From positions 1,213,849-1,277,848 of the forward strand of contig KN832556.1 in NCBI GenBank assembly GCA_000827205.1: a stretch of 64,000 nt of DNA, in the 5' to 3' direction. A program made the position numbers and the translations under genes. Source of the stretch: Plicaturopsis crispa FD-325 SS-3 (Eukaryota > Basidiomycota > Agaricomycetes > Amylocorticiales > Amylocorticiaceae). Below the pieces are notes generated by a model. The model was not told the DNA's origin and made no database searches. It saw only the letters and a program-made list of their open reading frames with translations. This document shows positions 1 through 64,000 of this stretch, in pieces. Every line of letters begins with the position of its first letter. The stretch's first letter is position 1.

Positions 1-1289
1 CGTCTGATACCGTCTTGCGGAAAAGGGCCATGAGGAGGCCGTGGTTCACACCTGCGTTGACAGCAGTAAGCACCTCCTGGATCTTGCCTCTGTACCGTGC
101 TAGTGCATCCAGAGCAGCGATTGCGGCGGTTTGCACAGGGACATGGATGTCGCGATCAAGCTGCAACAACTCGGCGAGATGTATGATGAGGTCAGGCTCA
201 TATAGAAAGAGTGATGACTGGGCTTGGGACTCGGGGTGTGTGTGCCCGAATATGGCGATAGCGAGGAGACGAATGAGAACCAGCTTTTCTCTTTCGCCTG
301 CATTGTGTCTGTTGAGAACAGTGGCAGAACGAATGCGACACATGAGTTCAAATTTTTCCTCGTTGGGGACGGAGTATGCCTCGACTGTTTCCGCGAGGAT
401 CTTCATCGGGTCTTTCGATGCTAGGGTCTGCTCGTCAATATGGATGTTCACCGCGCCACTGCTTTGTCCCGCAGATGCCGCCGCCGACGTTGGCTTTCGT
501 GGCGTTTCAGGACTGTCCGTATCCATCTTGGTGTCCTTCTCTTTAGCTGGGGGCTGAGGCCCTGTCCTGTAGAAGCTATAGTTGACTTCACGCGCGTCCG
601 GAGGAAGGGCGTCCACAAGGGCGTCGCCTTTCTCGGTGACAAGGTCAACTAGACTGACGCCATGTTCGCGCAGACTAGGCCATCGCTTTGCAAGTGATTG
701 CAAGCGGGAAGTCGAGATGTTGAGCGCGTGAGAGACGGATGGCTGCGCCGAATATTGCTGTGATGGGCGCAGCAGAAGATTCAAGGCGAACACTAGCACG
801 TCTGAATCGGCCGCGAACAGCAAACTGTTGAGACGCTGCAGGGCAATTTAGCATACAGAGGATCTGGGACGGCCTGGGGTGGTACGCACATCATAGGAAT
901 TAAACATTTTCCTGTTCGTCGAGTTCTCGAGGAGAAGCCTCTCGAATCGGAGGATCTCGCAGACGGCACCCTTTGCCCAGTCAGTGAACACGTTCACTTG
1001 TAGATTATCGATGTTGTAGTCGCGAATGACGTCCTCCAGGACGGCGTCGAACTTGTTGAGTACCTTGATCCATGCATTGAGATCGGAGCGGGGCCATTTC
1101 CAGACATCGATCTCGGCGAGCACCCAAGGGAGACTTTCGTTTGGGGTATTGAGCAATTTTGAGATGAGCTCCGCCACCTGTGGGTGCTGTTTCCGGGCGA
1201 TGACTTCTCTGAGCGCGCGTTGCAAAAGGCATTTTCGATTGGGCACATACCGGCGGAACCGTTCTCTTTGATTTGTGAAGTATCTTCAT
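1..1289 (-). CDS. TOM1: TOM1/HUWE1-type HECT E3 ubiquitin ligase, N-terminal part (runs off left edge)
   Basis: Minus-strand gene with only its 5' part in the window. Exon 1 (1289-1251) encodes 13 residues, MKILHKSKRTVPP. A 73-nt intron (1250-1178, gtatgt...cacag) joins it to exon 2 (1177-890), which starts VAELISKLLNTPNESLP and holds the WPRSDLNAWIKVLNKFDAVL block. A second intron (889-836) leads to exon 3, open to base 1. This order matches the DUF908 armadillo-like N-terminus of yeast Tom1 and HUWE1, giant ligases (over 3,000 residues) whose C-terminal HECT domain would lie outside the window. Family members act in the nucleus on excess histones, ribosomal proteins and mRNA-export factors. 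The ATG was chosen because MKIL plus a basic stretch directly before VAEL is typical of fungal Tom1. It is divergent from SUB1, with 233 bp between start codons. Confidence 0.88.
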
Positions 1290-1522
1290 CTTCCACGACC
1301 AGGTCGCAGAGCAATAATGTGGCGTCCCCGATTCTCAAGTTACAGTAAACAGGCGGGGGATGAAAGACAAAAACAAGGCAGAGACTGAGCGAGTCGAATG
1401 AGAGATTTCCACAGCCAAAGTCTAGGATATTTCGCGCATACGCAATGTTCTCACGGTCAGATGGGTGGTCTTGACGCGCTCTGCGGTTTGTCGCGTCGTT
1501 GACTCGGACTACAACTTTCATC

Positions 1523-2235
1523 ATGGCGAAACGAAAAGCTGTCGCATCTGACGACGAAGACGGGGAGGATTTCGTGCCAGAGAACTCCAGGTCCGCGACT
1601 CCAGATAAACCTGTCAAGGACAAGCCCAAGGTGAGTAGACCTTAGTGTGCAGCGAATGCTCGTCTCACCAGTCACAATTGTGTTCAGACAGTGAAGAAGC
1701 CCAAATTCAAGAAGGAAGAGGAAGAGGAGGACCAGCTTGATAGTGAGGAAGAAGAGGCTCCGTTATCGAAGAAACCCAAGGCTGCTGAGGCATGTACTAT
1801 CCACCCTCGGTCGACAGACGTTTAACCTACAGACTGTATAGAAGAAGAAAAATAAACGCGTCAAATCCGAGTCCAACGACGATTCGGGTGACATCGTTGT
1901 GCGATCTACCGCAGAGGGCGAAAAATATGTCGATTTAGGGAAAAAGAAACGAGCGACCGTCCGCTCATTCAAGGGTGCGCGTCGAACAGCTATAACTAGA
2001 GACCTGCTCATATGTGCCACCCAGGACAAGTGTTTGTTGACATTCGAGAATTCTATGGCGCCGATGGAGAAGAAAAGCCAGGCAAGAAGGGCATATCATT
2101 GAATCGCGACCAGGTCCGAAGTCTTCGCTACATGACTACCGTCAACCAGCCTACTGACATATCCTGTTCCAGTGGGAGACGTTGAAGAGAAGCGCGGACA
2201 CGCTAGACTCTCTTTTTGCGGATTTCAAGAAGTAA
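1523..2235 (+). CDS. SUB1: Transcriptional coactivator p15/PC4-family protein (Sub1)
   Basis: Five exons (1523-1630, 1688-1789, 1842-1974, 2025-2113, 2173-2235) encode about 164 residues. The first 100 are a charged, disordered Lys/Glu/Ser-rich tail. The C-terminal PC4 domain carries the [20 protein letters not shown] strand pair, then [17 protein letters not shown] and a final helix with [13 protein letters not shown]4/Sub1 binds single-stranded DNA and aids RNA polymerase II initiation, elongation and termination in the nucleus. Three introns are plain GT-AG. The one at 1790-1841 appears to use a GC donor (GAG|gcatgt), since no phase-compatible GT donor joins the flanking frames. It is divergent from TOM1 and convergent with the ABC1-kinase gene 170 bp downstream. 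Confidence 0.9.
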
Positions 2236-2404
2236 TCCTCGGCCACGAATCTACGCGTATCTCACAGCCCATCCATCCATCACTGTACTTATCCTTGTTC
2301 TTCACCATTGCTACAAGTCCCTCATGTATGTATCCTTCATCTTGGTTTCCAATTATTTATATTTGCCCTAGTCTACCCTGGATGACCCGTAGAACCCCAC
2401 CGTG

Positions 2405-4825
2405 TCATGCCAACCCTGCAGCAGCCTTCCTCGCCCCGTCGAAGCCCATGCGCAGACCCCTCAGCCATGCGCCGGTCTTTACAAGATACGCCTGCAGGTC
2501 CATGAAAGTCTCCAGGACAACCACGCTCCGATACGACTTTTCAAACCGCCACCAGCACCCAAAGTACTCACACAGCAGCCCGATGGAGACCAGCCCCCGC
2601 CCCCGCATGGCATCGATGAGTCGTGTGCGATCATCTTGCCACACCGCGTAGGAACAGTATTTGGCGGTAATCAGGAATATTCGTATCTGCGGAAAGCTCT
2701 TTCAGATATTGCATTCAAGTCGCAAAATTGGGAGACACGTACACTCGCGTGGGTGGTAGCAAGGGCATGATCCAGACTCCTGGAAAGCGCGATGGAGGGT
2801 TAAATAGACGGTCATTACTAACAAATCATGCAGACGCACCTTGTCAAGTCGTTCAGCTTTAGCACCATCAATACTCGTCTTGGCACCCGTCTGAGCACAT
2901 CGAAGACGGACAGCAGCAAACCTTCGCGATTGAAAACGGCATTTCGAATGGCCGCGACTTCCTCCTCGCTTTGTGGTAGCATATCAATCATGCCAGACGC
3001 GCGTTGGAATGAAGACTGCTTTTCGGTCCCCGGCTCATCCTCCCATGACCCGTCTAACGCAGCCCGTCCAGTGATCGCAGCCTCGAACACGGGATACTAG
3101 ATTGGCGTCTCAGTGTGTAGCTTTGCGGCTGTGCAAGAGACGGCACTTACCAGCTCTGGACTGACATTCCCGACCAATTGTGCATATTTGCGTCGGTCGG
3201 CATTCGTAGAAGGCGAAGCAGGTGCGATTAGGGCGAGCCAGAATTTGCTGTAATTTACCCGCAGCTCGGTGTCGAGGTCAAAGTACAGGCCATGGTCCAG
3301 GAGAACGATCTCAAAGTTATACGGCGATTTTGATAACGATGGGGCCGGCCGGATGAGCAGGTTACCTATGTGATAGCTTGAGACGATATAATTGCGCAAG
3401 TGACAAGTTTGGAATACCAGGATGTGGATCCTATTGCATGGTGAGTGGAGAGCCATAACGGTCGGGAAGCTAGTAGGACTCACAGCATGGAAAAAGCCGT
3501 TAATAAAAACCATGCGGTTGAATATCCTCGATAACTCGAGCGCGACCTTATTACGGTCAATGCCCTTCTCCGCAAGATATTCTCGGTCGTCTACTCGCCC
3601 ACCCTGGATATATTCCATGATGAGTACCCGCTTCGTTGCGAGCAGTACTTCAGGAATATACAGCGCGGAGCGGACGTGTTCAAAGTCCTTCACGGCGTGC
3701 GCGGTATTCATGGCCTCGTGCATGAAATCCATCTCCTTCGGTAAGTTTTCGCGCATCTCCTCCGCGAGCCAGGTAAATTCAAAGTCGGGGAACCAGTACT
3801 TTATCCAGCCTGTAATTATAAAAGACAGACATGATGAAGCTGCCCTCTGCCAGATTACGAGCACGTACCAAAGGATATTTCCACCATTTCCAGGTCAATG
3901 TCACAAAATTCGGCGAGATGAGGATGTTGCAGCTGTTGGAAGAGTCAGTTGCACGAGTAGCATCGCATAAACTCTGTCACCACATACTTTGACTGCGACC
4001 TGCCTCCCAGTTTCCCTAAGACGACCTACATGGACTTGGGCTAGACTAGCCACACCGATGGGATTTGGGTCGAACTCTACGAATATATCCTCTATGGAGT
4101 GACCCATGTCTGTTAAAAAGAGTCCTTCCAGGTGCTCGTAGTCCGTAGGGTCACATTTATCCTGCAGGGGTCTCATGGTGCTAGTCCACTCAACGGGAAG
4201 CACGATCCTATCGTGTGCCCGCGCGTTAGAGCAAGCGCATGCAGATGAGGATTCACGCACATGGAAGCAATGTGCTGCCCCAGCTTTATGAAGACACCTA
4301 AGACAAACAATTAGCGGGCACCGGACGTGCAAGAGGACACCAGACGCACCACCGTTGGCTAATAGTGCATTGAGTACCCTTCTTGCACTGCGCAGATGGC
4401 ATTGAGAGTATGCTTCGGCCTGCTCATCGTCCGACCCATACGTCTGCGCAAAAGTCCGCTTGTAGTCGATGGCCCCCCGGACTGCCGCGTCTGCAATACA
4501 GGATTGAATTTCACCCGCCATCGGCATATGACGCGTGCGGGCACTCACCGGCCACTCTGGAACAACGCACGACCGCCAGACAAGTATGTCTAAATGGCTG
4601 GTAGTTTTCGTATGCAAGATAACCTCCTCCGGCGAAAACGAGCAGTGCCGCAGGGTACCCGATCCAACCACTGCGTATGCGCCGACGAGGTTGGGGTTGC
4701 TTAGGCGAGTCCGAAGTTTTGTAACGTTTTTGGGGGCAGCCATTCCATGCTGACCCAGATACACGCAAAGGCCGAATCACTTGGGCCCTAGCCCTCGATA
4801 GTGATGTACGAGGAAAAGAGAGCAT
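2405..4825 (-). CDS. ABC1/ADCK (UbiB) family atypical kinase, ADCK1/MCP2-like, mitochondrial
   Basis: Minus-strand, many exons. Exon 1 begins MLSFPRTSLSRARAQVIRPL, an Arg/Ser-rich mitochondrial presequence, and then a membrane segment (GWIGYPAALLVFAGGGYLAY). UbiB hallmarks follow in order: the KxGQ motif (GVFIKLGQHIAS), the Ala-rich loop (NPIGVASLAQVH), the ATP lysine (QVAVKV), the catalytic-loop DPHPGN and the metal-binding LLDHGLYFDLD. The DHG variant is normal for this subfamily. DPHPG is encoded by a 13-nt exon (3430-3418) between 53- and 52-nt introns. The C-terminal exon ends at 2405. The family acts at the inner mitochondrial membrane in lipid and coenzyme Q homeostasis; the closest yeast relative is probably Mcp2. 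The exact substrate is unknown. Neighbours show no functional link. Confidence 0.88.
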
Positions 4826-5026
4826 GGCCGTTGCAGACCTGGGGAAATTTCCGACGCGCGACGGCGCGCGTCAGTGAAAAACTCGATCACGCAAATGGAC
4901 GCGTTTGCTTCAAGCGAAAATGGAAGACGTTCTCATGCAGGAAAGTTCGGTCTGCTACATGTATTCGATTGTATTCATTACAGCTTTAATGTTACAGTTA
5001 TGACGGACGAGCGACGAGAACAAGCA

Positions 5027-5446
5027 TTACATGCCGAGCGCGTTCTTCGCCTTGCCGAGCATAGACTCCTGCAAATGGTGACGGTCAGTAGTTGTTCGTG
5101 TACTCCAGAAGGAGCTAGTAGCATACATCGTTCTGGTTGCTGTTTCCGCTGATAGCGTCTCCTGCCTTCTGGCCGGTGGATTTCTCGCTCTAAGTGAAAT
5201 TGTTGAGCATATTGCGCCGACTTGGGATGTCAAAGGAACAAGCGTACTTGCGGCTGCACCGAGGAGGCAGCTGAGTCGGCGTGACCCTTGAGACTGTCAC
5301 CGATCGACTCGGTGGTGGTCTTCTGAGAGTTAGGCTGGAGGGACGGAGAAGCTATCAGACACGTAGAGTGGTATGCTCGAGGGAGTAGATACCTTGAGCG
5401 CAGCGCCGGCCTTGTCACCGAATCCTTGACGACCAGTGTCAGACAT
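5027..5446 (-). CDS. HSP12: Hsp12/Hsp9-family small stress protein
   Basis: Four exons encode 81 residues, usual for the family. Exon 1 (5446-5393) gives MSDTGRQGFGDKAGAALK. Exon 2 starts at 5334 with PNSQKTTTESIGDSLKGHAD. Exon 3 carries SEKSTGQKAGDAISGNSNQ, and exon 4 ends in KAKNALGM. These repeated SQKS/T-x-G-D modules are the signature of Hsp12/Hsp9/Wh11. The protein is small, hydrophilic and disordered in solution, folds to amphipathic helices on membranes, and protects membranes in heat, osmotic, desiccation and stationary-phase stress. Upstream (5' on the minus strand) lie a TATA box and a strong palindrome with an AGGGG core, consistent with stress induction. It sits 200 bp upstream of the ABC1-kinase start, same strand. 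Confidence 0.93.
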
Positions 5447-5534
5447 GTTTGAATAAATGTGTTGGGGGTTTGTTAAGAGGGGTTGTAGGAAACAGGGAGG
5501 TTGTTGGTCTGCATCTTGGACAGGCGATGCAGAC

Positions 5535-5540
5535 TTTATA
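5535..5540 (-). promoter_or_regulatory. TATA box of the Hsp12-like gene
   Basis: The minus strand reads TATAAA about 90 bases before the start codon. This spacing suits a strongly inducible promoter with a short 5' UTR. Confidence 0.6.
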
Positions 5541-5559
5541 GTCCAATGTTCGTGGCGAG

Positions 5560-5582
5560 ATGACGCCCTAGGGGGGCGTCAT
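5560..5582. promoter_or_regulatory. Palindromic stress-promoter site upstream of the Hsp12-like gene
   Basis: Two perfect 9-base inverted arms (ATGACGCCC and GGGCGTCAT) are separated by TAGGG, about 20 bp before the TATA box. Each arm contains TGACG, a bZIP/CRE half-site. The centre contains AGGGG, the yeast stress-response element core. Binding by an Atf/Msn2-like factor is inferred, not seen. Confidence 0.45.
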
Positions 5583-6263
5583 GCAAAGAGCAGAAATGAC
5601 AGGGAATGACGCGCGCAGGCTGGGCCTACGTGCTCCCGGGAGAGATCCGCATGGTCTTTGGCGCCTTCAGGGCATAACATAGCCCAAAGTGTGTGTTAGC
5701 CGAGGTTAAGCTTGCAAAGTACTGGGCGCATGTCCAATCTGTTAGGTAGGCTCTTGCATCTGTGGGTGCGTCCGTCCATACCACGGGGTTCTGCGTATCG
5801 ATTATACCCCATGATCCGTAGCAGATTGCAGGAAACTTCACCTGGAAAGCGCAGCAACAAAGTCAGAGAGTGAATGAACAATGTGAGCTTAGCTTGAATC
5901 TGAATGGAACACACAGAAGGATGGTCAGACGTAAATGAAGATCGGATATGAGCTGACGGAGGTTGCACGGCCGTGAAAGCAGGTTGAATCCTGATGTGCT
6001 CGTGCGTTTGCCGTTGCTGGCAAAGATGTGACCCTGAAAACAAGCCTAAAGATGTCAATCGATAATTAATATGTGAAAGAAAGGCTGAGAAAGGCTTCAG
6101 ATACATATGTGAGAAGAACAAAACCGATAGAATACACCCAACCCCGAAACAGGTCAATAGCGGAAGTACATAAGGGGGAAGTCAGTATCGTAAACGTCCA
6201 AGCGCAAGAACAAAGTGAAAGCGGAATGAGAACGAGAGAAAACAATAGGCCCATCGAGCCGTT
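5583..6263. other. Intergenic, no gene seen
   Basis: About 680 bases between the Hsp12 promoter and the 3' end of the RING gene. The short open frames here have no recognisable motif and no convincing splice partners. The sequence is probably distal promoter and the RING gene 3' UTR. Confidence 0.5.
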
Positions 6264-8302
6264 CTACAGCACCGTCTCTGCGGCGTTCGGCATGTATGGA
6301 TCTGTCGGATCGTCGACTGGCGCTCTGCTCCTTCTCGGCCTTGCTAGCCTGAGATATCGCGAGAACCGGCTGCGCCGCACAGTGGAGTCTCTGTTGCTGG
6401 GTTCTGCTGACATCGAGTCATGACCCTCAGTCGAGCCAGACATCATGGTCTCCAGCGCTTGAAAGTCTACGACAGGCTCAGTGTGTGTGACATGCCGCAA
6501 GCATATGAAATGAGACGCACCTTGTCGGCAAATCGGGCACGAGCTACTAAGCTCAAGGAGCCACGGGTCCACACACTGTTGGTGGAACTTGTGCTTGCCT
6601 TCGCACGGCAAAAGGCGCAGGTCGTCGCCCTCTTCGAAATCGACAATGCAAATGGGGCAAGTCTCTTGGCCGATCGCAGCAGGAACCATTCCGCGGTGAT
6701 CACCTTCCACGTGAGCAGGCGGGGACCGACCGGGGGATGAAGGTCCTGCTTGTGGATGAGCATCGTCCCCCTCACCCGGAGGTTTAGCAGTGATATCCTC
6801 GACCTCATCTTCTCCGGGATGAGCTGTTGCCGCAGAGATTGGTCGCGTGCCATCAGCAGCAGCAGGGATCATCTCCCAATTCCGCATTTCCATTGCCCGA
6901 GGGGTACCGGGAGAACCATGCTCCCCATCAGGCGAGCTCTCCAAGTCCTTATCGCGGCTAACGTCCCCGGCCGCTCTCGCTCCTTCTTCGTCAGCAGTCG
7001 GCCCAAATTTTACTACAGGGAAGGTGTCCAATATCGCACGCGTAAGGCCACGCGCGCGACTCTGGCCAGGAGAACCAAAACTGCCTGCTCTGACGACGCG
7101 GGGCCCGTAGCGCTCCGGATGGCGCATAGCCCGGAAGGCCTACAACATATGTCGCAAATGAGCAAGAGATGAATGACAATCAAAGGGAGCGACGCACCCC
7201 AGAGACTATCACGACTATGAAGAGCGCAGAAACGCACCCAGTGATCGCGTATAGTACTATCCTGTTGGTTCTTATGAGCCCGTGCGCATGAATATGGGAG
7301 AGCAGAGACCTTGGACTCACATAGCCAAGCTGGTATTTTTGTTCCCACCTCCCCCAGAGCCAGTCGTCCCGGCGGATCCATCGGTAGTACTTGTATCATT
7401 TGGGCCAGCTGTGGCGTTGTATGCTCTGAGCGACGCAAAAAGGTACCCAGGAGCGACAGGCGTGTTTGTTTGGATCGTGCTGTTGATAGCGGAGCCAGAG
7501 GCATTGAGACGTGCTGCGTCAAAAACACCATACAGGGACTCATTCTGGGCGCCAAACTGGCCAAACTGGTATTCAATGAGGCTGTGAGAATATGTCAGCT
7601 CGACCGTACACGCAGTGGAAAGAAGGAGCATTACGAGGCAGATGTGAGGGATTGCGTCGAGTAGATGTCCATAATCTGGTCGAAATTGGCGGGATCCTTG
7701 TATTCGTCATTGATCACACACGCCTGCGAATACTTCGAGTATAACAACTGGAAATGAACGTCAGTAAGGAGCTCATTAATGAATGCCAAATGTGCGTACA
7801 GCAGCGACGGCGCCTCTATCCTGTGCCCTTGTGAATATATCTACGTCGAGGTCGGAGGAGTTTGCGGGATTGGGATCGCACGACACAAATGCGATCCATG
7901 GTGTCGTCGTTGTCGCATTTGTGATATTCCCTTCGGAAAAATGCACGATAGCGCCCTATGCCAATATGAGATGTTTAATACGATTCTGCGCGCAAAAAGG
8001 AATACTCACCTGGGTGAAACCACTGCTGTTGGCCCCAACTAGCTGGTACGAGACGTTCTCCCAGTAAGATCTGCAGACCCCGCTCAGAGTTAGCGACTTG
8101 TGAGGACAACTGTGGCCGCCACAGCCCACCCATTGTTATACCACTGCAGGTGCAGCTTGGACACATCCGTCACGTTCAGACCACCTCGAATGGCAGCATC
8201 GGTGTCGTTTGTGGCGGACGCCGGAACGTACGCTCCCACCGTCGTAAACAAGACGGCGAGGACCAGTGCAGCCGCTTCCCACATTGCCATGAGCATAGGC
8301 AA
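6264..8302 (-). CDS. Membrane-anchored RING-H2 E3 ubiquitin ligase (PA-TM-RING-like)
   Basis: Minus-strand multi-exon gene. The N-terminus from 8302 (MPMLMAMWEAAALVLAVLFT) is a signal peptide. A Thr/Asn-rich lumenal region follows, with many N-x-S/T sites and stretches such as SYWENVSYQLVGANSSGFTQ and TTPWIAFVSCDPNPANSSDL, resembling a protease-associated (PA) fold. One membrane helix (IVLYAITGCVSALFIVVIVS, near 7200-7265) leads into a cytosolic Pro/Glu-rich stretch. The RING-H2 finger is CPICIVDFEEGDDLRLLPCE, then HKFHQQCVDPWLLE and CPICRQ, with all eight zinc ligands in C3H2C3 order. A basic Ser-rich tail ends at 6264. PA-TM-RING ligases ubiquitinate endosomal and vacuolar membrane cargo; the substrate here is unknown. 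A transposon insertion lies 167 bp upstream of the start codon. Confidence 0.85.
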
Positions 8303-8468
8303 AGGACAGAAAAGACTGGCAGCTCAAGATGTTCAGCGAGGGCCCGAATGTGCAAGTACTATTGAAAGTAAGGCGCAGAGTGAGCGCCGCCTGACTCTTG
8401 GCAAGGGCGTGTCCGTGACGAAGAATTGACGCGTGTGATCTTGCGCAAGGCGCGTGCCGCGGGAGGGT

Positions 8469-8475
8469 GTTTTAG
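8469..8475. repeat. Left target-site duplication of the large transposon
   Basis: GTTTTAG lies immediately outside the left terminal TATGG and is identical to the heptamer just outside the right terminus. Confidence 0.82.
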
Positions 8476-8622
8476 TATGGAAACAGATTCAGACCTGCTC
8501 TATTTTCGAGTTAAGCGATCCTTGCCGCTGACTGTTTGGCTCGGCATCTGATCCATGACCCCGGATACTGCCCGAGGTGTAGATCGCTCTTGTCAATGTG
8601 TGTATCGTCGTCGTCGTCGGTA
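8476..8622 (+). repeat. Left terminal inverted repeat of the large transposon
   Basis: Aligns with the reverse complement of 20893-21039. The first 100 positions differ at 8 sites. Beyond that only patches agree, such as the GTCGTC-rich block near 8608-8621. Confidence 0.85.
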
Positions 8623-8955
8623 ACAGTCTCGACTATCAGCGCATACCTCTAGACTCGGTTAAACTAACACCAACATGCGTGATCTGTTGCACCCTGGGTC
8701 CACACAGCTTCACCGACTCCTGAAGGCCTGACAGCTATCATCGATCCATCTATGTTGCAACGCTTGAGACGGGCGCCAACTTCATCGACCGATACAAGTG
8801 GTCCTCCAAGTCTGGCGACCCAGGATGAAAATGAGTGAGTTACAAACTAATTACTGTGATGGCTTCCCCTAAGTACAAGCTTTCAGCCCACCTTACAGGT
8901 ATTTATTGAGTGGCAGCGTCAGCAAATGCGAGGCTTGTTCTGATTGGCTCAACGC

Positions 8956-9000
8956 TTGGTGACTTTGCCCGTTCGGTGGCTGAACGGGCAAAGTCACCAA
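8956..9000. repeat. Perfect 19-bp-arm hairpin near the left end of the transposon
   Basis: Arm TTGGTGACTTTGCCCGTTC (8956-8974), a 7-base loop (GGTGGCT), and the exact reverse-complement arm (8982-9000). It lies 480 bp inside the left TIR in sequence with no clear gene. It could be a transposase-binding or folding site, or a short foldback insertion. No copy was noticed near the right end. Confidence 0.8.
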
Positions 9001-9620
9001 CTGCAAAGTCTGACAAAAACTCAGAGCTTCGCACCGTTCCAGCTACTATGCAAGAAGTGCCATGTCAACAATATGGCTACCATACCGTAAGCCTCCGATA
9101 TACAATACATGTAAATACTGGGAAGCTGACCACGAAGTTTGACATCGGCGTGCCAGTGAAGCTCGACCTCTACATGTCGAAGCTCTGCAGGCCACGGCAG
9201 CGCCAGCCCAGACTCTACTCTGCATATGCGGTGATTTTCTTGCTTGGCTGCCGTCGACTTTCTCTAGGGCTTCCCATGCACCAACTTGATCTAGGAAAAC
9301 AGGGAGCATGGGTACGCGGAAGCCTCAATAGTTTCCAGGCCTTCGCACCTTCGTCAACGCACTGTCTCAAAAAAGCTTCTGGATCCAAATAAACCATTGA
9401 AGAGAGGCTGCGAGGGACGGATCGTACTGGCATCTTGGCATGCGCCAGCGTCTGTCGATCCTCGGACTGGGATCATCGCAGCGTGTACGTGGTGCATTCT
9501 TGATTCCTCTAATATTCACGCTCAGAGAAAGCAGGTCTTTCACTCGCCCATGGGACTTTGTTGAAACACGGCTGTCTTTACGCTGTGCCCGCATGGAGCT
9601 AGAAGATTACCGTCGCTGCA

Positions 9621-10610
9621 ATGCAAGCCGAACGATCAGCCCCAGCGGCACCATCACAGGAATTTTTCGCTGGAGTCCCGGCCCTCGATTTTGACTCAGA
9701 GGGATCGCGCTCTCTTCCCCTCGTACATGAAGTGCGTGGTGGATTCACGCGAGATACACCGTCTCCAGGTATGTTTCCGTCGTCAATTCACCTCATAAAA
9801 ATCTCAAATAATATTCTACAGTCCGTGCCGCAAATCACACATCCACGCCATTGAGGTTTCACGCTCGATGGATGCTCCACCGCTGTCGGATGCCCGTCGC
9901 GATGAGCGCGCCTCATGCCTGCCTGTTCTGTGCCCTTGCCCTGGCTTATGTATTGGTTGTTTCAGTTGTTTTCAAGGTGAGTTTACTCGTTCTTCGACAC
10001 CCACGCACACCTTCGATGAAGCTCCTACCTTCAGTGCTATCCATCTTCCGAAGCCCACACCACAATCTGCCCCCGCACTCGATGCACTTGTATGTGCCAC
10101 TCCCTCCGCCCTCATGGCCCAATCTGCGATTTCGCCGCTCTCGACTGACCGTCCTCGTGGACCCGATTCACTTCATGCTCTTGCAACTCTCGCACGTCTA
10201 TCCCCGCCCCCATCGTTGGCGACATCGATCAAGACAGCCGTCAAACTGGGAATACGGCGAGATCGGGCGCGTTAAACAAGACTCACCGGACTGTCAGACC
10301 CTCGACGCCGTGTACCTCCACGGCGCCATGCTCAGCTTTGCCGTTCCTCCACCGCATTCTCACCGACGCGCAGCTCCTGCCTCTTGAGGAGTCGTTCACA
10401 TCCTTCGCGCTCACCGCGTCCCCAAATCCGCCATTAATGCCGAGAAGACGTTGTTGTTGTCGGCATCGCAGCTTGTCGATGGAAGCACCAACGGGACGAG
10501 GAGCAGGAGACGGGGTCGAGAGGTGCACGGGCGAGGGTTCAGCTAGGCATGCTGACTTCTCCGTGGTCTCGTCGTGCGCCGTCGGTCCCGTTTCAAGGTG
10601 GTCTGCATAA
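9621..10610 (+). CDS. Possible spliced gene inside the transposon, unrecognised
   Basis: An open stretch begins at 9621 (MQAERSAPAAPSQEFFAGVP) and runs to a good donor at TCTCCAG|gtatgt near 9768, with an acceptor (ttctacag) near 9822. GC-rich, Pro/Ser-rich open frames follow to about 10.6 kb, but no single frame carries through and I recognise no domain. It may be a degraded accessory gene of the transposon or captured host exons. The base composition is clearly richer in GC than the flanking AT-rich DNA. Exon structure is uncertain. Confidence 0.25.
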
Positions 10611-10749
10611 CACCATTCTTTCTGATTTGTGAGTCTCCATTCCGTTCATCTTTCAACAGCCCGGCTAACGCAGAATGATGTGTTAAAGTTATAGTCGTCA
10701 GCATTATGTTCGTGCTAGTCCCCGATGTAAGGAAAACGCCCGCGGATAT

Positions 10750-11210
10750 AAGCGACCCATGGTGAGCACTCCCGCGGCTTGTCTTTTACTGTTCACCTGC
10801 GACACACGCTCCTCTAGCACGTTGGCGCCCCTGTGCCTCCGCTGTCTCCCCGGCGTATCTCATGCCATGCGCGTACATGATTCCAATTCCCAGTACGTTT
10901 TCAGTCTGCGACACATTTGTTGTCTCAGCCATGTGCCCATCCGTCCCTGTGCACGCCCGTCCCATGTTCGTTTCTTGCCCATTCTCCGGCGCGTTTGCTT
11001 TCCCATTACCTTGCGCATTTACTGCCGAGTCCCCCGGTGTGTTTGCTCTCGTGTCCCCGTCCCCATAACATTCCCTTCTGCCCAGTCCCCTCCACGCTCG
11101 TCCCCCCCATGCTTGCGTGTTCACTACTTGTGGTTGCTGTCCCTATCAATTTGTCTGCTACTTGTATGTATACTTGGTTCAGCGCTGCACAAGCAGTTCT
11201 GGTTTCATTT
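10750..11210. repeat. Pyrimidine-rich imperfect tandem-repeat tract inside the transposon
   Basis: The plus strand is full of degenerate C/T-rich units (variants of CCCRTTC, GCGCATTT and GTGTTTGCTC). Its reverse strand translates to a Gly/Asn/Ala-rich low-complexity frame. Frames on both strands stay open because of composition, so I do not call a gene. Confidence 0.45.
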
Positions 11211-11659
11211 TTGCCATCAACTTAGTCAGCGGCAAAAACGAAACCACACGGCTGAGTTTGAACATTGACCAGTACCCGGATTCCGACGGAAAATGTCGTC
11301 AATTAGAACGTACCAATGCGCTCTCCTGTTCGAAATGTTGTGCAGAGATAAATTCAAGCGGTGTACTATCGGATCACATAGAATATAATTTTGTACAGAA
11401 AAGTCGTCTGCACAACAGTCCAGACGTTCAAGGACGGCGACCCAACGGTGAACGCCGAGTGCAGACTGCTGCACAGGTTCCCACGCCATGAACAAGCCAA
11501 TTCACGAACTTCCGAAGGCCACTGTGATCACCTCCTCTCCAAGTCGTTTGCACGCACCTTGCTTGTACAGGCTGTCGGGATAAGCTATGTCAAATTCTGG
11601 TGGCCTGCCAGTGGCAGGCCGTAAGTAGAAAGATTGATTCTTTCGTGTAGCTTGGCTGA

Positions 11660-13531
11660 CTCGAACAATTTGTTTGTAGCAGAAGTTAGCATATCCGCCG
11701 GCGAGTCTTCACAATCTGGCGCTGTCAATGCAATTGGAAGGCGATTCAATCAGCACAAGCCATTGCGTGAAGTACATTTGTCTAGGAGTGTGTTGCTACA
11801 AATCTCATTTGTAAATCTGATAGCACCTATAGAAGAAATTGAACCTCATCTGCGCCGGTGCTGGGTTTGGGGACGCTCGGACAAGGAGATAGCTGAAGAG
11901 CTGCGCGATCACTTTGACACTGAGAAGTATGGTATCAGGTACGTAGTCTCATTTGCTGTTTCATTGCTGTCTTATCTCATTGTCCTTGCCCATGGCAGTG
12001 CCACGTCCGTGAAAAGGATACGCGGAAAACTTGGATTACTTGGAACAGCAAAGCAAAACCATACAAGGGAGAGCATCTCTGAGTATGTCGCCACCATCCG
12101 AGCACGATTTCCAACAATGGGAGCCAGACAAATGGTGGTGACGCTGAGACAAGACTACGGCATGAAGGTTCCCGAGTACGTCTCTTCAGCGCAGGCAAAT
12201 ATGTTGGTGCTAAACGAACTACAACAGAAAATTACTTCTCGATTACTTTAAGGAGACCGAACCTGCCGCAGTTCAGCGTCGTAAAGCAAAGCGCTTTAAA
12301 CGCAAACGTTTCTGGGCAGCTGGTGTCATGGATATGCTCACCTTTGATCAGCATGACAAATGGCAGCGCTTCGGCTTATTTCTTCACATGGCCATCGAGC
12401 CATTTTCTGGCCGTATCGCATGGTTAAAAATCTGGCGATCAAACAGCAACCCCCGCCTCATCACCAAGTACTATCTGGACTCTTCGCGTGAAGTTGGCGG
12501 TGAGTCTTTGTGCAAGTTTCCGTCCGTGACGGCTATCGTTCTAATCATATCGTGTGAACAGGGATACCCCTTGTCTCGCAGAGCGACCCTGGGAGTGAAA
12601 ATAACGGTATAGCTAACTGCCATACGCTGATACGACACCGTCTGGACCCTTCCTTGGAGGGGACCCTTCAACATAGATGGATGCGCAACAAAACCAATAT
12701 CAAGCCCGAGGCTGGATGGTCGCAAATGCGCCGGCAATTCACACCGGGATTCGAGACTATTCTCGATGAAGGACTACATGTGGGCTGGTACGATCCAGCC
12801 AATCCCCTCGAGAAGTAATGATTCGCTACCGTTCATGCTTCACTTTTGCGATTAACATATTATACACAGGTTAGTGTTTCTGTGGCTTGCAGTCCCGTGG
12901 CTCCAGCAAGAGCTCGATGCTTGGGTAGCTCGGTACAATAACAGCTCCCGCCGTGCAGACAAAAACAAAATTCTACCAGTCGGTATACCTAACCATATAT
13001 TTTCGAAGCCGGAGAAGTATGGGGCCAAGGATTTCATGGTACGTCTGCTGTTAATATCTAAAGAAGTGTTATCGGTAATATTTGGTGTAGATCCGTGTTA
13101 CAGATTCCTCCCTTTTTGACGAAATGGAACAACAATGGGCCCCTCCCGAGCACCCCATATTTCAACTGGTGCCTCCAACCTTCGCCGCCCAAGCCAACGA
13201 GCTATATCGGCAGCTTGGAAATCCACTCGTTTCTGGCGATACATTCTGGGCGGTGTACCGCAGCCTTCTGCAGGCATTCCGTCCATTTAGCAACACTCCA
13301 TTACTTGCTGACGTCCTTGGAGATCCGTCAGCTCTTCCTGAAGGTGAACTCGAGATGATACAGATCCTTCCTAACCTCCGGGAGCTTCGTAATGGAGATG
13401 CAGTGGTCGGCACTGGTGGGGAGTTCCTGGAAACTGACTCAGCGGACGGGCAGGCGGCTGGGTCCTCGACAGCAAACCGCATATATGTACAATATTTCTC
13501 AGATGACGAGGACGAAGCCGGCAGCGAATAA
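11660..13531 (+). CDS. rve-fold (DDE integrase-core) transposase of the large transposon
   Basis: A spliced gene with introns at about 11939-11998, 12178-12230, 12503-12561, 12816-12870 and 13037-13090, all in matching phase. The N-terminal half has helix-turn-helix character (RRCWVWGRSDKEIAEELRDH, then TSVKRIRGKLGLLGTAKQNH and FPTMGARQMVVTLRQDYGMK). The core begins RRKAKRFKRKRFWAAGVMDM. The likely catalytic acids are D in MLTFDQHDKW, D in VSQSDPGSENNGIANC and E in NPLEK; PWLQQELDAWVARYNN and VGIPNHIFSKPEKYGA follow. The protein ends with an acidic tail at 13531. This is the 'integrase core domain' family scattered through mushroom genomes. It would cut and join transposon ends in the nucleus. 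The start codon is unclear: a first exon may lie upstream of the intron that ends at 11681. It looks whole. Confidence 0.75.
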
Positions 13532-14612
13532 ACGGTCTCTTTTATGTTTTGTCCTACTTAGTTTTATGACGGGGAATTGTAATATGCAGCTCTACTTTCG
13601 ACGGACATGAATGGACATGTGTGGTATATAAAGTTCAGTGCTTGTTCTCGGTAACACCAGCAAACGCTCAACGCTGAACATTTCACGCTCGCACTGTTAC
13701 GCTGTCCTCCAATGCCACAACCGATCTTCACGATTTTGAACGTGTCTGCCACCATCACGTCTAAGCTCAAGACCTCTGCGGATAGTATCCTAGTTCTGCA
13801 TAAGTAGTACCACTTGTATTCTGCATTCAATAGGTAGCTGAGCAACTCCTAGCACACGGTACGTAGCATTGCCATGCTAGCACTACTCAGAGTACTCTGA
13901 CGGTCTCACTCACACTCAGTTTCTCTCGCAGTCTGGTTGCATAAAGTGTATTTGGCAAATTGGTCGGGCGGAACAAGACGTGCATAGCCGTGTAACCAGC
14001 AGACCCAGTGTAGTCCATGAAGACGATCGACTCTAGCACTCATCTGCAGTGCACACAGGAGACATAGATTTGCGAGGGCCTCTTCTAAGTGTACTTTTTG
14101 GTACGAGTATATGGACTAATCTTTCATATCGTCTTGCTGACAGGGTAATATGCAGGTTCGGGAGTGTGCCAACGCAGGCGTCCCGCTCAAGGAAACAAAG
14201 TTCAAATTTGCCCAAGGAAAGCTCCGTGTAGAGCAATGCAATACATTTCCCGGGCAGGTGCCTTGCTGCGTGTCCGCCCAGAAAACCCACACCTCGCAAC
14301 GGTCATTGTGAGGGTCACACACCACCCCATGGCAATAAACTCCACAGCCCCATGTACGGGCAATATATCTACAAGGAACTTTGGCTGTGTTGAACTGCCG
14401 CCACTATCTTTCCCTCCTTTATCGGCTATTATAAACTGAGACAATTCAGGTGTGGATGCCGATGCTCTTGTCCTCAAGAACCGAACGATCCGGGACGACG
14501 CGTTGCAGGCCGCTTCAAAGTCCCCATCGTCCCTCTCCCTACTTTCAGTCCCGCCTTTTGCAGCATTCCTTTTGTCGTTCTTTAATTCTCTGTTTTCTAC
14601 TCTTCTACGTCC
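13532..14612. other. Spacer between transposase and alpha-kinase genes
   Basis: About 1.1 kb of AT-rich DNA without a supportable gene. A TATA-like motif (TATATAAA) occurs near 13624, and CT-rich tracts sit just before the alpha-kinase start (14540-14610), as is common before fungal start codons. Confidence 0.4.
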
Positions 14613-17483
14613 ATGGCACCACAGCTCTATGTCGATTTCAGTTCGCAGGCCGGCCACAACAAGATCTGTGGCCGTTCAAACTGCAAGACTAAGGTCTTCC
14701 CTCCGAACACCGAGATGTACAATGTGTTCTCGAACACCACTGATGCCCAGAAGCTGGTGTGCGCGGAATGCCTGCGCGCATATGGATCAAAAATGACCAC
14801 TCGAGTACGAGGTATGTCACATCTACCAGGCCCGTGTTATGCTGTTTTTTTGATAACATCTTTCTACCGTCAGATTCCGGCAACATTCTGGGAGGAGTCG
14901 CCCATGACGGCAACACTTCCCGTGCTGGCACCGCTGGCGAGCATGTCCAGATAGTACATGGGCAAACTTCTCGTGCCCAACGAGGCGGTACGTGTGCATG
15001 AAGATCGTCACAGTGTGCTATCAGAACTGACATGGTTTTCTTGTACAGAGGCCTCGCAGCCAGTGCAGGCTGTTGGGTCAATACTTGGAAGTATGGCGCC
15101 ACCCCCGTATATTCCATCCCAAACCCCAATGCACCATGTGGTACCGTTCATGGTGGCGGGTGGCTCTAGTACTGGCGGACCATCCATTGCTCTTCCACGC
15201 GCGCCAGGCTCAGCCTCCACTCTCATGCAAATCCCTCCTCCTTCCCCAATGGCACCTCGTCCAATCGCACCTTCGGGCTATACGCAAAACCATTCCATTT
15301 ACAACCAAGTGCGATCGGAACTGGCTAAAAAGGCCTACGTCAGCTACGGCGGTGAGGTGGGAACAGTGAAGGTTGAGTACGTATATAGGCCTATTGGCAA
15401 GAGACAGCTACAGATCATCGGGGTGCGTTGCGCTCACTCACTTGGCCACTGTCCGTACTTACTTATGACGTACCACCGTTTAGGACCTTGTTGAATCAGT
15501 CGAGAATATCCCGGCCCGCTGCGATCCCGCGACACTCAAAAACATCTTGTACCTGAGTACTATCGAGCGCTGGCACCAGTATTCCCATTCGTTCCAATTA
15601 CCCATAGAGGATATCGAGATGCAAAATCAATTGGGCGCCAGAATAGACCCGATCGAGGGCGCGCCGAGCACCGAAGTCATCTCTCACTACTTCTACAAAA
15701 AAGGAGGAGGGAAGGACGCCGGCAAAGTCAGATTTGATGCGAAAGCAAAGTGCACGGTCTATTTCAAGATTCCACTCGCGGTTTATGACAGGTACCTGGA
15801 GCACGTCGAGAGCATCGAGGAGGCAAAGCTTTCCGGGCGTCAAACGGTGAGAGTCAATCATACGATATACTCTTTCTGACTGCTAACTCTATAACAGCAG
15901 GCACATTCGTCTCTTGTAGACCACGACCGTGGTCCTGAGAGCACTCCTGTCACTGAGCACTCTCTACAAAGCAGTAAAAGGGCCAAACGGAGTCATTCAG
16001 CATTGACTGAAGGTGTTCCCTCGTCAAAGGTGGGTATGCTCATAAAATAAATAATCTTTCCAGCGTGCTGACTGTGATATCAGGAGATGTCCGATGTGGA
16101 AAGTTCTGCGACTGCCCCGAGGAGCCTAGGCCCATCTTCACAAGCAGCGGCTGTAGGCTCACTTTTATCTGGCCGCTTCATGAATCATATTTTGACGTCC
16201 GAACAGGGCGGGCCGTCCACTACCGGGGCCGTGTTGCCTCCTGCAAAACGTCTCCGTGCAATCCCATCATATTCTAGGTCCCCTGGAAAGACCGCCGTGC
16301 GTCAGGCGCTCGAAGCCCAACAGGCCACTTCGAACAAAGATAACCGTAAACTAAGTAAGTACTACTGTTGCAGATGCCCTAGAAGGTGACCTTTAATATG
16401 AATTCGATAGTTGATATCTGCACTATCTCTGTCGGCTTCCGCGAGTGCGTTTCACGGGATTACGAGACTCTCTGTCACGAGGGGCAGAGCTTATCCCTCG
16501 AAGATCATCTTGCACCTCCCGTCGTACGACAGCTCGTCATCAACAAGAACAAGGATGATCGTATGAAGGGCGGCCAGAAGGTTGCGTTCATGGGCACCGC
16601 CAATGAGCCGCTATTTCAGTGCAGTCCGATGGACAGGGATTTCTGTGCCAAGCAGACATATTACATCCAGGATCGCCGTGTCATGCTCGATGGCAGGACT
16701 GTCCAGTCGAAGAAGCTCATCGAGGAGGTACGCAACCTTGTCTGGGCTGACGGATTGCTAGGACTCGTGTACCGGTTCATCAAGAAGAAAGTCGACCGGG
16801 GAAAGGGTATGCCGCTACCCTTCACCATACCGCGGATGAGCTTTGTGCGCGCTGGGATGGCATACGGCCCTGGCGACGACGTATACCTCGTGGAGCAGCG
16901 CATTGACGGTCATTTCCGCAAATATCTCAACAACGACTCAGCTGAGCCTGTAGAGTTTGTGGATCTGCCGGACCAGGAGCGTGCTGAGTTTCTGGCGTTT
17001 ACCCAGCACGTCCAGTACTGGAAGACCCACAAGATGGCGTTCGTCTCGGACTACCAAGGTAAGTTCTTCTCTTTATGCTCGCTACCTTAGACTGTGGCAA
17101 CTGATACTCCCGTGCTTCTTTATCGTCTAGGGGGGGATACACTTCTGACGGATCCCCAGATTACGACCGCACCGTAATGTCATCTCCTTATACATTCTGT
17201 GTCGATCTATTTCTCACATGTATTGCGCAGTGAATTGGGGATGATATTTTCGAGCGGCAATATTCCGGCAGCCCATGACCATTTTGAGGCAACACACCCT
17301 TGCAACAAATTCTGTCAGTACTTCAACGTACCAACAGACTACGACAGCGACAGTGCAGAACCCCTCTTCACACCTGGGGTCGACTCAGCGTTGTATTCGA
17401 AGGCCATGTCCATATCCGCTGCCTCTTCGGACGAGGACCTCGACAGCCCGGGCGCCGGACTTGTGCCATCTCGATCTGCCTAG
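14613..17483 (+). CDS. Alpha-kinase (MHCK/EF2K type) carried by the transposon
   Basis: Multi-exon gene starting MAPQLYVDFSSQAGHNKICG, whose N-terminal region has a CxxxxC...CxxC zinc-binding pattern (residues about 19-55). Exon 1 ends at 14811 and exon 2 starts at 14874. A long Pro/Ser-rich linker precedes a predicted regulatory region (YNQVRSELAKKAYVSYGGEV; SHYFYKKGGGKDAGKVRFDA) and the kinase core (FRECVSRDYETLCHEGQSLS; RMSFVRAGMAYGPGDDVYLV). The core ends with alpha-kinase hallmarks: a SDYQGGDTLLTDPQI glycine/metal loop, then FEATHPCNKFCQYF with the zinc-binding CNxxC. The tail is acidic. Alpha-kinases phosphorylate Ser/Thr within helices and have expanded in Agaricomycetes without known roles. 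It looks intact, shares its strand with the transposase, and lies 1.1 kb after it. Whether it helps transposition or is passenger cargo is unknown. Confidence 0.85.
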
Positions 17484-17965
17484 TTTGAATGAGTCCACTA
17501 GCATCTTTGAATCCCCTCTCCAATTCCTTGCGACGCTTTCTACTATGCTCAACTTTCTGAATACTTCCCATCGTTCTCTAGATATCCACTCCTCTTTAAT
17601 GCACCTACTGAATTTCTTATTCCGTATAAGCCAGATTGTTCCGACCTTCTTCCCTAGGGCCCATACCCCGTAATGCCCGTACTCAGCTTGAATTCGAAGA
17701 TAATCCCTGGTTTTGTTACTACTTACTTCAAACTTGCCCTCATTTTTGGTCCGTTGTTTACTATCCCTCACATTCCAATCGCTCGAAGGCTCGCTCTTAG
17801 CGTTACATCGCTAGTATACACATTCTTTCATTTCAATAACATTGATACTTTGTGCTTTGTGTTCAACGATGATCATCAGGAAAAAACCCAATTCCGATGG
17901 TGTCCAATGTTGCCAATGTCGCAGCTATAGACCTATTGCTAGTGCCTATGTACATTGTGGCCCTG

Positions 17966-18070
17966 ACTCTGTCGACGTTCGCTGGACGACTGACAACGTC
18001 TTGGAATTATGCCCCGAGTTTCTGTTGAACAGTTACGCTGATTTTATTTTCGAGATGGTTCAGCTGGTCC
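17966..18070 (+). repeat. Coding-like duplicated segment, copy 1 (transposon 3' zone)
   Basis: A diverged direct repeat of 19491-19602. Translated, it reads RWTTDNVLELCPEFLLNSYA, against SWTTENVLDRCAEFYLNSYA in copy 2. The last 27 bases (ATTTTCGAGATGGTTCAGCT onwards) are identical. Amino-acid agreement exceeds what chance would give, so both probably derive from one coding exon. Function is unrecognised. Confidence 0.6.
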
Positions 18071-18399
18071 TGAACAATTGAGCACCTATTTTCTTACCGA
18101 GGGGTGTTTCCCTAAGCTCAAAAGAGTACATAGATGCCTTTAATACATGTCTATTGTCCTCTAGATGGTCTTAACATGAGTCTCAGCCTGTGCCCCTCGT
18201 CATCCGCATGGTGCGAGTACGACGACAATGTCTGCTGGCTGCACCGCACCCCACGCCCAGGCTCGTCCTGCTCGCTTCCGCGCTGTCTTCGCCCTTCGAC
18301 GCGCGTCCAAACAACAGCAGGCTCCGCCGCCATCATCTGCGCCACCTCGTCCGCACCGCCCAGGCTGCCTCGTGCTCGCGGGCGGCGTGCGCACTAGCT

Positions 18400-19078
18400 C
18401 GCGCTGCTGTTGCGGATCCGCCTGTGCGCGGTTCTCAGGCGGTTGTCAGCCTCCTCATCCTGCTCAAACTGCCCGTCGTCGTTGAGCACCTGGTGCCGGT
18501 ACGGCGGCGGCTGGCGCGACTTCTTGCGCAGGCGGCGATGGTGCTGAATGGGCGGACTTCGCGGGGGTTGCCGAGCCCACCCGAGGTGGGCCGGAGGTGC
18601 GAGTGCGTGAGGTACGTGGTGGTTGGTGGTGCGTTGTAGTCACGGACAGCGGGCGCGGCGGGATAGAGAAGACGGAGTTGGAGCACTGCGGCGCGGGAAG
18701 ACGCTGCCGCTATGGGTGCCGTCGGGGAGAGGGGACGAGCCGGGCGGGGACGCTTTGGCGAGCGGCACGCGTCTGACGCGCGTCGTCGTTCCAAGGCTCG
18801 AGGTGGCTACGGAGACGCTTTGCGAGGTGTCAGGTGTCGAGCGACGGAGGGCGAGGACTACGTACCGGCGAGTCCTCAAAACAAAACCCCATCCCAGTTA
18901 TCCTGCGCTGGCGGGGCGAGTACTCGCGTGGGCGTTGATGGGCTGGGCGTGCTACAGTGCACTCTTGCGGTGCGTCCCAGTCAGACTGGGCGGTGGATGT
19001 CGATTTGCGGATTTGCGTGTCCAGCGTTCCTGTCGAGCTCGAAATTGTCAAATTGTCGTCCCAGTTCTCGTCGGGCAC
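18400..19078 (-). pseudogene. Captured-looking host gene fragment (minus strand, unassigned)
   Basis: A GC-rich island (about 65% by eye) in the transposon 3' zone. The minus strand has coding-like blocks: MPDENWDDNLTISSSTGTLD from 19078, Ser/Pro-rich linkers, and then QVLNDDGQFEQDEEADNRLR near 18500-18430. Blocks lie in different frames separated by a stop, so it is either a spliced gene or a broken one. The acidic WD-containing blocks loosely recall fungal Byr4/Bfa1-type scaffold proteins, but I would not assign it. Composition differs sharply from the AT-rich DNA around it, which suggests acquisition of host exons. Confidence 0.35.
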
Positions 19079-19490
19079 TGGCAGCGAGAAATGTGAGTGT
19101 GAGCAGCGTTTTTGCGAAAGAACAGTTGAACGTACGGGAACACGGATTGGGTAAATAAGTTAAGTAGCGCGAGGCGGCGGCTGAGCTTGACTTGAGCTTG
19201 ATCAGAGGAAAGATCAAAGGCGCGACATGTACAGTACAGGAGGCGACGCGGCCAGTGGCTGGAGCCCAACTTCCGATGTCCGAGATAATGTCTGACATCC
19301 GCGAGTGCACTTCCACCCCTCCGTTCGTTCTCGTTCAAGGACGTGGACACAGAGAGCTGCTGTCGGAAGACATAGAAAATCAAATATCCGGCGGTTGCTC
19401 CTCAGCTTGCCCAGTTTTGAGCTACAGGGGCTCTGTTACCGAATCGAGACATAAGTCTCGGCTAACCCTTGGCCGACGCATTGTTTATCA

Positions 19491-19602
19491 AAGTCTGTCG
19501 ACTCTGCTAGCTGGACAACGGAGAATGTCCTGGATAGATGTGCTGAGTTTTATCTGAATAGCTATGCAGATTTCTTTATTTTCGAGATGGTTCAGCTGGT
19601 CC
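19491..19602 (+). repeat. Coding-like duplicated segment, copy 2 (transposon 3' zone)
   Basis: Partner of 17966-18070. The open frame continues past the repeat to about 19698 before a stop. Confidence 0.6.
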
Positions 19603-19837
19603 GACCGACACTGACACCGATGTTTGCTACTAGTAACCATACTGAGGCGGCTGCGTGCGGCATGTTCTGCCAGGCAGCGTGGAGGAGCAGGATTTAGGCT
19701 ACGTCAAGCAATACCACACGGGTGCGTCCGAGTCCCTGCCCACCTACCCAGACGCACTAACCTCGTGCTCGCGGCACAGGACTTCCGCCAGGGTCACGCG
19801 CTCTTCTGGCGCATCCGACACGCCTCCGCCGCCCCTT

Positions 19838-19981
19838 CCTCCTCTGTGTACGCGCTGACTAGGACCGCCGCACAGATAAAGCAAGACGCAGCAAATGATG
19901 TGCAGCGCGCACTCGCAGCAAAGGTCCAGGGCCTGAGTGTGGTGTTCCGCAAGAGGCAACATGTGTACATGGCGAGTGCGT
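19838..19981 (+). pseudogene. Tlg2/syntaxin-16-like t-SNARE fragment captured in the transposon
   Basis: The plus-strand frame reads SSSVYALTRTAAQIKQDAAN followed by DVQRALAAKVQGLSVVFRKR and QHVYM. Fungal Tlg2 t-SNAREs have a very similar stretch in the N-terminal three-helix (Habc) region, of the form NVQRALAxKVQxLSxxFRKxQxxYM. No SNARE motif, membrane anchor or N-terminus is visible nearby, so only an internal exon-sized piece is present. Host-exon capture by the transposon is the simplest explanation. The family call rests on memory of the motif and needs a search. Confidence 0.45.
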
Positions 19982-20119
19982 GTCGTGTTCTTTGCATCGA
20001 GTTGTGTGCAACTTTTTCAGCGGGGCTTTTCGTCGGCGGTTGGGATTTTTTGAGCTTGCGCATTCGATCGGTGTCATCCTTTCTGGTGGTCTTGCTTCGG
20101 CGCTTCCGGTTAGTATGAA

Positions 20120-20892
20120 GATGATATTGCATCCCCGATTGCTTACTTCCTGTCTACGGAATATTCCTCATTCCGCTTTTGCGTATTCCTCATTTGATGT
20201 TTGCATACATCTTGCTCACTGATCTTCATGCTTTGTATCCCTCAGTTGGAACCCTAATCTTCTCCAGGTGACACCATACTGACGGCCGCTCAACATGCTA
20301 TAGCTGCAGGGTCACGCGATCAAGAATACACGGTCGACGAGGAGATTGACGCTGTCGCCATGTGTCCCGTCTCGCAGCCGTTCAAGTCTCCGTTATGCGC
20401 CAGAACGGCGGAGGCAGCACACCATTTGTAGGGCTTCGTTCCCTCCTTTTCTGTCTCATGTTTACTTGGCTGACGGTTTCCGTGCAGCAATGCTATATAT
20501 GCCATCGATGTTAATGGCACACATTTTCGATTAAAATGCTCGGCCATTTGTGCAGAAGCAACTCCGAGTCAGTACCCTGACAGAGTAGCATCCTACCCCG
20601 CACAGTGAGTCTCGTTCTTTGTTTGTAATTGTTTCCTTTTACATGTTCAGGCTCCAGGCAGAACGTGTCTCCGCAGGGTTGCGGGGATGGACATTTAGGT
20701 ATGCAAGCACATGTGTGGATGAGCAAACAGCCGTGCCCGCCTACTACTTTCTTTTCTTCACACAAATTTGCTGCCCCTCGGGCGATGTTTGTGTATACTA
20801 GCCCCTCAAGAGAATGCATATGGCTCTTATACACCTGACTACTTTTTATCTAACGATATTTTGGCGTTTCCGAGGTACATCGGTGCTCGCTG
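20120..20892. other. Right subterminal part of transposon, no gene assigned
   Basis: Holds a short open stretch near 20275-20430 with coding-like composition (AAGSRDQEYTVDEEIDAVAM) but no recognisable family. The rest is AT-rich and featureless to my reading. Confidence 0.3.
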
Positions 20893-21039
20893 TCGACGAT
20901 GACGACAATACAAGACCATTGGGTACTCGGCTCTAGTCGTCGGGCGGTATCTGGGGTCATGGATCATATGCCGAGCCAAACAATCAGCGGCAACGATCGC
21001 TTAACTCGAAAATGAAGCAGGCCTGAATCTGTTTCCATA
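20893..21039 (-). repeat. Right terminal inverted repeat of the large transposon
   Basis: Reverse complement of the left terminus, ending GTTTCCATA at 21039. The flanking GTTTTAG heptamer follows. Confidence 0.85.
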
Positions 21040-21046
21040 GTTTTAG
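21040..21046. repeat. Right target-site duplication of the large transposon
   Basis: GTTTTAG, identical to 8469-8475. Confidence 0.82.
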
Positions 21047-21322
21047 GGTGCAAGTTTCTGCGATACGTGCACGCAGCACATCGGCAAAAAATATTTGCAG
21101 GTTCGGGTGACTACAGAAAATACTTTCATATCGTAGAAAAATACATTGGAGGATGGTAGTATATAAAATGCAACAATGACCCTTGAGACTACCTGCTACT
21201 TATCGTCCAGAAGCTTCGGGATACAGTGGATGGCCATACATGTCGTGAAGGGATCGTAACGTAAGACTGCTATAAGTACGGTCATAGAAAAAAATAGGCT
21301 GAATCTAGGCTGAACACCCGCC

Positions 21323-23131
21323 TCAGCCTTCACGCACGACCTCCTCTACGGCCTCGGCAAAAATAGCCATGCCTGCCGACATCTCCTCTTGGGTGATGGT
21401 GAGAGATGGGATGAATCGAATGACCTCGTAGACGGATGTTGTGAGGATGTCAAGCCCCTTCTCGTGGCACCGCTTCGCGACACGCGAAGCGAGTCCTTTG
21501 GGAGCAGAGGGCAAAATGGCGGAATCGTATTCGGAGCCGGAGGGCGAAGCAAACTCGATACCAACCATGAGGCCTCGTCCGCGTACGTCGAGGATATGAG
21601 GGCCAACCACAGGGTTTTCGCGGAGTTTAGCTAGAGCAGCGAAGAGTTCCGCGGACCTACGGTACGGATATTAGAGGAGAAGAAAGACCACAAAGAAACT
21701 TTTAGATCGACATACCGGGCATTTACGTTGTCAAGGATGTGCTCTTCCCGTATGATATCGAGGACGGCAGCACCTGCGGCACAGCTAAGTACATTACCAG
21801 CGTATGTGCCACCCTTGTGGTCCCTGTGTGAGAATCAGCCTACCAGTTCAAGGAAATATAGCCTCACGAGGGAGCCCGATGGAAGTAAGTCGTTAAGTTC
21901 CGAGTTACAGGCAACCGCGCTGAGCGGCATTCCGTTGGCAATACCCTGCATATAGAGGTTAGCAAGCTATGAGCACCGCATGATCAGATGAGTATACCTT
22001 TGCAATAGCCAGTATGTCTGGTCGCACACCACTTTCTTCCGTGAAAAACATACGGCCGGTGCGCCCGAAGCCAGTTTGCACTTCGTCGATGATAAGCATG
22101 ATCCCATGCTTGTCGCAGACGGCCCGTAATCCGTGGAGGAATGCTGCAGGTGCAGGCACATATCCGCCCTCACCAAGGATTGGCTCAACAAGAATGGCGG
22201 CGGTGTCACTCGGTGCAGATTGCTGAGAAAGCACAAGATCGAGCTGGTAAAGCGATTTCTGAGTAACCTCCTCCTCAGACGCCGATCGCGGTAAACCGAG
22301 CTGGTGCCAGTACGGAAATGGAATCGCAAAGACTCCCGGCTATGACGAGTGGATTCTTAGTTCGATAGAAAGAACCATTCTTAGTATAAATAGACGGACC
22401 ATGAGAGGACCGAATCCAGCGCTGTAGATAGTCTTGCTCTTCGTGACCGCCATGGCTCCATAGGTTCTGCCGTGGTACCCACCTGGACAATGTATTGAGA
22501 AAAAAACACGGTTGTAATTTATGATACAATGGTATTACCTTGCATACCGATGATATTTTGGCGACCGGTGAAGATACGAGCCATTTTCAGGGCATTCTCG
22601 ATCGCCTCACCCCCAGTAGTAGCCAAGAAAATCCTATCCAGGGACGGATGAGGCATGACTGGAACCAATTTATTGATGAGACGGAGCTGTGGCTCGTTAT
22701 AACCTCCACCGATCTCCGGGGAAGCAAGCTATGATCAGCTAAAAGAAGAAGAAACGTCTCGGAAGCGAGGACATCTACCTGTAAATGTATCCCTTTTCCT
22801 GCCTGCTCCTTTATGGCGGCAGTGACCTTAGGATGGGTTTGACCTGAGAAGTATTGTGCATTTTCGCCGATGTCAATATATCACTCGAGGAGTGTTGTAT
22901 GGAAATATGCTGACCGAGGTTTGTAACAGCAATACCACACGTAAAATCCAGTACGCGTGTTCCGTCAATATAATTGAGGTACGCGCCAGATCCTCCCGTC
23001 AGGATGCCCTCGTTCGCTCTGGCAATGCCTTTGGAAACATGCTTTTTTGCGGACTCGAGGAGGAGGAGCTCGTCGGAAGCAGAAGTAGCCATGGCTCTCT
23101 TGGGCTGGTGTAGGTCGGAAGATTTACCCAT
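21323..23131 (-). CDS. Class III PLP aminotransferase, 4-aminobutyrate aminotransferase-like
   Basis: Minus-strand multi-exon gene from MGKSSDLHQPKRAMATSASD; the second ATG, at 23092, is an alternative start. Landmarks in order: GGSGAYLNYIDGTRVLDFTC, GQTHPKVTAAIKEQ, the cofactor-binding block AAILVEPILGEGGYVPAP and IMLIIDEVQTGFGRTGRMFF, and the Schiff-base lysine in DILAIAKGIANGMPLSAVAC. DHKGGTYAGNVLSCAAGAAV and the small C-terminal domain (DVRGRGLMVGIEFA) follow. It would transfer the amino group of GABA or a similar omega-amino acid to a 2-oxo acid. The AK-G-IANGMPLSA context fits GABA transaminases better than ornithine enzymes. No strong mitochondrial leader is visible, so it may be cytosolic. 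Its 3' end lies 284 bp from the transposon's right end. Confidence 0.82.
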
Positions 23132-23259
23132 GTGGATATGCGATGCGCTAGGACGAAGCGGGTAGGATTGTCAGTAATTATAACGACTCGATCTCGTCGA
23201 GGAAACTGTGCGCTCACGATGTATTCTGAGATTGGGGTAGGGCGGAAGGGGCGATGCAA

Positions 23260-24523
23260 AATTTTGCGGTGTGCTGTACGGACTTGTTGCTAGCTTTGCG
23301 GAATGCTCGACTGAGCATAACGGGGGGGGTGATGGTGGTGGTAGCGGGAAGAAATGTAGCGAGGCCGCTTCGAGGACTCGACGTCAGGACATGCAGACTC
23401 AGGGGCTCAGCATCTAAGCGAGTTAAGCGAACGGAGATCGTTGGCCCTCGGCTATTTTCGGCAAGGTCCTCGGCAGTCTCGCGTAGTCAAGTCTCGCGTA
23501 GATTTCTGTTCGCCGACATCGCTTATCTTCAATTCGTTCTACCAACGTTCTACTTACGAGGCATTTCAGCGTAAATGTCTCTACCTGTGATATCTTTTAC
23601 TTTCTCCTAAAACCGAGTGCTCATTGAACAGCTCGCAGCAAACTCACGCCAATCACAAACGCGGCTGAGTTTGTGTGCCAGGATGGGTGGTCGATTGCTT
23701 TACTTGGCGATTCACTGGCACGGAAGGATCCCCGCGGTGCAGCAGCGTCCGTTGATTCTACTTATGTAGTTGTCAACGTTCGCTAATTCTTCGCGACGGG
23801 ATGAGATTCTCACAGGGCAATTGGATACGCGGTCAGAAGCGTAGCCTCGGGCCGCGTGCCACCTTAATACGATGTCACGGATCCGTCGCCTGTGCCACCC
23901 TCTGTTAGCGTCTTCTCGCAGAGACCTCAAAGGCAAGAATTTGCACGTCTCATTGCGCAATCTCGTTCCACCAGCTTACGCTTGTATGTCCCAAAGTTTG
24001 ACGATTTTTCACCGCACGACTGGGATGCGACACCATTAACGCTCCTCAATACCGCTTCGCTCGTCGCGGTGTGTTGCCGTACCCGTGGTGGAATGAATTT
24101 ACAGTACCGCAACAGACTTGACAGACCAAACAATATCACCAGGTTCGCCCAAGCCGTCGTTTCGAAGTCGAAGTCGGATCCTTCGAAAGACGCACGGTTA
24201 TAAGTACTGCCACCATTGCCCCATTCTGTCCATACGTTCCCTTCACAAAGCGAACGTCGGCGCTTGAGCGACGTAGGTCATATCGGTGATATTTCCAAAG
24301 CAAGGTCGTATGAGACGTGGGGGCACGTTCTAGTTACATGTCGATGTATTAAGTAACGCCTTCATTGCGACGCTTATATGTGTTGTGGCTTTCCTGAGAG
24401 TTAGTCGGAGCAAGACTGCGAAACACCCTGAGCTTCTAAAGATCTCAAGGCACTCTCCGAACCTATATGTAGATATGCGCATTGAGGATGGTCCGTGAAA
24501 TGTATTACATGCATACGTGAGGT
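23260..24523. other. Intergenic, no gene seen
   Basis: About 1.26 kb. Short open frames on both strands (for example 23892-24203) lack motifs and splice partners. I see no tRNA or repeat. It probably includes the aminotransferase promoter and the allantoinase 3' UTR. Confidence 0.5.
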
Positions 24524-26175
24524 TTACAGCAAGATCCCCCTGGGGACTGCACCGTCGAAAGCTGTGGCTCTCGTGTACACTTCGCGACCCCGAAGGAAGG
24601 TCGTCTCGACAACACCGTACAGAGTCATTCCTTCGTACGGGGAGAGCTTATTCTTGAAGTTGAGAGATTCTTTGGTCACCTGAAGCCCACCTCCGTCAGA
24701 CGTTGCACGAATAAGCGAAGGATAAGCATACCGTAAACTCCGCTCGGGGATCCCAGATCACGATGTCTGCATCATGGCCGACCTTCAGCTGTCCCTTTCT
24801 ATCCTCTAGCCCTGCGTGCTTTGCAGTCTTCACGCATGTCCAGTCGACGATGTGGTTGATAGTCGCCCCGCGTTTTCGCCCCTCCGTCCAGAGCAAGCTC
24901 AGTCCCAGCCCGAGTGTGCTTATCCCGCCCCATGCTTTCATGATATCGCCATCGCTCATGTTCTTGAGGCCCGCCACACAAGGACTGTGATCGGATACTA
25001 CACAGTCGATAACACCAGTCTGTAAGGCCGTCCATAGCTCATCCCTGTTCGGTGTTTCTCGGATCGGAGGACAGCACTTGAAATCGGGGCGGCCGTGGGG
25101 TATATCGTCGGCGGACAGACAGAGATAGTGAAAACATGTCTCTACAGTCAAGTCCAGGCCTGAGGATTTCGCAGCACGAACAAGAGGGAGTGCAGAAGAG
25201 GCCGACAGATGAACTATATGGCAACGCAAGTCTGGGTATGTACGTTGCAGAGATGTTATGAGCGCAATAGCATCCGTTTCCAGTTTTTGCGGCCGCGACC
25301 CCAGGAAAGTAGAGTAAGCAGTAGGGTCTTCGTGTCCGTGCGCCTGACCAGCTCCGGAAGAGTCATCGAGCTCGGCGTGGAAAAGCAAAACGGTAGATCC
25401 GCCCTGTGTAATTGAATTATCGAGTCAGACCCCGGCACAGCAGCTACAGCCCCATTTCGCACCTGAAGCTCTTTCATAGACTTGACCAAATCGTCTTTAG
25501 TGACACATGGGAACTCCTGGTCAAGCGTCAATAGGTGCTCTACGCGAGGTTCTTGGCCCACAGACCTCAACGCCACTCTCGATGAGAAAGCATTTGAAGC
25601 CCTTGACTCCAGCGTCTACCAACGGTTTGAGGTGCGGCTGTGGAGTCGTGCTTGTTCAGATGCTTGCGCTTTAAACAGTACATGTGGCGCAGAAAAAATA
25701 CTTCATTTCCAGGAATTACGCCACCCCAGAACGCGACATCCGTCCAGCACTGGCCAAGGGCGGCTTCACGCTTGGACCGGAGGTGATCGACAGTGGTCGT
25801 CGGTGGAATGGAATTAAGTGGCATATCTACCACGGTAGTGACGCCTCCAGAGGCCGCAGCTCGTGTGCCTGTCCAGAAGCCCTCCCAATCTGTGCGGCCA
25901 GGTTCGTTGAGATGAACATGAGCACTAAGTGATACGTTGATTGGTCAGATCCGGATATATGCTGTTTGCTACGCACTCGACTAAGCCTGGCAGGATAAAG
26001 TTATCGCCTGCATTTATCTGTTGGACATCCTGATCATCATCCCCGAGGTGCACGCCGAGTTGTATGTCTGCGATCTTCCCTGTCGTCGTATCGACGATGA
26101 TGGTCGCAGGCTGAGGAGAATCGTAATCCGGCAGGACCACGTTATTGCTAGTAAGGATAAGTGTTTTTGACGCCA
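24524..26175 (-). CDS. DAL1: Allantoinase
   Basis: Cyclic amidohydrolase that opens the allantoin ring to allantoate in purine-nitrogen use. Minus-strand, several exons, from [21 protein letters not shown] short intron precedes the metal-binding [20 protein letters not shown], and [16 protein letters not shown] follows. The carboxylated-lysine region is [12 protein letters not shown]. Further metal ligands lie in [24 protein letters not shown] and CVVSDHSPC. The tail is [20 protein letters not shown], then [29 protein letters not shown] distinguishes allantoinase from dihydropyrimidinase. About 480 residues, standard length. Dal genes are usually derepressed by nitrogen limitation. The GABA transaminase gene next door is also a nitrogen-catabolic function, though no shared control was seen. 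Confidence 0.9.
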
Positions 26176-26319
26176 TCGGTAGTTCGGAGGTGAGGGTAGA
26201 AGGAGAAACTTGTGGCGTTAGTAGGTAGGTAGGCAGGCGACGCGTCCGCGTCGAGATCGTATCACGACTTTCTGCATCGAGGTGATCCGGTCTTTCAAAA
26301 TCTACCACCAGTCACTACT

Positions 26320-26886
26320 TGGTCACTACCACCAACAATTTACATGCAATTCCACCTAATGGCACATCGCGACACGGGTGTAAATATCTGCTATCACGGA
26401 TAAGTATAGATACTGCTTCCTTTCTATCTGCGTGTTTGTCTAACCATATACGAACGACCATAGGCATACTAGCGGATACAGGTCCTGGTCATTCACCGAC
26501 GCACCTACTGGCAACTTTGGCATTCAGGACCTCAAGCTAGACGCGCATTTCCGTCGACCATTCATATGCTTGCGTCTACTCGTCTCCTACACTGGAGATT
26601 CCGGATCAACGGGTAGTCCTGGAACTAGTGAGTGCGACTGCCATTATCCATTGATGATCTGTGTCTGTCAAGGTCGTACTAGGTAGTGCTCCCAGGGACC
26701 GTATCGCCGCACTGTATACGTACATGACCACATATTTTTGGCACGGTTCATTTGCTGCCATCTGGGCAGCTTCTACTGAAGCTCTACTATGCTAGACTTC
26801 TTCCCTCGTGCCAGACTGCTCAGTGAGGGCTATCAGTCTTCACCTCTGTCGACGATCTTCTACCGCAGCCCAGCTCACGAAGATAT
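26320..26886. other. Intergenic between divergent allantoinase and Yippee genes
   Basis: About 570 bases likely to hold both promoters. No convincing site could be singled out. Confidence 0.45.
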
Positions 26887-27417
26887 ATGCATATCTCGAC
26901 ACCCAATCTTGCGGAGGAGAGTTATGTCGTAGGAGGCGCAGGAGGATTTGATCCCCAGCTTACGCCCGTTCCCAAAAATCCCACCCCGGGGTCACTGCAT
27001 TGCAAGATTTGTTCCAACCGTGTAACATCCAACCAACACCTTCTGTCTCAGGTGAGTCCCGCCAAGACACGGTTTGAGGCCTTCGTATCTAACGATACGC
27101 AGGCTTTCCGGGGTTACTCGGGAAAAGCAGGGCTCTTCTCCGACGTGTAGGATGTCCCTTCCTCTTTCACATGGACCGTGACCTTATCTTCCCGTCCTTT
27201 TTACAGCACCAATGTGACCCTCGCCGAACCTGCCATACAGCTTATGGTAACCGGTGTACACACCGTGCAGGATATCTCGTGTGTTCTGTGTGCTACACGC
27301 ATAGGGTGGAAAATTCTCATCGCGCACGACTGGTCAGAAAAGTGGAAGGAAGGGAAATTCTTGCTTGAGCTTGAACGCCTTCAACGCGAACAAGGTTCGC
27401 AAACTGGTCGCAGTTAG
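26887..27417 (+). CDS. Yippee-family zinc-binding protein
   Basis: Three exons encode about 139 residues. Exon 1 (from MHISTPNLAEESYVVGGAGG) carries the first zinc pair, HCKICSNRVTSNQHLLSQ. Intron 1 follows (gtgagt...cgcag), then AFRGYSGKAGLFSDV. Intron 2 (about 27119-27208) leads to the last exon, with TNVTLAEPAIQLMVTGVHTV, the second zinc pair CVLC, IGWK, and EGKFLLELERLQ. Order and spacing match the Yippee/Mis18-like beta-tent fold. The family is conserved in eukaryotes with nuclear, centrosomal and GID-ligase-associated members. The role in fungi is mostly unknown. The extra N-terminal 35 residues are not conserved in the fold. Confidence 0.88.
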
Positions 27418-27851
27418 CCCGGAGCCGACCCCGCCTTTTACTGCTCCCTCTTGGCCAGACCAACCCTCACACGAATTTCTCCGGTGGGCGGTGTAACTGG
27501 CTGTTAGAGCCTTGCAGGCAGTATACCCCCGGGATCATCGTACTTGGTATGTGTATCTCTCCGCCTGTCAAGATAATATCGACGCTTAATCGGCCCCGTC
27601 TAGCATGGACAGTCACTTGCACTACGCCGTCGCGGCATGCATAGTCTAGTTCTATTATTTTACTTTGTAGTGTATTTCTAGCATACCGGTAAGCAGTACT
27701 TAGATGTGGGTGTACTCGATTTCTTGTCCATGAGTACATAGCGGACGATCTAGATTGCTTTGTATGTCCACGTGCGGTGCCTTTGATCATTCATGTGCAT
27801 GAACCGCCAAAAACTAAAGTCTCTGTAACTTAATCTGCTTGTACAGCTACG
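27418..27851. other. Intergenic, no gene seen
   Basis: About 430 bases, with no motif recognised. Likely the promoter and 5' UTR of the TBC gene. Confidence 0.45.
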
Positions 27852-30381
27852 ATGGCTACAGAAGAGAGCACTGTAGTTCCCCCAGTAACGCCCGCAACGA
27901 CCAAGAAGACTCCAGACGCCGCGTCTCCTACCCTAGACGCCTTGCTTTCACCGCAAAACACCCACTTCGAAGGCAATCTGCCCAAGCACGAATCAGTCGC
28001 AGAGTCCGATTTCAATGATATCGTGCTTGACGAGGCGAAGCCACCGCTGCATCCGCAGGAGAAGGAGCCCCATCGATCACTCGACAAAAACAGCACGCGT
28101 TTCAATGGCTCCGTGCTCGACGAGGTGAAGGAGTCCGAGCAGGCGCCGACGCAGGAGCAGGAGCCTGGTACGGAGCCGAGTACGCCTTTCGACGAAGATA
28201 GTACGCGTTTCTCGACCGTACCGCTCTCTGCCCGCGAGAGCGTCGGAAGTTCGTCTTCGAATGCTGCAATCATATCTCCTCGTAACTCGCTCGGTGACGC
28301 GACGAGTGCCCGTTCCAACGACGAAGACGAATTCATGACGAGCACGAATAAGAGCACGCACAGAAAGACCATGTCGGCATCTAGCACGCATTCTGCTAGC
28401 AATGCTCCCTTCATATTACAGCGACTGGACCTGCAGAACGGAGACAAGAGACAAAGTGTTGATGGACAGAACAGAATTCAGGAGGAGTTCGTGCGGAAAC
28501 AGGCTGAACGGCAAGAGGAGAAGGAGAATGCATTGAACGGGGCTATAGACTGGGGTGCGTAGACGCGTGCATACCTTTAACTTTCGCTGAACAGCATACG
28601 TGACATGCAGATTTTTGGGGAGCGGTGATTTCTGGTCAGTCTGATTGATTTCGCGCACAACCTCTTTCCTCTTATGTTATGCACCAGACTATCAAAAGTT
28701 CGCATCCGAGCGTCCGGAGGAATTGGCTCGGGCCATTGAGAGGGGGATACCACACACCCTGCGGGGCATGATGTGGCAGCTCATGTACATTATTTCCCAT
28801 ATACTCAATGAACTAAACTAATTCGTCACCTACTACTCTTAGGTCAGTAGCCAAGGATCCAGAGCTCGAAGCCTCGTACTTGAAGCTATTGAAGGAGACG
28901 AGCCCACACGAGAAAGCCATCACTCGCGATCTTGGACGGTGCGTGCCATGTTGAGACTACGCTACACTTTTATCGAAGCGTGTCCTGGCGTAGGACATTC
29001 CCACACCATGATTATTTCACGGATGGCCAAGGCATCGGACAGGAGAATTTGTTCAATGTCTTGAAGGCATACTCATTGTATGACCCGCAAGTGGGCTACT
29101 GCCAGGGATTGCCATTCATAGTCGCGATTTTGTTATTAAATGTGCGTCCTACCTATATAATCGCGCTGCCTGAGCTTACCTTCTTGCAGATGCCTGACGA
29201 AGAGGCATTCTCGCTTTTAGTGAGACTCATGTACTCATACGACTTGCGAGGACATTTCCTTCCGGAAATGCCAAAACTCCAATTACGCCTCGTGAGTTTC
29301 CTTCCCTCTACAGTCTTCAATCTTGCTCAGTATGCTCTAGTTTCAGGTAAATCTTGTATCTTGGTATCCCAGACGAAAACAGATCCGTGACGCTGAGACA
29401 GTTCGACCGGTTAATCGAAGAAATACTGCCCGTTTTGAACGTCCACTTCCTACGGCAGGGTGTGAAGTCAAGCATGTTCTGTTCTCAATGGTTCCTCACA
29501 TTGTTTAGCTACCGGTAAGCGATTCTTTCACTTTCGAATATATCCCAAGACCCTGACACGCGCCTAGATTCCCTTTGGACATCGTCTTCCGAATATACGA
29601 TAACTGTCTAGCTAGCGGCATCGAGGCTATATTTGGGTTCAGCATAAACCTTCTCCACAAAAACGAGGATATTCTTCTCCAACTCAAATTTGACGAGATT
29701 CTCGCATTTATGAAGAACCGCGTGTTCGACAAATACAAGGTCAGTTGAGTTCCCTCCTGTGCGAATATGCCACTGATTTCGGATCGCTAGATCTCCGCTG
29801 AGGGCGAAAAGGAAGCGTACGATGTGGACGAGTTCGTCAAAGACGCCGTCGCCCTCCGAATAACTCCCTTCATGCTGGATTCTTACGCGCATGAATACGA
29901 AGAACTCATCCGTGCACGCGATGCGCATACCCTCGAAATGGACAAATTGCGAAATAGCAACCGCAACTTAACCGCTCAAGTGTATGTTTGCCATCTATCT
30001 ACAAGTCATGGCGTAGCCTGCTTATGTCTGTCCCATTCTAGAAAGGATCTTGAGAATAGCTTAGCACAGCTCAACGCTGAACACGTTGATGTCCTGGTAC
30101 GCACATCTTACCTGCACTCCGTTTTCATCTAACCAACGTTGACCCTATTAGAACCAACTGGTGATGGCACGGCTAAAGAAAGAGGAGATGGAAGGGGAGC
30201 TCGTGCGATACAAGCTTCTGTGAGTATCCTGCCATGCCTTCGACAGCCTGCTATGACTTACCCTGCCAATAGTTACGCGGAAGCGATGCACCAGAACGCC
30301 GACGCCCTCTCGTCGCACCGGCTTTCGCAAAATACATTGGGAAGCAGGGCCAGCCACAGCTCGAAGGCGTCCAAGGGATGA
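27852..30381 (+). CDS. TBC-domain Rab GTPase-activating protein (Gyp5/EVI5-like)
   Basis: Multi-exon. Exon 1 is a disordered acidic/Ser-rich N-terminus (MATEESTVVPPVTPATTKKT), with repeated DSTRF and SEQAP-like segments. The TBC domain starts around IDWGFWGAVISDYQKF, then GIPHTLRGMMWQLM. The arginine finger is in ITRDLGRTFPHHDYF (IxxDxxR) and the glutamine finger in PQVGYCQGLPFI. SSMFCSQWFLTLFSYRFPLD and RIYDNCLASGIEAIFGFSIN continue the domain. The C-terminus is a coiled coil (EELIRARDAHTLEMDKLRNS; KDLENSLAQLNAEH). TBC followed by coiled coil is the EVI5/Gyp5 layout, acting on Ypt/Rab GTPases of ER-Golgi and exocytic traffic. Exons join in frame throughout. About 640 residues. Confidence 0.88.
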
Positions 30382-31003
30382 AGCACTCATTGGATTCGGG
30401 ATATTTTAAGGGAGATATTATTTCATCGCACTGCTGCTTTCGATCGCATTCATCATCATCACATCTTGCATACCCGTACCAGGACCGCACGCGCCATTCC
30501 CTGTATCTTCCTCTACCTATACTATAGATCATGTACATTCGCGTTATTTTTTGAGCGGGATCTTCCATGGAATGACGACATACTGTCGATAGCACCTAGA
30601 GATCGTAGACTGCTATGCTCTGAGTGAGTGCTTGCAAAATGCGTGTCGTATTCGTCTAGCTCGTTTAATGCGTGGTAAGTATGTAGTCGGCGCTAACAGA
30701 CCAAGATTGCTGTCGTCTCGCGCAACTACTTATATAGATGTTAAACATGGAAGCGATAGGTATTTCGATTGGCATGCAGCCTCGAAAAAAACGGCAGCTT
30801 GCCGAATGCCACCTTCATCTGCATTCACGAACTCAGGCTCGCCGCAAACGCATTCAGGGATCGAGAATGAAGCGACGGGGACTGCATAGGCGATAGCAAC
30901 TCCATCGTAGGTGAGGGACGATAGGAAAGCCGCGAGGGACTGTTTCAAGCGCAAGGCAACATATGTCAGTCCTCACGAAAGCAGCAAAATATAGGTCCGC
31001 TTA
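30382..31003. other. Intergenic between convergent genes
   Basis: About 620 bases at the convergent 3' ends of the TBC gene and the RNase H1-N gene. A minus-strand open frame at 30730-30954 (SLAAFLSSLTYDGVAIAYAV) has coding-like character but could not be joined in phase to the gene upstream of it. Confidence 0.4.
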
Positions 31004-32764
31004 CTACATAGCGTCTAAGGGGACTGCGGTCCTCCTGCCCATAGGGGACCGAGGATCATCTTGGGAAAGTTGCGTAACGGGCCTCGCGTGCGCCGGAGAT
31101 AAACCGAAATGAGGGGAGTCGCGCAGGCGCTGTGAGCTTCCTGTGACGGATTGCTCTGGCATGTAGGGCCGAACGGTAACGACGAGCTGGCCTTCTGGCA
31201 TCTCCCGGAGACAGTGGTGGCACGAGATAGGGATGAGGCTTTGCATGAACGTGTCGGGATGGGATGATGTCGAGCTAGGAGGGAACCGCACGGAACCCAT
31301 CTGACTCGCTGAATCATTTGGAAGGTCGTACGTGTCGCTCGCAACCTCACGATGACTACGCGACGGTTCCTCGTCATCATCAACGTCGGGATAAGACGGG
31401 GCTGACGTCGGGGTGTGCACAGAAACATGGCGGATCGGCGATGCTCCCAAGTCACTGTCAGCATCCGTATCGTTGCGAGTTGTCTCCGAGTCGGAGAGGG
31501 TGTGTTGCTTGGATGTTGCACGAGAAGCAGGCGTCGATGCCCGGTGTTCAACATCTTGACGGGCGCTACGACCATTCATCCTCACATATTCACTCATTGA
31601 CGGCGAGCCCGGATCTGTTGGCTCTCTTTGTGTTACTTCCGTTGGCGGTGAAGACGAGGTCGATATTGACGCAGGTCGCTGCTCTGCACGCCAGCGCGAT
31701 ACGTTGATACCGGGCGAAGGAATGACAGAAATTCCCGGAGACCGTTGCACGTCACTAAGCCTGGAGACGCGTATCTTCGACGTGCTGGACCCCGCCACGC
31801 TTCCTGGGGAATGTGTGGGGTTTCCCGTCCCCTTCTGCATTACAGCTGATTCGATGAGGGCGCGTCGTTGCTTTGAGCCATCTCTCGGAATGTAGTGACC
31901 ACCGTCAGAAGGGACGACGTAGGTGACAAGGGTATCGGGGGGCGTCATACGAGAGGACTTAGGAGTCGCTGGTGCACCACGGGGTGTACGGTCGTGTGCG
32001 GGAACCTGCAAAATACTCTCGGGTTTCACCCTGGAGGAAGCTGGAGCCCTCGCAGGGCCCGCACCTGTGCTGTTGTGGTAGATTTTTTTCGCAGAGGGAG
32101 ACATGACGTTGGGCTCGGTAGCTGCATGTCGAAGCCGTTGCGATTCTTGAGGCTGTTTCTCGCGGGCCCTGGATGTAGCATGGTTTGCAGGATTTTTGGT
32201 GGTGCTGGAATCACCCCGGCGACTAGCGTTGTCGCGCACGCGGGACTGCAGTCTCGCCTGTTCAGGCTCTGTAGCGGAGCGGCGAAGAGGCTGTGCCTTC
32301 GGTTCAGCCTGACCAGCGTGTTTCTTGCGCGCTACCGCGCTGGTAGTAGGGCCTGGCGTGCGCATCACCGCGCTCGCTCTCTCGCTTGAAGGTGGTGGAG
32401 GACTGCGCTCTCTTCCACCCTCATTACCGGTGACTGTAGGACTGGACGGAGGTGAATCCAGATATCCAAGTGCCTTGTTGTAATAATACACCGCGTCTGA
32501 TTCTTTGACGAAGCTCTGGTGAATGGCACCTGGAACACCTTGTACTTGCGGCGCAGCCTCAGTCCTACACAATTCGACGTCGGTCAGGATTGCATCGCGT
32601 AAATTTGGCATAGATAAAGGATATTTTCCGCGCGACGACTGCAGACCTCCAACGCGTTTGAACTACCCCAAAGTTCAACCATGATGAACGTCTGAAACTC
32701 ACCAACTGTCGTAAATGCCCGGGCATTTGCCGTCCGTCACCACATACCATTTCTTCTTGGCCAT
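31004..32764 (-). CDS. RNase H1-type N-terminal domain (viroplasmin-like) with a long disordered tail
   Basis: Exon 1 (32764-32703) encodes MAKKKWYVVTDGKCPGIYDS. A 138-nt intron (32702-32565) joins it in phase to WTEAAPQVQGVPGAIHQSFV and YYYNKALGYL. Together these form the small alpha/beta hybrid-binding domain found at the N-terminus of eukaryotic RNase H1 and in caulimovirus transactivator (viroplasmin), which binds RNA-DNA hybrids or dsRNA. The next 480 residues are Ser/Pro/Arg/Thr-rich and disordered, with several KSSR and RRSATEP-like basic patches, and no RNase H catalytic DEDD motifs. A CHHC pair (ISCHHCLREM) sits near the end. It probably binds nucleic acid without cutting it. The function is unknown. 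Confidence 0.75.
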
Positions 32765-33414
32765 CACAACGAAAAAGACGAGTTGTGGCTTGCTTCAATG
32801 CTACGGTTCAGCGTTGTGCGGTTGTGCGTATGGTACGGGTTGTGGTGAGCAGAGGCAACGAGCGAGTTGATAGAAACGCGCCTTCATTACGCGTTTGAAT
32901 GTGGCTTCTCATGGTTCTTGAACTGATGCACATCGCCCGCCCCTGCCTCGCGCCGTAAACGACGATAGCGCGTTCAGAACATACCGTGGTACCAAGGTTG
33001 AAGAAGATTTCAGAATCAATATAAAGTCGCGATTGAACCGCTGAATGACAGTATGAACTGCAGGTAACGACTTGAAAGTAAGGAGGTGTGTATGATTTCA
33101 TAACGGAGTGCATGGCAAACAGAGGGGCAAACGCAGATAGCACTGAGGAGTTTTGCATAAATCCGACATACGTATGTACGTCGATAGCCTCGAGGATAGG
33201 AAGATGTTGGCAGGAAGCTGTCTAATAACTTGACTTGGTCGGAAGCTGCCACGATCAGCTTCGCGTCCCATGGCGCGTGCTCGATATCTAGGAAACCGCA
33301 AAAATCCATTAAATTATTAACACCATGGCATGCCCATACCGAGGACAAGTCGACCTCCCCAGTCGCAGTAGACTACTTTCACTAACCCGTACCTCCGAGC
33401 GCGAAGGCTCGTTA
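32765..33414. other. Intergenic / UTR, no gene seen
   Basis: About 650 bases. The minus-strand frame at 33016-33348 lacks motifs and codon regularity. Probably the 3' UTR of the Atg27 gene and the promoter of the RNase H1-N gene. Confidence 0.4.
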
Positions 33415-34508
33415 TTATACCGAGATGTAGCCGCGATTCGACGTGCGGCGCGGGCGTACCGTGGAGCAGAGGTGCGACACGACGTCGCTGAGCATGTAAG
33501 GGACTTCCTTCCAGAAATCGCGGTGTCTACGAGCAAGCATCAACACCCTCTCAAAAAAAAATGTAGATGGATACGTACGGAATGAGATCGGCACCGGAGG
33601 CACCGTATGTAGAGTAGTTGTAGTATGCCCCTAATCCAAAATATGCAACGAAAGCAAGCAGGAGACTGGCGTAGCGCGTTGGTCAGCACACACCAATGGA
33701 TGAAGGAAGCACACGCACACTAGGAAAAACCAGCCAATCCCACTTCCGACGTTCTCTTGCTTATCCTCGCCCTTCCCCCCTTCGTCGTCGCTCGGGGACT
33801 CTCCGTCGCCTTTGAAACCACATCCGGCGGGTGACAGCCAATCGAGTTTCAGCTGCGCACCGTCGTACGTCGAAAATGTGGGGTCGGATGCTTCCGTGGC
33901 GCATGTGAGGTTGACTTGCAGAGATTGCTCTATTGGATCTGCTTGGGGGTTTAAGGGGCTCGGGTACGATGCACCATGCAGCGTGAGAAGGACTCCTTTC
34001 GGGGCTGTGAGAAGGGGTCAACAGAATGCGCATTGAAAAGAACGCGCGCAGTATCATACATGATTGTGCAGAAGACTGCGCGTTTAAGCTGGATGTTTGA
34101 GCTATTGGCACGACGGCGACTATTCGGTCAGCCTGGTTGGTTTTCTTGTTCGTCTTGGTGAGGCATGCCCGGGTACCCGAGGGACACTAAAGTGTGCCCG
34201 TGAACATACTTCTCGACGCGTCACGGAATGACATTGCGTACCTGGTCGGACTCGGCAATGCCATCCTGCGGTTTTAGCTCAGCACACAGGTCAAACCTGA
34301 GCGTATCAACCATAGAGCTTGGGGGTGTATCTCGCGTCCTGGACACGGTATGCTCGCCTGCGAGTTGGGTAAGGTCGTATTTGTAGGAGTCAATTGTCAG
34401 GTGGCAGTCGAACGAAGCGTCATCCTGGGCCGAGACGAGAGCTGTGTGCAAGACCAAGAAAAGAAAAACGAGCGACAGCGGAGACATTGCTTGTCGCCGT
34501 AAGATCAT
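33415..34508 (-). CDS. ATG27: Atg27-like type I membrane protein
   Basis: Minus-strand, several exons. The signal peptide is in MILRRQAMSPLSLVFLFLVL (M8 at 34487 is an alternative start). The lumenal mannose-6-phosphate-receptor-like domain begins DASFDCHLTIDSYKYDLTQL, with paired cysteines in FDLCAELK, RACLTK, NLTCATEA and PAGCGFKG. The membrane helix (SLLLAFVAYFGLGAYYNY) is followed by the diagnostic Atg27 cytosolic turn YGASGADLIPHRDFWKEVPY and a short tail ending at 33415. Yeast Atg27 cycles between Golgi, vacuole and Atg9 vesicles and is needed for efficient autophagy. It is divergent from the ataxin-3 gene, with 228 bp between start codons. Confidence 0.88.
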
Positions 34509-34736
34509 GACGGTGTAAAGAAAGAAACAGGGAACAGCGCGACGGACAAGCGACGGAGCAAGGAGAGCTGCAGCAGCGCCGGCGTCGCGATACGGTACTG
34601 CTTACGTAACCTGACATAGTACGCGTATATTGAACGCGCTCCGCGTCTTGTCCTCGACCTTTCCCTAACTTTTCTTAACGGTACATATCAACGCGATCTA
34701 TAACGGCTTTTGAAAAGGTCTATACACATACTAGAA

Positions 34737-36540
34737 ATGTCGGGTCTCGAGCGGCTAGCGTCCACGATCTACCATGAAAAGCAGCAAGAGGGATCCATGC
34801 TCTGCGCGCAACATGCCCTCAACTCGCTATTGCGTGCGTGTTCATGTCAATTTTGTCGTGCTTAGCATCAAAGCTAACGCGACGGTGCAATGTAGAGGGA
34901 AACTATGTGGGTCGCTGCTAGGATTTGATTACAGTGCGCCACGAGATTGAGCTTGGCACAGTTTACTGCAGTCGATCTCAGCGACATCGCAAGACACCTT
35001 GATTCCCTCGAGCAGAACTTTGACGACGCCAACAACGGGTCTGCAAGTACCAACATGGATGACACTGGGTTTTTCTCTATACAAGTTCTCGAGAATGCAT
35101 TGCAAGTATGGGGCCTCAAGTGAGCGTCTCGTCTTTTGCCGCCGGCGCTATCGCTAACGCCCTCAAGCCTTGTTCGATGGCGAAGTGAGGACATGAAACC
35201 GTACCAGGATAGGCCACAGTGCGTCCATGCCATTATGGCATTGTCGCCTCGCTCCTAATCTTGAGGTACAGCACGCAGCTGGCGTTTGTGCTCAATTTCC
35301 AGCAGCATTGGTTCACCTTGCGGAGGTTCGGCCACGCTGTTCCCGATCTCGACGCAGATGAAGGCAACGGCCATTGGTTCAACCTGAACTCTTTCTTACC
35401 TGCACCTGAATGGGTTGGCAAACTGTACCTCGGAATGGTCTTACAACAAGCTGAGCAGGAAGGTCAGCCGTGAAACGATTCTGGCTATGCATGGGTGCAA
35501 TCTAAACCTCATTTCAAGGATACTCTGTATTTGCTGTTGTGCAGCAAGACCCATCTGCTCCACTTGCCCTCCCTAGAACTGAGGCAGACGATATTGCATC
35601 TACCCTTCCCGAGCCAACCTCCGTTGCCCGTACATCCGGCGCGCGTCTCACTACCGCTCGGGACCCGTCGGCCGTGCCTGCAGCCACACAGCACCTTCCG
35701 GAGACTGGATTTGAGGACGAGGATATGGAGCTCCAAGCAGCCCTCCAAGCGTCCCTTATGGCTGACTCTTCTGATTTTACCCTGCCTCACCCTGTGTCTG
35801 CGCATTCATCTGCACCTGCCTCTGGGTCACGCACGCCTATGCGGTCTAACTTTCCTGTTATTCCTGGAGCATATATCCCTGATACCGAGCTCTCGGAAGA
35901 TCCCTCCGACCCTGTTGCGGCCAGTATGGCACGCAACCGTGCAATGCTCGACCGCATGCGGCGCGAGCAGGAGATGGCGCTGCAGGAGGGTTATGAAGAG
36001 GAGATTGCGCGCGCGCAAGGGGGCCAACATCCTGGATCTGGAGCGTACCCTGGGTTCGGTGCACGGCCACCCGTCGCCGAAGAGGACGACGAGGACGAGC
36101 TGTTCCGTCAGGCGATCCGCGATTCAGAAGCGGACAACAACGCGCAGAGGGACGACGACGACATGGAGGTAGACGATAGTGAATACCGCCCCTCTGCGCC
36201 ACGGATACCGGTCTCCGCACCGGGACCTGCATTCGGCGGAGGAGCTCATCGGGTGTATGACGACGACGATGCTGAGCTCCAAGCAGCATTGAAGGCTTCC
36301 CTAGAACAAATACCTGAAGGCTTCGTCCTTCCCGAGTCGCCACCGCGGGTCCCACCGTCCCATCCACCCCCCGCCCAATTGGTTGTCCCCCAGACACATG
36401 ATCGTGAGCAGTCCGAGGATAACTCTGAAGCTGGCTCTGAAGCGGACGCGAGTCTGGTTTCTTCTGACGCCCCGGAGCCTGAGGAGAACCTGGACATGGA
36501 CGAGGTGCGGAAGAGGCGGTTGGCTAGATTCGGCGGCTAA
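34737..36540 (+). CDS. Ataxin-3-like Josephin deubiquitinase with UIMs
   Basis: Multi-exon. The N-terminal Josephin cysteine-protease domain starts MSGLERLASTIYHEKQQEGS. The catalytic Cys is in SMLCAQHALNSLL (residue 23), and LSDIARHLDSLEQNFDDANN follows. The catalytic His is in GNGHWFNLNSF, with the Asn/Asp partner in that same block. After it lie three ubiquitin-interacting motifs: DEDMELQAALQASLM, DEDELFRQAIRDSE and DAELQAALKASLEQ. The C-terminus has RRLARFGG. Ataxin-3 trims Lys63 and mixed ubiquitin chains and works with p97/Cdc48 in protein quality control. There is no polyglutamine tract. About 470 residues, longer than the animal protein because of acidic linkers. Exon phases agree throughout. 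Confidence 0.9.
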
Positions 36541-36829
36541 ATCGGAATGGATTCAAAAGGAGAAGAATAAGTGCATGAAGAATATACATTTTGCATGTAA
36601 AATCTGGACAGATTACAGTGATTGAATGCCAGCCATATACAGATTTATAATCGCAGATGCCAATCCTTGCGTCCCATACTACGTCTCCTGCTGGTTAGTT
36701 GAGCGCCGGTGCTGGTTGAGAGGATGCCCAAGGACGGTCAGAAGATTTAGGTTCGGACCAATTCTTGTCCCGCGGCCTGTATAATATGGCTTACTGTAGT
36801 AGGCGCTTGCTGAGAGGACGGTGTAATTG

Positions 36830-37111
36830 TACCAGCGAGGCAGGGAAACAAGCACCGTTGTCTCACGACACGGTCCCCTGGGATATCCTCGCTGCGTCAT
36901 GGGCTATCACGGGGAAGGGACAAAACACCACTCTGAACACAGACCAAAAAAAACAAACCATACTATAACTATCCACAAACCAAACCATCCATCCGCTGCT
37001 AAATCGACATGATCACCCCTCACAAAGGCTTACGAGCGCAGTCAGAAATTCCTCGAAAGAGTCGAACGACAGCGCAGAGGTGGGTAGGGAAAATGCCCTT
37101 TTGCATCCCGT
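36830..37111 (+). repeat. Dispersed repeat of about 280 bp, copy A
   Basis: An inverted near-copy lies at 44226-44501. The first 88 bases from TACCAGCGAGGCAGGG are identical, and the remainder carries scattered substitutions and a small indel, ending at GCATCCCG. It has no terminal inverted repeats, no poly-A tail and no clear target duplication. It sits in the gap between the ataxin-3 gene and the acetyltransferase gene. Class unknown. Confidence 0.8.
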
Positions 37112-37408
37112 CATGACGATTTAACAAACAGATAGAATAAGGAGAGTGTCAACAAGGAGACAAGCAAAATGGAGGACACCTACCAGCGAAGTTGCGCGGC
37201 ACGCCATGTAGCTCTGCGCGTGGTTGATGGCGCAGCTGTTACCATATGTATGATGTGAGTCAATCGTCCATACGAGCACACAAGAAGACTTGGACCTGGA
37301 CTGCGCTCGCTGCGGACAAGGCATCTATAAATTTCCCGAATATATAATCTACTCATTCCAAGGCGTCAGTCAGACGTTAAGCTCGATAGTGACAAGCCTA
37401 CATACAAC

Positions 37409-38151
37409 ATGACCTCGACAACACCTGGCAGCATTACCCCCAAGTTACACCCTGCAAGCATTGTCATCACGCCAATGACTTACGACGATCTCCCCGGCGC
37501 GGCGAGGGTTCAGTTGTCGAATTACCGCCCCACATCGCGGATATTCTCCCTAATCGATCCAGAGAAGTTGCCGGTGCACGAGCGCTTGACACAGACAGAA
37601 CTCCGAATGAAGCGCTACCTCGACAGCGGCGACAAGGTGTTGTTGAAAGCGAGCCTGGCGGAGACGGGCGAACTAATGGGGATAGCGATCTGGCAAAAAC
37701 CTGGGAGGCCAGTGAGGGAGCCCGAGCACGACGAAAACGAGATGACGGAGGAAGAGAAGAGGCTGTATCAGAATGTGAACATCCCTTTGTGGCAGACGTT
37801 CAATTCACAGCTAGTCACTACCCGGGACGAGGTCTTAGGCAGTGAGCCGTACTGGTGAGCTCAAGCCGTCAGCACGTGTGTTCCCAATCGCTGAAGCGAC
37901 TCACCTGTGCCAGGTACCTTTACCTGCTCAGCGTACACCCCGCACACCAGGGTCAAGGCGTCGGGTCCCAGCTCTTGAACTGGGGCATTGCGACTGCGGA
38001 CGCGTCCGAGCCGAAAGTTGCGATATACCTCGAAGCAAGTCCGGAAGGGCAGAGACTATACGCTCGTAGAGGTTTCGAGATCGTGGCGTGGGTGGAGGTT
38101 TCGGGTCACAAGTTTCCAGGAATGAAGAGGAAAGCTGGGTATTTGGCGTAA
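37409..38151 (+). CDS. GNAT-family N-acetyltransferase
   Basis: Two exons, about 225 residues. Exon 1 from MTSTTPGSITPKLHPASIVI includes the N-terminal fold elements ITPMTYDDLPGAARVQ and ends at EPYW. The intron (about 37854-37914) joins TG|G in phase to YLYLLSVHPAHQGQGVGSQL. That block is the acetyl-CoA pyrophosphate loop (Q/R-x-x-G-x-G/A, here HQGQGVGSQLL). YLEASPEGQRLYARRGFEIV forms the C-terminal strand pair typical of fungal small-molecule GNATs. The substrate cannot be told from sequence. Common in fungal secondary and detoxification metabolism, but nothing clustered here supports a pathway. Confidence 0.85.
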
Positions 38152-38612
38152 CATCAGTCGCATAACGAGGCTTGATTTTGAATAGCGCTGGCGAGTGTGG
38201 TAGGGGACCAAGCATAAGTTGTCATAGCCGAGAGGCCTTCCTTTTAAGAGATATACCAGTTTGCGAGGTAGCACACAGACTATGCAGGTACGAACTCAGC
38301 GTGGATTGAAACATGGTCAACATGGGGATTCCCTGGTATGTCTTATGGTGGGCAGGGAATATCGCACCGCATTGTCACCTTCCTTCGAGCAAAGCTGGAA
38401 CTCCCGATGATCCTGCCTTTCCACCCGCCTTGGTGGGCATCAGTGGCCTGATGAATGGCTATTCCCCAGAGTAGAGAGTTGCCATCCTGCTCGTCCGTGT
38501 CACTGCCTGACTTATAAGCAAGATATAGAACGGCTAAAAGGGCACGAATCGTACCAGATTTCATGCGATGATGAAGCGGAGCGCAGATAATCCGACAGTG
38601 TGTGCCGCATCT
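38152..38612. other. Convergent 3' region, no gene seen
   Basis: 460 bases between the acetyltransferase stop and the DUO1 stop. No supported feature. Confidence 0.45.
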
Positions 38613-39746
38613 TTAACTTGGTCGTGACAGGCCCCGAGGAATAATCGTTGGAGGCCTTAACGAAGAAACTGACACCGGCCGTTTGGCTGCAGTGCCGCCG
38701 GAGTCTGTCTGTGCGCTATTTCCACCCGACGAGCGCCCGCGGGTCGCTGGCGCTGTGCGCGGAATAGCAGATGAAGCTGTCAACGGGGATTGCTATGATG
38801 AAGGATAGTACACAGATCGACAAACCTCCACGCGTGCCCCGGGCCGTTCCGCGCATAGATGCCCGTGTGCCCCTTACACCACGGACGCCACTACCTCCAA
38901 CCTTGGTAGTTGGTACCGCCTTCTCGCGCCGTTCACGTTCCTGTTGTTCGCGTATTTGTCGCTCTCGCTCTTCCCGCTCAATCCGTTCTCTCTCACGTTG
39001 GGCGGCGAGGGCGCGCTCCTCTGCTTCCCGACGTGCCTTTTCTTGTGCGGCCGCGATCTCCTGTTCCATCACCTCCTCATCCTATAGCATGTTCAAGTTA
39101 TTAGGAAAGGTAAGGAAGGAGATCGCGAGGATACGCACGACTTCAGCACCCTCCCACCTCTCATCGAATATCAGCCGCGTGACTGCTTCTGATTTATCAA
39201 GGATGTTGGAATATTTATTCAGTAAAGCGTCTGTCTGTTCGAGCTGAGCCATTATACGCTGATGGTTCGCGTCAGACGGAATCCTATCGGTGGTTTCAAG
39301 TAACAACGTACCTCTGCTCCTGACTGCGCTGACTGCAATGCCTCAGAATATAAAGCAAATGCTGAGTTGAGTTTACGCAAGATGAAAAGGTCGTTTTGGA
39401 GCTTTTCTTCGCGTTTCTGAGCATCTAGACGCGCCCTCTTCTCCACTTCTTCTGGGGATTCTTCTGCCTCACCACCTACATCGTCCCTACGTATCGTCGC
39501 GTCGAATGCACCATCGTCGTCCTCCTCATCGCTACCACCGCCGCGAGATAGTAATGCTTCGGCAGCTTGTGTCGGATGCGCAAGGAGACTAAATGGTTTT
39601 GGCTTCGGTTTATCGGAAAGAGATAATTCGGATATGGAGAGGTCGCTTGTATTCGACGAGGACGAGTGCACGGGTGGAGATTCCGAAAGAAGGCGGGCGT
39701 TGCTGGAAGGAAGAGAGAAATCGGAAGAGTCGTACTGCCTTGACAT
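38613..39746 (-). CDS. DUO1: DASH (Dam1) complex subunit Duo1
   Basis: Minus-strand, several exons from MSRQYDSSDFSLPSSNARLL. The conserved Duo1 core reads REEKLQNDLFILRKLNSAFA, then YSEALQSAQ, and after an intron AQLEQTDALLNKYSNILDKS with LIFDERWEGAE. A long Glu/Arg single helix follows (EEVMEQEIAAAQEKARREAE), then a Gly/Arg-rich tail. I join a final exon (acceptor near 38735) encoding SSGGNSAQTDSGGTAAKRPV and ending IIPRGLSRPS, since the unspliced alternative gives an unlikely hydrophobic tail. The ten-subunit DASH complex rings spindle microtubules and couples them to kinetochores. It is divergent from GPI18, with 317 bp between start codons. Confidence 0.88.
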
Positions 39747-40063
39747 GATCGTATTTCCTTCGAAGTAATTTTCGGTGTGAACTGATATCGTGGAGTCCCG
39801 GTGTCGTCGTAGAGATTGTGAACGTCGAAAGCAAGTCCAACACCGCCGAACTTAAAGTTCGCGTTCAATGCGATAGGGGCTATTTTACATACCTGGCATC
39901 CAAGTTCAGTGGCAGCCGGAGTTTGGCCGGAGTCAAACGGTAGTCTAGTCCTTGTTTCTTACCGTCATGACCTCCGCCTCGCAGGAAACGATATGCTAAT
40001 TCTCTACCTTGAAACATCCTGAACTGGGACACGCGCTGAAAGTGTTTCTCTTGACTCCACGCG

Positions 40064-41544
40064 ATGCCCGAGTCTGCAGAGTCACTGCTCCGTCGCGACC
40101 ACCGTCGAGCCCTACTTGCGTTATCCATCATATCCAGACTATTCACACTCTTGATCATCCTGCTGTCAAGTCATTTACCGTTGTTTGACGCGTCGCCACG
40201 CCTTCATCTTAATGCATTCCCGCTCATAAATGGACTTCTACGGTGGGACGCGTTCCATTTCGGCCATATCGCACAACACGGATACGTCTACGAACACCTG
40301 TGGGCCTTCTTCCCGGGGACTCCATTTATCATGCGCCTAGTCTCTACCGTCGTCGGCAGTGCTGAACCATGGGCACGGGTCTTAATTGGCGGTGCCATTG
40401 CAGCGACCGCGACGATCACGTCCGTGCACCTCTTGTACGACCTAACCCTCGAGTTATACCACTCGTCAAACTTTGCCTTCCTCGCTGCATTGCTTTCCTT
40501 GCTTCCTGCCAGTCCTTCGACCTTACTATTTGCGTCGTACACTGAACCGTTCTTCACCTATCTATCATACAGAGGTACGCCCAAGCAAAAGCGGTACAAC
40601 AAGGCTTTGTCTAATATCTGTATCAGGGATGCTTTACAGTGCCCGCGAAAAATGGGTTTCGGCAGCCGTTTGCTTTGCCTTGGCAGGCGCGTTCCGCGGC
40701 AACGGAATTTTTCTGAGTGGATTTATCATCTGGGGACGCATCGTACACCCTTTCTTCTCCGGAAAACGAGTGAGTGATGTTTCTTCGTCCTGGGTTTCTA
40801 CCACTCTTGACCACGGAGATGATTCTTTAGATAACGTTCATTGGCCTCATGTTGACCACGTTATTGGTTTCGCTCGTAATCGCTCCTTTCATAGCTCACA
40901 ATTATGCTGCCTACCGTGCATTTTGTCTCCCAACCAGTCCATCTCCGGTCCACGCTCTTTCCGCCGCCGCGTCATCCATCGTGGCCTCTGCCTCTGCCGG
41001 ACGTGCGGTTCCTCTCCACAGTCCTCCCACCCGATACCCCGAGTGGTGTAATAAAGTCATGCCATCGATATATTCTCATGTTCAGCGCAAATACTGGGGC
41101 AACGGGCTCTTCAGCTACTGGAAACCACAGAACATCCCGAATTTCATCCTACCGGCGCCGGCTCTCGCCGCCCTATTTTACTTTTCGTTCCGACACATTG
41201 CGCCTTTCATCCAGAGTCTCCGGCAACATCATCTCCGGCCCCAGAGCGTCCTCGTCCGATTCGCGACCGACCCTATAACGCCACATGCGTTGTACACCCT
41301 GTTCTTCACGATTATGCTGGTCGTCAATGCGCACACACAGATCGTACTTCGGCTTGCCGCAAGTATGCCCGCGGTTTATTGGGCGGGCGCTGCGCTGATC
41401 GTGGAGGGCCGGAAAAGCGGTCGTTTGCCGGACGTCTCGAAGAACAACTCAGCGAGAACCTTTGGTCAACGCTATGTCGGATGGAGCATTGTGTGGGGTG
41501 CTATATCAGTGGTTCTCTGGAGCGTCTTCCTCCCACCTGCGTAG
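40064..41544 (+). CDS. GPI18: GPI mannosyltransferase 2 (PIG-V/Gpi18 family)
   Basis: Adds the second mannose to the GPI anchor core on the lumenal side of the ER, using dolichol-phosphate mannose. Three or more exons from MPESAESLLRRDHRRALLAL. The first membrane helix is SIISRLFTLLIILLSSHLPL. The lumenal catalytic region LLRWDAFHFGHIAQHGYVYE holds the family WD-x-x-H/Y-F motif, and FFPGTPFIMRLVS follows. After introns come SAREKWVSAAVCFALAGAFR with GNGIFL, multiple hydrophobic helices, and the conserved YSHVQRKYWGNGLFSYWKPQ NIPNF block. About ten membrane spans are expected. Length (about 420 residues) is normal. Essential in yeast. Confidence 0.9.
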
Positions 41545-42063
41545 TAGACAGTTACGCGTTGCAATCGACCACGCGGATATCACAACTCCTCTTCCGTATT
41601 TGCCGGGAGTGAATCGCATGCTGAAGACAACATACCCCGTGAGCCTTTCTTGTCCCCACACTCTTTCTATACACCGATGTTACTAAAAGCCATGCTGTTT
41701 TCAAGCTTCTGAATCCTTGGAAGTCTCGACGCACGTTTGATTACCCCCATTCTGATGCGGATCTATCTATGCGCGCAAACATCCTCGTTGATGTGCAATA
41801 TATGTGGCGCGACACGCGACACGCACGTACGGTCTACTTAGTAGTTTTTCCATGTTTGCTCGGAAGTGGCAGAACGTGGTTTAAACGTTGCCCGTGGGAT
41901 CAAAGGGCGAAGGAGCACGGACAACCTTGACTGCGAATCCTGCTGAAAGTGGACCTTTCTCAGTTGAGCGTGCATTCTCGTCCGACCGATCTGTACACTG
42001 CGTGGTTGTCTGAGTCGCGATCCACGACGGCAATCGATTACTGTATGTCCAGCATTTTTTGAT
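41545..42063. other. Intergenic, no gene seen
   Basis: About 520 bases between two same-strand genes. No supported feature. Confidence 0.45.
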
Positions 42064-43881
42064 ATGGTCCAAAGCGCTAATTCGAAAGTAAATGTTTCTG
42101 CGCAACAGGATATCGGCGCGATGTCTGCAAATCTGGTGTGCATAAATGACGACGTCCTTCGATGTATCATCGAGCACATTTATTACACGACGCCACCTGC
42201 GGTTATGATTCGAGGAGATCTGAACCAGGCACGAAAGCTAATACCGCTCTCCTTGACGTGTCGGCGGCTTCGTGCAGAAACAATGCCGTGGATCTTTCGT
42301 AGAGTGCATAATTGGCCTCGTGGCCTGTGGCCGAAAAGTCTATGGAAATATTTCGTGTGAGGAATATCATGCGACCTCTGAGCAGTAACATGTACTAACT
42401 TCATGATCTTGCCGTAGCATATTGCAATTACGAGAAATTGTGCACTTCCAGATAGCATATCCGTCCTGCCGTCTGGTCGACGTTCCGATCAATCTGCGTC
42501 GTTACGTGCACGTCCTCCCCTCGATGCCTAACCTCACCACTTTGGAGATAAATGCGCATCAACCTCCGCCAAACGAGCTGATATGCGCCGCGGCAGCCAC
42601 GCCCCAATTACGGACGATAATCCTGCACGAGACACCTCTGAACGGACCATTCATGCAAGGATTCTCACTCTTTTCGCGCCTCGAGAACTTGACCATCAGC
42701 GAAAACGTCTGGGAACACAAACCCGGCAAAGAAGAGGAGCGGGACAACGTCTCGGGATACCTTCGTGCTGTGTCGCGCACCCTGCGGCAATTGGATATCT
42801 CCGCTGGCCTCCTCGACCTAGAACGTTTCTATGAGATTATGTGGCCTCAGCTTTCGTCGCTCACATTGTCCGGACCTTGTCCGGCCGAATACCCCTTTTC
42901 TTTGAGCAGCCTCGTCGCTTGCATGCCGTCCCTTCAATCCCTAGCCTTGAATCTCTGTGCAACCGAGCTTGGCTCCAGACCAGATCAAGGGCCTGTCCCA
43001 ATATACGGATTGCAAGACGGCGCCAGTTCTTCCCCGATATCGGTTCTACTTCCCAAACTGACGTCTCTTTCCCTTTCGAACATCCGCTATCCCCAAGACC
43101 CGATAGTCACCCAAATTCCGCATTTTCTCTCGACTTTGCGAGTGACGGCCTTCCGTTTCCTCGACCCATATTACAGCTCTTCCCGGCAGAGCCCGGGTTG
43201 GCGATCGTATTCTCCTCTGTCGCTCCAAGCCGCTTTCGACATCATTCCCCGCCTCGCTGCAATGTCCCAACTTACAGAGTTGTCATTGTCGTTGCAAGCA
43301 TTGCCCACGCCAGGACTAGTCGACGCTATCGCATCCGCATGCCCGCAGCTCCAGACACTAGAGTTAGAGGAAGGTCCCTTCCACGATTTTGATGACCATC
43401 GTCCATTTCCTTTGCCGGTAAGTATGATCAACTACCGTGGATGGGTTAACAGAACTGATGCAATGCAATATTTCAGTCTCAGCTTGCCGTTCCTCTCTCG
43501 CGCTTTACTGAGCTCCGAACCCTGCGGATGTCCTTGAAGGACAAGGACAACGCTCATACCCTTGAGGCAAATGATTTCACCCTGTATAGTCCGATAGCGC
43601 AATTGTTTGCTGAAAGCGTACGGTGTCTCCAAACGGCCAGCTTCACGCTGTACGTGGAGACTAGGAATGTGCACAAGTGGATCGACTTCGTCATTCGACG
43701 GCACCGGCAAGGTTGCTCGCCTACTGTCTTTGGACACAAGTATAGCGAGGAAGAATTCAGATCTGATGGTTCACAGGCGGCTCTCAGAACCTACCAGCTG
43801 ATTGGAGCCAGCGGAGATGACGACTATGAGGAAGACGAAGATGAGGACGACGAGGACGAGGACGAGGAGGACGAAGTATAG
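42064..43881 (+). CDS. F-box/leucine-rich-repeat-type protein with acidic tail
   Basis: Three exons. The N-terminus has an F-box-like segment (LVCINDDVLRCIIEHIYYTT, then LIPLSLTCRRLRAETMPWIF). An irregular LRR solenoid follows, with repeated L-x-x-L-x-L units (MPNLTTLEINAH, QLRTIILHET, LENLTISENVW, LSSLTLSGPC, LTSLSLSNIR, LQTLELEEGP). Such proteins recruit substrates to SCF (Skp1-cullin) ubiquitin ligases and are hugely expanded in mushrooms. The last exon ends in a Glu/Asp run and a TAG at 43879. The same frame then continues as another 47 almost purely acidic codons to a TGA at 44023 (see the separate entry). An ATG at 42121 is an alternative start. Confidence 0.8.
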
Positions 43882-44025
43882 GATGACGAAGAGGATGACG
43901 AAGAAGAGGACGAAGAGGACGACGACGACGACGACGACGACGAGGATCAGGACGATGATGAAGATGAGGATCAGGATGGCGATGAAGAGGGAGACGATGG
44001 TGATGAAAACGAAGAAAGTGAATGA
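43882..44025 (+). repeat. In-frame acidic GAN-repeat extension after the F-box gene stop
   Basis: A purine-rich microsatellite of GAC/GAG/GAT/GAA codons, directly following the TAG and in the same frame, ending in TGA. It would encode about 47 residues, almost all Asp or Glu. It may be a tail recently cut short by a point change, a polymorphic stop, or plain 3' UTR repeat. Confidence 0.75.
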
Positions 44026-44225
44026 GACCTGGATGTACTCACTTTTTTAACGGTGAGTCTACTAAACTGATTGCGCCGCCTGTCCTCTCGAGCCACAAAT
44101 CCCATTGTACGCCTGTGCCTGTCATGCTGATCTAACGCTACCACCCGACAGTGAATCCCATCGAGCTATAGTTATCCAGCGCCATACCCTTGGCCATACC
44201 AACAAAAATCGCACTCAAATTCAGT

Positions 44226-44501
44226 ACGGGATGCAAAAGGCTATTTTCCCTACCCACCTCTGCGCTGTCGTTCAACTCTTTCGAGGAATTTCTGACTGCG
44301 CTCGTAAGCCTTTCTGGCGGGTGATCATGTTGATTTAGTAGCAGATGGATGGTTTGGTTTGCGAATGGTATGTTTTTTTTTATCTGTGTTCAGAGTGGTT
44401 TATGTTTTTTTCCCTTCCCCGTGATAGCCCATGACGCAGCGAGGATATCCCAGGGGACCGTGTCGTGAGACAACGGTGCTTGTTTCCCTGCCTCGCTGGT
44501 A
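44226..44501 (-). repeat. Dispersed repeat of about 280 bp, copy B (inverted relative to copy A)
   Basis: Reverse-complement partner of 36830-37111, starting (on the minus strand) at 44501 with TACCAGCGAGG and ending at 44226. It lies in the gap before RPA12. Confidence 0.8.
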
Positions 44502-44854
44502 ATATTGTAAGGTACTCTTTCCATGTCCCTTTGACAGTGTTGAGTATCGTACAGCCCACGGGTGTCTTGTCAGTCCAGAATGAAATTTATTGAATGCCCT
44601 AGTACAATTCAGCACTCCGATCTAGATATTTTGATATTCTTTACGGTGCAAAACTCAGGACATCTGCAGGACTTGCAGCTTGAAGCTTGGATTTACCATG
44701 GAACGCGTCGTGAAACGCCACAAAATATATGATCCCATGACTCGCTGCAGTCGCCCACGTGAGGCCAAATTATTCCTTTGCCGACACTTTTTTCGCGTTC
44801 GATTCCGATTCATATATAAGTTCAAGTTCAACCGCCGCTCGTCGAAATTTAGGG

Positions 44855-45472
44855 ATGCCGTCTCGCGCACATAAGATTGGTACGTTCGTACATGTCCGCG
44901 CTCTATAGATCTACAGACTAAATTTCCTCAATTTGTGCAGGATCCCTGCTGTTCTGTCCCGACTGCGGCACTCTCCTCAACCTACCACACGAGAACGAGA
45001 ACGTTGTCATCTGCGAGCAATGCGCGCATCAGGAGCCTGCTAGCTGTATGTTTCTATCGTCGAGGGGTCGTTATAATTGTAACTGACGTGAAAATCCGAC
45101 AAAGCTTACGAGAACATAGAGATAACGACGCGGTCGCATCCGGACGCATTCCCCAGTGCATTGCGGCAGAAACGGAAGACGCAGACCAAGGTTCATGAAG
45201 GAGAGGTGCTGATGAAGGTATCCGAAAAATGTCCGGAATGTGGGCATGGAGAGGCGTATTTTCAGGAGAAGCAGGTGTGTCGTATTGTCTGCAGTACTGC
45301 GATTAATGCTGATGGATATACTCAGATGCGCAGTGCCGACGAAGGGTCTACGATACTGTATACTGTGCGTCTATTTCTCTATTACACCGTAAAGCATGCT
45401 ATCGTTCGTTTGCTAATGTTTTGTCGGGATCAGTGTGTCGATTGCAAACATGGATGGCGCGTTAACAATTGA
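44855..45472 (+). CDS. RPA12: RNA polymerase I subunit RPA12
   Basis: Five exons, about 122 residues. Exon 1 encodes MPSRAHKIG and splits a Gly codon. Exon 2 holds the N-terminal zinc ribbon SLLFCPDCGTLLNLPHENEN with CEQC. The C-terminal TFIIS-like ribbon is split over exons: EKCPECGHGEAYFQEKQ, MRSADEGSTILYT and CVDCKHGWRVNN. The acidic hairpin (SADEGST) that completes the RNA-cleavage site is intact. The protein aids Pol I in cleavage, proofreading and termination in the nucleolus. Length and domain spacing are standard. Confidence 0.93.
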
Positions 45473-46231
45473 GCGATTCGGACGTGTGTTGAGTGTTATC
45501 ACCCTTCTGAGTGGTCAATAAACGAGCTGGAGAGAGCCCGAAGTGTCACTCAACTTATGGGCGTCTGCTTTGTGCATCTCCGCGTTGTTTGTGCATCAGG
45601 TGAGTCAAGTTCATTCTGCCACGGCACACCCCGAAGGCGCGTACATCATCGTGATTCGTCCATGTTAATCTCATCGTGTACCACCCTCAACAGTTATGAC
45701 CTTCTTTCGCGTGTCTAGGACGATCGCCTCAGGCTGGACTCTGTCGTGCCTCGGCGATTCGCACCAGCGTCTCACGCATCCTCTCACGCAGCCTGCCACT
45801 CACCATCGATATCACCTCGTGGTCTCGTGTGCTCCCCCCTGTAATCCCGCTATCGCACTGTGTCATATCTTCCCCGCTTCCCCGGCCTCGCAAATGCGTT
45901 CTAATGAATGCTGTTCACGATCTATGAGTGATTAGGGGCTCACGGTTACACTACTTTCGACAATTTACTCGGTCACCGGGTGTGTTATGGAATATGTTTA
46001 TACACAGTTTTGAGCGAGCTATGTAGGTCCAGAAGGCTTGAGCACTGAGCAGAGTTCAGTCCCTGGTTCGGTCAATCAAGACCGCGGGCGAAGAAGATAC
46101 ATAAAAAGTCGTGATCCACTCCGTTCAATTTGCCGCTTGAATACTTCTCTCCTCGACTCCTTCTCCGTCTCGTTTTTCGCCTCTGTTTCTCCTACCTCTG
46201 TCGCTCTTTTCACTTCTTTAGTCCCAAAAAA
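45473..46231. other. Intergenic and 5' UTR of the GT61 gene
   Basis: About 760 bases, with no gene. CT-rich tracts near 46140-46215 lead into the first exon of the GT61 gene. Confidence 0.45.
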
Positions 46232-48278
46232 ATGTGAGTATCGTATACACTCGCAAAAGCTCTTTGGAAATAAACGAAATCACACAGGCCCCCGGGACTG
46301 TTCCGTATGGTCTCTCGGCGCGACGCGCTTCTCCTTCTGCTCGGGGCAGCGGCGACCCAGCTTTTCAGCGCGCTGTTTTCACCTCAAACGCTCACGACGA
46401 GCTCTATTGTAATCAACACTCACGATAACGTGCACCCAGCGTCCCACTACCCTGCAAATGATAATGTCCCTGCCTTCCCCGACGGCGTTCCGGACCCGTT
46501 ACTGTCGTCACCCGTCGTGGACAAACCAGCCTCGGGCGACTGGCCAAACACTCACGAAGAAGAGGAACCACATCTCCCAGAAGTCGCGCGCACACCAGAA
46601 ACAGCTGTCCTAGCGCACGCGCCAGGATGGACGGTTTTCCGCGACCTCTACATGGCGAACGGCACGCTGTTCGCCGTCTCCTCGAAACCTGCGTCGGAGT
46701 TTCCCCCGGCCAGGATGATGACGAGCACCGGGCTGCCTGGCTTCAACACGCCAGAGAACATCGCCGCGCGGGAGCCGACAGACGCTGAGTTCCAGGTCAT
46801 CAGTGTCGCAGAAGCGCGCTTGCGGTGGGGGGATGGCGATGTGGCGGAGCGCGTATCATCAGTCGATGGGAGCACCTTTCTGTTCAATGATCCCGACCAA
46901 TGTGCGTCTACTTTTCCCTTTTCTCCATAATCATGGCGCTTAATGCATATTGCAGTCCTAACCCATTATTACCACTTCTCTGCGGAGTTGCTCTTCGGCA
47001 CGCAAGCGTTTTGGACGGGCGCCTTTTCAGACCCCCCTCCCCCGACTCGTGCCATATTCACACACGCGTCCTCCACCCGATGGCGCGACACGCCCGGCTT
47101 CAACGCATACGTCCTGCGCGCGGCATATCCCGGCATCGCAGTCGAGAGCGTCGACGACTGGGAAGACCGCATCGCCGCAACCGTGCCCCCGTCCGCCGAC
47201 ATCCCCGCGCCCCATTACGCCGACGTGCACTCTGGTGCGCCGCCCAGTGCGGATCCGGAGATAGTGTACAGCGAGGAGAAGCTCCTGATCAGCGGGATAC
47301 GCGGGGCGAGGCTCCACCGCGAGGCGAATGCGCAGGAGAGGGCGTGGCGCTTCGATAATGTGCTACTCGTCGACCGGAGTGCGGCGCACCGCGGGGAGAT
47401 ATGCGGCTCCAAGACCCAGCGGACGGCGAGCGAGAGCGTGGAATGGATGCGCGCGCAGAAGCGCATTGACGAGCATGGCCATTGGTGGGATGCCGTCAGG
47501 GAGCGCGTCGTACGATTCGCTGGTGGAAACGGAGATGCGAAGGCGCTCGCGAGCTTGGGAGAGCAAGCGCCGATTGTCATCACATATATCTCGCGTCAGG
47601 GGAGTCGGCGGCGACTCAGGGAAGCGGATCATGATCTCTTGGTGCACGAACTAGAAGCGCTTGTCGCGCGAAAGAATGCTGCAGCGGGGTCGAAGGGGAG
47701 GCAGTGGGAGTTGAATATCCTCGAGGCCCAGCGAATGTCGAAGGATGAGCAGGTGCGCGCCGCAGCACGGACCACGGTGAGCCTCGCCATCTTCTTCTGT
47801 CTCCTTCCCATCTGACATGGCTGGTCGTGGTAGATTCTCCTGGGTGTGCATGGAAATGGTCTGACGCACCTGCTGTGGATGACCCCCACGCCGCAGAGCG
47901 CTGTGATCGAGATGTTCATACCGACAGGTGTTGCCCACGAGTAAGTGTATCCTGTACCCTCTCACTCGACGGTATCTGACCCGTGTGTGGTAGCTACGGC
48001 TGGACGACAAGAGATGGCTTGGGGAGGGCGTATTACGCCGTATGGAACGACACGTAAGTCCCGGCGCTCGAGTTTATCTCGCACCGAGTCTTCCTTTTCG
48101 GCACCCTAAATATGTGCTTATGTGGTCATCCTATAGGTATCACGACGGCGCTGAGACGCGCAAAATGGGCGCAAACTACCCGGACGAATTCCACGGCACA
48201 AACATACCCGTGTACGGGCCCACCGTCGCGCGTCTTATCGAGGAACACGTCGCAAAGACAGAAGTCCCCCGAGCATAA
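46232..48278 (+). CDS. GT61-family glycosyltransferase (DUF563), type II membrane protein
   Basis: Exons join in frame. The first ATG seems to be split by an intron (AT at 46232-46233, intron 46234-46287, G at 46288), giving MPPGLFRMVSRRDALLLLLG; the in-frame ATG at 46307 is the alternative. A short basic cytosolic end and one membrane anchor (ALLLLLGAAATQLFSALF) precede a stem and the catalytic region. YYHFSAELLFGTQAFW lies early. The GT61 hallmark ILLGVHGNGLTHLLWMTPTP, with SAVIEMFIP, lies late, and a C-terminal YHDGAETRKMGANYPDEFHG block follows. GT61 includes EGF-type O-GlcNAc transferase, plant xylosyl- and arabinosyltransferases and the cryptococcal Cxt1 relatives, so a Golgi or ER glycan role is expected. 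Donor and acceptor are unknown. Confidence 0.85.
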
Positions 48279-48642
48279 GTACCCCTGCGACATATCATAT
48301 ACACTATTTATTATAATCTGGGACCGTTATTAAGTATTGGGATGCACCACGACACCATGCGTTCCCTCGTTTTGCTGCTTGAGTTTTGGGCTAATTATTG
48401 GTGCTGTTCCTTTGGGACTTGTTGTAGGCTCTGGTGTGCGTTTGTAATTAAGCATGCTGCTTTGCTTTCTGTAAATTGTAGACTGTGTTTCGCACTGATA
48501 TGGTTCAGCTTCATCGGGAAGGGAGACATTTGACATTCGTGTCACTGATGCGATGCGTATCTGAATTGTGGGTTTACAGTCGGAGACATTGTACAGTACA
48601 TGAGGCCTGAGGCCAGAGGTCCGTGATTCATAGCGGCTCGTT
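48279..48642. other. Convergent 3' region, no gene seen
   Basis: 364 bases between the GT61 gene and the CBM12-like gene. No supported feature. Confidence 0.45.
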
Positions 48643-50121
48643 TCAAGCATAGCACAGAACAGCGTATTCCTGTAGCAGATCGGTATGTTAATACCCGTAC
48701 AACGTTATAGAGTGGAAAATCGCACCTTCACTCTCACTTCAGAATTACCGTAGGGGATATACGCCCCATCGAGCTTCTCGCTCGCCTTCCCGGGGTGCTC
48801 AGCTCCCTTGTGCGGCGCCTTCGCAACGTAGATAGGCGTGCCATCGGACTCACGGCCTCCCTCTACAGGGCGATACCCGAGGCCAGCCAAATTCAGGTGC
48901 CCCGAGGTGTTGACCCAGCGCAGGCCGGCCATGTTTCCTACGAGAATTTCGTATGTCCCAAGCTGCGCAAGGATGAGTAATCAATACACGAATGAGAGAA
49001 TGGCAGGCTCACCTGGATCTCTTCCTTGTGGTAACCGATGACAGCGCCCTTCTGGAAGACGTTGGAAGCTTTACCGATCACTACCACGCCAGAGTTCAGT
49101 CAAAGCAATAAAAGCTAAACGAGCAGAGCACTAACGGATTCCACCCTAGCAGACAGAGTGAGTAACAACACTAGTACCATGACTAGAATGCGCTTACCTC
49201 GTAGAAAGCCCTTGCAATGTAAAGGATCCAGTCGTGCTCTTGGCCAACGACAATGGCGTCCCGTGGAATGTTGGTGCCCTCATTGAGGATCCAAGTAGCG
49301 GGTCCACGAGGCCCGTACTGGCGGTAGTGAGCAGTACGCTGCTCGGCATCCTTGATCCAATTCTGAAGAGCCCAAGTGAGGGCCTTTTTCTGAATAGATT
49401 TGTGTCAGCACGTATAGTCGACTCCGGAATCCATAGGGGAAAAAACCTCTTCTTCGTTCTTCTTGTGCTCCTTAAAGGCCAAGAGACCCCCTCCGAGGAG
49501 TGCGGCGCCAGCAAGGAGGCCGCCGCCAACCTATTCAGACCAATTAGCAAGTCATCGACATACACCACAAAAGATCTACCTCGAGCTCTTTCCTGCGCTT
49601 CTCATCAAGATCCCACCAGTGTTTCTTCTGCTCGTCGTGCCCGACCTGAGTGTCGCCGCTCTGATAGCCGCCTATAACCACACCACGTTAACCTCTAAAC
49701 CAAGAGCAATGGTTTAAAAAACGTGCGTCGCCTACCTTGCTGCGGAGGGGGCTGATTCTGGTTCTGATTGTAGCTCGGCTTGTCATCGCCTGACCACTGC
49801 TGCTGCGGTGGCTGCTGATATTGTGGCTGATATTGTTGATGCTGTCCGCTGCCATTATCGTCATCAGAGAGACGACCCCATAGTGCCGGCGTCGCAGATG
49901 GGGCCCAGTCAGACTGTGAAACGAGGTTGGACTTCGCGGCAGCTAGCAGTTACGCAAAGACTCTGCAAACCTGAGACTGATGTGCCTGGATAATCTTGTA
50001 TTTATGCCCTGCCAATGGGGTGAGCCACCGTCCAGACTGCAGGCAATCATACTCCCGCACCTTCGTATTCCACGACGGATCCTGCTCCGTAGTATGTGCC
50101 CGGCTCCCAAAGGTCAACCAT
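48643..50121 (-). CDS. CBM5/12-like chitin-binding module plus DUF3421 protein
   Basis: Minus-strand, many short exons. MVDLWEPGTYYGAGSVVEYE starts a CBM5/12-type module (W-x-x-G-x-x-Y...V-x-Y-x-G). A 51-nt intron leads to HKYKIIQAHQSQ, and the next exon starts SDWAP. A Gln/Asn/Pro-rich linker (QYQPQYQQPPQQQWSGDD) follows, then a segment ELEVGGGLLAGAALLGGGLL that is membrane-like or Gly-rich. The DUF3421 (DM9-like) domain covers AIVVGQEHDWILYIARAFYE, GKASNVFQKGAVIGYHKEE and YEILVG. A last exon (from 48669) ends the repeat as EVRVKEYAVLCYA. There is no signal peptide at this start; an upstream in-frame ATG at 50235 adds no signal either. It is probably intracellular. The function is unknown, and the architecture is recurrent in mushrooms. 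Confidence 0.72.
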
Positions 50122-50928
50122 CGTTGTGTCGGTGATAGGTGGAGGTGGAGGTTTAGATGTAGTATCGAGACTAGCAAGCTCTAAAGACTGCGGCGAAACA
50201 AGTCCGTCTTTTATATGTGGATAGCCCTTAGGCAATGCCTATCCCCGGGTGGCGTCATGGACTTCGAACGTATTCTATAAGTTTCAAGTGTTCAATCGAT
50301 CAGTGTGAACGGTGAAAGGTAGGCTTCCAAGCACCACGCAATGCGTCTGGGTCGTGTAGATTGGTGCATTCGATGCAACGGTGGAGACTTCGGGTGACAG
50401 GGACAGTCCCGGTATCGATATCGATAGGTGTACCCAGATCACCATGTTTAGCCACGGGGTGCAATATCACACATTTAAAATAGACCAACGGGTGCGGGTG
50501 AAGGTGAAGTGTAAGGCGCATTTGGCTATAGAAAACCAGTACTTAAGCAATACGGCATGATAAACATGTTGAGCAGAACGTACCACTATTTTTATATCGG
50601 ACAAACAACGCACTAGGAGTTTGAGATTGGTCGCCTCGAGCAACCCTGGAACAATTTCAAACGATTGTCAGGTGTTAGAGCGTGTTCAGAGAGAATAGTT
50701 TAGTCCAGGTCTAGGCGGCGGGCCGGTAGAAGTCTCGTAAGCTCAGAAGGCATTTGGCGCCCCGAACTGGACAGCTGAACTGTTCCTCGAAAGCTATGTT
50801 CATTTCGACATACAACATGGACAACATAAAGAAAACACATGAGAACTATGGGATGCAACCAAAAGAAAATGGGATAAACTTAATTTAATGATGATGAGCT
50901 TGGATGTGGAGCATAAACGTCGATGATG
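50122..50928. other. Intergenic, promoter of the CBM12-like gene
   Basis: About 800 bases. A 14-bp perfect palindrome TATCGATATCGATA occurs near 50413-50426. No gene supported. Confidence 0.4.
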
Positions 50929-53900
50929 TCAAGTAGGTGGCCAGGAGGTATAACCGGGTTGACGTTCGGTCTCGCCCCAGTTTTCCCAAGCCCATCGCTG
51001 CCAGTCGGAGATGGTGACGGAAAAACCTCTCCAAACCGCGTATGCGACAGCTTTCCACCCTTTGTCGTTGATGTGGGAAGGGAGAGAAAAAATTGACCAC
51101 CCCGAGATTTCATCTGAAACCATGGAGTGCCGATAAGCGTCAGGATTGGTGATGTGTAAATGAAGTTCCGGGTTGAAAGGGTCGTAGTATGTTGTCAGGA
51201 AAAGGTGACGCGCCCGTGATATAGACATGCTGCAGAACATGTCGTTAGATTACGAAGATCGTCAACAGGGGAGAAACTCACCGGTACATCGCGATGATGA
51301 ACACGGCCTGCAGTGCGACGATAGCCCAAAATATCCAAGAGTTCATCTGCACCCACGATAAACGGCGATTAGCAAAAGCGGGCTGGAATAGGGCATTAGA
51401 CGAGGTGATAGCATGTACGCTGGCAGCTCACCAATAGTTTGTGCTTCTTCATGCTCTCTCGAAGAGGCTCGTAGTTGTTTCTCATGTCATTGTCACCGTG
51501 GCGAGCCATTCGCAACGTCTGAGATAGTTTACTCCTGGTATCTCGAGCAGTTCGAGAAACGCTGACAAGTTCCGTGAAGCGGTCCTTGTCAATGCTTGAT
51601 TCATCACTGGACCTGATGATTGCAAACCATTAGCGAGGAGCACAGTCGCCTTCATATAAAAATGCGTACTTGTCGAATTCCTTCAGTCCATTCGCAAGTT
51701 CGGCAAGAGACCGACGAACGCGTGAGATTGCCTCGTTGTGTGACAGCGGGACGTCATCCTCTTCACTTTTGACCTCATCAGTTGTCTCAGCTTCGTCCAC
51801 CTCACGGCCCATAGCGTCCACCACTCTGACCGTGCTTTTGCCCCGAGAGTCAGTGGTCTCTTCGCTCTTCGTGGCCTTAGGTTCCTCTGGCGCAGCAAGC
51901 TGCTCACGGCCAAAGGCGTCAACGACACGGACGCTGGGAGACTTGCGCTGAGAACGAGGCGAAGGAGGGCCAGATCCAAGTGTCACAGACGATTCCACTA
52001 CCGGTGTACCGTTGGCTTCCTTCTTGGTATCATCCACCTTCCCGTTCGCAATATTCTTCGCTTTGGCGGAGCCCCAAAACGCCTTTTCAACATGACTTGA
52101 ATCATCGTGGTCGGGTAGATGCCCATCCACTTCCGCAGAGGTATCCGCCACGCCTTCGGACGATTCAGCAGCCTCCACATCGAATCGGACCTTCAAGATA
52201 CTCTTTCGTTTCGCAGAAAGTGACGAAAGTGAGGAGGTCCACCCTCCAGGAGGAGCAGGGGTAGGTCCAGGCAGTGAATCCGCCCTGGAAAGCGATGCCA
52301 CCGGAGTAGCAAGGCCATTCTGCGGTCGATGTTCGTCGGCCTCCGACAACGAATGCGACCTTACACGTTCTGGGGGGACCGGCGTATTCGACCAAGCACC
52401 AGGCGCCTTTGGAGTCTTCGTTGTTGTCATGTCCACGAGACCGTTTTGACTCGTTTGTTCCGTCTCAGTATCTGTTGCATCCTCAGGCGGCTCGAACCTT
52501 CTCGGAGCGACAGGGGTAGTAGTCCATGCACCTGGAGGTTTCGGTGTTTTCACTGAGGCGAGCTCACTGGCATTGATTGTGATCGGTGTTCTGTCGTCGT
52601 TGTCATTCTCATCATCTGAGGAGGACGAAGGCCCGGGGAGTGCGGGGAGCTCAGGCATACCCTTGGGAGGGGGCGGCGTCTCGAATTCGAGCTTAGATGC
52701 ACTGAATGACGGGCGACGTGGAGGCGTGGTCAACTCAAGGATTGGTTGGGATCGCGCGGGCGTGTCTGAGGGTGGGGTAGGCGGCGGAGAGAGTGATTGA
52801 GTGGGAGGGGAGATGATCTCTGGAACACTAGAGGTCCTATCTTTCACGAGGTGCTCGGGTGGCGTCGACGGCGGAGAAGAAACTGCATTGTCGGTGGGTG
52901 GCGGTAGCACGGTACGTAGAACGGGTGTACCCTCCGGCGACGGAGATTCCATGTCGCTCCCTATAAAGCATCAGCAATGGAGCCCTTATGATGGGTCAGC
53001 AAGTACATACCGAATACCGAATCCTCATGGCGGGGGCCTTCCTCATCTTTGGCAAGGACTTCCTCAATACGGATCCGAGGTGGAATCCCTCCCGCCGACT
53101 CACTAAGCTCCGTCGTGGTTCGTTTGTGTCCCTTACCTGGTGAGCGCACAGGTATGTGACTCGGCTTGATGGAACCTGCTGTGCGACTAGTCGGTCGGGA
53201 GCCCGGCGACGGTGACGGCGACGACGGCATGCGCACGTGCCCACGTCGTTCGGGCGATTCCTTGTCAAGCTCAAGTGGCGGCAGCGGCGACCGGCTCCGA
53301 GGAAACGACCAGCCGAAGCGCGAGTTCCGTTCCTGCGATTGACTTTCAGATTCTTGAGGATGTTCTTCGAGGGGCGGAGGAAGGGGTGATGTGGGTCGCG
53401 CGGGGTAGGACAAAGGACGCGTACGTTTCACGTGAGATCTACTAAGGCTGGAATTTGGTCTGGGCTGCGGTGACGACGCGCGGGGAGAAGATTTTTCTTG
53501 CACCTTCAGTGATGAGCGGCTCGTAGTCTTGTGCAGAGACGGCTTGCCATACCCTGGCGACTTGAGACTTTCAGCCCGAGCCCTGTCGTGGGAATGCGAA
53601 TGCGTACGCGAAGGTGACGGTGACGGTGGCGTAGGGGAAACAGCGCGTCTTTCCTTAGGGCTGTCCACTCGCAATTTCTCGATAGAGTGCGAGTGTAGAT
53701 GTTTATGCGAGGGTGAAGGCGGAAGCGGTGACCCTGACCTACTGATATGACCCGAGCCAGACGGATGCTGATGCCATTTAGGTCGCGGTGCATTCCAATT
53801 TCTCTCTCGTTCATGCACGATCTCCTTGACCTCCTCGTCCACAGGCGACCCCGCACGCGAGGATGAAAAAGAGAACGCAGGGGAATGCGAGCGCTGGTGC

Positions 53901-55701
53901 AACGACGGGTGTTCTGGTGTTAGCAGAGATGCCGCAGAGTCTGGGCGAGTCGGATGCGACTGAGTACGCGAACGCTCGTGGCCTGGGGAGCCTGCGTGGT
54001 TGCCGAGGCTTGACGTGGGCCGGTGGTTGCTTAAGCTAGACAACGGTCTTGGTGACTTCGGCGGTTGTCTTTTATTCCAAAGCTGTTCGCGCTCAGCATT
54101 GCGTTCCTTCTCAAGCTCTTTAATGCGCTCGCGATCTACGTCTCATTCAGCCAATTGCCGGTGGTATGATCTACTAAAACATCGCCACTCACATTCTGCC
54201 TGCGATCCAAACGAGCTGTCACGCGATGACATCGACGCCATGCTGCTTCTTCGCGAAAGTCCACGTCCACCTTCTTCCTTCCCAAATAGGTGTGGAGACC
54301 CACTCCTTGAGCTGTTTATCGATCCATGTGAGTGACGATGGTGTAGATCGGGGGTCGGCGGGGGCTTCGGGTGCGGTTTATTCCATTCGCGTTCACGTTC
54401 ACGCTGAATGCCATCATTGTTTGAACTTGCACGCGACGCTATGCAAAAAATTAGCATCCTTGATAGAAGAGCACGATAGCCACGCACATGAGCGGGATGG
54501 GTACTCCTGGCTGACCCGCCGCGTATGACCATTCGTCTTTTCGTCGGAAAATGACTTCGAATGGGATATCTTCGTACGCGAGCGCTGTGGTGAGGTCTGG
54601 GTCGGGGGGAATGACACTGCACGGCAGATAAGTACATTCTAAAGCATGTGCGAGATGAGACGAAGGCACATACATGGTCGCTGTGAGTCCCCGTCATAAC
54701 TATCAAAGCCCTTCAGGGCTTGGTTCATCTCCGAATCCTGGTCAAGTAGATCTATACAACGCATTCAATAACTGCGAGTTTCGGTTGTGGCAATACGCAC
54801 TAGACTCAAATTGCATCTGTGAGGGCATTTGGAGAGAACGCTGGGGTGTGCTGGTGGCCGCTGGCGGTGTATCAAGTGTAGAGTCAAGGCTAAGGTGTCG
54901 CAGAAATTCACGGCTGCCATTAGCGGGTATCGTTGACACTGTATGTCCGTCAAAGCGCGAAATCAATGGTAGGTACGACACACTCACAATCCTTTCCGCG
55001 TGAATTGGCCAATCGTTCACGCAATATGTCGAATGTAGTCGCTTGAGACGAGCGAAAAGAGGCTTCGGATGGCGGGTCGAATTCTACGCAATGGCTTCAG
55101 ACTGTATCATGATAGACGCAAAGTAGATACACATACTGCTGGCAGATTTGTCGCCCTCTTCATCACTCATACTTTTCCGTTTTCCCTTGTGTTTAGCGCG
55201 CTCGCGAACCACCCGGGGACTGCCCTCCACCTCGCTGACGTCGATACTATTCCGCCGCGGACGTCCCTTCTGCGGTGTATCGCCTGCGTCGCGAAGGGCA
55301 CGCGAAAAGATGTCTTTCAGACTCTCCTGCGCAATGCTAGATGCCGGGCTGAAGCGAGGCGGGTCGAAATCAGAATCGAGCTCTGACGGCGGCGCGTCGT
55401 CCCGCTTGGGTGAACTTTGTCTTAATTTCGGAGCGAGAGCGAGGAGCGAACGTAGACGCGACGCCGGAGAAGACACCGAAGCAGACTGGAGAGGGGGCGT
55501 TCCAGCATCCGCAGGAGAGTTCAAAGCCGCAATGGTCGACAATCTCGGTGTCGAATGCGCATCGTCGTCGTCGCTGTTCAACTCGACCAGTCGGGATGGG
55601 CCAGCGAGTGGTGTATTCGGGCTGCTACCGTCGTCATTGTTCGGACTTTGGCTATGTCGGCTAAGCCTGAGACGGGGTATCGCAAGAGAAGGGGTATCCA
55701 T
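50929..55701 (-). CDS. Large disordered, C-terminally membrane-anchored protein, unassigned
   Basis: One long minus-strand gene of about 1,400 residues. Exon joins agree in phase from MDTPSLAIPRLRLSRHSQSP (ATG at 55701) through KFDPPSEASFRSSQATTFDI, MQFESNLLDQDSEMNQALKG and IVIPPDPDLTTALAYEDIPF to the Ser/Pro/His-rich middle and the C-terminus. Three segments share E-R-x-x-W-N-x-P-x-P-K (REREREWNKPHPKPP; EREQLWNKRQPPKSP; HERERNWNAPRPKW). Three others share K-T-P-x-P-P-G-A-W-x-x-T-P (near 52.2-52.5 kb). Near the end come a short helix (VRRSLAELANGLKEFDK), a transmembrane segment (NSWIFWAIVALQAVFIIAMY) and a conserved-looking tail with FLTTYYDPFNPELHLHIT. The single tail anchor suggests an ER, nuclear-envelope or spindle-pole-linked scaffold, but I recognise no named family. 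It could be two genes; the phase continuity argues for one. Confidence 0.6.
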
Positions 55702-56448
55702 GTCGGCGGCGACGAGCAGGTGCCCGTCGACGGAGAAATTGAGAGGAACAGGTGAAAGCCTGACAAGACAATTGTTTTGGCGTATTTTGTGGCCGGTTGA
55801 CGCTTTCCATCCGGAACCACCACCATTGTCTTCGCAGTGCAGCTCGTTTCTTCTCCAATACAAGCAAAACCCAGTGCCCATTGCCTTGGCAAGTTCTCAA
55901 AATCACTCGCTGTAGTCGTTTGCCAGGCTTGACGGGCAAATTGCCTTATGAACGGCCTCGAAATACCAAGATGACACAACTCGCGATCCTACTTCGATTC
56001 TGCCTACTCACGGGCCGCCTAGTGGACTCGAGATCAACCATATCGTCCAGCTCCCAGGACTCGACTCGCTAGTTATGCCGTGTATTATGCCGTGCCCTAT
56101 ACAAAAGATGCCTCAGCTATGCAAGCTCTGGACGCATGATTGTCACTATCGTTTTTTACCCGAGCTCAGACGGCCCGCGCCTGCTCATTGACCGTTGTAC
56201 GTGCCTTCAAGTCGGACTTTTGTCGCAGCGTACCTGTACATTGCAAGGTACCGTCATGAATTGGCCTATGTTGACTAGGCGCGTGGACAGTTAATGTGCT
56301 CCTTACTCCCTACGTATTCCCCGCATCGCGAGGAAATGCCGACGGGTTGAGACGGGCCCGGTGAGTGCACCTGTGCTACATTTGCATCCATATAAAGTCT
56401 CATGGGATGGCATTCTTTCCATAAGCTGAGGTGTCTGAATTTCTCGTC
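55702..56448. other. Divergent intergenic region
   Basis: About 750 bases between the large scaffold gene and the mannanase gene. The minus-strand frame stays open upstream of the chosen start to 55881, so a longer N-terminus is possible. It otherwise holds promoters. Confidence 0.4.
56391..56396 (+). promoter_or_regulatory. TATA box of the mannanase gene
   Basis: TATAAA about 55 bases before the start codon, fitting an inducible secreted-enzyme promoter. Confidence 0.6.
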
Positions 56449-58349
56449 ATGCTCCTTCTTTTCACTGCCGCAGCGATCGCTCTTGCCCGTGTTGCTCAAG
56501 CACAAGTTTCAATATATGGTACGTGCGAAAACTCCAAAAGATATCCGCCCTTTGCTAACAACATTGGCCTGTCCAGGCCAATGCGGAGGGATAGGCTACA
56601 CCGGGGCAACCGGTAAGCTGAGTACCTTGAATGTCGACGCCATTGATCAATTCTACCTCCGTAGCGTGTGCATCTGGCCTTACCTGCGTGGAAATCAACG
56701 CGTATTACTTCCAGTGTCTACAAAGCACCACAAGCACGACTGTGGCTAGCTCCACGTCGGTTTCTTCTACTACAGTCGCTACCACAACCGCTACCAGCAC
56801 CAGTGCACCCGCTTCTACGGGGTTCGTGAAGACGTCCGGTCAGAAGTTTACCTTGGATGGCGAAACCTTTACCGTCGTGGGGTATTCTAATTTGCGCTCT
56901 TTGGATCTATTGGCAGCCACTAACTCTCAATTCCCGGACGCTCAGCGCAAACTCTTACTGGGTAGGCCTCATGGGCCTAAGCTCCGATAACATGAACGCT
57001 GCCTTTGCGGATATCGCTGCAACGGGTGCAACCACTGTACGGACCTGGTATGTTGTGCGACCTGTGTACTGGGGATCACCTAACACCGACGGTATATCAG
57101 GGGTTTCAACGAGGTCACCAGTCCCAACGGTATATACTACCAAAGCTGGTCGGGCTCAACGCCCACTGTGAACACCGGCGCAACAGGCCTCGAAAACTTC
57201 GATCTCGTGGTAGCCGCTGCTAAGGCGAACGGGCTGCGTCTTATCGTTGCCCTGTAAGCCAATTTCTTACCTCGCTTTCACAATAACGACTGACGGCATT
57301 CAGGACGAACAACTGGTCGGATTACGGAGGCATGGATGTGTACGTTGATCAGATTGTGGGCGCAGGATCTGGTCATGATCTCTTCTACACAAATGCGGAG
57401 GTTATCGTAAGTGCTACTAGTTCCCATGTTTGCACACGATACAGATCATTGTTTGGCAGGCAGCGTACAAAAACTATATCAAGACATTCGTCGGACGCTA
57501 CGTCAATGAACCTACAATCCTAGGATGGGAACTCGGTCGGCGATCCATAGCACCATAAAATCAGCCATCTAACTGATAAATATCTGCAGCTAACGAACCG
57601 AGATGCGGGGGAAGTACATCGTAAGTACATAACCCCATTTCTAACACAGGCTCCCATGTCTTCCTTGTTTTTAAGGGCATCAACTGGAACATGCACAAAC
57701 CCTACGATCACAAGTTGGGCTGGCACCATATCTGCCTACATCAAATCGATTGACTCGAACCACCTCGTCGCGATTGGGGACGAAGGGTTCTACAATGATC
57801 CCTCCTCGTCCTCATACCCCTACCAGGGTAGCATCGGCATTGATTTCGATGCCAACCTCGCCATCACAACGCTAGACTTCGGAACCGCTCACGTAAGGCG
57901 CACTTTTCTGCGCGTGTTGTACTCCCGGTCACTGATTCCATGTACTGTATTTCCGACGTTAGCTATACCCCATCAGCTGGGGGCAGACCAGCGACCCAGA
58001 CGCATGGGGTGTGCAATGGATTAAGGACCACGAGACTTCGCAGGCCACTGCCAATAAACCCGTCATCCTCGAAGAGTTTGGCATAACCTCCGATCAGGAG
58101 AGCACTTACACTGACTGGTACAACGCGGTCGTAAGCTCTGGACTCGCTGGCGACCTCATCTGGCAGGCGGGCTCGCACTTGTCGACTGGGGACACTCCGA
58201 ACGATGGGTATGCGGTATGTGCATTTCGAATTCTGATGCCCACAAACGTTCTTGAATCTTGACCTGCCCGGTTTTGTTAGGTTTATCCAGGAGATGCTGT
58301 TTATACGCTTGAAACCTCACATGCGGCTGCCTTGAAGGCGAGGGGGTGA
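56449..58349 (+). CDS. Secreted endo-beta-1,4-mannanase, GH5_7 with N-terminal CBM1
   Basis: Hydrolyses beta-1,4 bonds in mannan and galactoglucomannan of plant walls. Many small exons. The signal peptide is MLLLFTAAAIALARVAQAQ. The CBM1 cellulose-binding module, QCGGIGYTGATACASGLTCV to YYFQCL, is split by an intron, and a Ser/Thr-rich O-glycosylated linker follows. The GH5 domain runs from FVKTSGQKFTLDGETFTVVG and ANSYWVGLMG to AALKARG. The acid/base Glu is in WELANEPRC, split by an intron in WEL|ANEP. The nucleophile Glu is in KPVILEEFGITSD. DLIWQAGSHLSTGDTPNDGY is the characteristic mannanase C-terminal stretch. All exon junctions keep frame. A TATA box lies 55 bp upstream. It neighbours the GH30 gene in the same orientation. 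Confidence 0.93.
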
Positions 58350-58956
58350 TCCTTAACTTTGCCTTGTGGACTTTGCAGCGTCCCTTTCTGTGTTTGGCAT
58401 CGTCGAGAAATGCACCTGTATCGTCAACCATCCAGCCTTTCCATAGTAGTTCGAAACACGTTGTCACGCGTATCTTTTTCTTTTCTTCGAGCAACATCCG
58501 TTACTTACAAATATACAGCCGCTTCGGGACCTCCTCGCAAGCTCGCGCCCATCGTCCAGACTGCAACTGAATACGCGCATGTATTTCGGACACTTGAGGT
58601 CAAATACCGTGGAGATATTCCGGGCAGTCATTTGATTCGCAATCGACCATGTGCTACTGCTACCACTTCCTAGTGGGCCGATTTTTTCCCGAGGCTAGGT
58701 ATAATATAAAGCGAAGTTGTAAAGCACGTAGATCCAGAGACGATAGGCGCTGGTCTCGTGCTTCCTACTAGTGCTTCCTCCTAAGTAGGTTCTGACGCTT
58801 TCTGACGACGCTGAGGTATGTTCCCTTTCTTTTATATCGTATCTCGTGCAGCACTCATAGAGCACCCACAGTGTTTCTATTGATAGGTAGTTAATACACC
58901 TATCATCTGGTAAAACGCCGCTGATTCGTTCCATAGGGAAAATCGCTTCCTTCACG
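58350..58956. other. Intergenic between two glycoside hydrolase genes
   Basis: About 600 bases holding the mannanase 3' UTR and the GH30 promoter. No gene seen. Confidence 0.45.
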
Positions 58957-60399
58957 ATGTTGCACCAGCTCGTCCTCGCGGGCGCTCTGGTCGCCTTCGC
59001 GGCGGCAGACACGACGACCACCATCAACGCCCAGTCAAATTGGGGAACCTGGGACGGTTGGGGTGTCTCCCTGGCCTGGTGGGCCAAGGCCTTCGGCAAC
59101 CGCGACGACCTAGCCGACGTTTTCTTCACCCTCGATACCACGAACCTCAACTCGGTCTCTCTTCCAGGCCTTGGCTTCAACATTGCACGGTACAACGCCG
59201 GCGCCTCCTCCTCTAACACCTACAACGGCTCCTCCATGGTCAAAAGCCCCGACATGGAGGCGTCCCGCGAAATGGACACCTTCTGGCACGACTGGGCCAG
59301 CACTGATCCGTCTTCTTCGAGCTGGGACTGGTCCGTCGACGCCAACCAGCGCGCGATGTTGACTAAGGCCGCCTCCCGGGGCGCGAACCACCTGGAGCTG
59401 TTCTCCAACTCGCCCCCGTGGTGGATGTTATACAACCACAACCCGTCCGGATCGGATGACGGCTCTTCCGACAACCTCCAGTCATGGAACTACGACGCGC
59501 ACGCAGAGTATCTCGCCTCCGTGGCGCAGTACGCCAAGGAGCACTGGGGGATCACCTTTGTGTCTGTCGAGCCATTCAACGAGCCGTCTGCGGACTGGTG
59601 GAAGGGCACGACAGGCACGCAGGAGGGATGTCACTTCGACATCTCGACTATGGCGTCTGTGATTCCAAACGTGCGGTCCGAGCTCGACAGCCGGGGGCTG
59701 ACAAGCACTGTCGTCGCCGCGTCGGACGAGAACACGTACGACGAGGCCGTCACGACGTTCAAGGGGCTCGGGTCGTCCGCCATCGCTAAGATTGGCAGGG
59801 TGAACGTGCATGGGTACCAGCAGGGGGACGGTAGCCGTGATGGGCTGTACAGCCTTGCGTCCGCGGCGGGCCTATCGATCTGGAACAGCGAGTACGGGGA
59901 GAGCGACGCCACGGGGTCGGAGCTGGTGAGCAACCTCATCCTCGACTTCAGGTGGCTGCACCCCACCGGCTGGGTCTACTGGCAAGCCATCGACGGCAGC
60001 GGATGGGGCCTGGTGGACGGGAACAACGACGCCGCGACGGTGACCACGCCGGGGCAGAAGTACTTCTGTCTTGCGCAGTTCACGCGGCATATCAGGGAGG
60101 GCATGAGGATCTTGGATGGCGGTGCGGATAACGTCGTGGCGGCGTATGATGCTGCAGAAAAGAAGCTGGTGATCGTGGCAGTCAACTGGGGCGACGAGCA
60201 GTATCTGAACTTTGACTTGTCGGGCTTCAGCACCCCGGGCAAGGACGGTCAGGCGATCCCGCGGTGGAACACTCAGATTAGCAGCGGCGATCGGTACGTC
60301 TCGCACACTACTGATACGACGCAGAGCGGGACCAAGTTCTGGTCGAACTTTGCCAAGAACGAGGTGCAAACTTTCGAGGTGGCCAATGTGGTTGTATAG
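58957..60399 (+). CDS. Secreted GH30 (subfamily 5-like) endo-beta-1,6-galactanase
   Basis: A single uninterrupted 480-codon frame. The signal peptide is MLHQLVLAGALVAFAAA. The mature start, DTTTTINAQSNWGTWDGWGV then SLAWWAKAFGNRDDLADVFF, is typical of fungal endo-beta-1,6-galactanases. The acid/base Glu is residue 209 in VEPFNEPSADWW and the nucleophile Glu is residue 312 in IWNSEYGES. GWVYWQAIDGSGWGLVDGNN and a C-terminal beta-sandwich (KKLVIVAVNWGDEQYLNFDL) complete the GH30 layout. It would cut beta-1,6-galactan side chains of arabinogalactan proteins outside the cell. The lack of introns and the high GC are unlike its intron-rich neighbours, and no premature break is seen. Confidence 0.9.
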   Translation: MLHQLVLAGALVAFAAADTTTTINAQSNWGTWDGWGVSLAWWAKAFGNRDDLADVFFTLDTTNLNSVSLPGLGFNIARYNAGASSSNTYNGSSMVKSPDMEASREMDTFWHDWASTDPSSSSWDWSVDANQRAMLTKAASRGANHLELFSNSPPWWMLYNHNPSGSDDGSSDNLQSWNYDAHAEYLASVAQYAKEHWGITFVSVEPFNEPSADWWKGTTGTQEGCHFDISTMASVIPNVRSELDSRGLTSTVVAASDENTYDEAVTTFKGLGSSAIAKIGRVNVHGYQQGDGSRDGLYSLASAAGLSIWNSEYGESDATGSELVSNLILDFRWLHPTGWVYWQAIDGSGWGLVDGNNDAATVTTPGQKYFCLAQFTRHIREGMRILDGGADNVVAAYDAAEKKLVIVAVNWGDEQYLNFDLSGFSTPGKDGQAIPRWNTQISSGDRYVSHTTDTTQSGTKFWSNFAKNEVQTFEVANVVV

Positions 60400-60658
60400 G
60401 CTTTGAGCTCAGACCCGGGGGCGAAGTTGTTTAGTATCCTCCAATAACTGTTGAATGTACATTTTTACATCGCGATTACCGCAGCAATTATTATGTGCGA
60501 TCGCGAACTTGTCTTTGAGCTGAGTCCGCGGAGAACATCGCTTCACCGACAAAAACGAAGCGATCGATTCTTTATGAGTTGGGACAGTACAAAAGAGAAT
60601 GCCCATGACGACGCCCATAAAGAAAAGACACAGCAGGACTAGAATCAACGAATGTCCG

Positions 60659-62158
60659 TTATACAGTGTCCACGGTCTTCCGACAGAACTGAGCCAGCCA
60701 CTTCATCTTCTTCCCGTCTTCCTTTGTAGCGCCGGAAGAGTATTCCAAGCGGCTGGCCGCGAGCGCGCACGCCTCTGCGCGGTACTTCCCCATCAGCCGA
60801 CGCGCGAGCTTTCCCTGTCAATGCCAAAGACGATGGTCAATGCCCAAGATAGACCATCAGTCGCGGACAAGTGCGTCGAAGGCGACTCACGGATACTGCC
60901 GTGCGCGATGCGGGGGCCGGCGCGACGCGTCCGTCGCTCTTGACAGAGGAGATGGGTGCGAGCGCTTCGAGCGAGAGCTGCCAGAGACATTGAGCCCAGT
61001 TGGCCTTGCGGGAGCCGGTGTAGAAGAAGCGCTCCGTGCACCAGCTCGGATGGGCCTGCGGGAGCGCGAGAGGAGAAGGCGTAGACGTATCAGTGGCGAC
61101 GATGACTGGCTGTCCGTTGGGCGCGTTTTGTACGAGTGCCAGAACATGATACGGGGGAAGCACGGACAGGTTTGACGGGAACAGCACCACTTGGTCGGTT
61201 TGCGCGAAGAGGCGGGCTAAGTTCAGATAGGCGTTCGGCGAGTCCGGAGAATGCCCTTTCAGGTGTAGTATATGGGCTGACAGAGACGCGGCCAGTACGG
61301 AGTGATTTTGTAACGTCGATATACGCGCGACAGTGTCCTCGTATGCTTTGGACATGGGCGGAGAAGGGGTTGTTACGACGAGAGAAATTTGCCCTGTACA
61401 TGGTCATTAGGTTAAAGCTGCCTTGATAAATGGATCCCAATATACCAGGCCATCTCGCAGCCCAGGGAGCAACGAGGCCCAAGTCTTGCGCGGGGGCCCA
61501 GAGACATGCAGATATACCCTCGTTAATTACTTGACGGGGGTGAATGATGTATGGCTGGAAATCATCGTCAGGAAATACGGTGGATATCCGCGAGAAGCGC
61601 TGCCGCTGTGAAAGGTCCCCGAGCGGCGATGATTCCAAAAGGGTAGCTATATATGCATAGTTAGACACACCTCCAATGTCCAGCGAGGTGAAATAGCTTA
61701 CTTGGCGTTGTTCGAGCGCTACTCTCGCCACGGGCGTGCTTGACAAGGACATTTGAGAAGAAAACGGTACAAAAGAGGCAGTATATGATGGCGGTCCATT
61801 TCATCCACGGTTTTGGCCATGTGCGGAGATACGAGCGATCGACTGCATGACTGCCAGTGCGCTGAGAGCTCAAGCCTGGGAAGAGTGACACTAGCAAACT
61901 ACTGAGCTTGGTGAGTACAGATCGTTGATTCCCGATACCGAGCCCAGTCAAGTTGGATCGTTTCGAAGATGGTGTCCCGCCGGCGGCATCGTTATGGTCT
62001 TGAGTAGTAGTGCGACGATGGGAGTTTGTGCTGAGACGCGACAAGTGCGGTCGACTTTGAATGCTCCCAGGCGCGGTAAGAGACGTCGAAGTGCTGAGCT
62101 GCGACGGCGAATTGACCAGGTTCAAACTTGAAGGCAGAGATGCGAATGACTTGTCCAT
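60659..62158 (-). CDS. Type II membrane glycosyltransferase-like protein (LARGE/GT49-like)
   Basis: Minus-strand, several exons. The cytosolic Ser/Thr-rich N-terminus (MDKSFASLPSSLNLVNSPSQ) is followed by one membrane anchor (MKWTAIIYCLFCTVFFSNVL). The lumenal domain carries RFSRISTVFPDDDFQPYIIH, WAARWPG and ISLVVTTPSPPMSKAYEDTV. LNLARLFAQTDQVVLFPSNL is a D-containing strand like the nucleotide-sugar site in GT49/LARGE-type domains. TERFFYTGSRKANWAQCLWQ follows, and the last exon has KLARRLMGKYRAEACALAAS and ends at 60659. The closest named domain I can offer is the 'glycosyl-transferase for dystroglycan' family. The classical DxD is weak, so activity is uncertain. Golgi localisation is inferred. 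Confidence 0.65.
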
Positions 62159-62540
62159 GTTTCAGCAGTTGAATAGGCGCTAGGCATGGGCGTTTCAAGG
62201 TCAAGTTGAAGTTGGGGAAATCCAGGTCAAGCGAGTCCGCGGTGTAGTACTAGCCCGGAGCGGGACTCGGATACAGTGTTTGGCTCCGCCGGGCCCCCCG
62301 GATCCAAACAACGCCTACGAGATGTGTAAGCACCATTCTAGGCTTCCCCCCTGTCGTTCGTATTTCGTTTTGCGGCGTCCGCAAAATGGCTCTGCGCGCC
62401 GCAGTTCGCACCCGATCGCCCTCAAATAATCTTGCATCGCTCGGGATGAGATGCACGCACAACTGTTGGCGCGGCACCCGCCATCGCTTCCCATCAAATC
62501 CAGGCACAAACAGAGATTTGGTCCGTGCATCTTCCGCCCG

Positions 62541-62547
62541 TATAAAA
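62541..62547 (+). promoter_or_regulatory. TATA box of the U2 snRNA gene
   Basis: TATAAAA about 30 bp upstream of the inferred U2 5' end. Confidence 0.55.
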
Positions 62548-62569
62548 CGTTTCTCTGGATCTTCCTGGC

Positions 62570-62842
62570 TTCTCTACCACTCTGGCCTATTGGCTTAGAT
62601 CAAGTGTAGTATCTGTTCTTAATAGGTACGCGTTCTAAGCCAAAAGACGGGCGTTCGAGCCCGTTTGAAGGAGTTCTATGCTAACCGCTGTTTTCTTTGT
62701 TTTTGCAGTTTAACCACTATTATGGAGGCACCGCCTCCATTCTTGGTTATCTTATTTTTGCCGCCCTTGCTCCCTGTCCTCTGCTTGCACGACGGGGACG
62801 TGATGACCTTGCCGCTGCACTACCGGCTTGCGTCGTCGGGGG
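62570..62842 (+). ncRNA. U2 spliceosomal snRNA, interrupted by an intron
   Basis: The 5' domain contains GGCTTAGATCAAGTGTAGTA (62592-62611) and TCTGTTCTT, the near-invariant U2 segment whose GTAGTA pairs with intron branch sites. Just before it is stem-loop I (GGCC-TATT-GGCT). After GTTCTTAATAG the homology stops at a donor (gtacgc, 62626) and resumes after tttttgcag (62708). Spliced, the RNA has AATAG-TTTAACCA-CTATT, a proper stem-loop IIa, then stem IIb GGAGGC-ACC-GCCTCC (62724-62738), an Sm site ATTTTTG (62754-62760), and a loop-IV-like GCCG-CTGCACTAC-CGGC (62811-62827) matching the U2A'/U2B'' site. Mature length is about 190 nt, normal for U2. The 3' end is approximate. Confidence 0.82.
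62626..62708 (+). other. mRNA-type intron inside the U2 snRNA gene
   Basis: 83 nt, GT-AG, with donor GTACGC, a branch-site match TGCTAAC (62679-62685) 23 nt before the acceptor, a pyrimidine tract, and acceptor TTTTTGCAG. Removal restores stem-loop IIa exactly. A chance tRNA B-box-like GTTCGAG lies within it. Confidence 0.78.
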
Positions 62843-63656
62843 ATCTCCCTTCTTTTCTTTGCTGCGCGCGTCATTCCTGTCATTCGACCTGGAAGAAACG
62901 CGTAGCAAATGAAGTTAGGGTGTCCTGTTGTGCGCATGTCGTTCCTCTGTCTGTTAGCCGCCAGTGCGACAACGTATGGGATATATTCTGTGAGTGTATA
63001 ACTTACTATGGATACGTTATGTACAGTCGGTACGCAGGGGCTGACCATGACCTTTCTAATGGTACAGCATAATACATATCCTTTGACGGTGTAGCCTGAC
63101 TACGTCCCTGGGACCATCTGTACCGTCGCCGTTGCCTTCGGATACAGGTGTATCTCTCACAGATGTCGGCCCACCGCCGTGCTGGCCCGTTGCAGGTTCA
63201 CCGTCGGAGTGGACTCGAATGCCATGTCGCACCAGCCTCTTGCGGATGTTATTCAGTACTTGGTCTCGCTAGCCCCGTCGTGCATCCATGACGCCTCCAA
63301 TTTTTTATGTCAAATTTTCGATATATCAGTATACTGAGAAGCATATGCATGGCCGTCGCGCGGTGCGTACGACATATTACACTTCATCTAAGCCAAGGGA
63401 CCACAGTCTTGCTAAGTCGCCTCCTCATGTTGAGTAACAAATGCAAATCACTTACTACTTACTGGTATTAGGAGCATGGGAGGGTTGTGCGCAGGCAAGG
63501 GCAAGTACCTAGAATCGGCGAGAATCCTGAGTCCTGCAGCAGGACAGATGCGACATAGTGCAAATATTATAATGAGCCGTACAACAAAACTCCATGTCCG
63601 TGCAGAGAATGACCGAAACGAAACAATTGCAATACAGCGAAAGAAAATAAAAACAC
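62843..63656. other. Intergenic, no gene seen
   Basis: About 810 bases after U2. No repeat, tRNA or protein gene recognised. The end near 63450-63650 is AT-rich and probably the 3' UTR of the edge gene. Confidence 0.45.
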
Positions 63657-64000
63657 TCAAGCCTTCCGTGCCCAGCTTTTACGCCACCCTACAACCTTAG
63701 CCACGAGCCGCCCAACACTACCGCGCTCCAGCCGCCCGGCGACGCTTCCCCTCTTAGCGTTCCCGCGCCTACTCGCCCGCGGCCTATCCTCTGGCTCGGG
63801 TGTCACCTCCTCCCAGAAGCTCTTCATCCCATTGTGCTCCGCCGTCCCTTGCCGGTGCCCATAGCTCATAGCAGACCGGTGCCCCAAGCGCGGAGACAGC
63901 GGCGTGCCGTCCTCGGTGAGCCGCGGGGACGCCATCATGGCCTCGGTGTTGTTGCGGCGGTGCCGCCCGGTCGCTGCACGGTCGGCCACCGGCTTGTCGA
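63657..64000 (-). CDS. C-terminal end of an unassigned gene (runs off right edge)
   Basis: The minus-strand frame is open from the window edge to a stop at 63657. It reads VADRAATGRHRRNNTEAMMA, then SPRLTEDGTPLSPRLGHRSA, FWEEVTPEPEDRPRASRRGN and a basic end VAKVVGWRKSWARKA. It is Arg/Ser-rich and disordered in look. No family is recognised. High GC and steady codon use support coding. Confidence 0.55.
   Translation of the reverse strand, partial: DKPVADRAATGRHRRNNTEAMMASPRLTEDGTPLSPRLGHRSAMSYGHRQGTAEHNGMKSFWEEVTPEPEDRPRASRRGNAKRGSVAGRLERGSVGRLVAKVVGWRKSWARKA

Follow-up and report, generated by a model that had tools for sequence, protein, structure and literature searches.

A U2 snRNA gene family of Plicaturopsis crispa split by an mRNA-type intron inside stem IIa

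Can a spliceosomal RNA be encoded by a gene that the spliceosome itself has to splice? The question is raised by a U2 snRNA gene in a 64,000-nucleotide stretch of Plicaturopsis crispa DNA (the window, meaning the whole stretch that was analysed), which a first-pass annotation made from the sequence alone had described as interrupted by a GT-AG segment within stem-loop IIa.

The split gene and its copies in the genome

On the plus strand of the window (62574-62845), the unspliced sequence scored 90.2 bits with the Rfam U2 profile (RF00004), whose gathering threshold is 46 (E = 1.4e-16 for the window as a whole), and the match covered the whole model with one long insertion. In loop IIa, the alignment has 90 nt where the model has 7 positions, a surplus of 83 nucleotides. 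Counted from the first base of the match, the intron lies between nt 52 and 53 of U2, and joining of the exons rebuilds a 6-bp stem IIa (UAAUAG/CUAUUA) with the loop UUUAACCA. The split gene was thus borne out, with coordinates that had been correct to within a few bases (Table 1); GTAGTA, IIb, the Sm site and stem-loop IV, all claimed to be present, were found in the window copy, and the proposed re-creation of stem IIa and its loop by joining was confirmed. The interpretation of the locus as a U2 gene split by an mRNA-type intron is supported.

Table 1. Features of the U2 locus in the window and locations of the broken U2 copies.
Feature	Position	Strand	Basis or remark
Upstream element TGGTCCGTGC	62519-62528	+	common to U1, U2 and U4 genes of the genome
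TATA box TATAAAA, some 30 bp upstream of U2	62541-62547	+	TATAAA aligned in 8/8 copies
U2 exon 1 (nt 1-52, ends AATAG)	62574-62625	+	sequence and Rfam alignment
Stem I, within exon 1	inside 62574-62625	+	
Branch-site recognition GTAGTA, in exon 1	62606-62611	+	
Stem IIa, 5' half, in exon 1	62620-62625	+	
mRNA-type GT-AG intron, 83 nt, GTACGC...TGCAG	62626-62708	+	site common to 8/8 U2 copies found
Intron element TCTAAGCCAAAAG, complementary to U2 nt 14-26 (stem I / U2-U6 helix I region)	62634-62646	+	
Intron hairpin ACGGGC-GUUCGA-GCCCGU, holds B-box-like GTTCGAGCC	62647-62664	+	
Branch-site-like CTAAC, branch A 62684, then pyrimidine tract	62681-62685	+	sequence
U2 exon 2, starts TTTAACCACTATTATGG	62709-62845 (3' end approximate)	+	Rfam alignment, pair analysis
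Stem IIa, 3' half, in exon 2 after the loop	62717-62722	+	
Sm site ATTTTTG, in exon 2	62754-62760	+	
IIb, IIc partner, stems III and IV, all in exon 2	within 62709-62845	+	
3'-flanking hairpin, 52 nt	62858-62909	+	conserved in 8/8 U2 copies, covariation
Broken U2 loci	L034 (G000:C8:519000-523500) and L036/L035 (G000:C4)		

A search of the genome (33.2 Mb in 49 contigs, window included) with the Rfam U2 profile gave 8 matches, 6 above and 2 below the cut-off. The two sub-threshold matches were 5' fragments, and their 3' parts were recovered by a search with exon 2, which yielded 9 matches at 8 loci, one locus being in two pieces. The copies comprise six intact ones (C3win, the window copy, and C12, C2a, C2b, C2c and C9) and two broken by insertions (C4x and C8x); these counts are lower bounds, because 46 of 257 first-look candidates were scored and several C4 stretches run into N. 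The intron was found at the identical site in all eight, and since the interruption falls at the same place in every copy found, that of the window gene is beyond chance. No intronless joined junction was detected on either strand of the 33.2-Mb genome with a 30-nt pattern allowing up to 3 mismatches. An intronless U2 gene elsewhere, which the annotation had named as the case that would speak against its reading, came to light in none of the Rfam, exon-2 and joined-junction searches.

The two broken copies show features of their own. Both are interrupted at the same base, right after GTAGTAT, and the first 38 bases of the inserts are identical, although identity between the upstream flanks is only about 80%. 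Further U2 5' ends occur within the inserts, three in C8 and two in C4 (at most 1 mismatch). The shared break point and inserts may point to insertion or conversion directed to this site. Exon 2 of the C8 copy holds another insert, about 220 bp long, beside the Sm site (L034:3110-3340), flanked by the repeat ATCTTAT in the manner of a target-site duplication. In the broken C4 copy, a 373-bp inverted repeat, 99.5% identical (G000:C4 784613-784985 and 842896-843268), brackets about 58 kb with N at both ends, perhaps as the result of an assembly gap or an inversion.

Splice signals, joined RNA and flanking elements

Between the six intact copies, pairwise identity averaged 94.6% for exon 1, 94.8% for exon 2 (first 134 nt) and 59.3% (range 36.6-91.6%) for the intron, whose length varied from 64 to 83 nt over the eight copies. 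All eight introns carry AG/GTNNG (the slash marking the border) at the 5' splice site and CAG at the 3' splice site, and a branch-site-like CT[AGT]A[AC] is located 16-24 nt from the 3' splice site in every one of them. The branch site, described as textbook in the first-pass annotation, holds up as CTAAC in the window copy, with the branch A 24 nt from the intron end; the stricter CTRAC form occurs in six of the eight introns and is absent from C2a (CTTAC) and C2c (CTGAA). A GT61-like gene in the window contains about four introns of about 53-83 nt (tblastn with relatives, read by eye), which start with GTGAGC, GTAAGT or GTGCGT and have CTGAC- or CTAAA-like branch sites, and because these match in length and signals, the introns of U2 seem typical of the organism. 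The named relatives of the GT61-like protein are agaricomycetes. Judged by its signals and spacing, the U2 insert would qualify as a spliceosomal (mRNA-type) intron.

The six spliced sequences were well preserved as RNA: 99.1% of 222 pair cells were standard, and GUAGUA, the Sm site and stems I, IIa, IIb, III and IV were all intact. In stem IIa, pair 48:65 reads U-A in C2c and A-U in the other five copies, and this double change speaks for joined exons because its partners sit in different exons, one on either side of the intron. Another pair, 118:139 in stem III, was C-G in four copies and U-A in two. The covariation score together with the share of paired cells of spliced U2 was reached by 10 of 500 shuffles, the number of pairs changed on both sides was matched by 52 of 500, and the number of pair types by 310 of 500; with six sequences, these controls are only suggestive.

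Seven of the eight U2 copies are preceded by a TATA box and, some 55 bp upstream of the gene, by the element TGGTCCGTGC; C2c carries TGGCCCGTGC. The pattern TGGTCCGTGC-N5..30-TATA gave 18 matches in the genome at 16 distinct sites, compared with 1 for the reversed control; by sequence, 7 of the sites belong to U2, 2 to U4 and 3 to U1, and the other 4 are without a recognised snRNA. The snRNA genes fall into two promoter classes, with U1, U2 and U4 carrying TGGTCCGTGC plus TATA and U5 siding with U6. The U5 and U6 genes (L009-L014, L017-L019) have a common upstream element around CAAAATGCA.GACT and no TATA in the usual place.

Downstream of U2, a hairpin was 94% paired (of 168 cells in eight copies). 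Changes on both sides were seen in 8 of its 21 pairs, a number equalled by 4 of 500 shuffles, and its covariation score of 0.359 (0.201 when shuffled) was reached by none of 500; the score was at most 0.136 when the partner strand was slid, and pair types were not above those of shuffles (446 of 500). The tetraloop was AGTC or AGTT in four copies and ATTC, ACTC, ACTC and CGTT in the rest. RNase III of the Rnt1/Pac1 type acts on a long irregular stem just 3' of an snRNA, capped in the Rnt1 case by an AGNN-type tetraloop, and the U2 hairpin would probably serve as a 3' processing signal for an enzyme of this kind.

An intron element complementary to stem I and the readings it allows

The 27-nt intron core AAGCCAAAAGGCGGGCGTTCGAGCCCG (up to 3 mismatches) occurred at 6 places in the genome, every one inside a U2 intron, and membership of an introner (mobile intron) family was rejected on these matches; C2a and C9 gave no match because their introns have diverged too far from the core. 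The first half of the core is complementary to U2 nt 14-27, the 3' arm of stem I and the region that meets U6. The longest Watson-Crick helix between intron and exon 1 was located at the stem I element in all eight copies. Its length was reached by 3 (C3win), 42 (C12), 3 (C2b), 1400 (C2a), 0 (C9), 233 (C2c), 20 (C8x) and 0 (C4x) of 2000 shuffles, so that it stands out in six copies and is not significant in C2a and C2c; these tests are not independent, since the copies are homologous. With G-U pairs allowed, the corresponding counts were 249, 6, 218, 1565, 13, 1599, 0 and 72 of 2000, and the helix stands out in four copies, with C3win, C2b, C2a and C2c not significant. No comparable signal was obtained between intron and exon 2, where 108 to 500 of 500 shuffles reached the length. 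RNAduplex energies of exon 1 with the intron in six copies were reached by 71, 20, 27, 108, 113 and 722 of 1000 shuffles, signals that are weak and less clear than those from helix length and from pairing probabilities. RNAalifold applied to exon 1 plus intron returned a penalising covariation term, and no covariation supporting the pairing of element and stem I was found among the U2 copies, of which C2c, C3win and C2a have mismatches in the element.

Fold prediction for the precursor was carried out with 100 shuffled introns per copy and the first 54 nt of the window exon 2 for all copies. The predicted probability of stem I was 0.00 in C3win, C12, C2b and C9, compared with means of 0.78-0.86 for shuffled introns; it was 0.70 against 0.90 in C2a and 0.18 against 0.37 in C2c, neither of which is unusual. 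After splicing, stem I was predicted at 0.97-1.00 in all six intact copies. Stem IIc was predicted at 0.92-1.00 in the precursor and at about 0.9 with shuffled introns too, and IIc is likewise the predicted preference of spliced U2 free of protein. Neither 5' splice-site pairing nor formation of IIc in the precursor is special to the U2 introns, because shuffled introns are predicted to give similar strength. That the intron element operates as a functional folding switch is possible, though the odds lean somewhat against it.

Several other readings of the interruption and of the element were weighed. All the U2 copies found might have decayed, with U2 expressed from an intronless gene absent from the assembly, and both the N runs in the assembly and the two broken copies would fit such a case; in six copies, however, the promoter elements, the stems, the Sm site and the 3' hairpin have all been retained and compensatory changes are seen, and dead genes would not keep splice signals, so we attach hardly any credence to it. 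Expansion segments occur in some fungal snRNAs, and the segment could accordingly be a loop retained in mature U2 and never spliced. This is equally hard to credit, because length (64-83 nt) and sequence are free to vary while GT, a G at +5, a branch-like motif and CAG are kept. The conserved intron hairpin could instead be a tRNA-type B box, a TFIIIC site that drives or marks transcription of U2 by Pol III: GTTCRANNC is present in seven of the eight U2 introns, compared with 9 matches on the plus strand and 11 on the minus strand of the entire 64-kb window, and B boxes are placed in Schizosaccharomyces U6 introns by the title of Frendewey 1990. However, the consensus is not found in every copy, being absent from the C9 intron. 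The longest T runs in the introns are 4 to 7 and the Sm site has T5, lengths that should stop Pol III. The U2 promoter is moreover common to U1 and U4 whereas the U6 genes have a different upstream element, and we regard a Pol III role as very improbable.

More serious is the possibility that the intron is real and spliced and that its complementarity to stem I is a functionless relic, left by an inverted copy of the U2 5' end, by reverse splicing or by gene conversion. The element reads as the reverse complement of the U2 5' end, its pairing lacks compensatory changes, and homologous copies would inherit one ancestral match. On the other hand, the introns of the six intact copies now share 37-92% identity (mean 59%), and even so AGCCA..AG has stayed unchanged, as few other columns of the intron have; the introns also open predicted stem I in four of six copies, which shuffled introns do not. 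We put this relic explanation at a little short of an even chance. The main reading, of a functional multi-copy U2 family in which a single ancestral spliceosomal intron at nt 52/53 is fixed in every copy found, is given a probability of roughly 0.9.

On this main reading, we infer from the sequence that the U2 genes are transcribed and spliced. Pol II would transcribe through exon 1, intron and exon 2, and the 3' end of the precursor would be cut at the downstream hairpin. The existing spliceosome, including mature U2, would then excise the intron and so create stem IIa, the element held by SF3B. Up to that point the precursor would have no stem IIa but could still form stem IIc, both strands of which are in exon 2, and the intron element complementary to nt 14-27 could hold stem I open. 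In human U2, SF3B proteins favour IIa over IIc, U2 free of protein adopts IIc, and the 5' region can alternate between lower stem I and the branchpoint-interacting stem-loop (PMC8516221). The unspliced precursor, in which the two halves of stem IIa are parted by the intron, should accordingly be unable to adopt the form bound by SF3B, and splicing by existing spliceosomes would make it competent.

Since a spliceosome containing mature U2 would remove the intron and thereby create stem IIa, production of U2 would depend on U2. This self-dependence follows from the gene structure if splicing occurs, and the folding switch is what we infer in addition; the antisense element may tighten the dependence. 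The intron might even act as a safety catch: with its antisense to stem I and the U2/U6 helix I region it would prevent stem I and the branchpoint-interacting stem-loop, and by its position stem IIa, from forming, and would so bar unspliced U2 from spliceosomes until splicing frees the RNA and gives it its functional fold, a proposal that we hold to be unlikely. If it were true, U2 would set its own level through a loop that depends on itself, and once excised the intron could also target U2 in trans. With no intronless U2 copy found, the spliceosome would have to mature an RNA essential to itself by splicing within the hairpin bound by SF3B, and P. crispa would offer a natural system for the self-dependence of an snRNA and for the exclusion of precursors from spliceosomes by refolding.

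As precedents, the first-pass annotation had pointed to introns in Schizosaccharomyces U6 and in Rhodotorula snRNA genes; citations bear out the U6 intron and that in U2 of Rhodotorula hasegawae. The R. hasegawae U2 intron is reported to be a GT-AG intron about 60 nt long and just downstream of the branch-site recognition domain, and this basidiomycete reportedly has introns in other snRNA genes as well. The P. crispa intron is likewise of the mRNA type, in U2 and near the branch-site recognition region, if the R. hasegawae position is as reported; by comparison with what is reported for that species, it lies in stem IIa, is present in all eight copies found and is seen only in U2. The element complementary to stem I also sets it apart. 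For R. hasegawae, the mRNA-type intron in the U2 snRNA gene is given in the title of Takahashi et al. 1993 (cited in PMC2586383), and for Schizosaccharomyces, the U6 intron is cited to Tani and Ohshima 1989 and to Frendewey et al. 1990, whose title names the B boxes in it. As in Schizosaccharomyces U6, a spliceosomal intron with a B-box-like sequence interrupts a spliceosomal RNA; in contrast to that case, the intron is in U2, the six above-cut-off U6 genes are without an intron-sized insertion, and the promoter type suggests Pol II for P. crispa U2. Fungal U3 snoRNA genes carry mRNA-type introns in the 5' region, are multi-copy and are broadly spread in Basidiomycota, and Canzler et al. 2017 (PMC5832005) state that, among small structured RNAs, frequent interruption by an intron is known for U3 and U6 alone. 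P. crispa U2 resembles U3 in being structured, small and multi-copy and in having its mRNA-type intron towards the 5' end, but U2 belongs to the spliceosome whereas U3 stands outside it, and hence has no self-dependence. To our knowledge, the open literature searched does not describe a U2 intron that lies inside stem IIa, is present in all copies found and has an antisense match to stem I.

Other spliceosomal RNA genes and neighbouring observations

In the Rfam search of the genome, the above-cut-off matches to U6 (six), U5 (three) and U4 (two) fit their models without an intron-sized insertion. Three further U6 matches fell below the cut-off, two of which are halves of one copy some 300 nt apart (G000:C7:1134597-1135024; L015, L016). 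This is a broken copy and not one with a GT-AG intron, because there is no GT at the break and ACGGAG replaces ACAGAG. Rfam searches of the genome and of the promoter-found loci did not recognise U1 genes; three were found through the promoter and recognised by eye from the 5' end ATACTTACCT and the Sm-like AATATTTT, with no obvious intron. The U1, U4, U5 and U6 genes thus look intronless. U3 was not found by Rfam in a search whose control gave no match anywhere either, and a weak U3-like match of 24 bits was seen in L051. This locus, which has a promoter of the U1/U2/U4 type, is followed by TTAGGG-like repeats, and just 3' of all three U1 genes (L043, L058, L059) lies a conserved CCTAACCCTAA that resembles one and a half telomere repeats.

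The U2 core had no match in viral contigs. In genome contigs it was found in four stretches (L030-L033) in three MAG records, giving four U2 matches with no intron at the nt 52/53 site, and a fifth occurrence (L032 769-792, minus strand) is only a fragment. The MAGs are bacterial and the U2 eukaryotic; two of the records also contain U1 and one case (L030) has histone stem-loops. These stretches are evidently stray eukaryote DNA, that is, contamination, and they are uninformative on mushrooms because they are probably not fungal (histone stem-loops in L030). Comparison of stem IIc with the stray U2 of L030/L032, made by eye, showed three positions (58-60 with 88-90) changed on both sides.

Upstream of U2, the window contains an uninterrupted GH30 endo-beta-1,6-galactanase-like gene (58957-60399, plus strand), whose protein has its best named match in Plicaturopsis crispa at 85% identity. 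Among the best 120 of 1648 matches, the named proteins are mostly from ascomycetes, together with Plicaturopsis, Mycena, Favolaschia and a chytrid, and the gene is a candidate for horizontal transfer.
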